From Clostridia bacterium (GTDB lineage Bacteria; Bacillota; Clostridia; Christensenellales; Aristaeellaceae), in assembly GCA_017550745.1 (NCBI GenBank), contig JAFZOG010000152.1, positions 1-64,000 of the forward strand: a stretch of 64,000 bases of DNA, read 5' to 3'. The notes under the pieces were generated by a model that saw only the letters and a program-made list of their open reading frames with translations, had not been told where the DNA came from and did not search any database. Positions 1 through 64,000 of this stretch are shown in pieces; within the stretch, counting starts at the first letter, position 1; every line of letters begins with the position of its first letter. The position numbers and the translations under genes are program-made.

Positions 1-57
1 CCTCTTCCCTTCCGTCATGGGCCCAGGTTTGTAGTACTCTTTCTTCTTGTTCGCCAT
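1..57 (-). CDS. IS256-family transposase, N-terminal fragment cut by window edge
   Basis: Only 19 codons are visible. They begin at an ATG at 57 preceded by a good GGAGG-type ribosome binding site at 64-70. The peptide begins MANKKKEYYKPGPMTEGKR, which resembles the start of the IS256-family (mutator-type) DDE transposases common in gut Clostridia; this is recognition by memory, not a search. The element's end probably lies shortly upstream, around 110-130, but I could not define its inverted repeat. No catalytic residue is in view, so whether the copy is intact is unknown. Confidence 0.6.
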   Translation of the reverse strand, partial: MANKKKEYYKPGPMTEGKR

Positions 58-259
58 AATTAAGGCCTCCTATGATTTTTCTATCTTATCACAGAAGGCC
101 TAACTTTTCACCTATTTACAGACTTTTCTTCACAGGCTCGATATCAATGCCGGGCAGTGCCGCAGGGCTGTTGCGCTGGCGAACAAATACTATGAAAAGC
201 CGATCCATGTATCAACAGTTTCAAGCTTTCCCTGTCCATTTTTTTGCCCCCAGCTGGTC

Positions 260-475
260 TCATTTCCCACCATTCGTCTCTTCTTCCGGCGCGGCGGTCT
301 CGCTGATTTCAATGTAGCCGTCCGGTGTTTCAGAGCACCGACGCAGATAGTCATGCCCACCATCCACGGACACTTTGCCGCAGGAGCAGGTTATGAATTC
401 ATGGCGATAGGTGCTCTCTATCACATCGCCGCAGTTTTTACACCGGATCGCGTTGCGAATAATAATACGTCTCAT
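260..475 (-). CDS. Small zinc-ribbon-like protein (DUF7695-type, hypothetical)
   Basis: This is a 71-residue protein. I chose the ATG at 475 over the longer reading frame to 538 because a GGAAGGG ribosome binding site sits just before it. The core has CKNCGDVIES followed by an ITCSCGKVSVDGG segment, so two CxxC/CxC pairs could bind zinc. This resembles a small Firmicutes family, I think DUF7695, found in mobile or phage-related neighbourhoods. The C-terminus is acidic. Function is unknown. It lies between an IS256-family end and a decayed HTH gene, which fits an accessory region. Confidence 0.6.
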   Translation of the reverse strand: MRRIIIRNAIRCKNCGDVIESTYRHEFITCSCGKVSVDGGHDYLRRCSETPDGYIEISETAAPEEETNGGK

Positions 476-650
476 TTTTATCCCTTCCGCGTCGTTATAT
501 TTTTCATGTTGCATTTTTCTCGACATCCCGATCCACATTTGATCCCGCCGCCATGAGCAGCACTTTTTCCAGTTCCGATTCCCCCATGTCTGAAAGAAGC
601 GCAGCCACGGTGTAACCGTTCCCCTGACATTAGAGGCACTGCATCATTAT

Positions 651-950
651 GTGCAGGACCGCATCGTCAGTGCATCTGAAGCCTGCAGCATTCTCGATTG
701 CTCCCGACAGAACATCGACGACCTGATGCGCCGGGATAAACTGCATCCCATCCGCACAGACGCCAAGTACAAACTGTTTTCCAAACGAAAACGTGTGTAT
801 GCGCGTAACAGTCATCTCCATGAGTTTGAACTTGGCTTTGAAGATGCAAACCTTTACGCCTGCCCCATGAACAAGCTGTCCATCCTCGTCGGACACTACG
901 AAGGCGGATCGTTGTTCGCTGGGCAGGCATATACCACCGGTGGGCGGTAA
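651..950 (+). pseudogene. Helix-turn-helix (excisionase-like) gene remnant
   Basis: Translation from a GTG at 651 gives an HTH of the excisionase/MerR-like type (IVSASEACSILDCSRQN, then DDLMRRDKLHPI). The open frame continues upstream to 594 with family-like sequence (VPLTLEALHHYVQ), but no ATG and no ribosome binding site are seen there. After about residue 45 the protein stops looking like the family. I infer a truncated remnant fused by chance to other sequence. A minus-strand reading frame over 630-1025 is equally open and cannot be excluded. Confidence 0.35.
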
Positions 951-1017
951 GCTCCCGGTGTGGGCATCGCTGCAGGGGTTTCTCTCATCAATCAGTAATG
1001 CGGCAAAAAACGGAAGC

Positions 1018-2868
1018 TCATCCAACCGTCTTTACTTCTACGGACTTTCCGGAAAACGCTATCCCGTATTTAACAATTTTCTTTACGCCGCGCTCTTCAA
1101 GTTCCCGTGGGTAATTCTGTCTCTCGATCTGGGCGATAGCTTCCTCGGCAATAACTGACAGGTCTTTCTTCTCTGACACAGGGACTGACTTGAACTCCAT
1201 TATAATTCCTGGGATCATCTTCTCCTTCGGTTCCATCTGAAGGTCAAAACGCCCGTCCCCGGATTCTCTATTGGAACGGATATGGTACTTCGTTGAAAGA
1301 CTCGCAACCAGCCCCAGCACCATGCCGTGGTAAAACCCCTCAGCTGCTCCATCGAAAGCGGAAATGCAGCTTATCATATAGTTCCTCAACGCTTTTTCCA
1401 GCCGTTTTCCATCGCCGAAGTAAATCGCCTTTTCAATTTCCTGAATCACGCCGCCTGTTGACCGTGTCCTCATCCATCCCAGTACTTCTGTGTTATAAAC
1501 TCTGCGGATTTCCATGTTCGGGATCTTGAGCGTAGCAAATGTTCCAAACTCGGTTTCTTCGGGAGCAGATGACAATGTGAGGTAACCGGCGAGAAGCAGA
1601 AAACTAAAAATCGTATCCGCACCGTCTGCCATTTTGGGATAAACTACCTCCATGTTCAGTGCGGCGTGTATTTCTTCATCCTGCATGATGCGGGTTAGTT
1701 CATCGGAAACTTCCGGAGTTAATTCCTGCAATACTTCCCGGATAATCTCGTTATCACTTGTGTTCGCCCAAAAAGCCTTTGCCTGCCCGTTATTTGCAAA
1801 ATAGCTGGTTACAGACCAAGGATTGTATATATCCGAATTTCCAAAGCGGTATCCGTCATACCATTTCCGAATCTCCTGCATGCCGTCGGATTTGCCGTAA
1901 TAGTCTGCCATCTCTTGAACCTCATCACCGGTAAATCCGAAATAGCTGCTATACTTATCATCAAGAACAGTATTGACAGTCAGATTATTCAAGCCGCTGA
2001 ACAGGTTTTCCTTGGAAACACGCATAATTCCAGTCAACACACCGAATGCCAAACTGGGATTATCCTTTAATCCGCCGGAAAGGAAATTGCGCATGAATGC
2101 AATTACATCCTGATAAAAGCCTCTGGTATAGCCCTGCTGAATCGGCGTGTCATATTCGTCGATAAGAATAACAACATTCCTTCCATGATGAGTAGCAAGC
2201 ATACGAGTTAGGTTCAGGAGAGCGCGGCTGTATTCCACATCGGTGAGAGTGCCTTTTTCCATTCTGGCGAGGTAATCCTTGTCGTCTGTTCCAAGAGCAT
2301 TACTGCCAGGCAATTCGGAATGCCGTTTAAATTCATCCTTCAAAACGAGACGTATTGCTTCCAGCGAATCCTGCCAATTATCAAATTTGACGTCCTTAAA
2401 AGTGAGCATGATCACAGGGTACGATCCTTGCTGCGATTGATACTTCTGCCCACACTGCCAGATCTTCTTGTCGATGAAGTATTTGGAAGTGTCCTCATCT
2501 GCCTTTTCAAAGAAGGTCTTGAGCATATTGATTGCCAAGGTCTTGCCAAATCTACGCGGCCGCGCAAACAAAGTAACCATGTTGTGATCATCGATCAGAT
2601 CACGAATCAGCAATGTTTTGTCAACGTAATAACATTCACTTGAGATTTCAACATAGGACGTATTTCCGACAGCGCAGGGCAACAGAGAATCGCTGATTCC
2701 CACGGTTCCCATATATGCACGCACAGATTCTTCCGGAATCTTCCAATTCCGACCATCCTGAACAGCGCCGTCAAATTTACCTTCATGGCAGAGCCCCACA
2801 ACCCGTCGTGTTGTCATGTGAAGCATTGCGGCAACCTTGGATGTGCTAAGGTAATCGTTTCTATCCAT
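1018..2868 (-). CDS. HTH + AAA-ATPase-like + PD-(D/E)XK nuclease-like protein
   Basis: The 616-residue protein starts at an ATG with an AGGAGG ribosome binding site. Residues 1-55 form an excisionase-type helix-turn-helix (STSKVAAMLHMTTRRV). Next comes the AAA-ATPase-like domain (PF09820 type) with a Walker-A-like RPRRFGKT, a Walker B VVILIDEYDTP and a conserved KWYDGY segment. The C-terminal 150 residues match the PD-(D/E)XK family fused to these ATPases (PF08011/DUF1703 type), with GDGRFDLQM and IIMEFKS. Such genes are numerous in gut Clostridia and Bacteroidetes. Their role is not settled; mobile-element or defence functions have been proposed. A fused DNA-binding domain plus the operator-like repeat over its own promoter suggests autoregulation (inference). 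Confidence 0.85.
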   Translation of the reverse strand: MDRNDYLSTSKVAAMLHMTTRRVVGLCHEGKFDGAVQDGRNWKIPEESVRAYMGTVGISDSLLPCAVGNTSYVEISSECYYVDKTLLIRDLIDDHNMVTLFARPRRFGKTLAINMLKTFFEKADEDTSKYFIDKKIWQCGQKYQSQQGSYPVIMLTFKDVKFDNWQDSLEAIRLVLKDEFKRHSELPGSNALGTDDKDYLARMEKGTLTDVEYSRALLNLTRMLATHHGRNVVILIDEYDTPIQQGYTRGFYQDVIAFMRNFLSGGLKDNPSLAFGVLTGIMRVSKENLFSGLNNLTVNTVLDDKYSSYFGFTGDEVQEMADYYGKSDGMQEIRKWYDGYRFGNSDIYNPWSVTSYFANNGQAKAFWANTSDNEIIREVLQELTPEVSDELTRIMQDEEIHAALNMEVVYPKMADGADTIFSFLLLAGYLTLSSAPEETEFGTFATLKIPNMEIRRVYNTEVLGWMRTRSTGGVIQEIEKAIYFGDGKRLEKALRNYMISCISAFDGAAEGFYHGMVLGLVASLSTKYHIRSNRESGDGRFDLQMEPKEKMIPGIIMEFKSVPVSEKKDLSVIAEEAIAQIERQNYPRELEERGVKKIVKYGIAFSGKSVEVKTVG

Positions 2869-2897
2869 TGCAAACGTCCTCCTATTAGGTCGGAATT

Positions 2898-2926
2898 ATT
2901 ATAGCACAATTCGGAAACTAAATCAA
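2898..2926 (-). promoter_or_regulatory. Sigma-A promoter of the HTH/AAA-ATPase gene
   Basis: Reading the minus strand, TTGATT (2926-2921) and TATAAT (2903-2898) are separated by 17 nt, about 30 nt upstream of the start codon. Confidence 0.75.
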
Positions 2927-2947
2927 GATATTTCCGAATAGTTTCCG
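2912..2947. promoter_or_regulatory. Operator-like inverted repeat over the -35 region
   Basis: CGGAAACTA at 2912-2920 is matched exactly by TAGTTTCCG at 2939-2947. TTTCCGA recurs at 2931 and 2942, and TTTCCG again at 2953. The left arm abuts and overlaps the -35 spacer of the minus-strand promoter, so a bound protein would block it. The downstream gene has an N-terminal helix-turn-helix and is the obvious candidate binder (inference). Confidence 0.5.
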
Positions 2948-3487
2948 ATTGATTTCCGTCCTGATTAGGTAGAACTTATACACCCTGCTTTCCAATGTTT
3001 GATCATCAGCAATTCATCGCTTGCCCCTGCAGCGATCAATCCCGTTTGATTCAGCGTAAGCGGATCGAAGCGGCAAAATACGCTATACAGCGAAAACAGG
3101 AATCGTTTTTCCGCTTATATTCCAATTAGAGGATGGTTTTGGTTAAACACAAGTTATGGGATGAATACTATATGAATATATACAGCATATGCTTAACGAA
3201 AAAGATTTCTGTCTGATAAGAAAAAGATGTTGCGATAGGATTATAAGCGATTTTCTTTCATTGACAAATAGAATTGAACTGATGTGAATGGATCGCGCAT
3301 ACGCTGTACCACATAAAATATGTGTGTAAAGAGCTCAGCGTTATAATATTGGCGAAACCTCAGAATTGCTTTAAAACCTCATGAATTTCTGAAATCTTTT
3401 TTGGAAAGCATCATCGGAAGGCTTTGAGAAACAAGTATTTCAGGTCACCGCCCGATTATAGGAATATAAAATTTCCCGCTCGAAACA
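2948..3487. other. AT-rich intergenic stretch, no gene seen
   Basis: About 540 nt are clearly richer in A+T than the rest of the window. No reading frame has a start, ribosome binding site and recognisable protein, and no RNA motif is recognised. A short frame around 3052-3130 reads QRKRIEAAKYAIQRKQ but has no start codon. It may be decayed accessory DNA. Confidence 0.5.
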
Positions 3488-3516
3488 TGGACAAATCGTC
3501 AAATCAATGATACAAT
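3488..3516 (+). promoter_or_regulatory. Promoter of the radical-SAM to mutL gene run
   Basis: TGGACA (3488-3493) and TACAAT (3511-3516) are 17 nt apart, with a TG dinucleotide just before the -10 (extended -10). It lies about 30 nt upstream of the TTG start at 3549. Confidence 0.7.
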
Positions 3517-3548
3517 ATTTTGCGGTTTGATACGAGGAGGGACGACCT

Positions 3549-5450
3549 TTGAACGACCTGGAAAACAGGAAGCTGGAAGCGCTGCTGGAAACCGTTCAGC
3601 GCCCCGCGCGCTATACCGGCGGGGAAATGAACGCTGTGCGCAAAGACTGGAAAGACGTGCGCTGCACCTTTGGCTTTTGTTTTGCCGATACCTATGAGAT
3701 CGGCATGAGCCATTTGGGCATGAAGATATTGTATTATTTGATCAACGAGCGGCCTGACGCCCTGTGCGAGCGGCTGTTCATGCCTGACGCGGATATGGCG
3801 GACAAGATGCGGGAGGCGGGCGTTCCGCTGTTTTCCCTGGAAAGCCGGGCGGCGCTCCATGAATTTGATATCATCGGCTTTACCCTGCAATACGAAATGA
3901 GTTATACCAACATCCTTGAAATGCTGGATCTGGGCCGGGTGCCCATCCGGCGGGAGGATCGCACCGAAAAAGCTCCCATCGTGGTGGCGGGCGGCCCCTG
4001 CGCCTTTAACCCGGAACCGTTGGCGCCTTTCATCGACGCTTTTATGATCGGCGACGGTGAGGACGTGATGCACGAGCTCATCGACGTGATCCGGGACGGG
4101 CGGGAAGCAAACCTTTCCAGGATGGACATCCTGCGGGGTCTGGCCAAACTGGAAGGGGTCTATGTGCCCGCTTTCTACGACGTAAAGTACAACGGGGACG
4201 GCACGCTGCAATCCTTCACGCCCAACGATCCCGCCGCTCCCGAAAAAGTAAAAAAGCGGGTGGTGAAGGATTTGTCCGGCGCGGTGTATCCCACATGCAT
4301 TCCCGTGCCGTATACCGAGATCGTCCACGACCGCATGGTGCTGGAAATCATGCGGGGCTGCACCAGGGGCTGCCGCTTCTGCCAGGCGGGGATGATGTAC
4401 CGGCCCGTCCGGGAGCGCAGCATGGAGCGGCTTATAGAGCTGGCGGACAAGCTGCAGCAGTCCACAGGCTATGAGGAAATGAGCCTGTCGTCCCTGTCCA
4501 GCGGGGATTATACCTGCCTGCCGCAATTGATCCAGGCGCTGATGGACCGCTACCGGGACAAACGGGTCAGCGTATCCCTGCCCAGTATGCGCATTGACAA
4601 CATCGTTAAGCAGAGCCTGGAAGAAACCCAGCAGGTCAAAAAATCCGGTTTGACGCTGGCCCCCGAGGCCGGCAGCCAGCGGCTGCGCGACGTGATCAAC
4701 AAGGGCGTGACGGAGGAGGACCTGATTCGTTCCGTTACCGACGCTTTTGCGTGCGGGTGGAGCAGCGTCAAGCTCTACTTCATGATGGGCCTGCCCACGG
4801 AGACCGACGAGGATCTGCGCGGCATCGGCGACCTGGCGAAAAAGGTTGTGGACGCTTACTACCGCGTCCCCAAGGAGCAGCGGGCAAAAAACGGCGTTAG
4901 GGTCACGGCCTCGGCCTCCGTGTTTGTGCCCAAGCCCTTCACACCCTTCCAATGGGCCGCCCAGGATACCATCGACACCGTCCACGAAAAGCAGGCGGCG
5001 CTTAGGCAGTATCTGAAGCTCAAAAACGTGCATTTCAACTGGCATGAAAGCGAGCTTTCCATGCTGGAAGCCTGTATATCCCGGGGAGACCGGCGGATCG
5101 GCGAGGTGATCTACGCCGCCTGGAAGCGGGGCTGCCGCCTGGACAGCTGGAACGAGCACTTCAAATTCGACCAGTGGCTGGCCGCTTTTGCCGACTGCGG
5201 CCTTGACCCCGCTTTTTACGCCCACCGGGAACGGCCCTATGAGGAACTGCTGCCCTGGGAGTTCATTGACGCGGGCGTCAGCATGGCTTACCTGAAGCGG
5301 GAAAACGAAAAGGCCAAAAAGACCCAGACCACCCCCGACTGCCGCCACGGCTGCAACGGCTGCGGGCTGCACATCTGGGGCGTGTGCGGCTGGGTCACGG
5401 ATCCGCCGCTCAAAGGAAAAGCCCCCACCAGCGCGCCGCTGGCTGACTAA
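3549..5450 (+). CDS. Radical SAM protein, B12-binding-type N-terminus (TIGR03960-like)
   Basis: This 633-residue protein starts at TTG behind a strong GAGGAGG site. The N-terminal 200 residues resemble the Rossmann-type cobalamin-binding region of B12-dependent radical SAM proteins (for example the segment HLGMKILYYLIN). The radical SAM core follows, with the CxxxCxxC cluster motif in RGCTRGCRFCQAG. The C-terminus carries a second cysteine-rich run (CRHGCNGCGLHIWGVC). In many Clostridia this protein is fused to a DUF2344 domain; here DUF2344 is the separate next gene. The substrate is unknown. Because it sits immediately before RNase E/G, a role in tRNA, rRNA or ribosome modification is often guessed but not shown. 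Confidence 0.85.
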   Translation: MNDLENRKLEALLETVQRPARYTGGEMNAVRKDWKDVRCTFGFCFADTYEIGMSHLGMKILYYLINERPDALCERLFMPDADMADKMREAGVPLFSLESRAALHEFDIIGFTLQYEMSYTNILEMLDLGRVPIRREDRTEKAPIVVAGGPCAFNPEPLAPFIDAFMIGDGEDVMHELIDVIRDGREANLSRMDILRGLAKLEGVYVPAFYDVKYNGDGTLQSFTPNDPAAPEKVKKRVVKDLSGAVYPTCIPVPYTEIVHDRMVLEIMRGCTRGCRFCQAGMMYRPVRERSMERLIELADKLQQSTGYEEMSLSSLSSGDYTCLPQLIQALMDRYRDKRVSVSLPSMRIDNIVKQSLEETQQVKKSGLTLAPEAGSQRLRDVINKGVTEEDLIRSVTDAFACGWSSVKLYFMMGLPTETDEDLRGIGDLAKKVVDAYYRVPKEQRAKNGVRVTASASVFVPKPFTPFQWAAQDTIDTVHEKQAALRQYLKLKNVHFNWHESELSMLEACISRGDRRIGEVIYAAWKRGCRLDSWNEHFKFDQWLAAFADCGLDPAFYAHRERPYEELLPWEFIDAGVSMAYLKRENEKAKKTQTTPDCRHGCNGCGLHIWGVCGWVTDPPLKGKAPTSAPLAD

Positions 5451-5472
5451 ACCAAAAAGGCTGTGATATGCC

Positions 5473-6135
5473 ATGAAAATGATCGTTGTCTTTGAAAAGT
5501 CCCCCCGCCTGCGCCACATCGGGCACTTGGATCTGATGCGGGCCATGCAGCGGGCGCTGCGGCGGAGCGGACTGCCGCTGAAATACTCCCAGGGGTTCAA
5601 TCCCCATATCCTGCTCACCTTCGCCGCCCCGCTGTCCGTGGGGATGCCGGGGAAGCGGGAAATCATGGAGGTGCCCATCGAGGGGGAAATGACGGGGGAA
5701 GCGTTCCTGCAAAGGCTGCGGCCCGCTTTGCCGCCGGAGCTGCCCTGCGTTTCCGCCCGGGCAGTGGACGACCGGCACCCCGCGCCGATGGCCCAGCTTG
5801 CCGCCGCCATGTACGAAGCGGAGCTGGATGAGGTGCCAAACGGCCTTGCTTCCGCTATTCCGGCCTTCCTGGCCCAAACCGAAATCCCCGCCGTCCGCAA
5901 GACCAAAACCGGCTTGAAGCCCTGCGATATCCGGCCTATGATCTACGATCTGGCTTTGAACGGCGATACCCTCCGCATGACCCTGGCCCTCTGCGAAAAG
6001 GCCACCTGCAAGCCGGAGCTGCTGCTTTCCTCCCTGTTCGAGTTTGCCGGGCTGGAGCGCCCCCATATGATCGTCACCCGCACGCAGATGTTCGGGGAAA
6101 AGGACGGAACATTCTTTCCACTGGAGGAAATGTGA
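5473..6135 (+). CDS. DUF2344 protein (TIGR03936-like), partner of the radical SAM protein
   Basis: The 220-residue protein contains the family's N-terminal pattern: KSPRLRHIGHLDLMRAMQRA, then SQGFNPHILLTFAAPLSVG. It begins 22 nt after the radical SAM stop and ends overlapping the next gene by 4 nt (GTGA), so the three genes are likely co-translated. DUF2344 proteins occur fused to, or beside, TIGR03960 radical SAM proteins. Their biochemical role is unknown. The ribosome binding site is weak, which suggests translational coupling to the upstream gene. Confidence 0.85.
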   Translation: MKMIVVFEKSPRLRHIGHLDLMRAMQRALRRSGLPLKYSQGFNPHILLTFAAPLSVGMPGKREIMEVPIEGEMTGEAFLQRLRPALPPELPCVSARAVDDRHPAPMAQLAAAMYEAELDEVPNGLASAIPAFLAQTEIPAVRKTKTGLKPCDIRPMIYDLALNGDTLRMTLALCEKATCKPELLLSSLFEFAGLERPHMIVTRTQMFGEKDGTFFPLEEM

Positions 6136-7211
6136 GCAAAATCGTTTTAGTCCGCCACGCCGAAGGACGCCGCGAAATCGCCCTGATGGAGGGGAAGCGG
6201 CTTCTGTGCTTCTGCCGGGACGAAGGCGGAGGCATCGTGGCGGAACAGATTTATCTGGGGAAGGTCGACCGCATCGTCAAAGGCGTGGAGGCTGCTTTCG
6301 TGCGTCTGGGCGGGGAGAGCATCGGGTTTCTGCCGTTCAGCGAATGCAGGGAAAAGCCCCGCTCCGGGGATGCTGTGACCGTGCAGGTGAAAAAGCCGCC
6401 GGCGGGGGAAAAGGCGGCGTACCTGACAGAGGACATCGCCCTGGCCGGGCGGTTCGCGCTGCTGACGCCCTTCACCCGGCGGTATGCAGTATCCAGGAAA
6501 ATCACGGACGAGGAAACGCGCAGCCGCCTGTATGGCCTGGCTTCCCGCGCCGCCCCGGCAGGGATGGGCCTGGTGATGCGCACCGAAAGCGCGGACGCGG
6601 GGGAGGACGCCGTGTTCGCCGACGTGGAAGCCCTGAAAGCCGCCTGGGAAGAAACGCTGGAGCAGCGGGCGGGACGCACGGAGCCGGGCCTGCTGAAGGG
6701 CCGGGAAGACGCGCTGCTGCGCCTGCTGCGGGACGAGCACGGGCAGATCGGCGAGATCCTCACCGACCGGCCGGAGGAAATCGCGGACGCGCATGTTCCC
6801 GTCCATGCCTGCGCGGCGCCCTTCGACCTGCACAATGTCAGCGCGAAGCTGGAAAAGTCCCTGGCCCGCAAGGTGTGGCTGGACTGCGGGGGCTATCTGG
6901 TGGTTGATCCCACCGAAGCCATGACCGTCATCGACGTAAACAGCGGCAAGTTTACCGGAAATAAAACCGGAACGGAAAACACCTTTTTAAAGCTGAACCT
7001 GGAAGCGGCAAAGGAGATCGCCCGGCTCCTGCGGCTCCGCGGCATCGGCGGCATCGTCATCATCGACTTTGTGGACATGCAGGACGAGGCAAGCCGCGGC
7101 GCCGTGCGTCAAGCCCTGGAAGAAGCGCTCATGGACGACCCGGTGAAGGCCGTGGTGCATGGGTTCACAAGCCTGGGGCTGGTGGAAATGACAAGGAAGA
7201 AGGGGCAATGA
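6132..7211 (+). CDS. rng: Ribonuclease E/G family protein, short form
   Basis: The 359-residue protein starts at a GTG that overlaps the upstream stop. It shows the S1-type RNA-binding segment (IYLGKVDRIVKGVEAAFVRLG) and the catalytic DNase-I-like part with both metal-binding aspartate motifs (VIDVNSGKF and IIDFVDM). It ends at GLVEMTRKK, exactly where longer family members continue into the zinc-link cysteines and the small dimerisation domain. The C-terminal part is therefore missing compared with E. coli RNase G (about 489 residues). It would cleave single-stranded 5'-monophosphate RNA in rRNA or mRNA processing. The link to the preceding radical SAM/DUF2344 pair is a recurring clostridial arrangement. 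Confidence 0.85.
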   Translation: MSKIVLVRHAEGRREIALMEGKRLLCFCRDEGGGIVAEQIYLGKVDRIVKGVEAAFVRLGGESIGFLPFSECREKPRSGDAVTVQVKKPPAGEKAAYLTEDIALAGRFALLTPFTRRYAVSRKITDEETRSRLYGLASRAAPAGMGLVMRTESADAGEDAVFADVEALKAAWEETLEQRAGRTEPGLLKGREDALLRLLRDEHGQIGEILTDRPEEIADAHVPVHACAAPFDLHNVSAKLEKSLARKVWLDCGGYLVVDPTEAMTVIDVNSGKFTGNKTGTENTFLKLNLEAAKEIARLLRLRGIGGIVIIDFVDMQDEASRGAVRQALEEALMDDPVKAVVHGFTSLGLVEMTRKKGQ

Positions 7212-7316
7212 AGGGGAGAGCGCGGCGCTGGGATCTCATCATCCTGATACGGAATACATTTTGTGATGATCCGGGAAGTCCATGGATTTAGAACCATCAC
7301 CGATTGAGGTAAATCA

Positions 7317-8756
7317 ATGAACAAACGCGACGAAATCATGCGCATATCGGAAACGGAACTGGCGGCGCAGCGGCAGTTTTCAGAGGAGTTCAAAGCGCTG
7401 CCCCACCGCCCGCAAACCTATTACATCGTCACCTATGGCTGCCAGATGAACGCCCACGATTCGGAAAAGCTGGCGGGCATGCTGGAGGGCATGGGCATGC
7501 GGCCGGCTCCGGCGAAGGAAGAGGCGGACTTTGTGCTGCACAACACCTGCTGTATCCGGGACAATGCCGAGCGAAAAGCCCTGGGCAACGTGACGTGGCT
7601 CAAGGAAATCAAGAAGGAGCGTCCCGGATTGCTCATCGGCGTGTGCGGCTGCATGGTGCAGGAGCCGGGCATGGCGGATAAGCTGCTTAGGCAGTATCCC
7701 TTCGTGGACGTGGCGTTCGGCACCGGGAACATCCACCAATTGCCTGAACTGCTGTACCGCGCCGCCGAGACCCGCCGCCGGGTGGTGGCGGTGCCGGATG
7801 AGCAGAGCACCATCGCCGAGGGCCTGCCCATCCGCAGGGAATCGCCCTTCCAGGCGTATGTGACCATCATGTACGGCTGCAACAATTTTTGCTCCTACTG
7901 TATCGTGCCCTACGTCCGGGGCCGGGAGCGCAGCCGGGAAGCCGACGATATCATGCGTGAGGTGGAAACGCTGCAAAAGCAGGGCGTGAAGGAAATCATG
8001 CTGCTGGGGCAGAACGTGAACTCCTACGGCAGCGACGTGCCGGGGGGCGTAACCTTCCCACGGCTTCTGCGCCGCGTAACGGAAACGGGCATCCCGCGGG
8101 TGCGTTTCATGACCAGCCACCCGAAAGACCTGTCCGATGAACTGGTGGAAGAAATGGCGTCAAATCCGGCCCTGTGCCGCCACCTGCATCTGCCCGTGCA
8201 AAGCGGCAGCAACCGGATTTTGCAGGCCATGAACCGGAAATACACGCGGGAAACCTATCTGGAAAAGGTGGAAAAGATCCGCAGGGCCGCGCCGGACGTG
8301 GGCCTGACCACGGACATCATCGTGGCGTTCCCCGGTGAAACCGACCGGGATTTTGAAGATACCATGGACCTGGCCCGGCAGGTGTGCTATGACAGCGCGT
8401 TTACCTTCATCTATTCTCCCCGCGTCGGCACCCGCGCCGCCGAGATGCCGGGCCGCATCGACCCCGCCCTCGCTACCGAGCGCATCGGGCGCCTGATCGC
8501 CCTGCAGGAGGAAATGACCGGAAGGCGCTTTGCGGAGATGACCGGAAAGACGGAACAGGTGCTTGTGACAGGCCGCAGCAAGCGCAGCGAAACCCAGTTC
8601 ACCGGGAAAACATCCCGGAACATCAGCGTCAATTTTGAAGGAAATGAAAGGATGATCGGACAGATCATTCCCGTGGCAATCACCGCCGCCAGCAAAACCA
8701 CGCTGAAAGGAACCGTCAGGGAAGGAGAAAACAATGAGCCAGCAAGTCATCGATAA
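7317..8756 (+). CDS. miaB: tRNA-2-methylthio-N6-dimethylallyladenosine synthase MiaB
   Basis: The 479-residue methylthiotransferase adds a methylthio group to i6A37 of tRNAs reading UNN codons. The N-terminal UPF0004 domain has its three cluster cysteines (YGCQMNAHDSEK, NTCCIRDNAE, GVCGCMVQ). The radical SAM motif is YGCNNFCSYCIVPYVRGRE. A TRAM domain occupies about the last 65 residues. The start is an ATG with a GAGG site nearby. It overlaps the YlbF-family gene by 23 nt. The order miaB-ylbF/ymcA-mutS-mutL is conserved in Bacillota. Confidence 0.95.
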   Translation: MNKRDEIMRISETELAAQRQFSEEFKALPHRPQTYYIVTYGCQMNAHDSEKLAGMLEGMGMRPAPAKEEADFVLHNTCCIRDNAERKALGNVTWLKEIKKERPGLLIGVCGCMVQEPGMADKLLRQYPFVDVAFGTGNIHQLPELLYRAAETRRRVVAVPDEQSTIAEGLPIRRESPFQAYVTIMYGCNNFCSYCIVPYVRGRERSREADDIMREVETLQKQGVKEIMLLGQNVNSYGSDVPGGVTFPRLLRRVTETGIPRVRFMTSHPKDLSDELVEEMASNPALCRHLHLPVQSGSNRILQAMNRKYTRETYLEKVEKIRRAAPDVGLTTDIIVAFPGETDRDFEDTMDLARQVCYDSAFTFIYSPRVGTRAAEMPGRIDPALATERIGRLIALQEEMTGRRFAEMTGKTEQVLVTGRSKRSETQFTGKTSRNISVNFEGNERMIGQIIPVAITAASKTTLKGTVREGENNEPASHR

Positions 8757-9129
8757 AGCCAAGGAATTGGCGGGCATCATCGCCCAGTCGCCGGAATACA
8801 TCGCCATGCGCGCCACCGAGGACGCCGCGGGGCAGGACGAAGGGCTGAAGGAAATGTTCCGGCAGTACGACAGCATCCACCGGGACATCGAGGAAGCGAC
8901 CCTGAAAAACGAGCCGGACTTTGACAGGATCGGCGCACTGACCCGGGAGCTGGACGAAGTGCAGCAGCAGATCAAGGCCCAGCCCCTTTACCAGGCCCTG
9001 CAGCAGGCCCGGAAGGGGTTCTCCGACATGATGGGCCAGGTGAACCAGGAGCTTTCCGCTGTCCTCAATCCCGGCGGCAGCCAGGGCGGATGCAGCGGCA
9101 ACTGTTCCGCTTGCTCAGGATGCGGCTGA
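8734..9129 (+). CDS. YlbF/YmcA family protein with CX3CX2CX2C tail
   Basis: This 131-residue, mostly helical protein belongs to the YlbF/YmcA (DUF964) family. In Bacillus subtilis YmcA, YlbF and YaaT form the Y-complex that steers RNase Y and carries iron-sulfur clusters. The helical core runs to about residue 110. The tail is glycine-rich with four cysteines spaced CX3CX2CX2C (CSGNCSACSGC). That spacing is well suited to a [4Fe-4S] or zinc site; metal binding is inference. It sits where ymcA lies in B. subtilis, between miaB and mutS, and overlaps the end of miaB. Confidence 0.85.
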   Translation: MSQQVIDKAKELAGIIAQSPEYIAMRATEDAAGQDEGLKEMFRQYDSIHRDIEEATLKNEPDFDRIGALTRELDEVQQQIKAQPLYQALQQARKGFSDMMGQVNQELSAVLNPGGSQGGCSGNCSACSGCG

Positions 9130-9186
9130 TACGCCGGATCCCCGTTTTTCACCATCTTATTTTTTCCGCAGAAGGAGCATCGTCCT

Positions 9187-11784
9187 ATGGCCACCCTGTC
9201 GCCCATGATGCAGCAATACATGAAGCTCAAGGAACAGAACCCCGACACCCTGCTGTTTTTCCGGGTGGGGGATTTTTACGAAATGTTCTTTGACGACGCG
9301 CTGACCGCCAGCCGGGAACTGGAGCTGACCCTGACGGGCAAGGACTGCGGCCTGGAGGAGCGGGCGCCCATGTGCGGCGTGCCGTACCACGCGGTGGATA
9401 CCTATGTGGCGCGGCTGGTGGAACGGGGCTACCGGGTGGCCATCGGGGAGCAAATGCAGGATCCCGCCCTGGCCAAGGGCCTGGTGGAGCGGGACATCAT
9501 TCGCATCGTCACAGCCGGCACCCTGACGGATTCCTCCGTCATCGGGGAAAAACGCAACAACTTTCTCTGCTCTGTCTGCCTGACGGGCAAACGGGCGGGC
9601 ATCGCGGCCTGCGACGTATCCACCGGGGAGTTTTTTGTGCAGCAGACGGAAAACACGCCCCAGGCCCTTCGATCCGCGTTGGACGCATTAAACCCCGGCG
9701 AGATCATTACGAATAACGCCGAAGCGGTTCAGCCCTGCGCCTCGCTGATTTGCCGGAATTATTCCGCTTCCGCTTATCAGAACGCCAACGCGAGGGAAAC
9801 GCTGCTGGATCATTTCAAGGCGCATTCCCTCATTTCCCTGGGGCTGGACGCCTCCCTGTCCGTGGCGGCCCAGGCGGCGGGCGCGTTGATGCGGTATCTG
9901 AGCGAAACCCAGAAAAACGCTTTGCAGCACATTTCCAATATTCGAGTGCTGGAAAAAAAAGATGTGATGCCCCTGGACGCGGCCACAAGAAGAAACCTGG
10001 AGCTGACCGAAACCATTCGGGGACGCGCCGTGAAGGGCTCCCTGCTTTCCATACTGGACCAGACCGTCACCGCCATGGGCGGGCGGCTGCTGCGCTCCTG
10101 GGTGGAAAAGCCACTGACCAACAAAGATAAGATCGAAGACAGGCTTTCCGCTGTGGACGCGCTGTACCATCAGCATGTCCTGTCTGAAAACCTGCGGGAC
10201 CAGCTGGCCCAGGTGTACGATATGGAGCGGCTGCTTTCCAAGGTGAGCTACCATACGTTGAACGCCCGGGACTGCCTGAGCCTTCTGCGCTCCATGGAGA
10301 AAGCCCCGGAGATCATCACCCTCCTGTCGTCGGTGGAAAGCGACGCGCTGGCGATGATCAGAAGCCTGCTGGACCCGCTGCCGGAGCTGACCGATCTTCT
10401 GCGCAGGGGCATTTCTCCCGACGCGCCGCTGAATCTGTCCGACGGCAGCTTTATCCGGGCGGGCTACAACGAGCAGCTGGACGAGCTGCGCACGGCGTCC
10501 ACCGAGGGAAAACAATGGATCCTCGACCTGGAAGCCCGGGAGCGGGAGGAAACCGGCATTAAAAACCTGCGCATCCAGTACAACCGGGTGTTCGGCTATT
10601 ATATCGAGGTCACGAAATCCAATTATGCCCTGGTGCCGCTGCGTTATGAGCGGCGGCAGACCCTGGCCAACAGCGAGCGCTTTACCACGGAAGAATTGCG
10701 CACCATCGAGCGCAAGGTCACCGGCGCGCAGGAACAGGCGGCGCGGCTGGAAATGACGCTGTTCGACGGGATCCGGGAGGAAATCAGCCGGAATATGGGC
10801 CGCCTGCAATCCACCGCCCTGGCTTATAAGACCCTGGACGCGCTGCTTTCGCTTGCCCGCGTGGCGCTGATCAATCATTATGTGAAGCCCGAAATCACCG
10901 ACGACGGCGTGATCGAGATTCAGGAGGGCCGCCATCCGGTGGTGGAGGCGAGCCTGCCGGATCAGGGATTCATTCCCAACGACACCCACCTGGATACGGA
11001 AGAAAAGCGGGTGCAGATCATCACCGGCCCCAACATGGCGGGAAAGAGCACCTACATGCGCCAGGTGGCTTTGATTACTTTGATGGCGCATATGGGCTCC
11101 TTCGTGCCTGCGAAAGCCGCCAGCATCTGCCTGGTGGACGGGGTCTATACCCGGGTCGGAGCGTCGGACGATTTGGCTACAGGCCAGAGCACTTTCATGG
11201 TGGAGATGAGCGAGATGGCGTATATCCTGCGCAACGCCACCAATAAATCGCTTGTGATCCTGGACGAGATCGGGCGGGGCACCTCCACCTTTGACGGCCT
11301 GTCCATCGCCTGGGCGGCGGTGGAATACCTGGCGGATCGGAAGAAGTCCGGGGCCAAGACCCTGTTTGCCACCCACTACCACGAGCTGTCCGAGCTGGAG
11401 GGACACCTGGACGGCGTTTCCAATTTCTGCGTGTCGGTGAAGGAGCACGGGGAGGAGGTCATCTTCCTGCGCAAGATCATACCCGGCGGCGCGGATAAGA
11501 GCTTCGGCATCTACGTGGCCCACCTGGCGGGGGTGCCCCGGCCGGTGGTGGCCAGGGCCCAGGAGATCATGGCCAGGCTGGAAGTCAACAACGTGAACCA
11601 AAACACCATCGGCCAGAATATTTTGGGCGCGGGCCATAAAAAGAAAAACGAACAGGTGGACCTGATGGAGTATCCCAAGACCGAGTTCATCGAAGAAGTC
11701 CGCAAGATCGACGTGATGGCCATGACGCCCATCGACGCGCTGAACCAGTTATTCCTCTTAAAAGAAAAAGCGATGAAGCTTTAG
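9187..11784 (+). CDS. mutS: DNA mismatch repair protein MutS
   Basis: The 865-residue protein is normal length for MutS1. The mismatch-binding domain I has the phenylalanine wedge motif (FRVGDFYEMF). The clamp and lever domains follow. The ATPase domain shows the P-loop GPNMAGKST, the signature region TFMVEMSEMA, Walker B LVILDEIGRGTSTFDG and the HYHEL segment. The start is an ATG behind AGGAGC. It recognises mispairs and small loops and recruits MutL, whose gene begins 13 nt downstream. A C-terminal tail resembling the MutS tetramerisation or clamp-binding region is present. Confidence 0.97.
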   Translation: MATLSPMMQQYMKLKEQNPDTLLFFRVGDFYEMFFDDALTASRELELTLTGKDCGLEERAPMCGVPYHAVDTYVARLVERGYRVAIGEQMQDPALAKGLVERDIIRIVTAGTLTDSSVIGEKRNNFLCSVCLTGKRAGIAACDVSTGEFFVQQTENTPQALRSALDALNPGEIITNNAEAVQPCASLICRNYSASAYQNANARETLLDHFKAHSLISLGLDASLSVAAQAAGALMRYLSETQKNALQHISNIRVLEKKDVMPLDAATRRNLELTETIRGRAVKGSLLSILDQTVTAMGGRLLRSWVEKPLTNKDKIEDRLSAVDALYHQHVLSENLRDQLAQVYDMERLLSKVSYHTLNARDCLSLLRSMEKAPEIITLLSSVESDALAMIRSLLDPLPELTDLLRRGISPDAPLNLSDGSFIRAGYNEQLDELRTASTEGKQWILDLEAREREETGIKNLRIQYNRVFGYYIEVTKSNYALVPLRYERRQTLANSERFTTEELRTIERKVTGAQEQAARLEMTLFDGIREEISRNMGRLQSTALAYKTLDALLSLARVALINHYVKPEITDDGVIEIQEGRHPVVEASLPDQGFIPNDTHLDTEEKRVQIITGPNMAGKSTYMRQVALITLMAHMGSFVPAKAASICLVDGVYTRVGASDDLATGQSTFMVEMSEMAYILRNATNKSLVILDEIGRGTSTFDGLSIAWAAVEYLADRKKSGAKTLFATHYHELSELEGHLDGVSNFCVSVKEHGEEVIFLRKIIPGGADKSFGIYVAHLAGVPRPVVARAQEIMARLEVNNVNQNTIGQNILGAGHKKKNEQVDLMEYPKTEFIEEVRKIDVMAMTPIDALNQLFLLKEKAMKL

Positions 11785-11797
11785 GAACGGAGAAACC

Positions 11798-13738
11798 ATG
11801 GAAATGAATCACATTCGCCAGCTTCCCCCCGAGGTGATCGGCCAGATCGCGGCGGGCGAAGTGGTGGAGCGGCCCGCGTCGGCCATCAAGGAATTGGTGG
11901 AAAACTGCATGGACGCAGGGGCGACGGCGGTCACAGTGGACATCAAAGAGGGGGGCATGGCCTCCTTCCGGGTGGCGGACAACGGCAGCGGCATCCAGCC
12001 CAGCGATATCCGCCTGGCCTTCGCCCGCCACGCCACCAGCAAGATCCGTACTGCCGAGGATTTATACGGCGTGCGGTCCTTGGGGTTCCGGGGAGAAGCG
12101 CTGGCCTCCATCGCGGCGGTGAGCAGGGTTACCTGCCAGACCCGGGCCAAAGGGCAGGAAATGGGCGTGACGGTGCGCAACGAGGGCGGGGAAATCCGGG
12201 ATATTCAGGACGCCGCCTGCCCCGAGGGGACGACCTTTACGGTGAAAGATTTGTTCTATAACGCGCCTGTCCGCCGCAAATTTTTGAAAAAGCCCGCTTC
12301 TGAGACCGCTGCCGTCAGCGAACTGATGGCGCGCCTGATCTTAAGCCATCCCACGGTTTCCTTCCGCTTTATGGCGGATGGGAAGCTGGTGTATTTCAGC
12401 GCGGGGGACGGGCGGCTGGAAAGCGCGGTCATGAGCGTGTACGGCACAGACACCTTAAAGCTGCTGACCAGGATCGACGGCAGCATGAACGGCGTGATGC
12501 TGTCCGGCTACGTAGGGGTGGGCGACGCGGGGCGCGGCAACCGCAGCCACGAGCATTTCTTCCTGAACGGACGGGCCATGAAAAGTCCGCTGCTTTCCTC
12601 CGCTTTGGAAAACGCCTGCCGCCAGCGGGTGACCATCGGGCGGTTTCCCCTGTGCGTGCTGCACCTGACCATGCCGTTTGAAAACGCCGATGTGAACGTG
12701 CATCCCAACAAATGGGAGGTGCGCTTCCAGGATGAGCGCGGCGTGCGGGAAGCGGTGGAAACCATCGTGTTTGAAACCCTGGAAAAGACCAATGCGGCCC
12801 CGCCCATCCCGCCGATGTATGTACAGGCGGATAAGCCCGCCTCCGCCCCGGCAAAGATCCGGGTCAGCGAGCCGGTGAAGCCCCCGGAGGACGCGCCGCA
12901 TGTCAAAGCGGGGGACAGCCGCCTGAGCGCTTTTACCGAGGATGGGAATCTGCCTTCCTTCGCGCCGGCGCCGCAGGTCCAAAAGCAAGAACCGCTGCCG
13001 CCCGTTCCGATGGATCGAGCCTCGGCTTCCTTTCTGCACGATTCCGGCAGCAGCCTCCTGCCTCCCAGAAGGCCCGCGCAAAGCCCGGAAGAAAATCATA
13101 CGCCCGTGCGGGAGACGGAGTTCCGGCAGACAGAGCAGCCCTTGGTGGAGCAGCGGTTCCAGCAGAAGCCCATCCGTGTTTTGGGCGTGGCGTTCAACAC
13201 CTATATCGTGATGGAATATGGGGATCTGCTGATCCTGTCCGACCAGCACGCGGTACACGAACGGCTCCTGTACGAAAAATTCATGCGGGAAACGGCTGCC
13301 GCCCCTGCCAGCCAGGCTATGCTGATTCCGCAGATCATCAACCTGAGCCCGGCAGAATACGCATGTTTCACGGAAAACCAGGAAACGCTGCTGAAGGCGG
13401 GCTTTGACCTTTCGCCCTTCGGGGACAATGCCGTCCAGCTTCACGGCGTGCCCATCATCCTGGGCCAGCCCCAGGCGGAGGGGTGCCTGAGGGAAGCGTT
13501 GGATGAGCTGATGGAGAACCCTTCCGCCGCGCCTGCGGACCGCACCGGCCGGGTGATCCAGATGGCTTGCAAGCATGCGGTGAAGGGCGGCGAGCGTCTG
13601 CCGGAGGACAGCGTGATCCAGCTGATCCGGGACGTGATCGACCAAAAAGTGACCCCTACCTGCCCCCATGGCAGGCCGCTCATGGTGCAGCTCACCCGCG
13701 CGGAATTGGATAAGCGTTTCAGAAGGATCCAGAATTGA
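11798..13738 (+). CDS. mutL: DNA mismatch repair protein MutL (endonuclease type)
   Basis: The 646-residue protein has the GHKL ATPase N-terminus (IAAGEVVERPASAIKELVEN, DNGSGI, GFRGEAL). A proline-rich linker of about 150 residues follows, then the C-terminal dimerisation/nuclease domain. The latter keeps the endonuclease motif DQHAVHERLLYE and the ACKHAVKGGE and CPHGRP elements, so this MutL should nick DNA itself, as in bacteria lacking MutH. It follows mutS by 13 nt and ends the plus-strand run that starts at 3549. The serS T-box unit follows. Confidence 0.97.
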   Translation: MEMNHIRQLPPEVIGQIAAGEVVERPASAIKELVENCMDAGATAVTVDIKEGGMASFRVADNGSGIQPSDIRLAFARHATSKIRTAEDLYGVRSLGFRGEALASIAAVSRVTCQTRAKGQEMGVTVRNEGGEIRDIQDAACPEGTTFTVKDLFYNAPVRRKFLKKPASETAAVSELMARLILSHPTVSFRFMADGKLVYFSAGDGRLESAVMSVYGTDTLKLLTRIDGSMNGVMLSGYVGVGDAGRGNRSHEHFFLNGRAMKSPLLSSALENACRQRVTIGRFPLCVLHLTMPFENADVNVHPNKWEVRFQDERGVREAVETIVFETLEKTNAAPPIPPMYVQADKPASAPAKIRVSEPVKPPEDAPHVKAGDSRLSAFTEDGNLPSFAPAPQVQKQEPLPPVPMDRASASFLHDSGSSLLPPRRPAQSPEENHTPVRETEFRQTEQPLVEQRFQQKPIRVLGVAFNTYIVMEYGDLLILSDQHAVHERLLYEKFMRETAAAPASQAMLIPQIINLSPAEYACFTENQETLLKAGFDLSPFGDNAVQLHGVPIILGQPQAEGCLREALDELMENPSAAPADRTGRVIQMACKHAVKGGERLPEDSVIQLIRDVIDQKVTPTCPHGRPLMVQLTRAELDKRFRRIQN

Positions 13739-13766
13739 AGCGCCTTTCCGTTCCATCATTTTTTTC

Positions 13767-13795
13767 TTGCATTTCAATCGGTTTCGTGCTATGAT
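13767..13795 (+). promoter_or_regulatory. Promoter of the serS T-box transcript
   Basis: TTGCAT (13767-13772) and TATGAT (13790-13795) are separated by 17 nt and lie immediately upstream of the T-box leader. Confidence 0.75.
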
Positions 13796-13799
13796 AAAG

Positions 13800-14021
13800 C
13801 AACCGCGGTGAAGGGGACTGGCAAGGAGAGCGCCGGATAGAGAGCTGCCGGGCGGTGAAAGGCAGCGGGCGCGTCTTGCGATCCACCCCGGAGCGGGCGA
13901 TGACGAATCGCCGGGGAGCGCCCCATACAGCGCATACGAGCGGTGCGGGCTTTTGTTCGCGCAAGCTGGGTGGCAACGCGGAAATCTTCCGTCCCAGGCA
14001 ATGGGGCAGGAAGTTTTTTTA
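13800..14021 (+). promoter_or_regulatory. T-box leader, serine specific (UCC specifier)
   Basis: Stem I elements AGAGAGC (about 13839-13845) and GGTGAAAG are visible. The specifier TCC at 13882-13884 is followed by A and CCCCGGAGC, as in typical specifier loops; UCC is a serine codon. The T-box sequence CTGGGTGGCAACGCG is at 13966-13980. Its bulge is UGGC, whose last base pairs with a G discriminator, as expected for tRNA-Ser. A terminator hairpin (CTTCC...GGAAG, 13986-14013) with seven T follows. Uncharged tRNA-Ser should stabilise the antiterminator and switch on serS. Confidence 0.93.
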
Positions 14022-14058
14022 TTCCACAAATCATACATTCCAGAAAGGAAGATCACCC

Positions 14059-15339
14059 ATGATCGACATCAACCTGATTCGCACAGACCCGGAACTGGTA
14101 AAGGAAAACATCAGAAAAAAATTTCAGGACCAGAAGCTCTCCCTGGTGGACGAAGTGCTGGACCTGGATAAAAAGAACCGCGAAGCGATCCAGCGGGCGG
14201 ATTATCTGCGTTCCCAGCGCAACAAGATCAGCAAGCAGATCGGCGCGCTGATGGGCCAGGGCAAAAAGGCTGAGGCCGAGGCCGCCAAGCAGCAGGTCAA
14301 GGACATGCAGGACGAAATGGCCGCCCTGGAAGCCAAGGAAACGGAATACGCCGAGGAAATCAAAAAGCGCATGATGGTGATTCCCAACATCATCGACGCT
14401 TCCGTGCCCATCGGCAGGGATGACAGCCAGAACGTGGAAAACGAGCGCTTCGGCGAGCCCGTGGTGCCCGCCTGGGACATCCCCTATCACGTGGACATCA
14501 TGGAGCGGCTGAACGGCATTGACCTGGATTCCGCCCGCCGCACCTCCGGCAACGGGTTCTATTACTTGAAAGGGGATATCGCCCGGCTGCACAGCGCCAT
14601 CCTGTCCTATGCCCGGGACTTCATGATCGACCGGGGCTTTACATACTTTGTGCCCCCGTTCATGATCCGCAGCGCCGTGGTGAACGGGGTCATGAGCTTT
14701 ACCGAAATGGAAAACATGATGTACAAGATCGAGGGGGAAGACCTGTACCTCATCGGTACCAGCGAGCACAGCATGATCGGCAAGTTCATCGACCAGATCC
14801 TGGACGAAAGCGACCTGCCCCAGACCCTGACCTCCTATTCTCCCTGCTTCCGCAAGGAAGTGGGCGCCCACGGCATCGAGGAGCGCGGCGTGTACCGCAT
14901 CCACCAGTTCGAGAAGCAGGAAATGATCGTGGTCTGCAAGCCCGAGGACAGCATGATGTGGTATGACAGGCTCTGGCAGAACACGGTGGACTTCTTCCGC
15001 AGCCTGGATATCCCGGTGCGCACGCTGGAGTGCTGCTCCGGCGACCTGGCTGACCTGAAGGTCAAGTCCTGCGACGTGGAAGCCTGGAGCCCCCGCCAGC
15101 AGAAGTACTTTGAAGTGGGCAGCTGCTCCAACCTGGGCGACGCCCAGGCCCGCCGCCTGGGTATCCGCGTGAAGGGCGCAAACGGCAAAAAGTATCTGCC
15201 CCACACCCTGAACAATACCGTGGTGGCCCCGCCCCGCATGCTGATCGCCTTCCTGGAAAACAACCTGCAGGAGGACGGCAGCATCCGCATCCCCGAACCG
15301 CTGCGGAAATACATGGGCTTCAAAGAGAAGATCGGATGA
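14059..15339 (+). CDS. serS: Seryl-tRNA synthetase
   Basis: The 426-residue class II aminoacyl-tRNA synthetase starts at ATG 14059 behind AAAGGAAG; the longer upstream frame is leader RNA. The N-terminal 110 residues form the long antiparallel coiled-coil arm that grips the variable arm of tRNA-Ser (from MIDINLIRTDPELVKENI). The catalytic core shows motif 2 (SPCFRKEVGAHGIEERGVYR, then HQFEKQEM) and motif 3 near the end (NTVVAPPRMLIAFLEN). It is controlled by the T-box just upstream. Its stop overlaps the start of the acyltransferase gene (ATGA). Confidence 0.97.
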   Translation: MIDINLIRTDPELVKENIRKKFQDQKLSLVDEVLDLDKKNREAIQRADYLRSQRNKISKQIGALMGQGKKAEAEAAKQQVKDMQDEMAALEAKETEYAEEIKKRMMVIPNIIDASVPIGRDDSQNVENERFGEPVVPAWDIPYHVDIMERLNGIDLDSARRTSGNGFYYLKGDIARLHSAILSYARDFMIDRGFTYFVPPFMIRSAVVNGVMSFTEMENMMYKIEGEDLYLIGTSEHSMIGKFIDQILDESDLPQTLTSYSPCFRKEVGAHGIEERGVYRIHQFEKQEMIVVCKPEDSMMWYDRLWQNTVDFFRSLDIPVRTLECCSGDLADLKVKSCDVEAWSPRQQKYFEVGSCSNLGDAQARRLGIRVKGANGKKYLPHTLNNTVVAPPRMLIAFLENNLQEDGSIRIPEPLRKYMGFKEKIG

Positions 15340-16442
15340 AAACCGGTGAAAAACAGACCCTCCCGTCCGCATCCGGGCGGGAGGGCAATATTGAATTGCT
15401 CCGTATTGTGTGCATGCTGATCATCCTGGGGCACCATCTTTCCTGGCACGGCGCGGCCATGTCCTCTTCGCTTCCGCAAAACCAGGTGATCGCCGCGGCG
15501 CTGTTTGCCGGCGGAATGACCGGGGTGAACTGCTTCGTGATGATTACGGGCTATTTTCTGGCCCCGTTTAAAACGCGGCGGTTCGTGTTCACAATCCTGC
15601 AAACGCTGTTCTATTCCGTGGGCCTGACGCTGTTCGTGAAGTACACCGGCTTAAACCCGTGGGTGGCAAAGGAAACGGTGATTGATTCCGCGCTGATCAT
15701 TACCCGCAGCCCGTATTGGTTTGTGGTGATGTATCTGGGGCTGAATGCTGTGCTGCCTCTGCTGCAGCCCGCGGTGAAGAGCCTGGGCAGACGCGCGCAC
15801 CTGTGGATCCTGATCGTATCAGCCCTGTACCTGTCCGTGATCCCCACGGTCACCTTCCAAAACCCCTCTTCCCAATATTTCCACCAGCTTTCGTGGTTTT
15901 TCTTCCTGTATGTGCTGGGCGCGTACTTTAGAAAGTTCCCCAGCCGCTTTACCCGCTGCTGGCCGCTGCACGGCGCGGTGTTTCTTGGCATGCTGGCGCT
16001 GATCACATGGCTGTGCCTGTGGGGGCGGGATCACCAGGAATTGTTCCAGAAGGTGGGCAGCAGGCAGAATTTTTTCGCCGATAAGAATGCCGTGCCCCAG
16101 CTGCTTTGCTCCTGCGGGCTGTTCCTGTTCTTCGCGGGAATAAAAGTCAGGCCCTCCAAATACCTCACCCTGCTTTCCGGCGCATCCTTCGGGGTGTACC
16201 TGATCCACGACCACAATCTGCTTCGCCCCGTGATCTGGGGGCAATGGGTCGCCGTGTGGCAGCAATGCCAAACAGCATCCTTCTGGAAGACCGCGCTGAT
16301 CATTCCGCCGGTTATCTACCTTTCCTGCGGCGCGGTCGACATCCTTCGAAAATTCCTGCTGGAAAAGCCGCTGGAAAACCTGCTGAACCCCGCCTTTGAA
16401 AAAACGGACCGCTGGCTGAATGGAAAGACAGCGAAGATATGA
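15336..16442 (+). CDS. Acyltransferase-3 family membrane protein
   Basis: The 368-residue protein begins with a short cytoplasmic segment and the family's typical REGNIELLRIVCMLIILGHH, in which the catalytic-type histidine follows the first membrane helix. About ten hydrophobic segments follow. Members O-acylate extracellular sugars or peptidoglycan/exopolysaccharide. The substrate cannot be told from sequence. It overlaps serS by 4 nt and is therefore probably transcribed from the T-box promoter, an unusual passenger for a tRNA-synthetase operon. The downstream MATE gene starts 45 nt later. Confidence 0.85.
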   Translation: MKTGEKQTLPSASGREGNIELLRIVCMLIILGHHLSWHGAAMSSSLPQNQVIAAALFAGGMTGVNCFVMITGYFLAPFKTRRFVFTILQTLFYSVGLTLFVKYTGLNPWVAKETVIDSALIITRSPYWFVVMYLGLNAVLPLLQPAVKSLGRRAHLWILIVSALYLSVIPTVTFQNPSSQYFHQLSWFFFLYVLGAYFRKFPSRFTRCWPLHGAVFLGMLALITWLCLWGRDHQELFQKVGSRQNFFADKNAVPQLLCSCGLFLFFAGIKVRPSKYLTLLSGASFGVYLIHDHNLLRPVIWGQWVAVWQQCQTASFWKTALIIPPVIYLSCGAVDILRKFLLEKPLENLLNPAFEKTDRWLNGKTAKI

Positions 16443-16487
16443 CCCCTGTTTCATGATAAACGAGCGATAGGATGAGGTGAATCCGCC

Positions 16488-17897
16488 ATGGACGCCATGC
16501 TCGCAAAAGCGAAGCGAACGCTGATCGGTGACCGCGCGTTTTACCGCGCGGTGCTGGCGATTATCATACCGGTCATCATTCAAAGCAGTATATCGAATTT
16601 TGTCAATTTCCTGGACAATCTGATGGTCGGCGCCCTGGGCGACGCCCAGATGAGCGGCGTGTCCATTGCGAATCAGCTGGTCTTTGTGTTCAGCCTGGCC
16701 GTTTTTGGCGGGCTGGCGGGGCCGGGCATTTTCGGCGCGCAGTTTTACGGCGCGGGCGATATCGAAGGCATGCGCAGCACCTTCCGCATCAAGGTGCTGG
16801 AATCGCTGTTTCTGTTGGCAATCACATTCGTGGCGTTCATCGGCTTCAAAAAGGAATTGATTTCCCTCTTCCTGCAAGGGGATGGCGACCCTGCCATGGC
16901 GGCGGAGATGCTGAAAAACGGCCAGGATTACCTGATGGTGATCCTCATCGGCCTGCCTGCCTTCGCCTTCAGCCAAAGCTACGCCGGCACCCTCAGGGAA
17001 ATGGGAGAAACCCGCCTGCCCATGTTCGCCAGCGTGGCGGCGGTCATCACCAACGCGGTGTTCAATTACCTATTGATCTTCGGCAAGCTGGGCCTGCCCC
17101 GGCTGGAGGTGGTGGGCGCGGCGGTGGCGACGGTCATCAGCCGCTATGTGGAGCTGGGCATCGTGATGGTGTTCACCCATAAGCATCACAAGCGCTTCAC
17201 CTTCATCGAGAAGGCCTACCATACCCTCAAAGTGCCTGCCGCGCTGCTGAAAAAAGTGCTGCGCATGGGCGCGCCGCTGCTGCTGAACGAGCTGCTCTGG
17301 TCCATCGGCATGAGCACGCTGACCGCTGTGTATTCCATGAGCGGCCTGGTGGTGGTGTCGGCGCTGAGCATCACATTCACGATTTCCAACCTGTTCAGCG
17401 CTGTCTATATGTCCATGGGCACGGCCGTGGCGGTGATGGTGGGCCAGGCCCTCGGCGCGGGTGATTTTGAGAAAGCCAAAGGCGACGTGTGGCGCCTGAT
17501 CGCTTTCGGCATTGCGGGCGCGGCTTTGATGGGCCTGCTGCTGGGGCTTTTCTCCCCGCTCATTCCCCGCGCTTACAGCGGCGTTACCCAGGACGCCCGG
17601 GACATGGCTACCAGCCTGCTGATCGTGACGGCCTGCGCCATGCCCCTGTACGCGTTTGCGCATTGTACCTATTTTACCCTTCGTTCCGGCGGCAAGACCA
17701 TCATCACCTTCCTGTTTGACAGCTGCTACACCTGGGCGATTTCGGTGCCGCTGGCGCTGCTGATGGTGAAGGTGGTGCGCTCGGATATCGTGGTCACCTT
17801 CGCCACCGTGGAAGCGGCCAACATCATCAAGTGCGTGATCGGCTACATCTTTGTCAAATCCGGCAAATGGATACAGAACCTGACGAGCGTGGCATAA
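16488..17897 (+). CDS. MATE family efflux transporter
   Basis: This 469-residue protein has twelve predicted membrane helices in two homologous halves, typical of the multidrug and toxic compound extrusion family (DinF/NorM-like). The first half contains the NFLDNLMVGALGDAQMSG segment that follows helix 1 in MATE proteins. Transport is probably Na+ or H+ driven. The substrate is unknown. It is followed directly by a second, divergent MATE gene, so the pair might act together or be an old duplication. A GATGAGGTG site precedes the ATG. Confidence 0.9.
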   Translation: MDAMLAKAKRTLIGDRAFYRAVLAIIIPVIIQSSISNFVNFLDNLMVGALGDAQMSGVSIANQLVFVFSLAVFGGLAGPGIFGAQFYGAGDIEGMRSTFRIKVLESLFLLAITFVAFIGFKKELISLFLQGDGDPAMAAEMLKNGQDYLMVILIGLPAFAFSQSYAGTLREMGETRLPMFASVAAVITNAVFNYLLIFGKLGLPRLEVVGAAVATVISRYVELGIVMVFTHKHHKRFTFIEKAYHTLKVPAALLKKVLRMGAPLLLNELLWSIGMSTLTAVYSMSGLVVVSALSITFTISNLFSAVYMSMGTAVAVMVGQALGAGDFEKAKGDVWRLIAFGIAGAALMGLLLGLFSPLIPRAYSGVTQDARDMATSLLIVTACAMPLYAFAHCTYFTLRSGGKTIITFLFDSCYTWAISVPLALLMVKVVRSDIVVTFATVEAANIIKCVIGYIFVKSGKWIQNLTSVA

Positions 17898-17911
17898 AAA
17901 GGATGAAGCAA

Positions 17912-19246
17912 ATGGAAAAACAAAATCTGTTCGAACAGGGAAGCATCCGGAAGACCTATATCACCCTGGCCATGCCGGTGACGCTGAGCATGGTGCTGTC
18001 CGTGGTGTACAATGTGGCGGACACTTATTTCATTGCCAGCGCCCAGGATACCAATATGGTGGCGGCGGTGTCGCTGTGCGCGCCGGTGTTCATGCTGCTG
18101 ATGGCCTTCGGCAACATTTTCGGCCAGGGCGGCACGTCGCTGATTTCCCGGCTGTTCGGCAAACAGGACACGGAAGGCACAAAGCAGGTCAGCGCCTTCT
18201 GCTTCTACGCTGCGCTGCTGTGCGGCGCGGTGATCGGCGGGACGATGCTGATTTTCCATGATCCGCTGCTTTGGCTGCTGGGGGCGAATGAGGAAACCTA
18301 CGGCAGCGCTTACGCGTATTTTATGACCCTCGCCGTGGGCGGGCCGCTGGTGGTGGCAAACTTTATCCATATGAACCTGCTCCGGGCGGAGGGCATGAGC
18401 CGGGAATCCATGCTGGGCAGCGTCAGCGGCCTGGTGGTGAACATCATCCTGGACCCCATTTTTATTTCCGTTCTGGGCTGGGGCGCGTTTGGCGCGGCAT
18501 TCGCTTCGGTGATCGGCTACGCCTGCTCCGACGTATTCCTGCTGCTGGTGGTGCTGAAGAAGAGTAAAATCCTTTCTGTAGATGTCCGAAAGGCCCTGAT
18601 TCCCGGCAAGGATGTGCTGGATATCTGCGCCATCGGTGTATCCGCGGCGCTGACCAACATCATGTCCAGTGTTTCCCTGATCGTGCTGAACCATTTCCTT
18701 CTGCCCTACGGCAACAGCCAGGTAGCCGCCATGGGCATCGCCCAGAAGGTGAGCATGATCATCCTGCTGGTGCTGACCGGCATGAGCTTTGGCGCGGCCC
18801 CCATCGTAGGCTACTATTACGGCGGGCGCAAATATGAAAAACTCAAGGAGCTGCTTCGCTTCCTGCTGCGGGTGGTGGGCAGCACGGCGGTGGTCATGAC
18901 GGTCATCCTGTTTTTTCTCGCCCGCCCCTGCATCGGCATTTTTTTGCAGGATGAGGCCATCATCCAGACCGGCGTGACCATGCTGCGCTGGTATATCGTC
19001 ACCATGGCGCTGGCTGCGGGCGTGATGATCATCACGATCTGCTTCCAGGCCAGCGGCAAGGCCCTGGAAGCGCTGATCGCTTCTGTCTGCCGCCAGGGCG
19101 TGATCTTCATTGCCGTGATCGCCATCGCTTCCGCCGCCGCCGGGTATACCGGCGTGCTGGCCGCCCAAGCCGTTACCGACGTCATTACGATCCTGCTGCT
19201 GGGCGCGCTGTTTTGGAAGCGCTTTTACTGCACATTGCACGACTGA
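17912..19246 (+). CDS. MATE family efflux transporter
   Basis: This 444-residue MATE protein is the second of two in tandem. I chose the ATG at 17912 because AAGGATG sits at the right distance; the ATG at 17903 has no spacing for a site, and the longer frame to 17831 overlaps the previous gene. The segment NVADTYFIASAQDTNMVAAVSLCAPVF is characteristic of the family's helix 1-2 region. Its two halves each hold six hydrophobic segments. A strong terminator follows at 19280, closing the serS transcription unit. Confidence 0.88.
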   Translation: MEKQNLFEQGSIRKTYITLAMPVTLSMVLSVVYNVADTYFIASAQDTNMVAAVSLCAPVFMLLMAFGNIFGQGGTSLISRLFGKQDTEGTKQVSAFCFYAALLCGAVIGGTMLIFHDPLLWLLGANEETYGSAYAYFMTLAVGGPLVVANFIHMNLLRAEGMSRESMLGSVSGLVVNIILDPIFISVLGWGAFGAAFASVIGYACSDVFLLLVVLKKSKILSVDVRKALIPGKDVLDICAIGVSAALTNIMSSVSLIVLNHFLLPYGNSQVAAMGIAQKVSMIILLVLTGMSFGAAPIVGYYYGGRKYEKLKELLRFLLRVVGSTAVVMTVILFFLARPCIGIFLQDEAIIQTGVTMLRWYIVTMALAAGVMIITICFQASGKALEALIASVCRQGVIFIAVIAIASAAAGYTGVLAAQAVTDVITILLLGALFWKRFYCTLHD

Positions 19247-19279
19247 CCGACACTTTCCTTCTCTGGATACAGAAAATTA

Positions 19280-19313
19280 CTCCCCCTCCAGCAAGCCGAA
19301 GGGGGAGCTTTTT
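19280..19313 (+). terminator. Rho-independent terminator after the second MATE gene
   Basis: CTCCCCCT (19280-19287) pairs with AGGGGGAG (19300-19307), followed by CTTTTT. Confidence 0.85.
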
Positions 19314-19344
19314 GTCTGGTGGAAAAAGGGAACGGCGCACTAAG

Positions 19345-21720
19345 TCAATCCACCGTTTCTCCCGTAAGCGTTTTCCAGGCGTTGCGCAGCATGACCTGAT
19401 TATTCACGCCGTAATTCGGATCGTTCTTCCTTGCTTCGCTCATATCCCGCAGGAAATGGACGCACAGGTGGCCGCCGAAGCCGTTGTCAGTGATAGAACC
19501 GTAAAGGTGCGGGCGGTTATGCATGGTAGCCATGGTCCATTGGCCGTCCGGCAGCATAACATATACGGGATGGATCGTCCAGGAGGTGTCGCCGAAGGAA
19601 CGGTTCATGATCTGGGTATCCCGCCAGGTGGCGGGCTGGCTGTCGGCGTGGTTGCCCAGGGAGTACAGCACCAGCTTCCAGCTGAGACTGGTGTTGGGAT
19701 CAAAGATGGTAATGGTCTGCCCGGCGCGCACTTTGGGCTTGATTTCTTTCTGCCAGCTCAGCAGCTTGAGCTGGCTGACGGCGGGGGCCGCCATGCGCCC
19801 TTCGGTGGGGGGCAGGGTCTCAACCGGCATGGAATAGGGTTTTCCGGCGCCGCCGTGGAGCACCTGGCGGGTCAGCGCGTCCGCGATGCCGCTGATGACC
19901 AGGCCGTTGCGCTGCTGGAAAGCGACCACGGCGTTGTGGGTATCGGTGTCATATTCGCCGGTGACGGACACGGGATAGCCCAGCGCTTTCAAATCTGTCT
20001 GCACCTTCTTCACGTCGCTGCCGGTCTGGTCGATGCGCACGGTGGAATACGTCAGCGGGGCCGCGTTTGCCCGCCGCGCGCTGTCGCTTTTGAGCATCAC
20101 GAAGGTTTGGCTTCCGGCGGCACCGTCGGCCTCCAGACCGTTCTGCTGCTGGAAGGCCTTCACGGCGGCGAAGGTGGCGTCATCATACACGTTGGTGACG
20201 GCGGCGCTGTAACCGAGCTCCATCAGCCGGTTCTGCACCCATGCCACATCCGAGCCGGTCATCCCTTTTTTCAGCGTCCGCGTGTATACGGAAGGGTCGT
20301 CGTCCTCCGCTTCTGTTTTCGCTGTGGCGGCGCCCAGGAAGGTCAGGTACTTGGTCATCACGTAGCCCCGTGTGCCCTGATAGCTGACCTCGCACCAGTC
20401 GGTTCCCCGGCTGTACACTGTCAGGGAAGAAGCGTTGTTGAGAAGCATAAGGACGCGGGAGCCGGAGGATGGCTGCTCCCGCAGGTTCAGCGTGCCACCG
20501 GAAGTGGTCACCAGCGCCTGCATGACCGTGCCGTTATTGGCAGGGGCCTGTGTTGGCGCGGGGGTTGGCGTCGGCGCGGAGGTGGGCGCGGCAGTGGGGG
20601 TATCCGCAAAGCGCAGGAAAGAGGTCATCACATACCCCTGTATCCCATTGTATACTGCCGAACACCATACGACGCCCCGGGAAAGCACATTGATCTGCGT
20701 TCCGCCGGGAATGGTGGTGATGACGCGGGCGCCGCTGTCCGGGCTTTCCCGCAGGTTCAGGCTGCCGCTGGGGGTAGACACCCAGGCGGATTGGCTGTAG
20801 GTAATGGCGGGAATATAGGTATTGACCGGCACAGAGGCAGGCGTTTGCGTGGGATACACGTAATAGCCCGGCGTGGCGGTAGGCGCGCTGACGCCGAAGG
20901 AGAGGTAACGGCTCATGACGTAGCCGGTGACGCCGTTATACAGGATCCTGCACCAGGCGGTGCCCCGGGCGGTCACTGTCACCCAGGCACCGTAGGGAAC
21001 GGTGGTGATGATACGGCCCTGTTCTTCCGGGGCTTCCCTGAGGTTCAGGCTGCCGCCGGTGGTCGTGACCATGGCCTGGATATTTGCGGAATACATGGGC
21101 TCATACGTGGGCCGCGGCGTGGCAGTGGGGGCCTGCGTCATTTCGTACACGGGCTGCGTCTGGGTGGAGAAGGAAAGGTATTTGGTCATTACGAAACCCG
21201 CCGTGCCGTTGTAAATCACGGAGCACCAGGTGCTTCCCCGGCTGACCACGATCATCATGTCGCCGTAAGGAATGGTGGAGAGCACGCGGGCGGAGGAGGA
21301 TGGCCCGTTTCTGAGGTTCAGGCTGCCGCTGGGCGTGGCCACCCTGGCGGTGAGGGTGACGCCGGAGACATAGGAATTGGAAGCGGCTGCCGGCTGGGCG
21401 GATGCTCCCGCCTGATTCCCCGGCGCATAGGCGGGAGCGAGGGAGAAGAGCAGCGACAGGGTCTTGTCCCCGGCCACACCGTCCGCCGTCAGGCCGTATT
21501 TGCGCTGGAACTGCTTCACCACGCGCTGGGTGTCCGCGCCGTATTTCCTGTCGGCCTTCAGGCTATACCCCAGCGATTGGAGGGCTAACTGCATGTTCAG
21601 CACCTCATCGCTTTCCATGCCGCGCTCCAGCTTTTCATATTGCGCGAAGCCCGATAAGGGAAGCGAAATCAGAGCCAGAACGAGCAGCAAAGCGGTACAG
21701 CGGTGCAATAAGTGTTTCAA
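19345..21720 (-). CDS. Secreted SH3b-repeat/peptidoglycan-binding protein with novel C-terminal domain
   Basis: The 791-residue protein starts at TTG (21720) with an AAGGAGG site 9 nt upstream; the frame open to 21807 lacks a site. A signal peptide ends near SGFAQ. The order is a PG_binding_1 domain (about 30-95), four bacterial SH3 domains (about 120-460, each with GSLNLR or GTLNLR), separated by Thr/Pro/Ala linkers (PTATPRPT and similar), then two more PG_binding_1 domains (about 485-620). A last domain of about 140 residues has conserved-looking HPVYVMLPDG, MHNRPH and GFGGHLCVHFLRD. The protein should bind the cell wall. The last domain could be the catalytic or effector part, but I cannot assign it. 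Confidence 0.85.
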   Translation of the reverse strand: MKHLLHRCTALLLVLALISLPLSGFAQYEKLERGMESDEVLNMQLALQSLGYSLKADRKYGADTQRVVKQFQRKYGLTADGVAGDKTLSLLFSLAPAYAPGNQAGASAQPAAASNSYVSGVTLTARVATPSGSLNLRNGPSSSARVLSTIPYGDMMIVVSRGSTWCSVIYNGTAGFVMTKYLSFSTQTQPVYEMTQAPTATPRPTYEPMYSANIQAMVTTTGGSLNLREAPEEQGRIITTVPYGAWVTVTARGTAWCRILYNGVTGYVMSRYLSFGVSAPTATPGYYVYPTQTPASVPVNTYIPAITYSQSAWVSTPSGSLNLRESPDSGARVITTIPGGTQINVLSRGVVWCSAVYNGIQGYVMTSFLRFADTPTAAPTSAPTPTPAPTQAPANNGTVMQALVTTSGGTLNLREQPSSGSRVLMLLNNASSLTVYSRGTDWCEVSYQGTRGYVMTKYLTFLGAATAKTEAEDDDPSVYTRTLKKGMTGSDVAWVQNRLMELGYSAAVTNVYDDATFAAVKAFQQQNGLEADGAAGSQTFVMLKSDSARRANAAPLTYSTVRIDQTGSDVKKVQTDLKALGYPVSVTGEYDTDTHNAVVAFQQRNGLVISGIADALTRQVLHGGAGKPYSMPVETLPPTEGRMAAPAVSQLKLLSWQKEIKPKVRAGQTITIFDPNTSLSWKLVLYSLGNHADSQPATWRDTQIMNRSFGDTSWTIHPVYVMLPDGQWTMATMHNRPHLYGSITDNGFGGHLCVHFLRDMSEARKNDPNYGVNNQVMLRNAWKTLTGETVD

Positions 21721-21764
21721 GGCGTTTCGCCTCCTTGCGTGCGGAATGAATTCTGCTGTGGTTA

Positions 21765-21793
21765 ATGATAGCATAACCTGTCGAAAAAGTAAA
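21765..21793 (-). promoter_or_regulatory. Promoter of the SH3b-repeat protein gene
   Basis: On the minus strand TTTACT and TATCAT are separated by 17 nt, with TGC directly before the -10 (extended -10). Confidence 0.55.
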
Positions 21794-21924
21794 CGAAACG
21801 GCGGCAAGTGTTACAAATTGGCATGGGCGGAGCGTGAATGGAAAAGGCCGGACGCCTGTATTTTTCACCGGTTGTGCGAAAAAGGCAGATGGAAGAAAAA
21901 TCATTTTCAATTCCAGATTTTCGA

Positions 21925-21953
21925 TGGTCATTTGGTATGATTTGTGGTATGAT
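21925..21953 (+). promoter_or_regulatory. Candidate promoter of the GH13 gene
   Basis: TGGTCA and TATGAT lie 17 nt apart, about 70 nt before the start codon. The -35 match is only partial. The 300-nt gap between the two divergent genes holds these two promoters and nothing else I recognise. Confidence 0.45.
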
Positions 21954-22022
21954 ATAAAATGTAAATTTGTTTTTGTTTGATGCGTTATCCATCTCTTTTT
22001 CAGGAAGGAGCACCCCATTTTT

Positions 22023-24092
22023 ATGAGCCAACTGTTCCCCAACGAAAAAGCGCTTATTTCATCGATTTTCAGCGACGAGACCGAATTGTTCCGCACGCCC
22101 GCAGAACCGGAAGCGGGCGATACCGTGCAGATCCGGCTGCGTTTGCTGAAGCATATGAACGCCCAGGTGGCGCTGCTGACGGGCTATCCCACCGCCGTGG
22201 TGCCCATGAAAAAATATAAAACCGACGCATGCTTTGACTGGTACGAAACGGAATTGACCTGCAAGGACGATTCCTCTGTGTTTTATTCCTTCCTGCTGGC
22301 CTGGAAGGGCAAGTATATCCATTACCGCCGCACCGGCGCGTCATATACGGATTCCGTACCCTTCCCCGATCCGGCCCATTCCTTCCACCTGATCCCGGGC
22401 TTCCATGTGCCCGCATGGTCAAAGGGCGCGGTGCAGTATCAGATTTTTACCGACCGTTTCCGCAACGGCAGCCCCGCCAATGATGTGCGGGACCGGGAAT
22501 ACTTTTACTCCGGCGATTTCATCCGCCACGCGGAAAGCTGGCACCAGCTGCCCCAGATCGGGGATTACCGCTGCTTTTACGGCGGCGATTTGCCCGGCGT
22601 GCTGGAAAAGCTGGATTACCTGCAGGGGCTGGGAGTGGAAGCGATCTATTTCAATCCCATCTTTGTATCTCCCTCCACCCATAAATACGACACCCAGGAT
22701 TATGAGCATATCGACCCGCATTTTACCGTCATTGCCAGGGACATCGACCGGCCGCTGCACAAAAATGAGCACAGGAACGTCCATGCCGCGGAATATATCC
22801 TGCGCACGACGGATGAAAAAAACCTGGCGGAAAGCGACGCCTGGTTCGCCCGCTTCTGCCGGGAGATGCACCGCCGGGGCATGAAGATCATTCTGGACGG
22901 CGTGTTCAACCATTGCGCCTCCTTTCACAAATGGATGGATAAAGAGGGCATCTATGAACAGGCGGGGGGCTATGCCGCCGGCGCGTATGACGATCCGAAA
23001 AGCCCGTACTGCAATTTCTTCCAGTTCAAAGACCGCAGGGATTACGACAGCTGGTGGGGCGTGGAAACGCTGCCCAAGCTGAACTACGAGGGCAGCCGCG
23101 ACCTGTGCGAGGAAATCTTCAAAATCGCGGAGAAATGGGCGCAGCCGCCTTATTCCATCGACGGCTGGCGTTTGGACGTTGCGGCAGACCTGGGCCACAG
23201 CCGGGAATTCAATCACCTGTTCTGGAAGGAATTCCGCCGCCGGGTAAAGGCGGTGAATCCCAATGTGGTCATCATTGCCGAGCATTACGGCGACCCCTCC
23301 GAGTGGCTCCGCGGGGACGAATGGGACACCGTGATGAACTACGACGCCTTTATGGAGCCTGTGACTTATTTCCTCACCGGCATGGAGAAGCATTCTGACG
23401 GGCGGCGGGATGACCTGTACCAAAATGGCGAAGCGTTCTTCGGGATCATGCGGGAGCATATGAGCCGCTTCCCCACGCCCAGCCTGATGTGCGCTATGAA
23501 CGAGCTGAGCAACCACGACCACAGCCGCTTCCTGACCCGTACCAACGGGCGGGTGGGCCGCCTGCATTCCGCGGGCAGCGGCGCGGCGTCCGAGGGCGTA
23601 AACCTGGGCGTTTTCCGCGAAGCCGTGCTGATTCAGATGACCTGGCCCGGCGCGCCGACCATTTATTACGGCGACGAGGCGGGGCAGGTGGGCTGGACGG
23701 ATCCCGACAACCGCCGCACGTATCCCTGGGGGCACGAGGATATTGGATTGATCGACCTGCACAAGGCGCTGGCCAGGCTGCGCAGGAACCGCCCCGTGCT
23801 GAAATACGGCAGCATAAAGCATCTTTGCGCCGGCCACGGATACATCTCCTATGCCCGGTTCGACGAGGACAGTATCCTGGCGGTAGCCGTCAACAATTTG
23901 GAAGACGCCCAGGTCATCGCCATCCCGCTGCGGGACGTGGGGGTGCCCGAGGGAACGCGGGTGTTCCAGGTGTTCGTTACCACGGAAAAGGGATATGACA
24001 CCGTGCCAAGGGCCATGGGCTTTGTGAAGAACGGCATCCTGCTTTGCCGCCTGGAATCAAGAAGCGCCGCTGTGCTTGCGCCTTTGATCTGA
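22023..24092 (+). CDS. Glycoside hydrolase family 13 enzyme (neopullulanase/maltogenic-amylase-like)
   Basis: The 689-residue protein starts at ATG behind AAGGAG. Residues 1-125 form an N-terminal beta-sandwich of the CBM34 kind found in neopullulanases and cyclomaltodextrinases. The TIM-barrel follows, with conserved regions AIYFNPIFVSPSTHKYDTQD, DGVFNHC, DGWRLDVA (nucleophile Asp about 385), IIAEHYGD (acid/base Glu about 420) and NHDHSR (Asp about 499). There is no signal peptide, so it acts in the cytoplasm on imported maltodextrins or cyclodextrins. It fits with the glycogen phosphorylase at 54-56 kb. The metallo-hydrolase gene follows 17 nt later. Confidence 0.92.
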   Translation: MSQLFPNEKALISSIFSDETELFRTPAEPEAGDTVQIRLRLLKHMNAQVALLTGYPTAVVPMKKYKTDACFDWYETELTCKDDSSVFYSFLLAWKGKYIHYRRTGASYTDSVPFPDPAHSFHLIPGFHVPAWSKGAVQYQIFTDRFRNGSPANDVRDREYFYSGDFIRHAESWHQLPQIGDYRCFYGGDLPGVLEKLDYLQGLGVEAIYFNPIFVSPSTHKYDTQDYEHIDPHFTVIARDIDRPLHKNEHRNVHAAEYILRTTDEKNLAESDAWFARFCREMHRRGMKIILDGVFNHCASFHKWMDKEGIYEQAGGYAAGAYDDPKSPYCNFFQFKDRRDYDSWWGVETLPKLNYEGSRDLCEEIFKIAEKWAQPPYSIDGWRLDVAADLGHSREFNHLFWKEFRRRVKAVNPNVVIIAEHYGDPSEWLRGDEWDTVMNYDAFMEPVTYFLTGMEKHSDGRRDDLYQNGEAFFGIMREHMSRFPTPSLMCAMNELSNHDHSRFLTRTNGRVGRLHSAGSGAASEGVNLGVFREAVLIQMTWPGAPTIYYGDEAGQVGWTDPDNRRTYPWGHEDIGLIDLHKALARLRRNRPVLKYGSIKHLCAGHGYISYARFDEDSILAVAVNNLEDAQVIAIPLRDVGVPEGTRVFQVFVTTEKGYDTVPRAMGFVKNGILLCRLESRSAAVLAPLI

Positions 24093-24109
24093 GTGAGGAG
24101 GATCACGCG

Positions 24110-24922
24110 ATGGATTCCGCTGCTTTTATCAGGTCAGTCCGTGAAACGAACGCGCCTTACGGCACCGCCGCGCTTTGGTGGATGGGCCAGATGGGGCTGT
24201 GGGTGAAAATGGGGGAGACGGTGCTGAGCATCGACTACTTTGCCAGCGCCAGGGAGGACAGGCAGGTTCCGCCGCCCGTGCCGGCGAGGGATGTCCGCGG
24301 CATCGACGCTTTTCTGGGCACCCACGACCACCTGGATCATATCGACCACGACGCCTGGCAGGTATGGGCAGAAAGCTGTCCGGAAGCCGTGTTTGTATTT
24401 CCGGCGCTGCATGCCGCCGCTGTGACCGCCGACGGGATTTCCGCCGCGCGCCAGCGGGGGATGGGGGAAGGCACGATCTGCAAAATCGGCGGCGTGACTG
24501 TCCGCGCCATCGCCGCGGCGCATGAGTTTTTGCATCCCGACCCGGCCACCGGCCTGCATCCCTGCCTGCAATACATCATTGAGGGCAACGGCGTGCGCCT
24601 CTACCATGCGGGCGATACCCTGCGCTATGAAGGGATGCTGCCAAAGCTCCGGGCCATGGGCCGCATAGATGCCGCCCTGCTGCCCATCAACGGACGCGAC
24701 GGAGAAAGATACCGCCGGGACTGCATCGGCAATATGACCTTCCAGGAAGCTGCCGATCTTGCAGGTGAACTCCGCCCCGGCCTGGTCATCCCCGGCCACT
24801 GGGATATGTTCGCCCATAATCCCGGCGACCCCGCGGCGTTCGCTGATTATCTGGACGCGAAGTATCCGGGGCTTGCCTGCCGCGTGCCGATCATTCAGGA
24901 AAAAATCATGGTTCATGCGTAA
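24110..24922 (+). CDS. MBL-fold metallohydrolase, UlaG-like
   Basis: The 270-residue protein begins at ATG 24110, set by a GAGGAGGATC site. It has the metallo-beta-lactamase motif THDHLDHID, a later histidine region (AAHEFLHPD), YHAGDTLRYEGM with the bridging aspartate, and VIPGHWDM. This arrangement matches the UlaG/L-ascorbate-6-phosphate lactonase-like branch. The substrate is probably a phosphorylated sugar lactone or related metabolite; that is family inference. It is co-transcribed with the GH13 gene and ends at a clear terminator. No ula phosphotransferase genes are nearby, so the ascorbate role itself is not supported. Confidence 0.85.
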   Translation: MDSAAFIRSVRETNAPYGTAALWWMGQMGLWVKMGETVLSIDYFASAREDRQVPPPVPARDVRGIDAFLGTHDHLDHIDHDAWQVWAESCPEAVFVFPALHAAAVTADGISAARQRGMGEGTICKIGGVTVRAIAAAHEFLHPDPATGLHPCLQYIIEGNGVRLYHAGDTLRYEGMLPKLRAMGRIDAALLPINGRDGERYRRDCIGNMTFQEAADLAGELRPGLVIPGHWDMFAHNPGDPAAFADYLDAKYPGLACRVPIIQEKIMVHA

Positions 24923-24942
24923 CGGTTGATCCGCTTTATGCC

Positions 24943-24991
24943 GCCAGGGAAGCTGTCTTTCGCATTGTCGAAGCAGCCCCTGGCTTTTTTT
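24943..24991 (+). terminator. Rho-independent terminator after the UlaG-like gene
   Basis: GCCAGGG plus GCTG (24943-24955) pairs with CAGC plus CCCTGGC (24974-24984), then seven T. Confidence 0.85.
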
Positions 24992-25045
24992 CGAACAAAC
25001 ATGAAAAGGTTTGTAATTATTCATAAAAAAGCAAAAAACAGGGCC

Positions 25046-25213
25046 TTTAGCATTCGGCATTTTTGTGCTATAATCAACAGGAATACAGCATGATTCGCAA
25101 GAACGGTTCCCGGATGAAGCCGGCTTTTGTTCGCAGGTTTGCCTCGGCTTGAAGGAGCGCCTGAGGCGGAGGGGCGTTCAGCCATGTGACGGGATGAATG
25201 AGGGAGTGTGCGC
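25046..25213 (+). promoter_or_regulatory. Promoter and structured leader of the GGDEF gene
   Basis: TATAAT at 25069-25074 is preceded by TGC (extended -10); the -35 (TTTAGC) is poor. The 130-nt leader holds GC-rich pairing segments (CGCCTGAGGCG around 25159-25169) before the GAGGGAG ribosome binding site. I looked for the conserved sequences of the c-di-GMP-I and -II riboswitches and did not find them. Confidence 0.5.
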
Positions 25214-27103
25214 ATGAAAGACTACTGGATTGCTTTCCTGACGGCGGACTGGAATTTCGAGCTGGTCGAAAGCACGCTGCAGGGCTTGAAGCAATACGTG
25301 GACGACTTTGAGAACATTCATCTTTGTGTATTCGACTGCTTCGGAAAAGACCTGGACAATGAAAGGGATAAAAGTGAATACGCCATCTACGGCCTGGTTG
25401 ACTTCAGCCGGTTTGACGGGGTGCTGGTGCAGGGAAACCAAATCGTATTAAAGCGAGTGCGGGAGGAGCTTGGGCGCAGGATCGTGGAGGCGGGCATTCC
25501 TGCCGTAAGCATTGACTGTCCGTTGGCCGGATGCGAGATGTTCGGCATTGACAATGAAAAGGCACAGTATGAGATTGCAAACCACGTGCTGAAGGAGCAT
25601 CACGCCAGGCAGATCGTTTATCTGACGGGCCTGCTGGACAATGGCTGCCTTGAAGGGCGGCAGCGCCTGGCAGGGTTCCTGTCCGCCTGCAGGGACAACG
25701 GCATTCCCCACAGCAATATCGAAATCATCGAATGCACCTGGCGCACCAGCGACGGCGTTACGGTCGCCAATCAATGGATCGACAGCGGAAAACCGCTGCC
25801 GGACGCCTTTGTGTGCGCCAACGACGATATGGCCTTTGGCCTGATGGAAGCGCTGGAGGACAGAGGATATCATGTTCCCAACAATGTGCTGGTGACAGGC
25901 TTTGACGGGCTGACCAGCTCTGAGCTGTCCAGCCCCAGCCTTTCCACGGTGTGCCGGGACAACCAAACGCTCAATTACCAGGCGCTGGATTTCCTGATCC
26001 GCAAAATCGAAGGAAAAGAAACAGAGGGCTCCGTGTCCGCGCCCTACAAGCTGACCTTTTCCGAATCCTGCGGCTGCGGTGAAACGCTGGTGCCCGGCTA
26101 TCTCCGGAAACAGTATTTCAAACAGATCCGATTCCTGAAAAATTTCTACATCCTGCAGGATGAGCTGGCTGAAGATTTGTTTGAAGCCAACGATTTGATG
26201 GGCTTGATGGAAAGCGTGGAAGACAACAAGGAAATCTTCGGCTGCGGCAATGCCTATATGTGCATCAACGACTACTATTTTGACAACTACGATAAGAAAA
26301 ACTGGCACCGGGACTCCAAAACCTTCGGCGAGGAAATGGTGCTCGCCGAATGCGGAAGAGCGTGGTCTGATGAAGAGCTTAACACGAGCTATGTCCGTTT
26401 CCCGAGGAAGGATTTGCTGCCCAGGGAACTGATCGAGCGCGAAAGATTCCTGATTTTCTATCCCCTGCATTACAACACCTACTCCATCGGCTACCTGGTG
26501 CTGGACGGCATCAGCGAAGCTGCGAAGCTGAATTTGCACATCAGTATTTTCAGCTTCCTGGAAATCGCCATTGAAAACGTGCGAAAGAAATGCCTGCTGC
26601 ACCAGTTCAATGATTTTCTGGACAACCTGTACGTTCACGACGCGCTGACCGGCCTGTATAACCGCTTCGGGTATGAACGCTTTGGGCAGCATACATTTGA
26701 TTCCTTCCTGATGCAGGATGGCGGCGCGCAGATCCTGTTTATCGACATGGACCACATGAAGCAGATCAATGACCAATTCGGCCATGAGATCGGGGATGAA
26801 GCCATCCGGGGCGCGGCAGGGGTGATCCAGAAAGCATGCAGCCCCCGCGATTTCATGATGCGCTATGGCGGCGACGAATTCCTGGTGATCGCTTCTTCCC
26901 GCGAAGTCCGACTGGAGGAAGCCATCCAGCACGCTGTGCGGGCATATAACCAGCTGAACAATGACCATCCCTTTGAGCTCAGCCTCAGCGTGGGCATCAT
27001 CCGGGCGGACAACAGTGAAAACAAATCCCTGGAGGAATACGTTCAGGCAGCCGACGTGCAGATGTACGAGCAAAAGAGCAGAAGAAGAAACCTTAGAAAC
27101 TGA
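25214..27103 (+). CDS. LacI-type sugar-binding domain fused to GGDEF diguanylate cyclase
   Basis: The 629-residue protein begins at ATG 25214 with GAGGGAG 7 nt upstream. Residues 1-285 match the periplasmic-binding-like effector domain of LacI/GalR regulators (YAIYGLVDFSRFDGVLVQGN, PDAFVCANDDMAFGLMEAL, VPNNVLVTGFDG), but there is no DNA-binding helix-turn-helix and no signal peptide. A middle region (about 290-460) looks like a GAF-type sensor. The C-terminal GGDEF domain begins at HDALTGLYNR and has an intact RYGGDEF active site. No RxxD inhibitory site lies before it. It probably makes c-di-GMP in response to an intracellular sugar. It is monocistronic. Confidence 0.9.
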   Translation: MKDYWIAFLTADWNFELVESTLQGLKQYVDDFENIHLCVFDCFGKDLDNERDKSEYAIYGLVDFSRFDGVLVQGNQIVLKRVREELGRRIVEAGIPAVSIDCPLAGCEMFGIDNEKAQYEIANHVLKEHHARQIVYLTGLLDNGCLEGRQRLAGFLSACRDNGIPHSNIEIIECTWRTSDGVTVANQWIDSGKPLPDAFVCANDDMAFGLMEALEDRGYHVPNNVLVTGFDGLTSSELSSPSLSTVCRDNQTLNYQALDFLIRKIEGKETEGSVSAPYKLTFSESCGCGETLVPGYLRKQYFKQIRFLKNFYILQDELAEDLFEANDLMGLMESVEDNKEIFGCGNAYMCINDYYFDNYDKKNWHRDSKTFGEEMVLAECGRAWSDEELNTSYVRFPRKDLLPRELIERERFLIFYPLHYNTYSIGYLVLDGISEAAKLNLHISIFSFLEIAIENVRKKCLLHQFNDFLDNLYVHDALTGLYNRFGYERFGQHTFDSFLMQDGGAQILFIDMDHMKQINDQFGHEIGDEAIRGAAGVIQKACSPRDFMMRYGGDEFLVIASSREVRLEEAIQHAVRAYNQLNNDHPFELSLSVGIIRADNSENKSLEEYVQAADVQMYEQKSRRRNLRN

Positions 27104-27111
27104 AAAAGAAA

Positions 27112-27141
27112 GGGCTGCTCATTTCGGCAGCCCGTTTTTTT
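27112..27141 (+). terminator. Terminator of the GGDEF gene, overlapping the convergent gene
   Basis: GGGCTGC (27112-27118) pairs with GCAGCCC (27127-27133), followed by a seven-T run. The hairpin overlaps the last codons and stop of the convergent M23 gene. Confidence 0.85.
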
Positions 27142-27709
27142 CGCGTTCGGCGAATTCAAAGGGAATCGCCCGACCGTCTTTCAGCAGCGCTACACAGATA
27201 TGGCCGTCTCCTTCATAGGGCACATGTCCGCCTGCCGATCCGATCACAGCCCCTTTGCGAACCTGCTGGCCAGGCATGACGCTGATCTTTTTGAGTCCCC
27301 TGTATCGGCTTTTCAGTCCGTTTCCGTGGTCAATGCGCACTTCGCCGCGGTTGCAGCTTTCCACCGTCCCCGCCAGCATCGCGTAAACCGGATTTCCTTC
27401 CTCCGCTTGAACGTCCACGGCGGGATGCGCCTGCCATAGATTGAAAGCGGGAAAAAAGACGGGCGTTTCACAATAACCCCGGACCAGCGCTCCGTCTGCC
27501 GGCCAGCCGCAGGCTTCCATCGTCGGCAAGGGGGTCACTTGAGCCAGCCTTTGGCTCTGGTCGGACAGCGCTTGCTGATCGGTGATTTCATCCCGCTGCT
27601 GTTCCCGCGTCCAGGCGGCTGAAAGCAGGATCACGCCTGCGCAGAGCAGGGCCAATAGGTAGTGTCCCCAAGCGTCAAATACCCGGCGAAGCTTTTTCCG
27701 CATCATCAT
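27119..27709 (-). CDS. M23 (LytM/SpoIIQ-like) domain membrane protein with altered metal site
   Basis: The protein has about 196 residues and one membrane helix near the N-terminus (HYLLALLCAGVILLSAAW), with the LytM-fold domain outside the cell. Start choice is uncertain among GTG 27715 and three successive ATGs; I took the first ATG. The fold is clear from AGTVESC, RIDHGNGLKSRYRGL and VRKGAVIGSAGG. Metal ligands HPAVD (His, Asp) are present, but the usual HLHF is GHICV, so the second histidine is cysteine. Zinc could still bind through Cys, or the domain may only bind peptidoglycan or a partner, as SpoIIQ does. It is convergent with the GGDEF gene. Confidence 0.75.
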   Translation of the reverse strand: MMMRKKLRRVFDAWGHYLLALLCAGVILLSAAWTREQQRDEITDQQALSDQSQRLAQVTPLPTMEACGWPADGALVRGYCETPVFFPAFNLWQAHPAVDVQAEEGNPVYAMLAGTVESCNRGEVRIDHGNGLKSRYRGLKKISVMPGQQVRKGAVIGSAGGHVPYEGDGHICVALLKDGRAIPFEFAEREKNGLPK

Positions 27710-27803
27710 CAACACCCTGATTGCGCGAAAAGCGGCAAACGTTCAGAGAGCGGATGACGCGATGAAACCCATCGGCCATCCGTTCCCCGGACGCTGGGCC
27801 CGC

Positions 27804-29042
27804 TTACTGATAGATTCTCCCGATGCTGGTATTGTCCATCGTCCTGTTCTGCAGGCCGGGTATCGGGCTGGGGGCGGTTTCGGCGCGGTAATCCCGCCCG
27901 CGCAGGCGGATGGCCCGGTCGATCACCTGATGGCTGGGCACGGCGTCCACGTTGGCGTTTACCGCCTTCTGATATACGAAGAAATCATAGTCTTTCGGCA
28001 GCATGGCGACAGGCTTGAAGATTTCCTTTTCCGCCGTGAAATCCACCATATTCAGCGCGGAACGTATATAGTCGATATTGGATTCAAAATGGAAGGGCTC
28101 CGGGAACTCGCCGCCGGGAATCACCTGCTGCCAGTCCTTTTTTTCGTACTGCCTGAGCAAGTCGGCTGCTTTGTGAAGATGGGCCACTTCCATGCGGAAG
28201 AAGGCTTCCCAGACCTTTTTGATTTCAGGATCAGTTTCATCCTCCATGCAGGAGTAATAGAGATAGGCCTCCACATACTGGTGCATCAGCAGCCCTTCCA
28301 GCCAGGTGCAGTTGGGATCCATCAGGCTGCCGTACTGGGTCACGTGCTGCTCCTCGATCATGCCGATTTCCTGATACAGCCTGCGGCCCAGATCGGAGGT
28401 ATAGAAATTGCAGACGTTCATGTAGTAGTTCATGGTCTGCTGCTCGGCAGCGGTGATGATCTGCACCGCCATCTTGTCGAACAGCGCGGCGTCGGGTTTG
28501 CCGGGCACGCACAGCGCGTCCATGGGGCAGCGGTGTTCTGAAATGGTGGGGCGGCCCGGCATGATCTCCGTGTAATCGCCAACCAGCTTTTCGGCGTATT
28601 CGCCATGCTCCATTTCCATCAAATCGGCGTAGCGGTACAGGTGATCAAAGTCCTCCAGCAGCGCAAAGTCCAGGGCGGATTTCACATGGGCGCAGGTGAC
28701 GCGCTGGGCCAGTCCGGCGGTCAGGTCGACGGCCAGCTGCTCGTAACCGATGGTGTGCTCCAGCACGGTTTCGTCCATGGGCTTGAGGCACGCGATTTTC
28801 TTTTGCTGCTGCTGTTCCTGGCGGCGCATCATGGCCAGCTCCCGCCGCAGGTCATTGTTGCTTTCGTGGCGGTGGAACTGGTGGGAATATTTGGCAGACT
28901 CAAACTCCGTGCCGTTCATCAGGATCACGCGCACTCGGGTGTAGGGATCGGCTTCTATTTTGTCGTAGGACACAGGATAAAGGTGCTGCCAGTCCATGAA
29001 CTGATCGGCGGTTTTTTCCGGTTTTAGCTGAAATGGGTTCAT
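27804..29042 (-). CDS. Ferritin-like-fold protein of unknown function
   Basis: The 412-residue protein starts at ATG 29042 behind AAGGAGGG. The middle is helical and carries carboxylate/histidine motifs of di-iron ferritin-like bundles: MEMEHGEYAEKL, GMIEEQHVTQYG and RMEVAHLHKAADL (two ExxH). A glutamine-rich coil (RRQEQQQQKK) precedes it. There is no signal peptide. I recognise only the fold type; a rubrerythrin-like redox or metal-storage role is inference. The gene has its own site and lies downstream of the PrsA-like gene, separated by a terminator, with 103 nt between the coding regions. Confidence 0.65.
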   Translation of the reverse strand: MNPFQLKPEKTADQFMDWQHLYPVSYDKIEADPYTRVRVILMNGTEFESAKYSHQFHRHESNNDLRRELAMMRRQEQQQQKKIACLKPMDETVLEHTIGYEQLAVDLTAGLAQRVTCAHVKSALDFALLEDFDHLYRYADLMEMEHGEYAEKLVGDYTEIMPGRPTISEHRCPMDALCVPGKPDAALFDKMAVQIITAAEQQTMNYYMNVCNFYTSDLGRRLYQEIGMIEEQHVTQYGSLMDPNCTWLEGLLMHQYVEAYLYYSCMEDETDPEIKKVWEAFFRMEVAHLHKAADLLRQYEKKDWQQVIPGGEFPEPFHFESNIDYIRSALNMVDFTAEKEIFKPVAMLPKDYDFFVYQKAVNANVDAVPSHQVIDRAIRLRGRDYRAETAPSPIPGLQNRTMDNTSIGRIYQ

Positions 29043-29102
29043 ATGGTTTCCCTCCTTGCGGTTTCTTGTTCCTTGTATTCCCGAAAAAGAGGAAGAATAT
29101 AC

Positions 29103-29129
29103 AAAAAAGCCGCCGAAAAATCGGCGGCT
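29103..29129 (-). terminator. Terminator of the PrsA-like gene
   Basis: On the minus strand AGCCGCCGA pairs with TCGGCGGCT, followed by six T (29108-29103). Confidence 0.85.
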
Positions 29130-29145
29130 TCGATGGATCAAAGGA

Positions 29146-30444
29146 TCATTTCAGCCGATCAGGATAGGTCTTCACGGTGGCTTCATCCGTCCACTGCTTG
29201 AGGGTGGCTTCGGCCACTTCGCTCTGCTTGGCGGTCAGCAGCGCAGAAGAAATGCTTTCCCGCACGGTTTCGATATCCACGGGGCCTTCCTGCACATCGG
29301 ACACGTACTGGAGGATGTGGTAGCCATAGGTGGATTCCACGGGTTCGCTCACATCGCCGGTCTTTTCAAGCGCCATGGCAGCGTTGACAAAGGACTCCAC
29401 GAAGTAAGCAAAGCCTTCACGGATGGCGTAGCCGCTGGCGGGCATGCTGTCGGTGCTGTATTCGGTGACGAGGGCGTCAAAGTCCGCGCCTTCCGCGGTG
29501 GCCAGAGCGTACACTTCATCGGCCTTCGCCTTGGCATTGGCCATGCCGGCGGCTTTTGCGGCGTCATAAGCGGCCTGGGCTTCGTCCACGGCAGCCTGCA
29601 GGGCGGCGGTGTCGGCGCCTTCGGCAGCGTTGGCCAGGGCATCCTGGGCAGCAGTCAGGGCGTCTTCCGCTTCGGTGGAGGCCTTGCTGTCCTCGTCGGA
29701 CACGGAGATGAGGATGTGCTTTACCATGCGGTATCCGGCGGGAGCGTAATACACGGTGGTGCCGTTCATCACGTTATAGCCATACAGATCGGGGTTGGAT
29801 TCAAACTGCGTTTTGTTTTCTTCCGCTTTCGCGTCGAAGTCGGCTTTGATTTCTTCCTCGCTCACGGCCACATCCTTGATCATGTCGGCCTCCAGCTTTT
29901 CGATGGCTTTGTCTTCCAGCGCGGATTGGAGGAAATCGTCGTAGGAGGAGCGTCCGTCGGCGGTCTGAATATCATTTTCAGCCACGTATTTTTCGGTGGC
30001 GGCCTTCAGCTCGTCGCCTTCCTTCCCGCTGTTGGGGAAATACGCGCTGACCACGGAATCAAGGAAGGACTGATAGTATTCCTTGGCTTGCTCTTCCGCC
30101 TGGGCCTTTTCTTCCTCCGTCAGTTCGTTCATGCCCAGGGCATAAGCCTTTTGCTTCATCACCAGCTGGCTGATATAAGAATCGATCACCTGGGAGGTGA
30201 TGGTCGCTTCGTCGGTGGTGTACATGCCGGAATAACCATAAGCAGCGAACAGCTGGTTGTAATACTCGTTCTGGCTGATCTGGTTCTGCACGGCGGCGGA
30301 AACGGTCTTCTTATTGATGGTCTCGCCGTTCACGTCGATGATCACGCGGGCGTTGTCCTTCGCTTCGTCTTTCGTTACCAGCGCACAGCCGCTCAGGATC
30401 ATCACGAGGGCCAGCAGCAGGGCAAATACACTCTTTTTCTGCAT
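29146..30444 (-). CDS. PrsA/SurA-type peptidyl-prolyl isomerase lipoprotein
   Basis: The 432-residue protein has a lipoprotein signal (LVMILSGC) and an ATG behind TTAGGAG. A SurA-N-like helical domain (about 35-215) precedes a parvulin (PpiC) domain that begins at YRMVKHILISV and ends near STYGYHILQYV. The parvulin domain is split by an insertion of about 60 residues, very rich in alanine and strongly helical (from EDALTAAQDALANAAEG). It should fold secreted proteins on the outer face of the membrane. It has its own promoter and terminator. The insertion is unusual compared with PrsA and could form a coiled-coil arm. Confidence 0.85.
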   Translation of the reverse strand: MQKKSVFALLLALVMILSGCALVTKDEAKDNARVIIDVNGETINKKTVSAAVQNQISQNEYYNQLFAAYGYSGMYTTDEATITSQVIDSYISQLVMKQKAYALGMNELTEEEKAQAEEQAKEYYQSFLDSVVSAYFPNSGKEGDELKAATEKYVAENDIQTADGRSSYDDFLQSALEDKAIEKLEADMIKDVAVSEEEIKADFDAKAEENKTQFESNPDLYGYNVMNGTTVYYAPAGYRMVKHILISVSDEDSKASTEAEDALTAAQDALANAAEGADTAALQAAVDEAQAAYDAAKAAGMANAKAKADEVYALATAEGADFDALVTEYSTDSMPASGYAIREGFAYFVESFVNAAMALEKTGDVSEPVESTYGYHILQYVSDVQEGPVDIETVRESISSALLTAKQSEVAEATLKQWTDEATVKTYPDRLK

Positions 30445-30487
30445 ACAAAATACATCTCCTAACTAATTTGTTCAAGGCAACGAACCT

Positions 30488-30516
30488 ATTATACAGGAAA
30501 GAAGCCAAAACAGCAA
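30488..30516 (-). promoter_or_regulatory. Promoter of the PrsA-like gene
   Basis: On the minus strand TTGCTG and TATAAT are 17 nt apart. Confidence 0.65.
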
Positions 30517-30541
30517 GCATAAATTTCGGCAAAATGTCGAA

Positions 30542-30570
30542 TTGATGGAACAGGGAAGATGCGATATACT
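30542..30570 (+). promoter_or_regulatory. Promoter of the RpiB-like/ybaK/GNAT unit
   Basis: TTGATG (30542-30547) and TATACT (30565-30570) are separated by 17 nt. Confidence 0.65.
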
Positions 30571-30612
30571 AAGAAGGACTGGGTTTAGGAAATAAAAAGG
30601 AGGCTTTCCGAA

Positions 30613-31065
30613 ATGAAATTTGCTATCGCGTGTGACCCGGCGGGCGTGCCGCTGAAGGAGCCGATCAAGGAATCCCTGCATGAGATGGGCATTGAAACCG
30701 TGGATTTCGGCATCAACGAGGGCGACCCCCGGGATTATCCCGTCTTTGCCGTCCGCGCCGCCAACGCGGTCGCCAGCGGCGAATGCGACCGGGGCATCGT
30801 TCTGTGCGGCACCGGCGTGGGGATTTCCATCGCCGCCAACAAGGTAAAGGGCATCCGCTGCTGCTGCTGCTCCGACGCCTACAGCGCCAAGATGAGCCGC
30901 GCGCATAACGACGCCAACATGCTGGCCCTGGGCGGGCGGGTGATCGCGCCGGAGCTGGCAAAGCTGATCGTGGAGCTTTGGGTGAAAACGCCCTTTGAAG
31001 GCGGTCGGCATCAGCGCCGCATCGACATGTTCTCCCTGATCGAAGAAGGAAAGCCTGTGGAATAA
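30613..31065 (+). CDS. RpiB/LacAB family sugar-phosphate isomerase
   Basis: The 150-residue protein starts behind AAGGAGG. It has the family's catalytic cysteine loop GIVLCGTGVGISIAANK, the histidine motif SRAHNDANMLALGGR, and the phosphate-binding EGGRHQRRIDM. The strand-1 motif, normally DHAG with a substrate-contacting histidine, reads CDPAG here, so that histidine is proline. Ribose-5-phosphate isomerase B activity is therefore not certain; another aldose/ketose phosphate may be used. A run of four cysteines (RCCCCSD) is also odd. The ybaK gene follows with no gap. Confidence 0.85.
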   Translation: MKFAIACDPAGVPLKEPIKESLHEMGIETVDFGINEGDPRDYPVFAVRAANAVASGECDRGIVLCGTGVGISIAANKVKGIRCCCCSDAYSAKMSRAHNDANMLALGGRVIAPELAKLIVELWVKTPFEGGRHQRRIDMFSLIEEGKPVE

Positions 31066-31542
31066 ATGGCGAAGATGGAAAAAACCAACGTGATGCGCAC
31101 GCTGGAGCGTCTGAAAATCCCTTATCAGGAGCATTCCTACGGCGATACCGGCGCCGTCAGCGGAGTGGATGTGGCGTCAGCGCTGGGGGAAGACCCGGCC
31201 CGCGTATTCAAAACCCTGGTCACTGTGGGCAAAAGCAAGGCGCATTACGTGTTCATGATCCCCGTGGCGGAAGAACTGAACCTGAAAAAAGCCGCCGCCG
31301 CGGTGGGGGAGAAGTCCGTCGAAATGATCAAGAGCAAGGAGCTTCTGCCCCTCACCGGATACATCCACGGCGGCTGCTCGCCCATCGGGATGAAAAAGCA
31401 GTTTCCCACCTTCATCCACGAAACCGCGCTGAATTTTGACACCGTCTATTTCAGTGCGGGCAGGATCGGCTGTCAGGTGGAATGCGCATTGGAAGGCTTA
31501 CAAAAAGCCGTCCCGGTGGCAGCCGCCGATCTGATTGAATGA
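31066..31542 (+). CDS. ybaK: Cys-tRNA(Pro)/aminoacyl-tRNA deacylase YbaK
   Basis: The 158-residue protein is close to the usual YbaK length. It contains the family's N-terminal KTNVMRTLERLKIPY, the lysine-bearing VFKTLVTVG strand, and GYIHGGCSPIGMKKQFPTFI, which is diagnostic for the YbaK branch. It removes cysteine wrongly attached to tRNA-Pro by ProRS. Its ATG directly follows the stop of the RpiB-like gene (TAA ATG), so translation is coupled. A GNAT gene follows 40 nt later. Confidence 0.92.
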   Translation: MAKMEKTNVMRTLERLKIPYQEHSYGDTGAVSGVDVASALGEDPARVFKTLVTVGKSKAHYVFMIPVAEELNLKKAAAAVGEKSVEMIKSKELLPLTGYIHGGCSPIGMKKQFPTFIHETALNFDTVYFSAGRIGCQVECALEGLQKAVPVAAADLIE

Positions 31543-31582
31543 AGGATTGGCCGTCAGAACCTGCCGGGGGACAGAGAGACTT

Positions 31583-32053
31583 ATGGAGAAGAAGGATTTG
31601 ACGTTTAAACGTATTGGTCCGGAGGAAGCCGCGGCGATCAGGGAGCTGTTTTTCAGCGTGTTCACGAATGCGCCTTGGAACGACGACTGGTCAGACGGAA
31701 CGCAGCTGGATTTGTACCTGCGCGATCTGACAGGACAAAGCAATTCTCTGGCCTACGGTTTGTACGAAGGGGAAAAGCTGATCGGCGTATCCATGGGGAA
31801 TATCAAGCATTGGTACACCGGCGTGGAATACTGCATCGATGAATTCTGTATCCTGACGGAAAAACAAAGCCAGGGCCTGGGCACGTTCTTCCTGCAAGAA
31901 ATCGAAAAGGAGATCGGGAAGCTGGGAATCACGCAGATGTACCTGCAGACGGAAGCCACGGTTCCCGCGTATCATTTCTACCGAAAAAACGGCTTTACGG
32001 AGATGGAAGGCCACATATCATTCTTTAAACGGATATCATGTCCAAAAAAATAA
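31583..32053 (+). CDS. GNAT family N-acetyltransferase
   Basis: The 156-residue protein starts at ATG 31583 behind GGGGGACAGAGAG; the longer TTG frame to 31535 overlaps ybaK. The acetyl-CoA-binding stretch is ILTEKQSQGLGTFFLQEIEK (the R/QxxGxG/A region) and the C-terminal AYHFYRKNGFTEMEG is typical. Family members acetylate small amines, antibiotics or protein termini; the substrate is not predictable. It is probably the last gene of the RpiB-like/ybaK unit. No plus-strand terminator with a T run is seen after it. Confidence 0.85.
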   Translation: MEKKDLTFKRIGPEEAAAIRELFFSVFTNAPWNDDWSDGTQLDLYLRDLTGQSNSLAYGLYEGEKLIGVSMGNIKHWYTGVEYCIDEFCILTEKQSQGLGTFFLQEIEKEIGKLGITQMYLQTEATVPAYHFYRKNGFTEMEGHISFFKRISCPKK

Positions 32054-32067
32054 CCCCGAAACGGGGC
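32044..32067 (-). terminator. Terminator downstream of tRNA-Leu
   Basis: On the minus strand CCCCG-TTT-CGGGG is followed by TTATTTTTTT. It overlaps the 3' end of the convergent GNAT gene. Confidence 0.7.
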
Positions 32068-32093
32068 GCCAAGGGTGCGTAAAACTGAAAAAA

Positions 32094-32176
32094 TGCGAGT
32101 GGCGGGGCTCGAACCCGCACGCCCAGAGGGCACAAGATTTTAAGTCTCGGTTGTCTGCCAGTTCCAACACACTCGC
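32094..32176 (-). tRNA. tRNA-Leu (anticodon UAA)
   Basis: The 83-nt cloverleaf has acceptor arms GCGAGTG and CACTCGC with discriminator A. The anticodon loop CTTAAAA lies on stem CGAGA/TCTTG, giving UAA. A long variable arm (class II tRNA) and the T-loop GGTTCGAGCCC are present. CCA is not encoded. It has its own promoter and terminator. Confidence 0.95.
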
Positions 32177-32187
32177 TTACAGCCGTT

Positions 32188-32217
32188 ATTATAGACCATG
32201 AGGCAAGGGAAAGTCAA
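32188..32217 (-). promoter_or_regulatory. Promoter of tRNA-Leu
   Basis: On the minus strand TTGACT and TATAAT are separated by 18 nt, about 10 nt upstream of the mature tRNA 5' end. Confidence 0.8.
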
Positions 32218-32296
32218 GATCAAATCCTTCAATTGCGTTGACTTTGTGATGAAACGGCGTCCGGGCAGGCCGTGAAGAACGGCAGGCGGCCGGGCT

Positions 32297-33703
32297 TTAC
32301 CGCTTTCCCGCCCTCACCGGCGCTCTCCAGCCTGCCAGCGCTTTCTGGCCTTCCGGCGTAACAGGCTTGATCCATTTGCCCCGGAAGAGATGCACCTGCA
32401 TCAGGACATACCGGATGGGTTCGTCGATATAGCAGCAGGCGAACACAAGCAGCGTAGGCAGCTTCCATACCATGCCGGTGAGCCATACGCAGGGAATGAG
32501 CATTGCCCACATAAACACGATTTCCAGGATCGTGCCGTACGTAGCGTCGCCCGCCGCGCGGAAGGTGTCGTTCTGGGTCCAGTTGCCCATGCGGATCACT
32601 GCCACCACGCCGAAAACAGCGATCATACCGAACGCGATGGAAAAGCTGTCGCCGCTCATGCCCATGATCTGCAGGATGGGGGTATGCAGCAGCACCAGCA
32701 GCACGCACACACTGGCGATGAATCCCTGGCAAAGATATACCAGCCGCCATGCCCGGCGGTACGCGATATCGATGTTTCCCGCGCCCACCTCTTTGCCGAC
32801 CAGGATGGAGGCGGCATTGGTAAATCCGGCGAAGAAGCCGATGATCAGGCCCTCCAGCGTGCGGAATACAGCCAGCGCGGCGATGGCCTCTTCCGGCTGG
32901 CGGCCCAGAACGACGTTGATCACCATGTTGCCCGCGCCGATGAGCACTTCGTTCATCAGGATCGGAAAGCACTTGCGGAAATAGGATCTGATCAAATCAG
33001 CCGTCCAGCGGAAATGCTGTGAAAAAGCCAGCAGGTAAGGGTGCCCGTTCCGCTTCGAAAGCAGAATAATGACCAGGGTGCTCACGCATTGGGAGATCAC
33101 CGTCGCCAGCGCCGCGCCGCGCACGCCCATGGCAGGCGCGCCAAGGTTGCCAAAGATCAGCACCCAGTTCAGAAATACGTTGATGCCCACCGCCGCGAAA
33201 GAGCCGTACAGTGGGATCGTCACCCGTTCCGTGCTGCGAAGCAGCGCCGCCATCGCCATGGAAAACACCATCAGCGGATAGGAAAAAGCCGCAATGCGCA
33301 GATAGTCCACCCCGATGCGCTGAATGGATTCCTTATCGGTATACAGCCGCATCACCGCTTCGGGAAAGAAAAGGCCGAGCAGGAAAAAGATGAGGGCTAC
33401 CGTCATCATGCACGTTAATGTCAGGCCGTAGGAGCGGTTGATGCCGTCGCCGTCCCGTGCGCCCCAATATTGGGAAAAGAACAGCATTCCGCCGCCCACG
33501 AAGCCCCAATAGCAGCTGAACATGAGCGACGAAAACTGCGCGCACAGGCCCACCGCCCCCACTTCGGTCTTGCCCAGGGAGGAAATCATCATCGTATCGA
33601 TCATCGACCCCGTGGTGGTCAGCAGGTTTTGCAGCGCAACCGGCACCGCGATCACGGCGACCTTCATCAAAAAATCGCGCCAGTCAAACTTTTGCTGTTC
33701 CAT
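32297..33703 (-). CDS. MATE family efflux transporter
   Basis: The 468-residue protein has twelve hydrophobic segments. The family region VALQNLLTTTGSMIDTMMISSLG is at its N-terminus and SQYWGARDGDGINRSYG after helix 2. I chose the ATG at 33703, which has GTGGAGG 7 nt upstream, over the ATG at 33715. It is not close to the other two MATE proteins by eye. Its upstream region is made of three structured tandem repeats, each carrying an extended -10 motif facing this gene, so its expression could depend on them (inference). Confidence 0.9.
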   Translation of the reverse strand: MEQQKFDWRDFLMKVAVIAVPVALQNLLTTTGSMIDTMMISSLGKTEVGAVGLCAQFSSLMFSCYWGFVGGGMLFFSQYWGARDGDGINRSYGLTLTCMMTVALIFFLLGLFFPEAVMRLYTDKESIQRIGVDYLRIAAFSYPLMVFSMAMAALLRSTERVTIPLYGSFAAVGINVFLNWVLIFGNLGAPAMGVRGAALATVISQCVSTLVIILLSKRNGHPYLLAFSQHFRWTADLIRSYFRKCFPILMNEVLIGAGNMVINVVLGRQPEEAIAALAVFRTLEGLIIGFFAGFTNAASILVGKEVGAGNIDIAYRRAWRLVYLCQGFIASVCVLLVLLHTPILQIMGMSGDSFSIAFGMIAVFGVVAVIRMGNWTQNDTFRAAGDATYGTILEIVFMWAMLIPCVWLTGMVWKLPTLLVFACCYIDEPIRYVLMQVHLFRGKWIKPVTPEGQKALAGWRAPVRAGKR

Positions 33704-33731
33704 GCCATCCTCCACGCCGACTTTTATATTT

Positions 33732-33970
33732 TAACGCCCGCCGCCTGCCCCTTCGGGATCCGGCGGGACGGCCGACGGCGCTGCGCGCCGGTTCGCTCGT
33801 TCATTATACCATAACGCTCGGCGTGCGCCCATTCGGGGCCCGCCGAGACGCGCAACCGTCCCTTCGGGCCGGTTCGCTCGTTATTATACCATGATGCCAG
33901 CCGTGCTCGCTGTTCGCGGCCCGGCTGGACGGACAATTGACCTTCGGTCAATTTCCTCATCATTATACCA
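33732..33970. repeat. Three tandem 80-nt structured repeats with covarying hairpins
   Basis: The units are 33732-33811, 33812-33891 and 33892-33970, each ending ATTATACCA (minus strand TGGTATAAT, an extended -10). Each has hairpin A and hairpin B joined by a GACG-type linker. The hairpin A arms are CCCGCCG/CGGCGGG, CTCGGCG/CGCCGAG and CCAGCCG/CGGCTGG. The hairpin B arms are CGGCGC/GCGCCG, ACCGTCCC/GGGCCGGT and AATTGACC/GGTCAATT. The stems differ in sequence but stay paired. After hairpin B the first two units share TTCGCTCGTT. The 340-nt gap between the MATE gene and the next terminator contains essentially only this array. Confidence 0.9.
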
Positions 33971-34001
33971 GGTATTCAACCGGATGAAAAGGACAATCAC
34001 G

Positions 34002-34036
34002 AAAAAAAGCGCGGGAGCGGATACTCCCGCGCTTTC
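34002..34036 (-). terminator. Terminator after the Crh-like/nucleotidyltransferase gene
   Basis: On the minus strand AGCGCGGGAG pairs with CTCCCGCGCT, followed by seven T. It separates the murB-whiA operon from the repeat array. Confidence 0.9.
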
Positions 34037-34042
34037 CTGGTT

Positions 34043-35074
34043 TCATTTTGATTCATTCAGTTCAGAAAGTGCGTCATAGCAGAAGTTTTCTGCCTGGCCC
34101 TCGTCATAGCTCATGCCCAGGCCCGTTTCATAAGCGTTCAGGGCTGCCTGAATGACCCGCTGGTGCGTGGAATCCATATGCTTGAGCGCCCATGCGCCGC
34201 CTTCCTTTTTGCTCAGCATCAGGTTTTCACGCGCGAAAGCCACGGCCCGGCAAAGATTGAGCACATAATAAACGGGATTTTCATGCAGATGCTCCGCCGC
34301 GTCCTGCACGTCCGAAAGGATGGCGCAAAGCACGTCCTCCCGCCTGGGACGGTCAAAGACCCGGGGCACGCTGGGCCCGTACAGCGAGATGCCGAAAGCG
34401 TGCAGCGCGGCGATGTGGCAGATCAGATCCGGATCTTCCCCGTGCATCCGGGAGCAGAATCCCCGCACGTCCCGCTCGTAATCCCGCTTGTGTTTATTGG
34501 AATAATGCAGCTCAAAGGGGATGGGATAGTGAATATGGGAGCAATGCTTTTCCAAAAGCACGCTCATCTCAAACCCCTCCGGCGGCGCTTCCGGGGCCAG
34601 GGAATACAACAGCTCCACCAGCTCGATTTTCTTTTCGATGGAAACGCGCCTGCGCACCACCACCAGAAAATCAATATCGCTGTGTTCCCACAAAAAACAC
34701 TGAGCCGCCAGGGATCCATGCAGGTACACGCCTACCAGGTTGTCTTGAAGAATGTACAGATAGCGCTCTTTGATATAGCGCATCAGATTGATCGCATCGG
34801 TATAATTTTTGGGGGGAGAAACGCCGCTTTCCAGCATATCGCATATTGCGTCGCATGCCTCCTTCTCATCCGGCCCGTCGACGATCAGGAACACAGGACT
34901 GTTGCCTGTCTCGCCCAGGCACAGGATACCCAGCATGGATTTGCCGTTGATGGTACGTTTCTGATGCTCAAAAATAACGCGCGAAGCAAACCTGGTGGCT
35001 GTGTTCACCAGTTGTTCGCTTTGTTTTCTGCTCATTGGCGTCACGCTGGACAGATTCAGCGCTTTTCTGATCAT
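34043..35074 (-). CDS. Crh/HPr-like domain fused to AadA-like nucleotidyltransferase
   Basis: The 343-residue protein lies directly after whiA (26-nt gap), where B. subtilis has crh. Residues 1-85 align with HPr/Crh: LVNTATRFASRVIFE, INGKSMLGILCLG, then VDGPDEKEACDAI. With the ATG at 35074, the regulatory serine falls at position 46, as in HPr and Crh. The phosphotransfer His15 position is Ser and Arg17 is Lys, so phosphocarrier function is unlikely. Residues 110-343 resemble AadA-type adenylyltransferases: YLHGSLAAQCFLWEHSDIDF (GS and DxD motifs), FEMSVLL with the third acidic residue, and the DUF4111-like helical domain (GISLYGPSVPRVFD). The nucleotidyl acceptor is unknown. Confidence 0.8.
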   Translation of the reverse strand: MIRKALNLSSVTPMSRKQSEQLVNTATRFASRVIFEHQKRTINGKSMLGILCLGETGNSPVFLIVDGPDEKEACDAICDMLESGVSPPKNYTDAINLMRYIKERYLYILQDNLVGVYLHGSLAAQCFLWEHSDIDFLVVVRRRVSIEKKIELVELLYSLAPEAPPEGFEMSVLLEKHCSHIHYPIPFELHYSNKHKRDYERDVRGFCSRMHGEDPDLICHIAALHAFGISLYGPSVPRVFDRPRREDVLCAILSDVQDAAEHLHENPVYYVLNLCRAVAFARENLMLSKKEGGAWALKHMDSTHQRVIQAALNAYETGLGMSYDEGQAENFCYDALSELNESK

Positions 35075-35100
35075 CTTTTCGTTTCCCACCCTGTCTTTGG

Positions 35101-36051
35101 TCAAGCGTTGTCCGTTTCGGTGTTCTCTTTTCCAATCATAGCCATCAGCCGCCGCATCCGGTGATTGACCCCGGACTTGCCGATGGGTTCTTGCAGCATC
35201 TGCCCCAGCTCCTCCAGCGACGCCTCGGGATGCAGCATCCGCAGCCTGCCGAGCTCCTGCAGTTCCTGGGGCAGCGCGCCCAGGCTGTGCGCCAGGGAAT
35301 ACGACGTGATGGCGCGGGCCTGGGATGCGCCGGCGGAAAGCTGTTTTTTCAGGTTTGCCTGGTCGCAGTTCATGGCGCGGTTCGCCCGGTTGCGGGCATC
35401 CCGGTTGATGCGGATGTTTTCCATATCCATCAGGGAGCGGTGGGCGCCCATCAGCGCAAGGCAGGACACCACGTCGTCGCCCTTGCGGACGTAAACGATT
35501 TCTTCATCCCTGCGGCGCGCTGTTTTGCCTTCGATCCTGCTTTTCGCCAAAATCCTGATCAGCGTATCAGAGCGGGCTTCGGAGGAAATAAACTCCAGGC
35601 GGTAGGCCTGCTCCGGCGATGTGACGGACCCGCCGCCCAGAAAAGACGCCCGGATGAACGCCGCCCGGCAGCATCGCCGTGTCATGGCGGCCCGAGGCAC
35701 GCCTTTATATACCGGCCCGGCTTCTGATTCCTGAATCATACGCAGCGCCACCAGCAGGCGCTTGCTATCCGCTTCCGGCACGGTGAGGATGGACAGCCGC
35801 CGCCCGCCCAGCCGTTTATGGCGGTTGAACTCCAGCTGCGGCGTGATTTCCATGCGGCGCTTGAGCAGCAGGAAGATCCGCTTCGCCAGCGCCGGGTTTT
35901 CTGTTTCATACGCTACGCGGATTCTTCCCCTTCCCGCCAGCCGCAGGGAGGCGCAGCATTGGGTGAGCGCGCTCAGCTCAGACAGCATACAGCAGGGTTT
36001 TTCGGGCTGGATGCGCAGCAGTTCTTCTTTCACATCGGAAGAGAAGCTCAT
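35101..36051 (-). CDS. whiA: WhiA, DNA-binding protein (sporulation/cell-division regulator family)
   Basis: The 316-residue protein has the LAGLIDADG-like N-terminus (SFSSDVKEELLR, CCRAAFIRASFLGGGSVTSP) and the C-terminal helix-turn-helix (HPEASLEELGQML, KSGVNHRMRRL). It is found in almost all Gram-positive bacteria. It regulates sporulation in Streptomyces and affects division and chromosome segregation in Bacillus. Its ATG overlaps the murB stop (ATGA). The rapZ and yvcK genes that usually precede whiA in Bacillota are absent here. Confidence 0.95.
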   Translation of the reverse strand: MSFSSDVKEELLRIQPEKPCCMLSELSALTQCCASLRLAGRGRIRVAYETENPALAKRIFLLLKRRMEITPQLEFNRHKRLGGRRLSILTVPEADSKRLLVALRMIQESEAGPVYKGVPRAAMTRRCCRAAFIRASFLGGGSVTSPEQAYRLEFISSEARSDTLIRILAKSRIEGKTARRRDEEIVYVRKGDDVVSCLALMGAHRSLMDMENIRINRDARNRANRAMNCDQANLKKQLSAGASQARAITSYSLAHSLGALPQELQELGRLRMLHPEASLEELGQMLQEPIGKSGVNHRMRRLMAMIGKENTETDNA

Positions 36052-36953
36052 TTTTCCTCCCCTACGATACGCACCTCGGGCTCCAGCCGCACGCCGTATT
36101 TTTCCAGGACGCGGGCTTGCACCTGCTCCATGAGACGCAGGAAATCCGCCGCCGTCGCCCCGCCCGTATTGATCAGGAACCCAGCGTGCTTTTCGCTTAC
36201 CTGCGCTCCGCCGACGGACAGGCCCTTCAGCCCGGCCCCTTCGATCAGCGCGCCGGCGAAATGTCCGGCAGGCCGTTTGAAGAAGGAACCGGCGCTGGGA
36301 TACTCCAGCGGCTGCTTTTCCTTCCGCCGCGCGGCAAAATCACGCATGGCGGCTTCGATCCGCGCGGGATCGCCGGGCGTAAGGCGAAACTGCGCCCCCA
36401 GGATGATCCACTTTTCCTCCATCGCCCGGGTGTGGCGATACGAAAAATCCATCTCATCCCCGGGAATATCACGCAGGGTATCCCCGTCCAGCACCCGGAC
36501 AAATTCAACGGTCTGCGCCAGCTCGCCGCCATAAGCCCCGGCGTTCATATACACGCCGCCGCCCACGGAGCCGGGGATGCCCTGGGCAAATTCCAGGCCG
36601 GAAAGGCCCGCTTCCTGCGCCTGCCGCGCAAGCACGCTCAGCAGCGCGCCGGCCTGGGCGTAGAGGCAGTTTCCTTTCCGCTGGATATTGGAAAACGCTT
36701 TTCCCAGCCGGATGACCAGGCCGCGGAAACCGCCGTCCCGAACCAGCAGGTTGGAGCCGTTCCCCATCAGCAGGACGGGCAGATTTGCTTCTTTTGCGAT
36801 TCGCAGTAATTCCGCCGCCTGCTTTTCGTTGGCGGGTTCCGCGAAATAATCCGCCGGACCGCCCACCCGGAGGGTGGTAAACTTATCCAAAATTACACAT
36901 GTAACGGGCGGAATATTACCATTCTTGCTGTTTATTTTTTCAAAAAAATCCAT
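36048..36953 (-). CDS. murB: UDP-N-acetylenolpyruvoylglucosamine reductase MurB
   Basis: The 301-residue flavoprotein makes UDP-MurNAc, the second committed step of peptidoglycan synthesis. It shows the FAD-binding motifs TTLRVGGPADYF and LLMGNGSNLLV, then GIPGSVGGGVYMNAGAYGGE, and SAGSFFKRP with the catalytic serine region. The size and the lack of a type I insertion place it in the shorter type II group. It is the first gene of the murB-whiA-Crh-like operon and has a good promoter at 36975-37003. Confidence 0.96.
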   Translation of the reverse strand: MDFFEKINSKNGNIPPVTCVILDKFTTLRVGGPADYFAEPANEKQAAELLRIAKEANLPVLLMGNGSNLLVRDGGFRGLVIRLGKAFSNIQRKGNCLYAQAGALLSVLARQAQEAGLSGLEFAQGIPGSVGGGVYMNAGAYGGELAQTVEFVRVLDGDTLRDIPGDEMDFSYRHTRAMEEKWIILGAQFRLTPGDPARIEAAMRDFAARRKEKQPLEYPSAGSFFKRPAGHFAGALIEGAGLKGLSVGGAQVSEKHAGFLINTGGATAADFLRLMEQVQARVLEKYGVRLEPEVRIVGEEK

Positions 36954-36974
36954 TTTCGCTCATTCACCCAGTTC

Positions 36975-37003
36975 ATTATATCAAAAATCCCGCCGCACTG
37001 CAA
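36975..37003 (-). promoter_or_regulatory. Promoter of the murB-whiA operon
   Basis: On the minus strand TTGCAG and TATAAT are 17 nt apart, about 20 nt before the start codon. Confidence 0.75.
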
Positions 37004-37133
37004 GTGCCGCGGGTACTATTTTATCATATTTTTCGCGGTTTTATACCATTTTCTACATTTTCAGGAAAACTGTTGATTTTTCAGGAACCCTCTTTGTGAA
37101 AAATGGCAATAAACAGACCGCGGCAGCTTTCCG

Positions 37134-38078
37134 TTATACAGTGGGATAGGCCAGCATCGCGGCAGGCGCTTTTACCTGGAGATCATATCCATCGGCCGGC
37201 AGCAGCACGGTCCATCCGGCGGGCACGGCCAATTCTCCGCCGTCCCAGGAAACGCGGCATTCCCGCAGGGCGGTAATGAACCCAAAACGGCGCGGATCGG
37301 CGGGCAGCATGCCTTCGAAAGCGCAGAGGCGGTCCAGGGTGAAATGCTTTTCCTTCAGGATCCGGAACCGTCCGGGGCCGACAGGCTGTTCCCGCACAGG
37401 CTCCAGCTGGGAATGCACGTCCGCCACGTCCACCGCTTTTTTGATGTGCAGCTCACGGGGGTTGCCCAAAGCGTCTTTCCGGCCCCAGTCGTAAAAGCGG
37501 TAGGTGATCATGCTGGACTGCTGTATCTCATACAGGATGATGCCGGCGCCGATGGCGTGGATCGTCCCGGCGGGGATATAATACGTCTGCCCGGCCTTCA
37601 CCTTGACCTTCCGCAGCAGGCCCTCCACCTCCGCGCCGTTTTCGGAAGCCCTGCGCAGTTCTTCCTTGGTGGTGCCCGCCTTCACGCCGTACACCAATTC
37701 AGCCCCCGGCGCGGCGAAAAGAATATGCCAAGCCTCGGTCTTGCCCAGGGCATGCTCTGCTTTCTCCGCGTAACTGTCGTCGGGATGCACCTGCACGCTC
37801 AGCTTCTCCTTGGCGTCCAGGAGCTTCAGCAGCAAAGGGAAAGGATGCGCAAAGCCGGGCCCTGTCAGCCTTTCCCCATACCGGCCGATCAGGTCTGTCA
37901 GCCTGCGGCCCTCCGAATCGCGGCTTTCCAGGCCGGAAATCGCGCTGACCTCCAGGCTTTCACCGGTATGCTCATCCGGAATGTCTCGGCCGAACATCAT
38001 CCTGAGGCCTTCGCCGCCCCAGGGGGTGGCGTCTCCGCAGCGATAGGCGGGGAACATCAGAATCGGCGCAATGGGCAT
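37134..38078 (-). CDS. manA: Mannose-6-phosphate isomerase, class I
   Basis: The 314-residue zinc enzyme interconverts mannose-6-phosphate and fructose-6-phosphate. Zinc-ligand motifs are QVHPDD and GKTEAWHIL, with the catalytic YIPAGTIHAIGAG region; the cupin fold continues to the C-terminus. The size matches the short Firmicutes ManA form. The ATG has an AAGGAGG site. It lies 79 nt downstream of the DUF1667 gene on the same strand, so it may be read by the long operon or by its own promoter, which I could not identify. Confidence 0.93.
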   Translation of the reverse strand: MPIAPILMFPAYRCGDATPWGGEGLRMMFGRDIPDEHTGESLEVSAISGLESRDSEGRRLTDLIGRYGERLTGPGFAHPFPLLLKLLDAKEKLSVQVHPDDSYAEKAEHALGKTEAWHILFAAPGAELVYGVKAGTTKEELRRASENGAEVEGLLRKVKVKAGQTYYIPAGTIHAIGAGIILYEIQQSSMITYRFYDWGRKDALGNPRELHIKKAVDVADVHSQLEPVREQPVGPGRFRILKEKHFTLDRLCAFEGMLPADPRRFGFITALRECRVSWDGGELAVPAGWTVLLPADGYDLQVKAPAAMLAYPTV

Positions 38079-38157
38079 AAGGCAATTCCTCCTTTTTTTC
38101 GTGGAGGTAGGAAACAGGAGATTCAGCGGCCTGCTTGCTTTCCTTCCTGTTTGAAAC

Positions 38158-38517
38158 CTACTCTACGCTCTTGGTAGCGATCACGTCCACACCCGTTCCG
38201 CACACGTTGGGAATCAGCACGTCCCCGGCACGGATGGGCGCTTCGAAGGGGTGATCCATCACAGCTTTCATGCACGCGTCGATCAGCTTTTTGGGGATCG
38301 GCTCGCGGGTTTTCAGGCTGACGGGCATTTCCCGATCCTTCACCGGGGCCACAGCCGTGACCATGCGCAGCGGCTTAACGCATTCCTGCCGGGCGTAAAC
38401 GTCGCCGCGCTTGCAGGTGTTTCCTTTTACGGAAAGAACGGTTTCCCCCTCGTGGGTCACTTCCATCCGGCACCCTACGGGACAGTTGATACAGGTGATG
38501 ATTTCCGTCTTGCTCAT
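38158..38517 (-). CDS. DUF1667 cysteine-rich protein
   Basis: The 119-residue protein begins with CINCPVGCRMEV and has further cysteines at GNTCKRGD and PNVCGTG, probably binding an iron-sulfur cluster or zinc. DUF1667 proteins usually sit next to FAD-dependent glycerol-3-phosphate dehydrogenase-like genes (glpK/glpA type operons). No such partner is in this window, which is unusual. Its ATG overlaps the pepV stop (ATGA), so it is translated with the dipeptidase. Function is unknown. Confidence 0.88.
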   Translation of the reverse strand: MSKTEIITCINCPVGCRMEVTHEGETVLSVKGNTCKRGDVYARQECVKPLRMVTAVAPVKDREMPVSLKTREPIPKKLIDACMKAVMDHPFEAPIRAGDVLIPNVCGTGVDVIATKSVE

Positions 38518-39896
38518 GCTTCTTCCCCTTTCTTTCCGGCCAGGCGCACGATGGCGCGGGCAAAAATCCGCGCGTTCTGGAAAACGGATTCTTCGGTGAT
38601 GTATTCGTCGGCCTGATGCGCCATTTCCGGTTCGCCGGGGAACAGCGCTCCGAAGGCCACGCCTTCCTCCATGGACTGGGCATAGGTGCCGCCGCCGATG
38701 GCGATGGTTTTCTTTTCGCCGCCGGTGATTTCATGGTAGGCTTCCAGCAGCTCCTGCACCAGCTCGGTTTGGTCGCTGACAAAATGCGGCGGACGGGTAT
38801 GCTCGTCCGTGGCCTTCAGATATTTCAGCCGCTGGTTCAGCAGTTCATACATTCTTTCCGGATTAAACAGCACGGGATAGCGCACGTCCATGATGGCGGT
38901 TACGTGACCGTGCTCGATATGGATGATGTCCAGGCTGCCGGTAAGCGCGCCGGAAATATCATCCCGCATGGCGATGCCCAGGTTTTCGCCGTGGCAGGTC
39001 ATGCCGATGGTATCCGCCATTTCAAGCAGAGCGCCTTGAACGCCCAGTTCCTTGAACACCAGCAGCATCTGGCCGATGGCGTTGCGGCCGTGCTCCGGGA
39101 AGGCGGCGTGGCCGGTGACGCCGGTGGTTTCGATGATGACGGCGCCGTTGCCCAGGGTGGTTTTCACCGGGAAGCCCAGCTTTTCGCCCGCTTCCTCCGC
39201 TTTCTTCGCGGTTTCCTCGTCGCCCTCCACCAGCGCGGAGGCAAAGCCGGGCACCACGTTGGCGCGCTCGCCCACCTGCATGGACAGTACCTGCAGGCCG
39301 TCGCTGCTCAGGTCGCCGTCAAACCGGATATGGCTGCCGCCCTTTTCGATGTTGATGACGGGATAGTCCGCGTCGGGGCTGAAACCGGAACGGGGCATTT
39401 CCGTCACTTTTTTATAATACGCCATGTCGGAGGAACCGCATTCCTCGTCGCAGCCCAGGATGAGCCGCACCTTGCGCCGCAGGGGAATGCCCGCTTCCTT
39501 CACAGCCCGCATGGCATACAGCGCCGCCACGGCGGGGCCTTTATCGTCGCTGGTGCCGCGGCCGTAGATTTTGCCGTCTGCGCGCTCCGCGCCGAAAGGC
39601 TTCTTTGTCCAGCCGTCGCCTACGGGCACCACGTCCAGGTGGGCCAGGATGGCCAGGGCGTCGCGGGTGTTTCCTTCGCCCAAATCGGCGTGGCCGGCGT
39701 AACCGTCAAAAACCTCCGTTTTCAGGCCGAATTTCTCGCAGTCCGCCATGGCGGTATCCAGCGCCCGGCGGGCGCCTGCGCCAAAGGGAGCGCCGGAGGC
39801 GGGCTCATCCTTGACGCTGGGGATGCGCACCCATTTTTGCAGGGTTTCGATCATCTCTTCTTTGTATTGCAGCAGCAGTTCTTCGATCTTGTCCAT
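38514..39896 (-). CDS. pepV: Dipeptidase PepV (M20 family)
   Basis: The 460-residue M20 metallopeptidase is normal PepV/Sapep length. The first zinc motif is AILAHLDVVPVGDGW, followed by GRGTSDDKGPAVAALYAM with the bridging aspartate, and LGCDEECGSSD with the catalytic glutamates. The lid domain lies at about 180-380. It cleaves dipeptides with an unblocked N-terminus in the cytoplasm. It starts 7 nt after the aminotransferase stop and overlaps the DUF1667 gene, so it belongs to the compact minus-strand operon from 43439 to 38158. Confidence 0.93.
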   Translation of the reverse strand: MDKIEELLLQYKEEMIETLQKWVRIPSVKDEPASGAPFGAGARRALDTAMADCEKFGLKTEVFDGYAGHADLGEGNTRDALAILAHLDVVPVGDGWTKKPFGAERADGKIYGRGTSDDKGPAVAALYAMRAVKEAGIPLRRKVRLILGCDEECGSSDMAYYKKVTEMPRSGFSPDADYPVINIEKGGSHIRFDGDLSSDGLQVLSMQVGERANVVPGFASALVEGDEETAKKAEEAGEKLGFPVKTTLGNGAVIIETTGVTGHAAFPEHGRNAIGQMLLVFKELGVQGALLEMADTIGMTCHGENLGIAMRDDISGALTGSLDIIHIEHGHVTAIMDVRYPVLFNPERMYELLNQRLKYLKATDEHTRPPHFVSDQTELVQELLEAYHEITGGEKKTIAIGGGTYAQSMEEGVAFGALFPGEPEMAHQADEYITEESVFQNARIFARAIVRLAGKKGEEA

Positions 39897-39903
39897 TTCC
39901 GTT

Positions 39904-41079
39904 TTATTCCTCCTCCAACGCTTGTCCCAGGCGTTTGATTCCTTCCGTTAACTGCGTGCGGGGACAGGCGAAATTGATCCGCAGGAAGCCTTCTCCTTCC
40001 GGGCCGAAGAACGTGCCTCCGGTAAAGGCCACCCCGGCGGTTCTGCATTTTTCCTTCAGCTGTTCGCAGTCCATGCCATATGCCCGCATATCCGCCCAGG
40101 CCAGGTAAGTGGCCTCAATGGGCGTTACCTTCGCTTTCGGGGCGTACTTCGCCATCAAGCCGAACACCAGCTTCCGGCTTCCGTCCAGGTAAGCGATCAA
40201 TCCATCCAGCCATGCGTCGCTTTCCTCATAAGCCGCCCGCGCGGCTGCCAGAGCGAAGGTATTGCCGCAGAAAACGCCCGCTTCCGCGATGCCTGCCCGA
40301 AGCGCTTTGAGCATCTCCGGGTTCCTGCATACCATGGCCGCCTGCTGCAGGCCCGCCACGTTGAAGGTCTTGCTGGCCGAACAGAGCATCACCGCGCGAT
40401 CCTGCCCCTCCGGAATGCTCAGGATGGACACGAACCTGCCCGGCTGATAAACAAAGTCCGCGTGGATCTCGTCACACACGATGGGCACATCATACTTCTT
40501 CGCCAGGCGGCAAAGCGCTGCCAGCTCCTCCGCGCTCCACAGACGGGAAACAGGATTGTGGGGGCTGCAGAGCATCATCAGCTTCGCGCCGTTTCTGAGC
40601 GCTTCCTCCATGGCGTTCAGGTCCAGGGAGTAACGGCCGGTTTCCCCGTCTCGCAGCAGGGACACGGGCATGACCTTCCTGCGGTTCACCCGGATGGAAT
40701 CATAAAAGGGGCCGTATACCGGCGTGACGATGGCTACGCCTTCGCCTTCTTTGGTGAAGCAGCGCACACAGGTTTTCAGGCCCGTGACCACGCAGGGCAG
40801 CATCAGGGTTTGTCCCGGCCGGATGGCCAGCCCGTGGCGCCGCTGCCAGAAGCCGATCAGCGCCTTCTCATTTGCCGGATTGTCGATATTATAGCCGAAG
40901 CAGGGGTGCTGGGCCCGCGCCTGCAATGCATCCGTGATGGCGGGGGCACAGGGAAAGTCCATATCCGCCACCCAAAGCGGTATGCCGCCTTCGTTCATTA
41001 TGCTCCGGTCATCCCATTTTTCGCAGTCCGTGTTCCGCCGGTCGATCACCTGATCGAAATACGCCGCGTCAAACTGCAT
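39904..41079 (-). CDS. PLP-dependent MalY/PatB-type aminotransferase/C-S lyase
   Basis: The 391-residue fold-type I PLP enzyme has the MalY/PatB signature start (FDQVIDRRNTDCEKWD; PLWVADMDF). The cofactor lysine is in CSASKTFNVAGLQQ and the substrate-binding region is LMLCSPHNPVSRLW. The C-terminal arginine is in GFLRINFACP. Such enzymes act as cystathionine beta-lyases in methionine synthesis or cysteine/sulfide release. The start overlaps the upstream methyltransferase gene by 11 nt. Downstream is pepV, so the pair could supply sulfur amino acids, but that link is only positional. Confidence 0.93.
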   Translation of the reverse strand: MQFDAAYFDQVIDRRNTDCEKWDDRSIMNEGGIPLWVADMDFPCAPAITDALQARAQHPCFGYNIDNPANEKALIGFWQRRHGLAIRPGQTLMLPCVVTGLKTCVRCFTKEGEGVAIVTPVYGPFYDSIRVNRRKVMPVSLLRDGETGRYSLDLNAMEEALRNGAKLMMLCSPHNPVSRLWSAEELAALCRLAKKYDVPIVCDEIHADFVYQPGRFVSILSIPEGQDRAVMLCSASKTFNVAGLQQAAMVCRNPEMLKALRAGIAEAGVFCGNTFALAAARAAYEESDAWLDGLIAYLDGSRKLVFGLMAKYAPKAKVTPIEATYLAWADMRAYGMDCEQLKEKCRTAGVAFTGGTFFGPEGEGFLRINFACPRTQLTEGIKRLGQALEEE

Positions 41080-41677
41080 CCCGCTTCCCTCCCATGCAGC
41101 GGATCACCCAGAATCCGCCGCTTTTTTCAATGGTATCCACCTGGCCGAATATGGTTTTCAGGTATTTCAGCGCTGATTCCGCCCCCTGCTGTTTTCGGAT
41201 CACCAGGTACAGCCTGCCCCCCTCGTTCAGCTTTTCGGCGCTTTCGGCGAACATCCGGTAGATCACCTGTTTTCCCGCCCGGATCGGGGGGTTGGTGAGG
41301 ATGCAATCGAAGGTGCCGGGCACGCTTTCCAGCCCGTCGCTTTCCAGCGTTTCCACAGAGACGCCGTTGGCGGCGGCGTTCCTTTCCGACAGGTCAACGG
41401 CGCGCCGGTTCACATCACTCATCACGATTCTGCAGGCGGGATACGCTTTGCCGACGCTCACGCCCACCGCGCCCCAGCCGCAGCCCAGATCCAGCACCCG
41501 GCCGGACATGTCTTCCGGAAGGGCTTTGAGCAGCACTTCCGTGCCAAAGTCCACTTCGCCCCTGGAAAAGACCCCGGCGTCCGTGGTGAACCTGAGCGTA
41601 TGGCCCCGGTAGATGAATTCCGCGGTCTCGTATTTGTGCTCGCTGGCAGGCGAGGCGGAATAATAGTGATCGTTCAT
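41069..41677 (-). CDS. Class I SAM methyltransferase, RsmC/RlmG-like
   Basis: The 202-residue protein contains the SAM-binding motif VLDLGCGWGAVGV and the catalytic NPPIRAG motif typical of guanine-N2 rRNA methyltransferases of the RsmC/RlmG group. The N-terminal TDAGVFSRGEVDFGT is also typical of the YbiN/RsmC-like small forms in Firmicutes. It probably modifies 16S rRNA. It sits next to an rRNA pseudouridine synthase gene, with which it overlaps by 4 nt, consistent with joint rRNA maturation. Confidence 0.9.
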   Translation of the reverse strand: MNDHYYSASPASEHKYETAEFIYRGHTLRFTTDAGVFSRGEVDFGTEVLLKALPEDMSGRVLDLGCGWGAVGVSVGKAYPACRIVMSDVNRRAVDLSERNAAANGVSVETLESDGLESVPGTFDCILTNPPIRAGKQVIYRMFAESAEKLNEGGRLYLVIRKQQGAESALKYLKTIFGQVDTIEKSGGFWVIRCMGGKRDAV

Positions 41678-42390
41678 TCTTTCAGTCCTGCCGCCGTGTA
41701 AAGGGCGATGATTTCATTTTCCGTCAGTTCCCGGTATTCGCCGGGATGCAAGGAAGGCTCCAGGGCCAGCGGCCCGAACCATGCCCGGTGCAGCTGCGTG
41801 ACCGGCTTGCCCACAGCAGCGAACATGCGCTTGATCTGGTGGAATTTTCCCTCCTGCACCGTTACCCGGGCGGTCACAGGGGTCAGGATCTCGAGCTTCG
41901 CGGGCAGGCAGATAAAGTCCTTGAGCGGGATCCCGGCGGCAAAGGCCTGGACGTCGCTTTCTTCCAAATGTCCGTCCACCGTGGCCACATACGTTTTTTC
42001 CACATGGCGTTCCGGGGAAATGAGCCGATGGGCCAGCTCCCCGTCCGTGGTAAGGAGCAGCAGCCCGGTGGTATCCTTGTCCAGCCGTCCTACCGGCATG
42101 CAGCCCAGGGCGGTATATACCGGCGGAAGCAGCTCCATCACTGTCTGTTGCCGCGCGTCTTCCTTCGCGGTCAGCACCCCGGGGGGCTTATACAGCATCA
42201 GGTGGCGGGAAAGCCGGGTGTCCAGCTTTTGACCGTCCAGATAGACCAAAGCGTTTTCATCCACCTGGAAGGCTGCGTCTTTCACGATTGTCTGGTCCAC
42301 CCGCACCCGGCCCGCTTTCAGCACCTGGCGGACGCCGCTGCGCGACGCCACGCCCACATGCGTCAGCAGTTTATCAAGCCGCATGGTCAT
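41674..42390 (-). CDS. rsuA: 16S rRNA pseudouridine synthase, RsuA family
   Basis: The 238-residue protein has an S4 RNA-binding domain (RLDKLLTHVGVASRSGVRQV) and the catalytic domain with the RsuA/RluB/E/F motif GRLDKDTTGLLLLTTDG, which contains the nucleophilic aspartate. The C-terminal EGKFHQIKRMFAAVG is characteristic. It should convert a uridine of 16S rRNA to pseudouridine. It overlaps the upstream membrane-protein gene and the downstream methyltransferase gene by 4 nt each. Confidence 0.93.
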   Translation of the reverse strand: MTMRLDKLLTHVGVASRSGVRQVLKAGRVRVDQTIVKDAAFQVDENALVYLDGQKLDTRLSRHLMLYKPPGVLTAKEDARQQTVMELLPPVYTALGCMPVGRLDKDTTGLLLLTTDGELAHRLISPERHVEKTYVATVDGHLEESDVQAFAAGIPLKDFICLPAKLEILTPVTARVTVQEGKFHQIKRMFAAVGKPVTQLHRAWFGPLALEPSLHPGEYRELTENEIIALYTAAGLKE

Positions 42391-43439
42391 GCTTCTTTTT
42401 CTTCTGTTTGTTCAGCAGGTTTTTCTTCCTGTTTTTCAGGCTCTTTTTCTTTCTTTGCGGGAACATACGTATTATCCATGAACTTGAGCTCTTCGCCGCC
42501 CTCGCCCTCAATGCCGCGGCTGCCGATCGCCCTGGCCATCAGCGCTGCGTTGCGGCATTTGCGGTATACGCAGAAAGGAAGATACAGCACGGCAAACACA
42601 ACCAGCAGCTCCAGCAGCACGATCCACGGAACCGGCTGCGTAAACAGCTTGCGCACCTGCGAGGCCGCGACCGTGACGCCGTAGGAGAAATTCACGTTCT
42701 TGAGCGCGTACATGCCCAGCACCGCGCCAAAGCCGATGATTGCCGGCAGGCTGAGCAGGAAATTCACGCAGGTATTGCCCAGCATTTTCTTCCTGTTCTT
42801 TTTCAGAATGCGGCGGGACCAGTGCAGGGTTTTCGAAGCGCCGATGGAGCGGACAGGCAGGTATTCAAACGGCATATCACGCCACCAGCCGTAGGCGAAC
42901 AGGAGCCCGAAAAGCGCTATCGCTGCCGCGATCAGCGTGACGGCCAGGTTCACATTGCCCGTGCCGTTTTCAGGGTTGCCCGCCAGCTGCATGGCCAGCC
43001 AATGAACGGGCATTTCAAAGGTGGCGGCGTCCAGAATCGTGCGGAAAACGGTCAGATACACCATACACGCGATGAACGGCAGCCCCCACAGGAGGCCGCG
43101 GAAGTAACGCAGAATACCGGTGGACAGCCATCTTGAATAAGCGTCCGTATTTTTCTTATCCTTGCTGGTGTGCCTGTAAAAAGCCCTGCGGATTTTTTGC
43201 CGGGCCCAGAAACGCAGGGGAATCAGAAGGAAGACGCAGACCGCCAGGCTGATGCCCACAGCTATAAGATCAGGTATTTTGCCCCCCATGGTTTCACAGA
43301 GCGCCAGCGGAGCAAACATTGCCGCGTGAATCAGCAGCAGCACGAACACCGCCTTGCTGATCTCGTCGTAATTCCGTTTCAGTCCTCTGCGTGTTGCCTT
43401 GCCAATGGAAGACCTGCCTCCGTTATCATGCGCGCTCAC
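42387..43439 (-). CDS. Multi-pass membrane protein of unknown function
   Basis: The 350-residue protein starts at a GTG (43439) with a GGGTGGGG stretch upstream; the longer frame to 43832 runs through the MITE-like element and is not genic. About six hydrophobic segments can be seen (for example AVFVLLLIHAAMFAPLALC, then LIAVGISLAVCVFLLIPL). The C-terminus is a highly charged Lys/Glu tail (KKEKEPEKQEEKPAEQ) that must be cytoplasmic. I do not recognise the family. It is the first gene of the operon with rsuA, the methyltransferase, malY/patB-like, pepV and DUF1667. Confidence 0.75.
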   Translation of the reverse strand: MSAHDNGGRSSIGKATRRGLKRNYDEISKAVFVLLLIHAAMFAPLALCETMGGKIPDLIAVGISLAVCVFLLIPLRFWARQKIRRAFYRHTSKDKKNTDAYSRWLSTGILRYFRGLLWGLPFIACMVYLTVFRTILDAATFEMPVHWLAMQLAGNPENGTGNVNLAVTLIAAAIALFGLLFAYGWWRDMPFEYLPVRSIGASKTLHWSRRILKKNRKKMLGNTCVNFLLSLPAIIGFGAVLGMYALKNVNFSYGVTVAASQVRKLFTQPVPWIVLLELLVVFAVLYLPFCVYRKCRNAALMARAIGSRGIEGEGGEELKFMDNTYVPAKKEKEPEKQEEKPAEQTEEKEA

Positions 43440-43491
43440 AAAGCCCCACCCATCCTTTCGCTGCACTGATTCTTTCGTAATAATCCAACCT

Positions 43492-43520
43492 ATTATAACG
43501 CAAAACCGGCGTAATTGCAA
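43492..43520 (-). promoter_or_regulatory. Promoter of the membrane-protein/rsuA/pepV operon
   Basis: On the minus strand TTGCAA and TATAAT are separated by 17 nt. The MITE-like element begins about 30 nt upstream of the -35. Confidence 0.75.
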
Positions 43521-43550
43521 CTGACAATCAAAGGACTTCCTGAATGAATC

Positions 43551-43830
43551 GTTACTACTCAGCCTTCGGCTTCGTAGTAACGCGAAAGGGGGAAGGATTC
43601 CCCCTTTCGGGAACCCCCTACGGTTTTTCCTAAAATCCCTTTGGGATTTCCGGGCGGAAAAACCGCAAGGACGGAAAATATCTTTCAGTCGTCTACGCTC
43701 CTTACAGAAATTTTCCGTCCTCGCGCCGTACACGCCGCCGCTGCGGATTTCAGTCAAGGGGAGAACCCCTTGACAATCCCCCTCTTGTTCCGTTTCTTCG
43801 TTGGTTCTCCAGGGGTGGCTGAGCAGTAAC
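43551..43830. mobile_element. MITE-like element, 280 bp, with TIRs and 8-bp target duplication
   Basis: The left end GTTACTACTCAGCC (43551-43564) and right end GGCTGAGCAGTAAC (43817-43830) are inverted repeats with one mismatch in 14. AATGAATC flanks both sides (43543-43550 and 43831-43838), a perfect 8-bp target duplication. Inside are nested hairpins: CGAAAGGGGGAAG with its complement, GGTTTTTCC/GGAAAAACC enclosing AAATCCC/GGGATTT, GGACGGAAAAT/ATTTTCCGTCC, and TCAAGGGG-AGAA-CCCCTTGA. No transposase is encoded, so it would need one in trans. It lies between two divergent promoters. Confidence 0.85.
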
Positions 43831-43905
43831 AATGAATCCGCAAGTTCTTCGCGCCCGTTTCAAACTGCCGGTCCGGTATTGTATACACACAATTGCCGCT
43901 TCCCG

Positions 43906-43914
43906 TGGTATAAT
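43906..43914 (+). promoter_or_regulatory. Extended -10 promoter of the Suv3-like helicase gene
   Basis: TGGTATAAT at 43906-43914 is an extended -10; no good -35 lies 17 nt upstream. The same nonamer recurs in the three tandem repeats at 33.7-34.0 kb (minus strand). Confidence 0.55.
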
Positions 43915-43994
43915 GAGGGAGGAAAGCTGAATTGTTCATACGGGCTGGCTTTTGGGGAAAGAATAACACCGGCGGTGGAAACGAGGTGAGCGGC

Positions 43995-46412
43995 ATGGAG
44001 CATCAGGAGGCGCTGAACGCCTACGCGCAGGCAGCGGCGCTGGAGCGGGAAAACTACCTGTACCAGAACGCCCTGAAAAAAGCGGCGGCGATGACGCGCG
44101 GCATGACGCGTGTGGAAAAGGAGAGCTACCTCCAAAGCGATACGTTCTCCGTGCTGCTGTATCAGCTGAAGCGGCGGGATAAGGTGTACCAGGCGCTGCT
44201 GCGCGGGGAGCTTACCCAGGATTACCATGAAGCCGAGTTTCAAGAATTGCTTCCCCTGATCGAAAGCGAACTGAAGCATGGGAATAAACCAGACCTGCCG
44301 TTTCTGCGCTCGGTGGAGCGTGCCCGGGTGACGCTGGGCCAGGCGCATAAAGCGCTCAAAACGCTGGAAAAGCAGGCGCCCCGCCAGTTTTTCCAGGCGC
44401 AGCAAAAGCGCCTGACCGAAGCGGCGGAGCAGCAGGTGGAGGGCTATTTGCAGCGCGCGGATTTTTCTTATTTTGCGGAAAAAGAGCACGGAAAAGAGCG
44501 CGTCCTGCTCCAAATCATGGCGGCTGAATTTGATAAAGGCGTAACCTCCGGCTGCGTGGACAGGGCTTTTCATCCCCAGACCCTGAGCAGCGTTCTGCAG
44601 GCTGAGCTTTTCAAAGCATATCCGGGCCTGGCAGCCTGCGCTTCGGTCCGCGCGCCGTCCGGGGAAACGGTTTTATCGTCCATGAAAAGCGATATCAACC
44701 GGGCAAAGTACGCTGTCTGCGCGGAAATCAAGCGGAGGTTCCCCTCCAAGCGCATCCGCCGCCTGCTGGCGGATAACTACTCCGTCAATCGGATGCAGAA
44801 GCAGGCGGACGCGGCGGTGGCCCGGAAGAAAAAGCTGCATTCCGCGCTGCTGAACGCGATCCCCGAGCATTACCGGGACCTGTATCCCCTGGCGCGGGCC
44901 ATGAAGCGGCGCTTTATCCTGCATCTGGGGCCCACCAATTCCGGCAAGACATACGAGGGCGTACACCGCCTGCGCGGGGCGCGGCACGGGATTTATTTAG
45001 GCCCCCTTCGCCTGCTTGCGGCGGAGCAGTTTGAAAGCCTGAATATGGCGGATGTGCCCTGTTCCCTGGTGACGGGGGAGGAGCAGATTCGCGTGCCGTG
45101 CAGCCGGGTGCAGTCCTCCACCGTGGAAATGGCGGATCTGAAAGACCACTATGATGTCGCCGTGATCGACGAATGCCAGATGATCGCGGACCGCGACCGG
45201 GGCGGGGCCTGGACCGCAGCCATCCTGGGCCTTTGCGCGGATGAGATCCACGCCTGCGCTTCCCCCGACGCGGAAGGACTGCTGACAAAGATGATCCTGG
45301 ACTGCGGGGACGAGCTTTCCGTCGTGCGCCATGAGCGTATGACGCCGCTGGAGGTGGAAAAGGACGGCTTCCAGTTTCCCGCGTCCGTGCGGCCCGGCGA
45401 CGCGCTGATCGTGTTTTCAAAGGCGCGGGTGCATGCCGTCGCGGCGGAGCTGAGAAGCCGGGGCTACCGCGTGTCGCTGATCTACGGCGCGCTGCCGCCG
45501 GATGTGCGGCGCGACCAGGCCGAGCGCTTTCATCAGGGTGAAACGGAGGTTGTGGTGTCCACCGACGCCATCGCCATGGGCATGAACCTGCCCATCGAGC
45601 GCGTGGTTTTTCTGGAATCGGAAAAATACGACGGCGATATCACCCGTACCCTCACCGACGCCGAAATCAAGCAGATCGCCGGGCGGGCGGGGCGCTTTGG
45701 CATTTATGACGTGGGATATGTGAATGCTTTCGGCTTTAAAGGCCTGGTGGCCCGGGCCCTCAAACGGCCCCTGTACCCCCTCACCGAAGCCGTGATCCGC
45801 TTTCCGGAATCCCTGCTGGGCATCCCCCTGCCCCTGACGCAAATCCTGAACCAATGGATCTCCATGCAGGACAAAAGCTGCTTTTCAAAAGCGTCCACCA
45901 TGCGCATGGAAACGCTGGCCCGTATGATGGAAACCGGGCATACGGACAAGGAACTGCTTTACCGCTTCCTCTGCATCCCCTTCGACGAAACCGACCCGGA
46001 CCTGCTGGCCCGCTGGAAAGCCATGTACCACGCGGAATGCAGCCGGACGCACCTTGAAGTTTTGCAGGAAATCCCCGGCCTGCTGGATCCCGAGGCCTGC
46101 GGCATCGACATGCTGGACGGGCTGGAGGAGAACTACCGCCGCTGCGACCTGTATTACAATTATACCCGGCTGTTCATTGAAGAACCGGATGAGATCCTGG
46201 ACGAGATCCAGCGGCGGAAGGATTTGATCTCCCAGGGCATCATCCATATCCTCTCCACCCAGAAGCTGCAGCAGAAAGCGTGCCGGTCCTGCAAGAAACG
46301 CCTGCCCTGGAACTGGCCCTATTCCCTCTGCGACGCCTGCTACCGCAAACGCGCTTTCCGCGGCCGCGGCCGGGCAGGCGGTTCATTCGACGGCCCGGAC
46401 TGGGACGCATAG
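43995..46412 (+). CDS. Suv3-like superfamily 2 RNA helicase with C-terminal zinc ribbon
   Basis: The 805-residue protein starts at ATG 43995 behind GAGGTGAG. Residues 1-305 are helical and basic. The helicase core has Walker A HLGPTNSGKTYEG, then GIYLGPLRLLAAEQ, DEx box VIDECQMIADRDRGGAW, and domain 2 motifs STDAIAMGMNLP and QIAGRAGRFG. This pattern matches the mitochondrial SUV3/SUPV3L1 family rather than ordinary DEAD-box helicases. A Suv3-C-like region (DLYYNYTRLF) follows, then a four-cysteine ribbon (CRSCKKR, CDACYRK) and an Arg/Gly tail. It likely unwinds RNA for decay or processing; the partner nuclease is not evident here. Confidence 0.85.
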   Translation: MEHQEALNAYAQAAALERENYLYQNALKKAAAMTRGMTRVEKESYLQSDTFSVLLYQLKRRDKVYQALLRGELTQDYHEAEFQELLPLIESELKHGNKPDLPFLRSVERARVTLGQAHKALKTLEKQAPRQFFQAQQKRLTEAAEQQVEGYLQRADFSYFAEKEHGKERVLLQIMAAEFDKGVTSGCVDRAFHPQTLSSVLQAELFKAYPGLAACASVRAPSGETVLSSMKSDINRAKYAVCAEIKRRFPSKRIRRLLADNYSVNRMQKQADAAVARKKKLHSALLNAIPEHYRDLYPLARAMKRRFILHLGPTNSGKTYEGVHRLRGARHGIYLGPLRLLAAEQFESLNMADVPCSLVTGEEQIRVPCSRVQSSTVEMADLKDHYDVAVIDECQMIADRDRGGAWTAAILGLCADEIHACASPDAEGLLTKMILDCGDELSVVRHERMTPLEVEKDGFQFPASVRPGDALIVFSKARVHAVAAELRSRGYRVSLIYGALPPDVRRDQAERFHQGETEVVVSTDAIAMGMNLPIERVVFLESEKYDGDITRTLTDAEIKQIAGRAGRFGIYDVGYVNAFGFKGLVARALKRPLYPLTEAVIRFPESLLGIPLPLTQILNQWISMQDKSCFSKASTMRMETLARMMETGHTDKELLYRFLCIPFDETDPDLLARWKAMYHAECSRTHLEVLQEIPGLLDPEACGIDMLDGLEENYRRCDLYYNYTRLFIEEPDEILDEIQRRKDLISQGIIHILSTQKLQQKACRSCKKRLPWNWPYSLCDACYRKRAFRGRGRAGGSFDGPDWDA

Positions 46413-46450
46413 CGCGGCGCGCGTGAGATAGAGCCCAGCATGGCAGAAAA

Positions 46451-47767
46451 CTATTCCCCGCGCAGGGAGGCGGCGTATTTTTCCGCCGCGGCCCGGAAAG
46501 GCGGCAGGGCTTTTTCGAGTTCACGCCGTATCGTGGTGATATCCATCTGCGTTAGCTTTCCGTCCCGCACGCGCACGACGCCGTCCGTCATGACCAGGCG
46601 CACATCCGCGGCGCACGCGCCATAGACCAGGGCGGAATAGGGATCATACAGAGGGAACAGGGACGGGCGGTCTGTGCCCACCAGCGCCATGTCTGCCCGA
46701 TAACCGGGGATCAATGCGCCGCTGTTTTGCATCCCCAGCGCCTCTGCGCCGCCCCTTGTGGCGGCGCGCACGATGTCCCGGGCTGGAAAGAGCCGCCTGT
46801 CGTGGTATTTCGTCTTCTGGCATACGGCGAACAGGCGCATCTGGTCAAACAGGCTCAGCGTGTTGCCGCTGGAAGCGCCGTCTGTGCCGAAGCCGAAGGG
46901 GATGCCTGCTTCTGCAGCGTCCCGCATGGGGGAGACGCCCTTGCCTGCTTTCGTATTGCTGCCGGGGCAGTGGGCAATGCGCGCGCCGCGCCGGGCAAGG
47001 AGGGAAATATCCTCCTCCGTCAAATGGATGCAGTGTACGGCCAGCAGCCTGGGGCCGCACAGGCCCAGGCTGTCCAGATAGGAAATGGGCGTCATGCCGC
47101 GTTCGGAGAAGGCGCGCATTTCATCGTCCATTTCACAGGCGTGCAGCGTCAGCAGCGTATCGTATTTTTCGGCCAGGGCCTGGCATTTTTGCAGTATTTC
47201 GGCGGACACGGTGGTGGTGCCGTGGGGCGCGAGGATCGGCCGGATCCATTTGTGCCCGGCGTATTTTTGCAGCAGGGCTTCGGATAATGCCAACGCTTCC
47301 TCCGGGGTATCGCTGCCGGGAGCGCGCTGGCAAATCACCGTTTCCCCCAGATATCCCCGCATCCCCGCTTCGACGCAGGCGCGGGCGACTTCTTCCTCAT
47401 AATAGTACATATCCGCCACCGTGGTGATGCCGGCAAGCAGCATCTCCGCCATCGCAAAGCGCGCGCCAAGATAAGTCAGCTCTTTCGTCCACGCTTCCTG
47501 CTCCAGCGGAAAGAGGAAGCGCCGCAGCCGGTCCGGGCAGTCGTCGCCCATGGTGCGGAAGGGGATCATGCTGGCATGGCAATGAAGATTCACAAAGCCG
47601 GGCAGCAGGATGCCGCCGCCGCAGTCGATCATCTCATCCGCTTCCGGCGCTGTTCCCTCGCCCAGGGCGGCAATGGTGCCGCCTTCTGTCAGCAGCCAGC
47701 CGGAAGGGTATTCGGTGAAGTGATCGTCCATGGTCAGGATGCGGGCGTTTTTCAGCAGGGTTTTCAC
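46451..47767 (-). CDS. Amidohydrolase, MTA/SAH deaminase-like
   Basis: The 438-residue metal-dependent hydrolase has NLHCHASMIPFRTMGDDCP with the first metal motif, then LAPHGTTTVSAE, LHACEMDDE, AVHCIHLTEED, and the metal aspartate in FGTDGASSGNTLS. This order matches MtaD-type 5'-methylthioadenosine/S-adenosylhomocysteine deaminases in the TRZ/ATZ group. The usual second residue set differs slightly (CHASM rather than THAAM), so the exact purine substrate is not certain. It overlaps the upstream M20 gene by 4 nt and converges on the helicase gene. Confidence 0.85.
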   Translation of the reverse strand: MKTLLKNARILTMDDHFTEYPSGWLLTEGGTIAALGEGTAPEADEMIDCGGGILLPGFVNLHCHASMIPFRTMGDDCPDRLRRFLFPLEQEAWTKELTYLGARFAMAEMLLAGITTVADMYYYEEEVARACVEAGMRGYLGETVICQRAPGSDTPEEALALSEALLQKYAGHKWIRPILAPHGTTTVSAEILQKCQALAEKYDTLLTLHACEMDDEMRAFSERGMTPISYLDSLGLCGPRLLAVHCIHLTEEDISLLARRGARIAHCPGSNTKAGKGVSPMRDAAEAGIPFGFGTDGASSGNTLSLFDQMRLFAVCQKTKYHDRRLFPARDIVRAATRGGAEALGMQNSGALIPGYRADMALVGTDRPSLFPLYDPYSALVYGACAADVRLVMTDGVVRVRDGKLTQMDITTIRRELEKALPPFRAAAEKYAASLRGE

Positions 47768-49098
47768 GTTTTCGCCTCCTTCATGATGTCCAGCACCGCC
47801 GCGCAGAACACCTTGACGCTTTTGGTGATCACGCTTTCATCCAGATCGAAGGAAACGGTATGCTGGGCGCCGGCCATGGGCGTCATGACCCGCATATAGG
47901 TGGCCATCCCGCCGTGGGCCTGTACATGGTTCATCATCACGGAAATGTCTTCGCTGCCCCAGTTCCGGGCATTCTGCTGGGAGGAAAGGGCCAGCTCCGG
48001 CAAATCCCGGGCCACGGTCTCCCCGATCCGCCGGATCAGCGCAGGGTCGCTGTGCTGGCTCTCCGCCTGGCCCACCACGGTGATTTCGCATCCACAGTCC
48101 TGCATGGCGGCAGCGCCCCGGCAAATGCGCCTTAGCTGCGCCGCCATGTATTCGTTGATTTCCGTGGTTTCCCCCCGCACCTCCGCCTGCATCAGCGCCC
48201 GGTCAGGCACCACGTTCCGTCCCGTGCCCGCCCGCAGCACGCCCACGTTTACCCGGCTCTGCCCGGCGGAATGCCGCGGGATGGCGTGCAGCGCCAGGGC
48301 AGCGGACGCTGCCGCAAGCAGGGCGTTTTTCCCCTGCTCCGGATACCCGCCCGCGTGGGCCGCAAGGCCGGTAAAGACCACATCCAGCTTGGCGGTCGCC
48401 AGAGAGCCCCAGGTGCCCGCCGTCACATCGCCGTCGTCCAGGGATTCCGTCGGCGCCACGTGCGAGCCGATGAAGAAGTCCACATCGTCCAGATGGCCCG
48501 CGTCGGCGATGGCCCGCGCTCCGCGGGCGCCTTCCTCCGCGGGCTGGAAGATCAGCTTGACTGTGCCGTGCAATTCGCGCCGGAGCGCCATCAGGATCCG
48601 GGCCACGCCCAGCCCGATGGCGGCGTGGGCGTCATGCCCGCAGGCGTGCATCATGCCGGGATTTTGGCTTGCGAAGCCCTCCCGGGCGGGGCGGTGGTCT
48701 TCGTCCCCTCTTTCCTCCATAGGAAGCGCGTCAATGTCAAAACGCAGCGCTGTCACCGGCCCTGGCCCTGCGTCCAGGATACCGATCACCCCGGTCAGCC
48801 CCTGCTTCATTTCGTCTGTCAAAGCATGGATGGGCGTTCCCGGCTGGTTTTCCGCCGCCTTTGCGTGGGCTGCCAGTGTTTCCGCGTCCGGTACGCCCAT
48901 GCGGGAGGAAGGCCGCACTGCTTTGCTGCCGGTGAGCACCGTATAACCCAGCGCGGCCAGGGCTTCGTGGATGACGGCGCTGGTGCGCATTTCCAGCCAG
49001 CCGGTTTCCGGAAAGCGGTGAAAGCTCCTGCGGATTTGAATCAGGTCAGGTTCCAGGGCGTCTGCCAACTTTTTCATGGCTTGCACAGCGTCAGGCAC
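47764..49098 (-). CDS. M20 family amidohydrolase, AbgA-like
   Basis: The 444-residue protein is probably translated from a GTG with a GGGGGAAA site; an ATG seven codons later is an alternative. It contains SFHRFPETGWLEMRTSA, the metal-binding ACGHDAHAAIGLG and QPAEEGARGARAI, typical of the aminoacylase/carboxypeptidase-like M20D group. A segment at about 70-95 (ETLAAHAKAAENQPG) and the overall length match the AbgA subunit of aminobenzoyl-glutamate hydrolase. No AbgB partner is present, so it may act alone on an N-acyl amino acid or folate breakdown product. It is coupled to the deaminase-like gene downstream. Confidence 0.85.
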   Translation of the reverse strand: MPDAVQAMKKLADALEPDLIQIRRSFHRFPETGWLEMRTSAVIHEALAALGYTVLTGSKAVRPSSRMGVPDAETLAAHAKAAENQPGTPIHALTDEMKQGLTGVIGILDAGPGPVTALRFDIDALPMEERGDEDHRPAREGFASQNPGMMHACGHDAHAAIGLGVARILMALRRELHGTVKLIFQPAEEGARGARAIADAGHLDDVDFFIGSHVAPTESLDDGDVTAGTWGSLATAKLDVVFTGLAAHAGGYPEQGKNALLAAASAALALHAIPRHSAGQSRVNVGVLRAGTGRNVVPDRALMQAEVRGETTEINEYMAAQLRRICRGAAAMQDCGCEITVVGQAESQHSDPALIRRIGETVARDLPELALSSQQNARNWGSEDISVMMNHVQAHGGMATYMRVMTPMAGAQHTVSFDLDESVITKSVKVFCAAVLDIMKEAKT

Positions 49099-49128
49099 GG
49101 ATATTTCCCCCTTTTTTCAAAGAAGCGT

Positions 49129-49157
49129 TTGACAGATGGGCATATGTCATGTATACT
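49129..49157 (+). promoter_or_regulatory. Promoter of the PfkB-family kinase gene
   Basis: TTGACA (49129-49134) and TATACT (49152-49157) are separated by 17 nt, close to consensus. Confidence 0.85.
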
Positions 49158-49192
49158 TTTGGTACATTTTGAAGAAAAAGAAGGGCTGCTGT

Positions 49193-50095
49193 ATGGGCAA
49201 AAGCGTGCTTGTTATCGGCTCCACCTGCGTGGATGTGATCATACGAATCGACCATTTGCCCCGGACGGAGGAAAACCTGCACCCCAAAGGCCAGCAGGTG
49301 CGCATGGGCGGCTGCGCATATAACGTGGCCAATATCGTCGGCCGGGGCGGGGCGGACACTGTGTTTGTGACGCCCGTGGGCTTGCAGGGCCTGTTCGGCC
49401 CTTATCTGCTTCCGACGCTGCAAAGCCAGCCCTGGTGCCGTCCCGTCGTGCTGAAGGACGTCGAAAACGGGTGCTGCTACTGCCTGGTGGAAGCCAGCGG
49501 GGAGAGGACCTTTATCTCCGTCCACGGAACGGAATACACCTTCTCTTCCGACTGGATGATCCCTTACGAAAACAAGCGCTTTGATTACACCTATGTCTGC
49601 GGATTTGAGATTGAGGAGGAAAGCGGCGAAGCCCTGTCCGCGTGGCTGGAAAAGTCCGTATCCGGCACGCTGATGTACGCCCCCGGCCCCCATGGCGCAG
49701 GCATACCGCGGGAGAGAACGGAAAGGCTCTTCCGCCTCCGCCCGATCCTCCATTTGAACGAGGCGGAAGCCATGCATATGGGAGAGGACGATGCGCTGCT
49801 CAAGGCCATGCGGAATCTGCACCGGCAGACCCAGAACGCGGTGATCGTTACCTTGGGCCCGGACGGCGCGATGGTGCTGGACGGGCAGGAAGAGCCTTTG
49901 CATCTGCCCGCCTTGCCGGTTCCCCGTGTGGCGGATACCATCGGCGCGGGGGACGCCCACGCGGGCGCGGTGCTGCTGGCGCTTTCCCGGGGCCGGAAGC
50001 TGCCCGATGCGGTGGCCTTTGCCAATCGGGTAGCCGCCCAGGTGGTGGCCCAGGCGGGGGCAACACTGGAGGACGACCAGATCCTGTTTTCCTGA
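49193..50095 (+). CDS. PfkB-family carbohydrate kinase
   Basis: The 300-residue protein starts at ATG 49193; the upstream frame includes the promoter region. It has the N-terminal PfkB region QVRMGGCAYNVANIVGRGG and the C-terminal signature DTIGAGDAHAGAVLLAL with the catalytic aspartate. Family members phosphorylate ribose, fructose, nucleosides or similar. The anion-hole GAGD is intact, so it should be active. Specificity is not readable. It is monocistronic, with a near-consensus promoter. Confidence 0.88.
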   Translation: MGKSVLVIGSTCVDVIIRIDHLPRTEENLHPKGQQVRMGGCAYNVANIVGRGGADTVFVTPVGLQGLFGPYLLPTLQSQPWCRPVVLKDVENGCCYCLVEASGERTFISVHGTEYTFSSDWMIPYENKRFDYTYVCGFEIEEESGEALSAWLEKSVSGTLMYAPGPHGAGIPRERTERLFRLRPILHLNEAEAMHMGEDDALLKAMRNLHRQTQNAVIVTLGPDGAMVLDGQEEPLHLPALPVPRVADTIGAGDAHAGAVLLALSRGRKLPDAVAFANRVAAQVVAQAGATLEDDQILFS

Positions 50096-50112
50096 TTTTA
50101 CGGCATGCCACG

Positions 50113-50141
50113 AAAAAAGCCTTTGACCGAACGGCAAAGGC
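50113..50141 (-). terminator. Terminator of the Pot-type ABC importer operon
   Basis: On the minus strand GCCTTTG pairs with CAAAGGC, followed by six T (50118-50113). Confidence 0.8.
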
Positions 50142-50161
50142 AAAAGCGCGGCATGCTTTTT

Positions 50162-50956
50162 CTATACGACGGTTTGCAGGCCCAGGGTCTTTTCGATCAG
50201 CAGCATCACGCCCAGAGTGGCGAGCATCATGACCGTGGCGAGGGCGGCGATGGTGGGGTCGAAATGGTATTCCACATAGCCCATGATTTCGATGGGCAGC
50301 ATATTCACGCCCGGCGCGGTGAGAAATGTGGAAAGCGACACATTGTTGAAGGAATTGATCACCGCCATCACGCAGGCCGACGCAATGCCGCTTTTGATGT
50401 TGGGCAGCACGATATGGAAAAAAGCGTAGCCCTTCGGCGCGCCAAGGCTGCCAGCCGCTTCCTCCATGGCAAAGTCGAAGTTTGCCAGGGACGAGGTCAC
50501 CACCCGCATCACGTAGGGCACGGACAAAAGCGTGTGGCCGATCAGGAGGCTGGGGATGACGGACAGGTTCCACTGGTTCACCACGTAGCGCAGCATAATG
50601 AAACCCAGCACGATGCAGGGAATGAGCACCGGAGAAAGAAAAAGCGTTTTTACGGCGTTCTTGCCGGGGAAACGGTATCGGTTCAACGCGTATGCCGCGG
50701 GCACCCCCAGCAGCAAAGCGATGGCGGTGGCCGCGAAAGCGATTTCAATGGAAAGCAGCGCCGCGCGGATAAAGGAATTCATCTGGAACACCTGGGCGTA
50801 CCATTTCAGGGTGAAGCCCTGGCCCGGAAACACCAGCGCGTTTTGCTCCCCGAAGGACGCCGCCATGATGATCAGCAGCGGCCCGATCAGAAACACATAC
50901 ACCAGAAAGGTGATCAGCCCCAGGGCGATATGATGCTTTTTCTTCATGGGCCGCAT
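50162..50956 (-). CDS. ABC transporter permease, PotC-like
   Basis: The 264-residue inner-membrane protein has six hydrophobic segments and the permease EAA loop (MEEAAGSLGAPKGYAFFHIVLPNI) that docks on the ATPase. It matches the second permease (PotC/AfuB type) of spermidine/putrescine or ferric-iron importers. It is the last gene of the operon, after the solute-binding protein, with a stable hairpin in the 128-nt gap between them. Confidence 0.9.
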   Translation of the reverse strand: MRPMKKKHHIALGLITFLVYVFLIGPLLIIMAASFGEQNALVFPGQGFTLKWYAQVFQMNSFIRAALLSIEIAFAATAIALLLGVPAAYALNRYRFPGKNAVKTLFLSPVLIPCIVLGFIMLRYVVNQWNLSVIPSLLIGHTLLSVPYVMRVVTSSLANFDFAMEEAAGSLGAPKGYAFFHIVLPNIKSGIASACVMAVINSFNNVSLSTFLTAPGVNMLPIEIMGYVEYHFDPTIAALATVMMLATLGVMLLIEKTLGLQTVV

Positions 50957-50998
50957 TCCTTTCTTTCCGAGATGGCACAGAGGCGGACGGCGCTTTGC

Positions 50999-51041
50999 CC
51001 CGCGCCCTGCCGGGATGCTCAGTCCCCGGGCAGGGCGCGGG
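50999..51041 (-). other. Intercistronic GC-rich hairpin between binding protein and permease genes
   Basis: CCCGCGCCCTGCC (50999-51011) pairs perfectly over 13 bp with GGCAGGGCGCGGG (51029-51041), with no T run. It lies 44 nt after the binding-protein stop. Such structures typically protect upstream mRNA from 3' decay and so raise binding-protein levels relative to the permease (inference). Confidence 0.7.
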
Positions 51042-51084
51042 CAGCGCAGCCCTCAATGGCTCACTGTGGCGGTCGCGATTGAAA

Positions 51085-52131
51085 TCACTGCACGCTGAAG
51101 GTTTCGTTCCAGCGCTCGGTCCACACAGCGAGATTGGCAGTCACGAAGTCCCAGTCAGGCAGGATCAGCTGGTTCACCATGTCGCCGTAGGTAAAGTTCT
51201 GGGCGTGTTCTTCGTCCAGCACGATGTCGGTGCGCACGGGGCTGTCCACGCCATCCATGGCCTCGGCATACTGTACGTCATAGCTGAGATAGAAGTCGAT
51301 AAAGGCTTCGGCCAGTTCCTTGTTTTTGCTGCCGGTGATGATGTTGAGCATGTTGTAGCCGCCGTACAGGCCCTCAGCGGGGTTGACCCACACGTAGGCG
51401 GGATTGGCGCTCTTGGCGGTGGTGTAGGAATAATCCAGCAGCACAGCCGCGCAGATCTCGCCCTGGTTCAGCATGGTGATGGTGTTGTTGGCGGAGGTAT
51501 AGGTGCTCTTCACGTTGGGCTTGAGTTCGGCTAATTTGGCGAAGATGGCGTCGTCATCCTTGCCGGGTTCCAGGCCGAAGGCCGAGGCTACGCCGTAGTA
51601 GAACAGAGGGCCGGAGGTGTTGGTGATGGCGGGGATGGCGATGTAATCCTTGAGCTCGGGATTCCACAGGTCGGCAAAGCTCTTGATTTCCACCGGGCAG
51701 GCATCGGGATCGTACACGATGCCAAGGCGGTTGAAGGTGTAGGCGGGGCCGTAGCCTTCGCCCATGGGGGCCTTGGCGTTGTCGTAGAGCGCGTCCAGGT
51801 TGGTGAGCTTGGAAGCGTCCAGGGTGTCGATCTTGCCTTCGGCCATCAATTGCTTGACGAACATATCGCCGATGATGACCACGTCGTATTCGCCTTCGGC
51901 GGCTTCCGCCAGCTTGGTCACGCGCACGGCGTTGGACGCGCCGTCCGCCACCACAGTGCAGCCGGTCAGTTCCATAAAGGGATCGTAGATGTTCTTCTGC
52001 AGCAGTTCGGCGTTGAAGGCGAAGGTGCTGATGGTGAGGGTCTGGCCCGCGAAGGGCTTGTCCTCGGCGAAGGCGCCGCAGACGGAGACGAGCAGCAGCA
52101 GCGCAAGGCAGAGAGAGACGAGCTTTTTCAT
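51085..52131 (-). CDS. Extracellular solute-binding protein, PotD/AfuA-like
   Basis: The 348-residue protein has a Sec signal peptide (KKLVSLCLALLLLVSVCGAFA, probable cleavage after AFA; no true lipobox). The mature part is a type II periplasmic-binding fold: LTISTFAFNAELLQKN, YDVVIIGDMFVKQL, GPAYTFNRLGIVYD. It should deliver the ligand to the PotB/PotC permease pair. The ligand could be a polyamine, an iron complex or another small cation; binding residues are not clear enough to choose. Lacking a lipid anchor, it may be held by the wall or released, which is uncommon in Gram-positives. Confidence 0.85.
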   Translation of the reverse strand: MKKLVSLCLALLLLVSVCGAFAEDKPFAGQTLTISTFAFNAELLQKNIYDPFMELTGCTVVADGASNAVRVTKLAEAAEGEYDVVIIGDMFVKQLMAEGKIDTLDASKLTNLDALYDNAKAPMGEGYGPAYTFNRLGIVYDPDACPVEIKSFADLWNPELKDYIAIPAITNTSGPLFYYGVASAFGLEPGKDDDAIFAKLAELKPNVKSTYTSANNTITMLNQGEICAAVLLDYSYTTAKSANPAYVWVNPAEGLYGGYNMLNIITGSKNKELAEAFIDFYLSYDVQYAEAMDGVDSPVRTDIVLDEEHAQNFTYGDMVNQLILPDWDFVTANLAVWTERWNETFSVQ

Positions 52132-52147
52132 GGTGGTTTCCTCCTAA

Positions 52148-53194
52148 TCAGGTTGTAATGGGGTCGATGAGAATGATTTTATTCGCGCTCAGCTCCAGCT
52201 GTACCCTGGAGCCGATGGAATAAACGATGCTTTGGTCCGTTTTCACGGTAAATTCACCCAGGGCGGTGCGCACATTGTACTGCACGTTGCGCCCCAGGAA
52301 GGTGGTCACCAGCACTTCGCCGGCCACGGCATTTTCGCAGGCCTCCCCGCAGGAATGAATCTTTATATCCTCCGGGCGGATGCAGGCGCGGAAGCGGCCG
52401 CCGGGCCGATCCGCGGGGAGGATCAGGGGGGAGCCGTTTTCCGTTTTCCAGGCTCCCTCCGCGCGGTGAATATCGAAGAAGTTTTCAAACCCGACGAAAT
52501 GGGCGATAAATTCCGTGCGGGGACGGTTGAAGATATGGGCGGGAGCGTCCATCTGCTCGATGACGCCACGATTCATGATGGCCACCTCGTCTGAAATGGC
52601 GAAGCACTCCTCCTGGTCGTGGGTCACGTAAATGGCGGTGAAGCCCAGCTCCTGCTGGATGCGGCGGATCTCCACCCGCATTTTCACCCGCAGCTTGGCG
52701 TCCAGGTTGGACAGCGGCTCGTCAAAGAGCATCAGGTCGGGCCGGATGACCATCGCCCTTGCCAGGGCCACGCGCTGGCGCTGGCCGCCGCTCATTTCCC
52801 GGGGATAGCGCTTTTCAAAGCCCGTCAGGTCCACCAGCTCCAGCATATCCATGACCCGTTTCCGGGTTTCTTCCCTGCCGACCTTGCGCATTTTCAGGCC
52901 GAAGGCCACGTTGTCAAACACGGTCATATGCGGGAACAGGGCGTAGCTCTGGAACACGAAGCCGAAATTGCGCTTGTGCAGCGGCACATGCGTGATGTCC
53001 CGTCCGTCGAAAACCACGCTGCCCGCCTGAGGCTGGGAGAAGCCGGCGATCAGGCGCAGCGTGGTGGTTTTGCCGCAGCCGGAGGAGCCCAGCAGGCTGA
53101 CGAAATGCCCGCGCTCCACCTGAAGATTGAAATCCCGCAGGATGATGTTTTTGCCGTAGCCCGCGGTGATTCCCTTTAGTTCCAGCAGCGCCAT
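52148..53194 (-). CDS. ABC transporter ATP-binding protein, PotA-like
   Basis: The 348-residue ATPase has Walker A LGSSGCGKTTTLRLIAG, a Q-loop (FVFQSYALFPHMTV), signature MSGGQRQRVALARAM, Walker B LMLFDEPLSNLDA and switch histidine VTHDQEE. The C-terminal 110 residues form the TOBE regulatory domain (RACIRPEDIKI). It powers import by the neighbouring permeases. It starts 18 nt after the PotB-like stop and ends 16 nt before the binding-protein start. Confidence 0.95.
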   Translation of the reverse strand: MALLELKGITAGYGKNIILRDFNLQVERGHFVSLLGSSGCGKTTTLRLIAGFSQPQAGSVVFDGRDITHVPLHKRNFGFVFQSYALFPHMTVFDNVAFGLKMRKVGREETRKRVMDMLELVDLTGFEKRYPREMSGGQRQRVALARAMVIRPDLMLFDEPLSNLDAKLRVKMRVEIRRIQQELGFTAIYVTHDQEECFAISDEVAIMNRGVIEQMDAPAHIFNRPRTEFIAHFVGFENFFDIHRAEGAWKTENGSPLILPADRPGGRFRACIRPEDIKIHSCGEACENAVAGEVLVTTFLGRNVQYNVRTALGEFTVKTDQSIVYSIGSRVQLELSANKIILIDPITT

Positions 53195-53212
53195 GCCGCC
53201 TCCCTCCTTTCG

Positions 53213-54052
53213 TCAGGCCGCCATCGGGTTGATTTTCCGGCTGAGACGGTTGAACACGCCGGAGACGAGCATCGTGACCGCGATCATCACCATGGCCACC
53301 GCGGAGGCCTGCGCCCAGTCCCTTAGGCTCATGGCGTACTGGTATACCATGGTGGACAGCACCTGGGTGTCGGTGGCTCCCAGCAGCTGGGGCGTGGTGT
53401 AGGCGGTCATACAGCCGGTGAACACCAGCACGGCCCCGGTCACAAGGCCGGAAACGCTCAAGGGGAACACCACCCGCAGAAACGCGACGAACCGGGGCGC
53501 ACCCAGGCTGCCCGCCGCTTCCGTCAAATCCTCCGGAATGGAATCCATGACGCCCAAAAGGGACAGGATCATCTGGGGCAAAAACAGCTGCACGAAGCCC
53601 ACTGTCATGGAAAACTCATTATACAGCAGCGATTGGGGGCGGGAAAACAGGCCGATGCTCACCAGGAACTGGTTTACGATCCCCTTCCGGCCCAGAATGA
53701 CCATCCAGCTGAAGGAGCGGATGACCGGGCTGGTAAACATGGGAAACACAGCCAGTGCCATCATCATGCCCTTGCGCCTGGAGTAACGGCTGATGTAATA
53801 GGCGCTGGGAAACCCCAGCAGCGCGCACAGCGCGGTGCTCAGCAGGCTCAGGCGCACGCTGCGCCCGAATACCTGCTGGAAATATACGCTTTGAATCAGC
53901 TTGCCGTAATGATCCAGGGAAAAGCCGCCGTCAGCGGAAAAGGTGGAAATGAGGATGGAAAACAGGGGAATCAGCATGAACACCGTTACGAAAATCACGC
54001 CCGGCAGAATCAGCAGCAGCCATACGCCGCGGCGCAGCACGCTTTTCGCCAT
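53213..54052 (-). CDS. ABC transporter permease, PotB-like
   Basis: The 279-residue permease starts at ATG 54052, set by an AGGGGAGGG site. It has six hydrophobic segments and the EAA loop (LTEAAGSLGAPRFVAFLRVVFP), very similar to the loop of the second permease. It is the first gene of the four-gene importer operon (PotB-PotA-binding protein-PotC order) and has a good promoter 40 nt upstream. Confidence 0.9.
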   Translation of the reverse strand: MAKSVLRRGVWLLLILPGVIFVTVFMLIPLFSILISTFSADGGFSLDHYGKLIQSVYFQQVFGRSVRLSLLSTALCALLGFPSAYYISRYSRRKGMMMALAVFPMFTSPVIRSFSWMVILGRKGIVNQFLVSIGLFSRPQSLLYNEFSMTVGFVQLFLPQMILSLLGVMDSIPEDLTEAAGSLGAPRFVAFLRVVFPLSVSGLVTGAVLVFTGCMTAYTTPQLLGATDTQVLSTMVYQYAMSLRDWAQASAVAMVMIAVTMLVSGVFNRLSRKINPMAA

Positions 54053-54093
54053 GGGCTTCCCTCCCCTGACCGACATTCGTAAAACATAGCGAT

Positions 54094-54122
54094 ATTTTAC
54101 CATGAAGGCGCACAAACGTCAA
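54094..54122 (-). promoter_or_regulatory. Promoter of the Pot-type ABC operon
   Basis: On the minus strand TTGACG and TAAAAT are separated by 17 nt. Confidence 0.75.
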
Positions 54123-54145
54123 TCTGTTTCGCGAAAGAAGGCGGC

Positions 54146-54184
54146 AAAAACCAAGAACCGCGCAGCCGTGGCAGCCGCGCGGTT
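54146..54184 (-). terminator. Terminator after glycogen phosphorylase
   Basis: On the minus strand AACCGCGC pairs with GCGCGGTT, followed by CTTGGTTTTT. The T run is interrupted, so termination may be partial. Confidence 0.6.
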
Positions 54185-54202
54185 TTGATTCACGGATCGG
54201 TT

Positions 54203-56626
54203 TTATTTCAGGTGCCAGATCATGTCGTTGTATTCCCTGATGGTGCGGTCGGAGGAGAAAATGCCGGAGCAGGCCGTATTCGTGATGGCCATGCGCAGCC
54301 ACTTTTCCCGGTTCTGATAATCGTCGTTCACACGGCGCTGGGCCATGGAATAGGAGCCGAAGTCCTTGAGCACGAAGTAGGGGTCGGAGAACAGCAGGTT
54401 GTGGTAGATGTCCTGCACGGCGGCCGGATTATCCGGGAACAGGGTGCCGTCGATGATCTGGGTCAGGGCGCGGCGCAGCTCTGTATTGTCCTCGTAGCGC
54501 TGCATGGGGGAGTAGTTGCCTTCGCGGTAGAGCTCAGCCACCGTGTCGGCGCGCATGCCGAAAATATAGATATTGTCCAGGCCCACCTGATCGTGGATCT
54601 CCACGTTGGCGCCGTCCATGGTGCCGATGGTCACAGCGCCGTTCATCATAAACTTCATATTGCCAGTGCCGCTGGCTTCCTTGCCGGCGGTGGAAAGCTG
54701 CTCGCTCAGGTCTGCGGCGGGAATGAGCCGCTCGGCGGCGGACACGCAGTAATTCTCCAGGAAGATGACCCGCAGGTATTTCATCGCCCGGGGGCTCTTC
54801 TCGATCAGCTTGCGCAGGGCGATGATCAGGCGGATGATCTGCTTGGCCATGTGGTATCCGGGGCTGGCCTTCGCGCCGAACACGAACACCCGGGGCGTCA
54901 TGGTGTAATTCGGGTCGTCCATGATGCGGTTGTAGAGCACCAGAATATGCAGGGCATTGAGCAGCTGGCGCTTGTATTCATGGAGGCGCTTGGCCTGTAC
55001 GTCCAGCATGAAGTCCGGGTCGATGGTATCGCCCTGCTGGCGGTTGAGGAAGTTGGAGAAGATGATCTTGTTTTCCCGCTTCACCTTGTCAAACTCGGCC
55101 TGGAACGCTTTGTCGTCCCGGTAAGCCAGCAGGTCCTTGAGTTTTTCGGGCTCCCGCACCCAGGCGTCGCCGATGGTGTTGTACAGCAGATTGGTCAGCC
55201 CGTCGTTGCAGCTCATCAGCCAGCGGCGGTGGGTGATGCCGTTGGTGATGGCGGAGAACTTCTTGGGCATGAATTCATAGTAATCTTTGAAGGTATCATG
55301 CTTGAGGATCTCGCCGTGCAGCTGGCTTACGCCGTTGACGGAATAGCTCATGGCCACGCACAGATTCGCCATATGCACCTGGTCGTAGGCGGTGATGGCC
55401 ATCTTGGCGATGCGGGGATCAAGGCCGTTGTAATGGTCGGCCAGGCGGGCGCACACCCTGCGGTTGATTTCGCACAGGATCATGTAGATGCGGGGCAGCA
55501 GGTTGTGCATCATCTTTTCAGGCCATTTTTCCAGCGCTTCGCTCATGACCGTGTGGTTGGTGTAGGCCACGGTGTGCTGCACGATCCAGCTGGCTTCGTC
55601 CCAGCTCAGCCCTTCTTCGTCCATCAGGATGCGCATCAGCTCCGGGATGGCCAGGCCGGGATGGGTGTCGTTGATATGGATGGTCATCTTTTCGGGCAGA
55701 ATGCGGAAATTGCGGCCGAAGCGGCGCTTGAAATCCTTGATGGCGTATTGCAGGGTGGCGCTGGTGAAGAAGTAATGCTGCTTGAGGCGCAGCTCCTTGC
55801 CTTCATAGTGGTTGTCTTCGGGATACAGCACCTTGCTGATGACGGAGGACAGCTCCTGCTCCTGGAGGGCTTTGGTGTAGTTGCCGCTGTTGAAGGAATT
55901 CAGGTCGATGCTCTTGGAGGAGCGGGCGCGCCACATGCGCAGGGTGTTCACCGTGTCGTTGTCATAGCCGGCCACGGGCATATCGTAGGGCACGGCTTCT
56001 ACGGTGTAATAGTCCTTCAGGGTATAGCAGGCACGGTCATTGATGGTTTCTTCCTCTACATGGCCGCCGAAGCGCACTTCGCACACGTCTTCCATGGCAG
56101 GCACTTCCCAAACGTTGCCGTTGACCAGCCAATCGTCGGGCGCTTCCACCTGCTGGCCGTCGATGATGCGCTGGCGGAACAGGCCGTATTCATAACGGAT
56201 GGTGCAGCCCATGGCGGGCAGGCCCAAAGCGCTCAGGCTGTCCAGGAAGCAGGCGGCAAGCCGTCCCAGGCCGCCGTTGCCCAGGCCGGGTTCCGGCTCC
56301 TCCTGAAGCACGGTGCGCCAATCCACGCCCAGCTCCTGCAGGGCCTGGCGGTAAATGTCGCTGGAGCACAGGTTCAGCACATTGCAGTGCAGGCTGCGGC
56401 CGGTCAGGAATTCCACGGAAAGATAATACAGCCGCTTGCCGGTGGCGTGCTTATCCTTTTCGCGGTACTGCACCCACTTTTGCATGATCTGGTCTTTTAC
56501 GGTAGAAGCCAGGGCGTTATAAATCTGCTGTGGCGTGGCATCGGCCAGCGTGCGGCCATTGTAGCGCTGGAGCTTGCCGATGATGGATTTTTTGATCGAT
56601 TCTTTATCGAATTGCGTGGTAGGCAT
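54203..56626 (-). CDS. glgP: Glycogen/starch alpha-glucan phosphorylase
   Basis: The 807-residue GT35 enzyme starts at ATG 56626 behind AGGAGGG. It contains LGNGGLGRLAACFLDSLS with the substrate-binding loop and FINDTHP-like THINDTHPGLAIPELMR. The PLP lysine is in EASGTGNMKFMMNGAVTIGT, followed by DGANVEI. It releases glucose-1-phosphate from stored alpha-glucan. No other glg genes are adjacent; the GH13 enzyme at 22 kb could supply shorter glucans. It is monocistronic with a clear promoter and terminator. Confidence 0.96.
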   Translation of the reverse strand: MPTTQFDKESIKKSIIGKLQRYNGRTLADATPQQIYNALASTVKDQIMQKWVQYREKDKHATGKRLYYLSVEFLTGRSLHCNVLNLCSSDIYRQALQELGVDWRTVLQEEPEPGLGNGGLGRLAACFLDSLSALGLPAMGCTIRYEYGLFRQRIIDGQQVEAPDDWLVNGNVWEVPAMEDVCEVRFGGHVEEETINDRACYTLKDYYTVEAVPYDMPVAGYDNDTVNTLRMWRARSSKSIDLNSFNSGNYTKALQEQELSSVISKVLYPEDNHYEGKELRLKQHYFFTSATLQYAIKDFKRRFGRNFRILPEKMTIHINDTHPGLAIPELMRILMDEEGLSWDEASWIVQHTVAYTNHTVMSEALEKWPEKMMHNLLPRIYMILCEINRRVCARLADHYNGLDPRIAKMAITAYDQVHMANLCVAMSYSVNGVSQLHGEILKHDTFKDYYEFMPKKFSAITNGITHRRWLMSCNDGLTNLLYNTIGDAWVREPEKLKDLLAYRDDKAFQAEFDKVKRENKIIFSNFLNRQQGDTIDPDFMLDVQAKRLHEYKRQLLNALHILVLYNRIMDDPNYTMTPRVFVFGAKASPGYHMAKQIIRLIIALRKLIEKSPRAMKYLRVIFLENYCVSAAERLIPAADLSEQLSTAGKEASGTGNMKFMMNGAVTIGTMDGANVEIHDQVGLDNIYIFGMRADTVAELYREGNYSPMQRYEDNTELRRALTQIIDGTLFPDNPAAVQDIYHNLLFSDPYFVLKDFGSYSMAQRRVNDDYQNREKWLRMAITNTACSGIFSSDRTIREYNDMIWHLK

Positions 56627-56675
56627 TTCGTCTGTCCCTCCTGATTTTCGTGTGGAATAGATGCACGAACGATTC

Positions 56676-56704
56676 ATTATATCATGTTTTTGTTCATTCG
56701 CCAA
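56676..56704 (-). promoter_or_regulatory. Promoter of glgP
   Basis: On the minus strand TTGGCG and TATAAT are separated by 17 nt. Confidence 0.7.
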
Positions 56705-56841
56705 TAGGGAAAATAGAAATGAACGGGAATTGCATGGGTAACCATAAAAAATCACAGGCAATTTTATGAAAAACGCATGAAAAAGGGCTGCCAGACGCAG
56801 ATTCACTCAGGCATTCTTATCAAATTCTAATGATCCTGTGC

Positions 56842-56870
56842 TTAATTCTTTAATCATTTGGGCGTATAGT
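56842..56870 (+). promoter_or_regulatory. Candidate promoter of the PspC/YccF pair
   Basis: TTAATT and TATAGT lie 17 nt apart, about 40 nt upstream of the PspC start; the -35 is weak. Confidence 0.4.
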
Positions 56871-56908
56871 ATCCCCGTGATCATGAAATGAAACAGGAGG
56901 AAACAGCA

Positions 56909-57097
56909 ATGAAGAAGCTTTACAGGAGCAGCACGAACAAGATGGCGGCAGGGGTCTGCGGCGGTATCGGAGAATACTTTGACATCGACCCCACGCTGGT
57001 ACGCCTGGGCTTTGTGGCTCTTTCGTTCCTGGCGGGCGGCGGCTTGCTTGTTTATATTCTGGCGGCGATCATTATTCCCAAAGAGGGGATGAACTGA
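56909..57097 (+). CDS. PspC-domain small membrane protein
   Basis: The 62-residue protein starts at ATG 56909 with ACAGGAGG upstream. KKLYRSSTNKMAAGVCGGIGEYFDIDPTLVR followed by one long hydrophobic stretch is the PspC domain in its minimal form. PspC proteins sense or respond to membrane stress; in Firmicutes short versions often occur in regulator operons. It is followed at once by a YccF-domain gene, with which it is presumably co-transcribed. Confidence 0.92.
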   Translation: MKKLYRSSTNKMAAGVCGGIGEYFDIDPTLVRLGFVALSFLAGGGLLVYILAAIIIPKEGMN

Positions 57098-57098
57098 T

Positions 57099-57464
57099 AT
57101 GAGCCTGCTGGGGAATTTGCTGTGGCTGATCTGCGGCGGGCTGGTCAGCGGCATCGGCTGGCTGGCGGCGGGGGCGCTCTGGTGCGTTACTGTTGCAGGG
57201 ATACCCATCGGGATGCAGTGCCTCAAGCTGGCCCGCCTGTCCTTCGTGCCCTTCGGGAAGGAAGTCGTTTACGAGGGCGGGGCGGTATCCTTCCTCGTCA
57301 ACGTGATCTGGTTCCTGGTTTCAGGCATCGAACTGGCGCTGGTGAATTTCATCTTTGGCGTCCTGCTGTGCGCCACGGTGATCGGCCTTCCCTTCGGGAT
57401 GCAGTGCTTCAAAATCGCCAAGCTGGCGCTGGCCCCGTTCGGCGCGCAGGTGGAAAGGAAATAA
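57099..57464 (+). CDS. YccF-domain membrane protein
   Basis: The 121-residue protein carries two copies of the YccF motif: GNLLWLICGG...GIPIGMQCLKLARLSFVPFG, then NVIWFLVSG...GLPFGMQCFKIAKLALAPFG. Each is an inner-membrane hairpin followed by an amphipathic stretch. Function is unknown in all bacteria I know of. It begins 1 nt after the PspC stop. A role in membrane stress alongside PspC is a positional inference. Confidence 0.9.
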   Translation: MSLLGNLLWLICGGLVSGIGWLAAGALWCVTVAGIPIGMQCLKLARLSFVPFGKEVVYEGGAVSFLVNVIWFLVSGIELALVNFIFGVLLCATVIGLPFGMQCFKIAKLALAPFGAQVERK

Positions 57465-57469
57465 AAAGC

Positions 57470-57520
57470 AGCTCGCCTGCCATCCGGATGTCCTTCCGGC
57501 CTAAAGGCGAGCTATTTTTT
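57470..57520. terminator. Bidirectional terminator between yccF-like and mnmE
   Basis: AGCTCGCCT (57470-57478) pairs with AGGCGAGCT (57505-57513). A T run follows on the plus strand (57515-57520) and on the minus strand (57467-57463). Confidence 0.85.
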
Positions 57521-57531
57521 GATGAAGCGGT

Positions 57532-58866
57532 TTATTTCCCGACGCAGAAACGGGAAAAAATATCGTCGATGAGCTTCTCGTCCACCTGGTCGCCTGTGAC
57601 GCGGCCCAGGGCGGCCAAAGCGTCCTGCAAATCGATCACGGCCAGATCGACGGGCGCGCCGCTGACGCAGGCGTCTGCGGCACGGCGCAGCGATTGGGCG
57701 GCTTCCCGGGCCAGGCGGATGTGGCGCTGCTGGGTCAGCGCGCCTTCGCCCGCGCCTGCGCCAAAGGAAGCCACCCGCTCTTCCAGGTCGCTTAACCCCT
57801 GGCCTGTTTTCGCGGAAAGCAGCAGCGGCCGGTCAAAATCCATGGGGTTGAGGCGCATGGGCCTGTCGCACTGGTTCAGCACGATGATCCGCGGGGCGTT
57901 TTTGGTATCCTCCAATAATTGCCTGTCCTCGTCGGTCAGCGGCTCGGAAGCGTTCAGCACCGCGATCGCCACGTCCGCGCCCGCGATGGCCTGGCGCGCC
58001 CGGTTTACGCCGATGCGCTCGATCACGTCGGTTTCCTGTTCCCGCAGGCCCGCCGTGTCGGAAAAATGTACCCGCAGGCCGTCGATCAGCACGTCGGCGC
58101 GGATGATGTCGCGGGTTGTGCCGGGTATGTCGGTGACGATGGCCCGCTCCTGGCGGGCGAGGGCATTCAGCAGCGAGGACTTGCCTACATTGGGCCGTCC
58201 GCAGAGCACCGCTTCCAGCCCCTGTTCGGCGATCCTCGCGCCCCGCTCGTCACAGGCGGCGTCCAGCTTTTCTGCCAAACGGCGCGCCCCGGCTTCCAGA
58301 CCGGACGCCGCTTCCTCCATGGTGATTTCTTCCGGATAGTCGATGGCGGCGGCGGCGCCGGACAGGAGAGAAATCAGGTCCTCCTGCGCCTGCCTGATAA
58401 AGCTGCTCGTTCCGCCGCCCAGCTGCCTGAGGGCCGCGCGGGCGGCCCTGCTCCCCTCGGCGGAGATCAGCGCCATCACGGCTTCGGCGCGGCTCAGGTC
58501 AATCCTTCCGTTCAGGAACGCGCGCCGTGTGAATTCCCCCGGTTCCGCGGCGCGGACGCCCAAGGCGTACAGCGCGTCCAGTACGCTTTTCGCCGTCCAG
58601 CTGCCGCCGTGCAGGTGAAACTCCGCCACGTCTTCCCGGGTGTAGCTGCGCGGAGCGCGGAACAGCACGACCATGCATTCGTCCAGGATTTCCCTGTCAT
58701 AGACCGCGTGGCCGTAATACATTTTGTGGCTTTCCCAAAGCTGGATGGGCACGAACAGCCGATTCAGCATTTCCTCGGCCCGAGGCCCGCTGATCCGCAC
58801 GATGGCGATGCTGCCTTCCCCCGGGGCGGTAGCCAGCGCGGCGATGGTGTCTGTGTTCGTGAACAT
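57532..58866 (-). CDS. mnmE: tRNA modification GTPase MnmE
   Basis: The 444-residue protein has the folate-binding N-terminal domain (TIAALATAPGEGSIAIVRISG). The G domain is inserted in the helical domain, with GRPNVGKSSLLNAL, the TDIPGTTRDI switch, DTAGLRE and the NQCD specificity motif. The C-terminal FCVGK carries the catalytic cysteine. With MnmG it installs carboxymethylaminomethyl at U34 of several tRNAs. mnmG is not in view. It lies downstream of the GNAT gene with a 45-nt gap. Confidence 0.96.
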   Translation of the reverse strand: MFTNTDTIAALATAPGEGSIAIVRISGPRAEEMLNRLFVPIQLWESHKMYYGHAVYDREILDECMVVLFRAPRSYTREDVAEFHLHGGSWTAKSVLDALYALGVRAAEPGEFTRRAFLNGRIDLSRAEAVMALISAEGSRAARAALRQLGGGTSSFIRQAQEDLISLLSGAAAAIDYPEEITMEEAASGLEAGARRLAEKLDAACDERGARIAEQGLEAVLCGRPNVGKSSLLNALARQERAIVTDIPGTTRDIIRADVLIDGLRVHFSDTAGLREQETDVIERIGVNRARQAIAGADVAIAVLNASEPLTDEDRQLLEDTKNAPRIIVLNQCDRPMRLNPMDFDRPLLLSAKTGQGLSDLEERVASFGAGAGEGALTQQRHIRLAREAAQSLRRAADACVSGAPVDLAVIDLQDALAALGRVTGDQVDEKLIDDIFSRFCVGK

Positions 58867-58911
58867 CTTAACAGCGTCCTTTCCAAATGATACGCGCTGA
58901 ACGGAAATGGC

Positions 58912-59832
58912 TTATGTGTCCTTTTTCAGGTGAAGCAGCGTGATCTCGCCGCGGTAACCGATCTTCCGGTAAAACGCGTTCCCGCCGCCGGTCATGGTCA
59001 GGGCGCCCCGGGGCCGCAGGCGGCGGTCATGCTCTGACAGCGCGGCGGCGGCCAACCCCCGGCGCTGATACCCGGGGGCGGTGCACAGCGGCTCCATGTA
59101 GGCCAGATGGTTTTTCTCCACCCACCACATGCCGGAAAAGCATACGCATTCCCCCTGCGCATTCGCGATGGAAACGGTGTACTCATAGGTGGCGTGGGGC
59201 GGGGGAGAGATGGTGCTTCCCAGCACGCTGTAATACAGGTCATGGGGCGTCCAACCGCTGTCATTCACAGGCTTTTCCCAATGCACGAAAGGCCCCAGCG
59301 TGTCGCTGTTGAAGGCATCCCACATACATTTTGCCGCTTTCAGCGGATCGGCGTTCAGGGGATCCATGAAATGGAACCCTTCGGGAAGCGGATAGTCAAG
59401 CTTTCCGGTGCGGAAATCAAAGATATTTTCAATCTCCTCTTCCGCAACCCGGTATCCTCGCTTTTGCGCAGCCCGGATCAGCGCCGCCTGTCCTTTTGCG
59501 AGCACCAGCTCCAGCGGATCGGCAAAGGGGGAAAAAGCGCTCTCGGCATAGGCGATCATCTCGTTGGCCAGCGGTTCATAGCCGGGACGCAGGACGAAAT
59601 GGATGGAATTCACCGGATTTTCGTAGAACACGAAGGCCGCGGTTTTGTCTCCGTCCAGCCAGAAACGGTTCAGCGGCAGGTAACGTTTATCCAGCCAGGA
59701 AGAATTCACGGCATACTCAAAAAACGGCGCGGCGGGGCCGTTGCGCCCGTCCGTGGAATAAACGTCCGTCATCAGGTCCCAGGCCAGGTCAATGTCTGTC
59801 AGCACCTGGAACTGCTTTGTTCTGCAGGCCAT
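58912..59832 (-). CDS. GNAT-fold acetyltransferase, large form
   Basis: The 306-residue protein starts best at ATG 59832, since GGGGGC lies about 9 nt upstream; the ATG two codons earlier is too close. The C-terminal GNAT domain has GMWWVEKNHLAYMEPLCTAP, the acetyl-CoA loop GYQRRGLAAAALSEH and NAFYRKIGY. The N-terminal 150 residues form a second, divergent GNAT-like half, a tandem arrangement seen in several Firmicutes acetyltransferases. The substrate is unknown. Confidence 0.82.
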   Translation of the reverse strand: MACRTKQFQVLTDIDLAWDLMTDVYSTDGRNGPAAPFFEYAVNSSWLDKRYLPLNRFWLDGDKTAAFVFYENPVNSIHFVLRPGYEPLANEMIAYAESAFSPFADPLELVLAKGQAALIRAAQKRGYRVAEEEIENIFDFRTGKLDYPLPEGFHFMDPLNADPLKAAKCMWDAFNSDTLGPFVHWEKPVNDSGWTPHDLYYSVLGSTISPPPHATYEYTVSIANAQGECVCFSGMWWVEKNHLAYMEPLCTAPGYQRRGLAAAALSEHDRRLRPRGALTMTGGGNAFYRKIGYRGEITLLHLKKDT

Positions 59833-59925
59833 GCCCATCCGCCCCCAATTTTATAAAACAAGTGTGTTTCCGCAGAAAGAATGGTTTTCCCCCGGAAGGC
59901 TCTATGGGTTCATCCGGGGCAGGCG

Positions 59926-61545
59926 TCAGCCCCACAGCAGGGACAGCGCGGGAACCATCTGCTTTTTGCGGCTGACCATGCCCTTGAGGAACAGGTGATT
60001 GCCCTCCAGATTGGGGACGCTGAAGGCCTGCCGGATGATCTCCTGGTCTCCGGCGAAGACCAGCTCCGTGCCTTCCCGGAGGACGTCGGTGATCATCAGC
60101 ATCACCATGTCGTAGCCCCGGTCCGCTTTCATCTTGTTCATTTCCTTCATGAATTCGTTTTCCCGCAGGATCATGCCTTTGGAATCCATGGTGGTGATCT
60201 GGCTGATGCCCAGCTTGTGGTCCCCCAGGTGGAATTCTTTAAAGTCGGTATTCAGCAGCGCTTTTACGGACTTTTCGGCGGAGGAGGCGGAGAAAACCTC
60301 CCGCCCCAGGGCGTCCAGATCAAGCCCGGCGATACGGGCCAGGCGCTCGGCGATGCGGCGGTCCTTGGGCGTGGTGGTGGGAGACTTGAACATCACGGTA
60401 TCGCTGACGATGGCGGCGGCCATGAGGCCCGCCAGCTTTTCGCCCGGCATGAGGCCGTGCTCCTGGAACATGGTGGCCACGATGGTGGTGCTGGAGCCCA
60501 CCGGCTCATTGCGCATGAACACGGGATAGCCGGTCTGCACGTCCGCGAGGCGGTGATGGTCGATGATGCCGACGATTTCCGCCTGATCCAGGCCCGGCAC
60601 GGCCTGGCCGACCTCGTTGTGGTCCACCAGCACGATGCGTTTGCGCTGGGGGCGCAGCAGGTGGTACCGGCCCAGGGTACCGACCACTTTGCCGTCGCCG
60701 TCCAGCACGGGATAGGTGCGGAAGCGGGATTGCAGTACGGTCTCGCGGACATCGTCCAGGTAATCCTCCAGATGGAAGCAGACCACCTCGTCCGTTTTTA
60801 CGATGCGGCCTACGGGCGTCGCCTGATACAGCATCCGGGCGGCGCGCCAGGCGTCGTAAGGCGTGGCGATCACGCAGGTGGAGGAGGTCAGGCCCATGTA
60901 TTTTTCGGCCAGGTTGCTTTGGCAGAGGATGACGCAGTTGGCTTTGCGCCTGAACGCTTCTTCCACCACATCCTCCTGCTGCCCGCAGATCACGATGGCG
61001 CCTTCCTTCATCCCGCGGAGAAGCGCGCCGGATGTGGGCAGCGCAATGGTGACTTCGCCGGAAATGAAGTCAAACACGTCTTCATCCCGGTTGATGATGT
61101 GCCCTTCCAGGGCGGACAGCACGTTGAACACCGGCACGCCGTCCAGCACCGGCACCTCAATGGCCTTCATGTCGGTTTCGGCGATGCCGCCCGCGCTGAC
61201 GATGCCGTAGAGCGTGCCGTCCTCGTTGGTCACGGGCAGCGTGGAAAGATTGGGGTTTTCCTGAAGCAGCTCCCAGGCGTGGCTTACGGGCACGCTCTGG
61301 CTCAGCCGGGGAGGACGGTCAAACTCAATGTCCTTCACCTGGGTGCGCACGGTGGAAATCAGCATGGGCGGCTGAAAACCGAAGCGTTTCAGCAGATACG
61401 CCGTTTCGTCGTTGGGCGGGCCCAGGCGGGCAGGCACATAGTCGTTTTCCCCGATGGCGTTGCACAGGCTGGCATAGGCCATGGCGGATACGATGGAGTC
61501 AGTGTCCGGATTGCGATGACCGCAGACATAGGTGATAGGCGGCAT
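59926..61545 (-). CDS. ppaC: Manganese-dependent inorganic pyrophosphatase with CBS and DRTGG domains
   Basis: The 539-residue protein starts at ATG 61545 behind AAGGAGAC; the frame open to 62178 is not genic. It is a family II pyrophosphatase with GHRNPDTDSIVSAMAYA, VDHNE and GIIDHHRLAD metal motifs, and SRKKQMVPAL at the C-terminus. Between the first and later DHH motifs is an insertion with two CBS domains and a DRTGG domain (about 75-300). In clostridial enzymes such regions bind AMP (inhibits), ATP and diadenosine polyphosphates (activate). It pulls biosynthesis by removing pyrophosphate. Confidence 0.95.
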   Translation of the reverse strand: MPPITYVCGHRNPDTDSIVSAMAYASLCNAIGENDYVPARLGPPNDETAYLLKRFGFQPPMLISTVRTQVKDIEFDRPPRLSQSVPVSHAWELLQENPNLSTLPVTNEDGTLYGIVSAGGIAETDMKAIEVPVLDGVPVFNVLSALEGHIINRDEDVFDFISGEVTIALPTSGALLRGMKEGAIVICGQQEDVVEEAFRRKANCVILCQSNLAEKYMGLTSSTCVIATPYDAWRAARMLYQATPVGRIVKTDEVVCFHLEDYLDDVRETVLQSRFRTYPVLDGDGKVVGTLGRYHLLRPQRKRIVLVDHNEVGQAVPGLDQAEIVGIIDHHRLADVQTGYPVFMRNEPVGSSTTIVATMFQEHGLMPGEKLAGLMAAAIVSDTVMFKSPTTTPKDRRIAERLARIAGLDLDALGREVFSASSAEKSVKALLNTDFKEFHLGDHKLGISQITTMDSKGMILRENEFMKEMNKMKADRGYDMVMLMITDVLREGTELVFAGDQEIIRQAFSVPNLEGNHLFLKGMVSRKKQMVPALSLLWG

Positions 61546-61594
61546 GGCGGCGTCTCCTTCCTGAATGTCGAAGGACAGAATCAGCGATAACAGA

Positions 61595-61623
61595 ATTGTA
61601 CTACAAGCGTTTCCGGAATGCAA
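61595..61623 (-). promoter_or_regulatory. Promoter of ppaC
   Basis: On the minus strand TTGCAT and TACAAT are separated by 17 nt. Confidence 0.7.
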
Positions 61624-61639
61624 GAAGTGAAAAACATAC

Positions 61640-61668
61640 TTGCAGCTTTCGGCCGGGAAGGATATAAT
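61640..61668 (+). promoter_or_regulatory. Promoter of the riboflavin-kinase-domain gene
   Basis: TTGCAG (61640-61645) and TATAAT (61663-61668) are separated by 17 nt. Confidence 0.75.
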
Positions 61669-61731
61669 AAATCCTGCTTTAATTTCCGCGCCGATGCGGG
61701 TATGCTGAGCATAGAAAGGTGACTGGGCTGA

Positions 61732-62130
61732 ATGATGGAACCGATCTGTCAGTTTTCCGGCAGAGTCGCCCACGGCCGGGGAAACGGCCATACTGTGGGG
61801 ATGCCGACGGCCAATCTGCCCTGCCCTCCCGGGCGCGGCTGTCCGCCTTTTGGCGTATACGCTTCCCGGGTCGTGGTGGGGGACGCTCCGGATCAAAAAA
61901 CGTACCTTGGCGTTACCAACGTTGGGCTGCGCCCGTCGGTGGACAGCGACCGGCAGCCTACGGTGGAAACGATGCTGCTGGATTTTGACGGGGATCTGTA
62001 CGGCAGGGAAATCACCGTGACGCTGCTTCATTTCCTCCGGCCCACGATGAAAATGGCTTCGCTGGAGGAAGTAAAGGCGCAGGTGGAAAAGGACGCGGCC
62101 CAGGCCCGGCAGCTGATGGAAAGCAAATAA
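61732..62130 (+). CDS. Stand-alone riboflavin kinase domain protein
   Basis: The 132-residue protein matches only the C-terminal riboflavin kinase half of bifunctional RibF: GRVAHGRGNGHTVGMPTANL, FGVYASRV, YLGVTNVGLRP, VETMLLDFDGDLYG and VTLLHFLRPTMK. The catalytic PTxN (MPTAN) and the glutamate in VETMLLDF are present. No FAD synthetase half is nearby. It should convert riboflavin to FMN, or act as a flavin-binding regulator. The ATG at 61732 follows AAAGGTGAC. It is a single-gene unit ended by a bidirectional terminator. Confidence 0.9.
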   Translation: MMEPICQFSGRVAHGRGNGHTVGMPTANLPCPPGRGCPPFGVYASRVVVGDAPDQKTYLGVTNVGLRPSVDSDRQPTVETMLLDFDGDLYGREITVTLLHFLRPTMKMASLEEVKAQVEKDAAQARQLMESK

Positions 62131-62131
62131 T

Positions 62132-62168
62132 AAAGAGACAGCCGGGGGAAAAGCCAGGCTGTCTCTTT
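62132..62168. terminator. Bidirectional terminator between riboflavin kinase and cation efflux genes
   Basis: AAAGAGACAGCC (62132-62143) pairs perfectly with GGCTGTCTCTTT (62157-62168). Confidence 0.8.
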
Positions 62169-62174
62169 CTGCAA

Positions 62175-63065
62175 TCATTCGGGATGAGCGCTGTGATCTC
62201 CCGCGGGATTCACATGAATCATAATGTGCTTGACTTTTGGAAACTGCTTTTCGATTTCGCTATGCACGTTTTCGGCGATGGCGTGGGCGTCCGTAAGAGA
62301 CATGCCGCCGTCCACGGAGATTTCCATTTCCACATAGACCCTGCTGCCGAATTTCCGGGTCATCAGCCGGTCAATGCCCTGCACGCCGGGCTCGCCCAGG
62401 GCGCAGGCGCGCAGCGCGGTTTCCGTTTCCTCATCTATGCTCTGATCCACCATTTTGTTCACCGCGTCCCGGAAAATCTCGTAGGCCGCCTTGCCGATGA
62501 ACAGGCAGATCACCAGGCTGGCAACGGGATCCAGAATGGGAACGCCCAGCAGCGCGCCGCCAATACCGACCAGCGCGCCGACGGAACTGAGCGCGTCGGA
62601 GCGGTGATGCCAGGCGTCGGCCATCAGCGCGTCGGAGTCGATTTGCTTCGCGGCTTTCCTCGTATAGCGGAACATGGCTTCTTTGACCGCGATGGACAGG
62701 ACGGCGGCGCATAAGGCGAGAACGCCCGGCGCCTGCAATTCCTCCGCGTGCAGGATCTTCTCAACGCCCTGATACCCGATCATCAGTCCTGTCGCCAGCA
62801 GCACCCCGGCCAGCACGATGGCCGCCACGCATTCCATGCGCTCGTGGCCGTAAGGATGCTCCTTGTCCGATTCCTTTTCCGCCAGGTGAACGCCGATCAT
62901 CACGATGAAGGTGCTGAACACGTCCGAAATGGAGTGCACCGCGTCGGACACCATGGCCCCGGAATGGGCCAGCAGCCCAGCCAGCAGCTTCACAGCCGAC
63001 AGGGCGGCATTCGCGTAAATGGAAATCCGCGAAACGCGGAAAGCGATTTTGGCGTTGCTTTCCAT
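62175..63065 (-). CDS. Cation diffusion facilitator (CDF) metal efflux protein
   Basis: The 296-residue protein starts at ATG 63065, fixed by AAGGAGAATC. Six membrane helices carry the CDF metal site: SDAVHSISDVF on helix 2 and ADAWHHRSDALSS on helix 5 (HxxxD-type pairs). The cytoplasmic C-terminal domain (DRLMTRKFGSRVYVEMEISV, HSEIEKQFPKVKHIMIHVNP) is the regulatory dimerisation part. A NiCo-type riboswitch in its leader suggests Ni2+/Co2+ export, rather than Zn2+ or Mn2+. Confidence 0.94.
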   Translation of the reverse strand: MESNAKIAFRVSRISIYANAALSAVKLLAGLLAHSGAMVSDAVHSISDVFSTFIVMIGVHLAEKESDKEHPYGHERMECVAAIVLAGVLLATGLMIGYQGVEKILHAEELQAPGVLALCAAVLSIAVKEAMFRYTRKAAKQIDSDALMADAWHHRSDALSSVGALVGIGGALLGVPILDPVASLVICLFIGKAAYEIFRDAVNKMVDQSIDEETETALRACALGEPGVQGIDRLMTRKFGSRVYVEMEISVDGGMSLTDAHAIAENVHSEIEKQFPKVKHIMIHVNPAGDHSAHPE

Positions 63066-63090
63066 GGAACCGATTCTCCTTCCGTTCCGG

Positions 63091-63127
63091 AAATAAAAAC
63101 GGGAACAAGCTAACATATGCCTGTCCC
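63091..63127 (-). terminator. Riboswitch-linked terminator of the CDF leader
   Basis: On the minus strand GGGACA (63127-63122) can pair with TGTTCCC (63107-63101, one bulge), followed by GTTTTTATTT. The 5' arm is the conserved GGGACAG segment of the NiCo riboswitch, so metal binding would prevent terminator formation. Confidence 0.6.
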
Positions 63128-63190
63128 GCAGAAAATATACGTCTGCTGCCGCGCCTGCGGCCCGGCTCCCTTGGGCCTGCTCACATTTCT
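63112..63190 (-). promoter_or_regulatory. NiCo (czcD-type) riboswitch
   Basis: On the minus strand the leader contains TGAGCAGGC (63183-63175), AGCCGGGCCGC, GCGGCAGCAGA and TCTGCGGGACAGGC (to 63119). These are the conserved junction sequences of the NiCo riboswitch whose structure is known from an Erysipelotrichaceae sequence (TGAGCAGGC, AGCCGGGCTGC, CTGTGGGACAG). It lies directly upstream of a CDF efflux gene, the usual regulated gene. The match is from memory, not a covariance-model hit. Confidence 0.88.
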
Positions 63191-63196
63191 TTGCAT

Positions 63197-63225
63197 ATTA
63201 TAATTCAATCCTTTCATTCCGTCAA
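63197..63225 (-). promoter_or_regulatory. Promoter of the riboswitch-CDF transcript
   Basis: On the minus strand TTGACG and TATAAT are separated by 17 nt. Confidence 0.8.
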
Positions 63226-63355
63226 GCATCTGCCCGGTGTTTGGTTTGATTCGGGTATCAATGTCGTTGCCATGCAGCTAACAATGTCATTAAGCCAGCA
63301 GCAGGCCAACAAAAAGCTGGAGACAAAAAGTAAGGGAAAAGCAAGTAAAAAGGAA

Positions 63356-63451
63356 TCAAAAAAACACCGGTTTATTGACGAAGCTTTGGATTCTACCCGC
63401 AACATGCTTGACAGCAACATTGAAAAAAGATAAGATTCTTTCGTGGGACAT
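63356..63451 (-). pseudogene. Transposase N-terminal remnant (IS4-like), 31 codons
   Basis: A textbook AAGGAGGA site 7 nt before an ATG (63451) opens a frame of only 31 codons: MSHERILSFFNVAVKHVAGR, then IQSFVNKPVFF and a stop. The peptide resembles the start of IS4-type DDE transposases of Firmicutes (ILSFFnvVvk...i.syv), but the rest of the gene is absent and the following sequence does not look like transposase in any frame. I infer a deletion remnant. The family call is tentative. Confidence 0.4.
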
Positions 63452-63607
63452 GGTGTGTTCCTCCTTAAAGGCTATACCGTGAATCCCTGCGATCTGGAAA
63501 TCTATATGGAAAAAGCGGGAAAGAAAAACCTCGAACCCGGGAAAAAACTGGTTTACGTCGGCGGATCCTGCCTGGATGAAGGGATCTGCGCGGAAATCGA
63601 GCTGTAA
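63434..63607 (+). pseudogene. Truncated open reading frame, C-terminal fragment of unknown gene
   Basis: The plus-strand frame ending at TAA 63605 reads KGYTVNPCDLEIYMEKAGKK and continues with LVYVGGSCLDEGICAEIEL. It looks protein-like and ends 18 nt before the esterase start. No plausible start is visible because sequence 5' of about 63467 belongs to the transposase remnant. It may be the tail of a gene cut by that insertion. I do not recognise a family. Confidence 0.35.
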
Positions 63608-63625
63608 GGAGAAAGGAGAACCCCC

Positions 63626-64000
63626 ATGAAGAGCTTCCGATATGACAGGGATTTTGCGGTGGTGGACACCACGGCGGGCAAGATCCGCGGCTTCGAGCAC
63701 GACGGCATCCTCACCTTCCGCGGCGTGAAATATGCCACGGCCAGGCGCTTCCATAAACCGGAACCCCTGCCCCGCCAGGTGGGCGTGACGGACGCCGCCA
63801 GTTACGGGTATGTGTGCCCGCTGCTCAAGCAGGACGAACCCAAAGGTGAAATCTTCGTGCCCCACAGGTTCTGGCCCCAGGATGAGGACTGCCTGAACCT
63901 GAACGTTTGGACTCCCGCGCTGGACAGCCAAAAGCGCCCGGTGCTCTTCTGGCTGCACGGCGGCGGCTACTTCGCGGGCTCATCCATCGAGCAGACCGCC
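63626..64000 (+). CDS. Type-B carboxylesterase, N-terminal part (cut by window edge)
   Basis: The first 125 codons are visible from an ATG behind AAAGGAG. They show the type-B carboxylesterase (PnbA-like) order: VDTTAGKIRGFEHDGILTF, GVKYATARRFHKPEPL, the EDCLNLNVWTP motif and the oxyanion-hole LFWLHGGGYFAGSS. The catalytic serine (GESAG) lies beyond the window. There is no signal peptide, so it is cytoplasmic. Such enzymes hydrolyse esters of small alcohols or acetylated sugars. Confidence 0.93.
   Translation, partial: MKSFRYDRDFAVVDTTAGKIRGFEHDGILTFRGVKYATARRFHKPEPLPRQVGVTDAASYGYVCPLLKQDEPKGEIFVPHRFWPQDEDCLNLNVWTPALDSQKRPVLFWLHGGGYFAGSSIEQTA

Follow-up and report, generated by a model that had tools for sequence, protein, structure and literature searches.

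A Crh-like domain joined to an AadA-like nucleotidyltransferase downstream of whiA in Clostridia: a candidate carbon-controlled enzyme

The window, by which we mean the whole analysed stretch of 64,000 nucleotides, carries a gene whose product joins an N-terminal domain of the HPr/Crh type to an AadA-like nucleotidyltransferase (Table 1). The gene is a single unbroken reading frame on the minus strand, with its ATG at 35074 and a stop codon ending at 34043; the original prediction had the limits right, and to them the strand is to be added.

Table 1. The fusion gene, its parts and its surroundings, in positions of the window
Feature	Position	Strand	Basis
Fusion gene, Crh-like domain and AadA-like nucleotidyltransferase	34043..35074	-	343 aa and stop; ORF, Pfam, relatives
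HPr/Crh-like domain, about residues 1-84	34823..35074	-	Pfam PTS-HPr 54.4 bits (residues 1-90); PDB sequence matches within residues 1-84
Ser46 codon in NGKSxLG, predicted HPr kinase site	34937..34939	-	Ser in 16/16 fusions and 17/17 stand-alone Crh-like proteins
Codon 15, Ser where PTS HPr has His	35030..35032	-	S, N, D or T in 16/16 fusions
Nucleotidyltransferase part, about residues 108-343	34046..34753	-	GS...DxD, catalytic-base equivalent Glu169, AadA_C
Codons 133-135, Asp-Ile-Asp, metal-binding DxD motif	34670..34678	-	Asp133 and Asp135 invariant, equivalent to AadA Asp47 and Asp49
Intrinsic-terminator-like hairpin directly 3' of the stop	34003..34038	-	-26.3 kcal/mol, z -5.46; run of seven T at the end of its 3' arm
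whiA, separated from the fusion start by 26 bases	35101..36051	-	TIGR00647 235 bits
murB (name presumed), 3' end overlapping the whiA start	36048..36953	-	ORF; same gene order at fusion loci

Because the fusion follows whiA so closely, is followed directly by a hairpin, and is separated from whiA by a stretch in which the consensus scan listed no promoter-like site on the minus strand, it most likely closes a murB-whiA-fusion operon, the first gene of which we take to be murB. The hairpin itself is absent from the listing of the consensus scan. The same architecture beside whiA was sought in relatives, and in all 19 fusion loci extracted, three of them duplicates, murB and whiA lie upstream of the fusion in the same orientation, which bears out the earlier assignment of the gene to a whiA operon. 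An exporter gene at 32297-33715, presumably of the MATE type, was considered as a functional partner of the fusion and rejected, since it lies beyond the hairpin and is not constant among the loci. It stands downstream of the fusion in the window, in L004-L007 and in L011-L013 (on the opposite strand in L004), and was not found in the 1-2.7 kb downstream of the fusion in L008, L009 and L014-L019, the contigs of the loci from genera g5 and g16 ending too early for a judgement.

The 19 loci comprise 6 taken from GTDB genome contigs and 13 full-length ones found among 200 family genomes, L010 being the window locus itself. The 13 family genomes are 10 of the 11 same-genus genomes listed, one of genus g5 and two of g16. 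The full-length fusion also occurred in 2 of 396 genomes of the order, both already in the family sample, and in 1 of 391 genomes of the class, which is G000, the genome of the window; all these counts come from samples with a loose first look and not from complete surveys. Distinct sequences number 16 of the 19 and belong to three genera of a single, uncultured clostridial lineage; apart from the protein of the window itself they are 46-86% identical to it. With the duplicates left out (L011, equal to L005; L013, equal to L006; L017, equal to L009), the 16 rows of the alignment A1 cover residues 1-340 and contain 3 gap characters altogether. Since 16 distinct sequences from independent genomes share one open frame in this way, the domain boundary is not an artefact, and we reject a sequencing or assembly fusion of two genes, which had been named as one of two outcomes that would refute the original prediction. 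The dN/dS values are 0.03-0.25 in the HPr part (9 pairs), 0.06-0.11 in the enzyme part (9 pairs) and 0.025-0.113 in the short junction (six unsaturated pairs); both domains are under purifying selection. The fusion is missing from one same-genus genome, G030, in which an AadA_C match was also not found and whiA is followed by a frame resembling, as we presume, IMP dehydrogenase; the gene is therefore dispensable there.

The likeness of the first 85 or so residues to HPr and Crh, earlier read from the sequence alone, is significant in profile searches, so that the other refuting outcome, a lack of such a match, did not occur. The Pfam model PTS-HPr (PF00381, cut-off 23) gives 50.6 bits with the whole protein in addition to the score of the domain in Table 1, and residues 1-90 match solved HPr/Crh chains among PDB sequences with a best E of 1.8e-10, those named Crh with 3e-7 to 8.5e-7. 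The NCBIfam cut-offs for HPr were not reached: TIGR01003 gave 44.0 bits with the whole protein and 47.7 with the domain alone against 47.9, and PRK13782 gave 44.3 bits against 123. We consider the HPr domain of the fusion, judging by these scores, a divergent member of the family. Its two signature positions, Ser15 and Ser46 in an INGKSMLG context, are as they had been described. Ser46 in the context NGKSxLG is invariant among the 16 fusions and His15 occurs in none of them, so that the domain cannot take the PTS phosphate. Stand-alone Crh-like proteins of the family have the same combination (His15 in 0 of 17), with Gln15 in L046 and L048.

These stand-alone genes, of which 17 with products of 82-94 aa were read in other genera of the family, follow whiA in 15 loci and lie at contig ends in the other 2, and thus the Crh-type domain of the fusion sits where relatives carry a separate Crh-like gene, in agreement with the operon order on which the original prediction had drawn. 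No nucleotidyltransferase was seen near the stand-alone Crh-like gene in any of the 17 loci. Among the 200 family genomes 52 have a match to the enzyme part alone, at E 1.2e-24 or lower, the G022 copy carrying stop codons; the corresponding figures are 25 of 396 for the order (E up to 1e-20) and 19 of 391 for the class (E up to 1e-30). In 17 of the family loci whiA was never seen within about 1.5 kb of the enzyme. In a tree of 43 enzyme rows a single branch, with support 100/99, separates the 16 fusions from all others. In the WhiA tree of 32 rows a branch (99/95) sets the fusion genomes and G030 apart from the rest, long branches being flagged elsewhere in that tree. The simplest history that these sequences suggest would be a single event in which crh acquired a nucleotidyltransferase gene at its end, followed by vertical descent and one loss in G030.

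The C-terminal part proved to be AadA-like, as predicted: residues 91-343 score 75.4 bits with Pfam AadA_C (cut-off 22.2) and stay under the Pfam cut-offs for Polbeta (26.4 of 26.9) and NTP_transf_2 (18.9 of 21), and a profile built from 26 enzyme sequences matches structures of AadA and of the ANT(9) type with E down to 5e-26. Six of 14 genomes, among them G000 (25.6 bits), have further weak matches to AadA_C. According to the available text of Stern 2018 (PMC6065190), ATP, magnesium and the catalytic base in AadA involve Ser36, Ser46, Asp47, Asp49, Glu87, Asp130, Arg192, Lys205 and Tyr231. Their equivalents in the fusion, S121, S132, D133, D135, E169, D216, R276, K289 and Y315, are all invariant in the 16 fusions; in the 26-row enzyme alignment A2 eight of the nine are invariant, the two metal-binding aspartates among them, and S132 is replaced by Gly in 2 of 16 stand-alone rows. 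Judged by its residues, the ATP/Mg site of the fusion enzyme is intact.

The acceptor side is different. For spectinomycin the determinants proposed in AadA are Glu87, Trp112, Asp182 and His/Asn185, for streptomycin Trp173 and an insertion in addition, and the replacement D182N weakens spectinomycin binding; AadA-like enzymes possibly having another function are also mentioned in the available text of the same source (PMC6065190). Of the 16 fusions a single one has D at the position of Asp182, the rest having N, K, R or H there; Tyr holds the position of His/Asn185 in 16 of 16, and Trp is found at position 173 in none; Trp112 falls in an alignment gap, a nearby column having H, Y or W in all 16. 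The best match among the NCBIfam ANT models, ANT_9, gives 69.7-70.7 bits against a cut-off of 340. The branch has invariant residues of its own, H119, H190, S192, H220, D255 and Y269, such as would be expected of an enzyme with a defined but different acceptor.

The genomic company of the stand-alone enzymes bears on the nature of this acceptor. Among 28 loci examined, at least 7 join the enzyme to, or place it beside, GNAT or APH genes (L023, L030, L110, L114, L112, L036 and L113), a lower bound, since Pfam was run on chosen neighbours. In L023 (727-2226) an APH domain shares one protein with a nucleotidyltransferase of this branch, and in L030 a GNAT domain does so; an APH gene adjoins the enzyme in L112 and a GNAT gene in L036 and L113. 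In L110 (2663-5842) and L114 (2967-6146) a GNAT-nucleotidyltransferase-GNAT protein overlaps a gene of the APH family, beside a DNA alkylation repair gene, the genes of L110 and the three-part protein of L114 being assigned by Pfam and the other L114 genes by similarity; this cluster looks like one for small-molecule modification. No shared neighbour gene was seen in the remaining 21 loci. The presence of GNAT and APH at these loci makes a drug-like acceptor possible. The earlier suggestion that the target is not an antibiotic thus has indirect support from the lost determinants for spectinomycin and streptomycin, within the limits set by these neighbours.

It can be asked whether the fusion is simply a constitutive, antibiotic-like modifier of small molecules, which gained the crh frame mainly for the sake of a steadily expressed operon and whose Crh domain is non-regulatory. 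The ANT models are the nearest named families and the GNAT and APH connections of the kin would fit drug modification, but on such a reading the invariant Ser46 with its NGKSxLG context would be unneeded in all 16 fusions, and the missing Asp182, His/Asn185 and Trp173, the large distance from the ANT cut-off and the 21 loci without a common neighbour speak against it. We regard it as unlikely, with a chance that still has to be taken seriously.

A kinase for the Crh-type domain, which the original prediction presupposed, is encoded in the same genomes: the HPr kinase gene was found in G000 and in 12 of the 13 fusion genomes, in G015 as two pieces at contig ends, and was not found in G176, a genome 81% complete. 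PTS enzyme I was over the cut-off in 4 of 9 fusion genomes tested. The genomes G069, G115, G134, G015, G059 and G030 keep HPr kinase and have no PTS enzyme I over the cut-off.

Crh is a known partner of CcpA. The curated CcpA cut-off was reached by no protein in any of 10 genomes, 8 of them with the fusion, which disfavours a role solely as a CcpA co-repressor; a Crh domain acting only with CcpA is thus less likely, within the limits set by genome incompleteness. In 9 of the 10 there are LacI-type proteins with partial similarity to CcpA, and in G059 (87% complete) a CcpA-like match was not found at E 1e-20.

The fusion is not the sole protein of the lineage that HPr kinase might act on. A second HPr-like protein of about 75 aa, with a DAKSILG motif of the Ser46 type and without His15, is present in all 13 genomes from which it was extracted (L096-L108); one example, L100:1653-1877, scores 23.6 bits with Pfam HPr (cut-off 23). 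It was not found in G000 (89% complete) or in G176 at its 81% completeness. We have dropped the idea that the fusion is the only Ser46-type HPr of its genome, because relatives carry this paralogue and the genomes are incomplete; in view of its presence in the 13 relatives the fusion is not the sole candidate substrate, and the small protein may be a second one. Ten HPr proteins of the His type were read by eye among 53 HPr matches (L001, L002, L066-L069, L071, L073, L088 and L089) and their residue 46 is K, R, N or G, so that in the sequences read the His15 and Ser46 sites sit on different proteins. In L073, from genome G004, the His-type HPr forms the C-terminal end of a long frame resembling what we presume to be a PTS permease.

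On this background the Crh domain could also be imagined to keep an ordinary Crh job, working together with MgsA or a regulator of the LacI family, with the enzyme as an independent passenger on the same polypeptide. The Crh signature kept at the ancestral locus and the LacI-type proteins would suit such a division, but it has against it the CcpA cut-off unreached in 10 of 10 genomes, the lack of a match at E 1e-20 in G059 and the second Ser46-type protein, which could do that job as well, and we hold it for rather improbable.

The joining of the two domains suggests that carbon supply may control the fused enzyme. We propose, at a probability of roughly 0.4, a one-piece carbon-controlled nucleotidyltransferase, in which Ser46, phosphorylated by HPr kinase, would switch the transfer of AMP to an altered acceptor other than spectinomycin and streptomycin. 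With glycolytic intermediates plentiful, HPr kinase would phosphorylate Ser46 of the fusion, and with glycolytic intermediates scarce the phosphate would be removed again. The phosphate state may alter how the Crh domain touches the enzyme joined to it and in this way switch nucleotide transfer. The nucleotide, AMP by homology, would come from ATP, and a hydroxyl group on a small molecule, probably an aminosugar- or aminocyclitol-like one, would receive it.

For the direction of the switch a precedent can be used: according to the available text of PMC9631020, MgsA is inhibited by Crh in the unphosphorylated state, and no interaction of the two is possible once Crh carries phosphate at Ser46. 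By analogy we infer that the unphosphorylated fusion would be the inhibited form. In that system Crh regulates a metabolic enzyme directly and depending on Ser46, as it may do in the fusion; Crh and MgsA, however, are two separate proteins, and the enzyme of the fusion is an unrelated nucleotidyltransferase. The carbon-controlled switch is favoured because Ser46 is kept in 16 of 16 fusions, HPr kinase in 12 of 13 fusion genomes and the nine ATP, magnesium and base residues in all 16 fusions, and because of the MgsA precedent. It is weakened because G030 keeps HPr kinase without having the gene, because relatives have a second Ser46-type protein and because GNAT and APH accompany the kin of the enzyme. 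The fusion can also merely tether or co-express two activities. Adenylylation of a protein, be it HPr kinase, WhiA or the fusion's own Crh domain, with a feedback loop in carbon signalling as its result, would go well with the operon shared with whiA, with a signalling domain as fusion partner and with acceptor residues that differ from AadA's, yet it is highly improbable, as the solved relatives by sequence are small-molecule (aminoglycoside) enzymes and some of the stand-alone kin adjoin enzymes of the small-molecule type.

In Bacillus subtilis Crh is HPr-like, has no His15, keeps Ser46 and is encoded directly downstream of whiA, in a whiA-crh operon, as described in the available texts of PMC10714963 and, for Crh, PMC9631020. 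The domain of the fusion shares with it the HPr fold, the absence of His15, the presence of Ser46 and the position after whiA, and differs in that Crh is a separate small protein there and the N-terminal domain of an enzyme here. The carbon-controlled reading would, by analogy, make of the fusion a Crh-type control of an enzyme with both parts turned into one protein. Compared with ANT(3'')(9) AadA and ANT(9), the enzyme belongs to the same family by profile and has the full ATP/Mg site, but it differs in the acceptor residues, in scores far below the ANT cut-offs and in the added HPr domain. The known HPr fusions in the available text of PMC2405797 are multiphosphoryl transfer proteins (FPr and the dihydroxyacetone-kinase-linked type), whose partner domains, IIA and EI, belong to the PTS or resemble its parts. 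They too join an HPr domain to other domains, whereas the fusion described here has no His15 and its partner is not a part of the PTS. No description of a fusion of HPr or Crh with a nucleotidyltransferase was found in the open-access literature searched, as far as its texts were available, and within these bounds the earlier statement that none is described holds.

We may even suggest, somewhat more tentatively than the switch itself, that this would be the first nucleotidyltransferase under direct intramolecular control by HPr kinase, a control that still works in bacteria deprived of their PTS by loss, and that its enzyme belongs to a widespread clostridial branch with a conserved acceptor pocket of its own. 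If true, the carbon signal at Ser46, which is normally passed to a transcription factor or to a separate enzyme, would here be wired straight into the enzyme. Through this natural and conserved fusion a new partner of Crh is identified without a screen, and enzyme control dependent on HPr kinase becomes testable in one purified protein. Genomes that have HPr kinase and Ser46-type proteins and no detected enzyme I likewise make a role of HPr kinase without the PTS testable. The branch of the enzyme extends across Clostridia, stand-alone in 19 of the 391 class genomes sampled, and its members could be over-called as determinants of aminoglycoside resistance.
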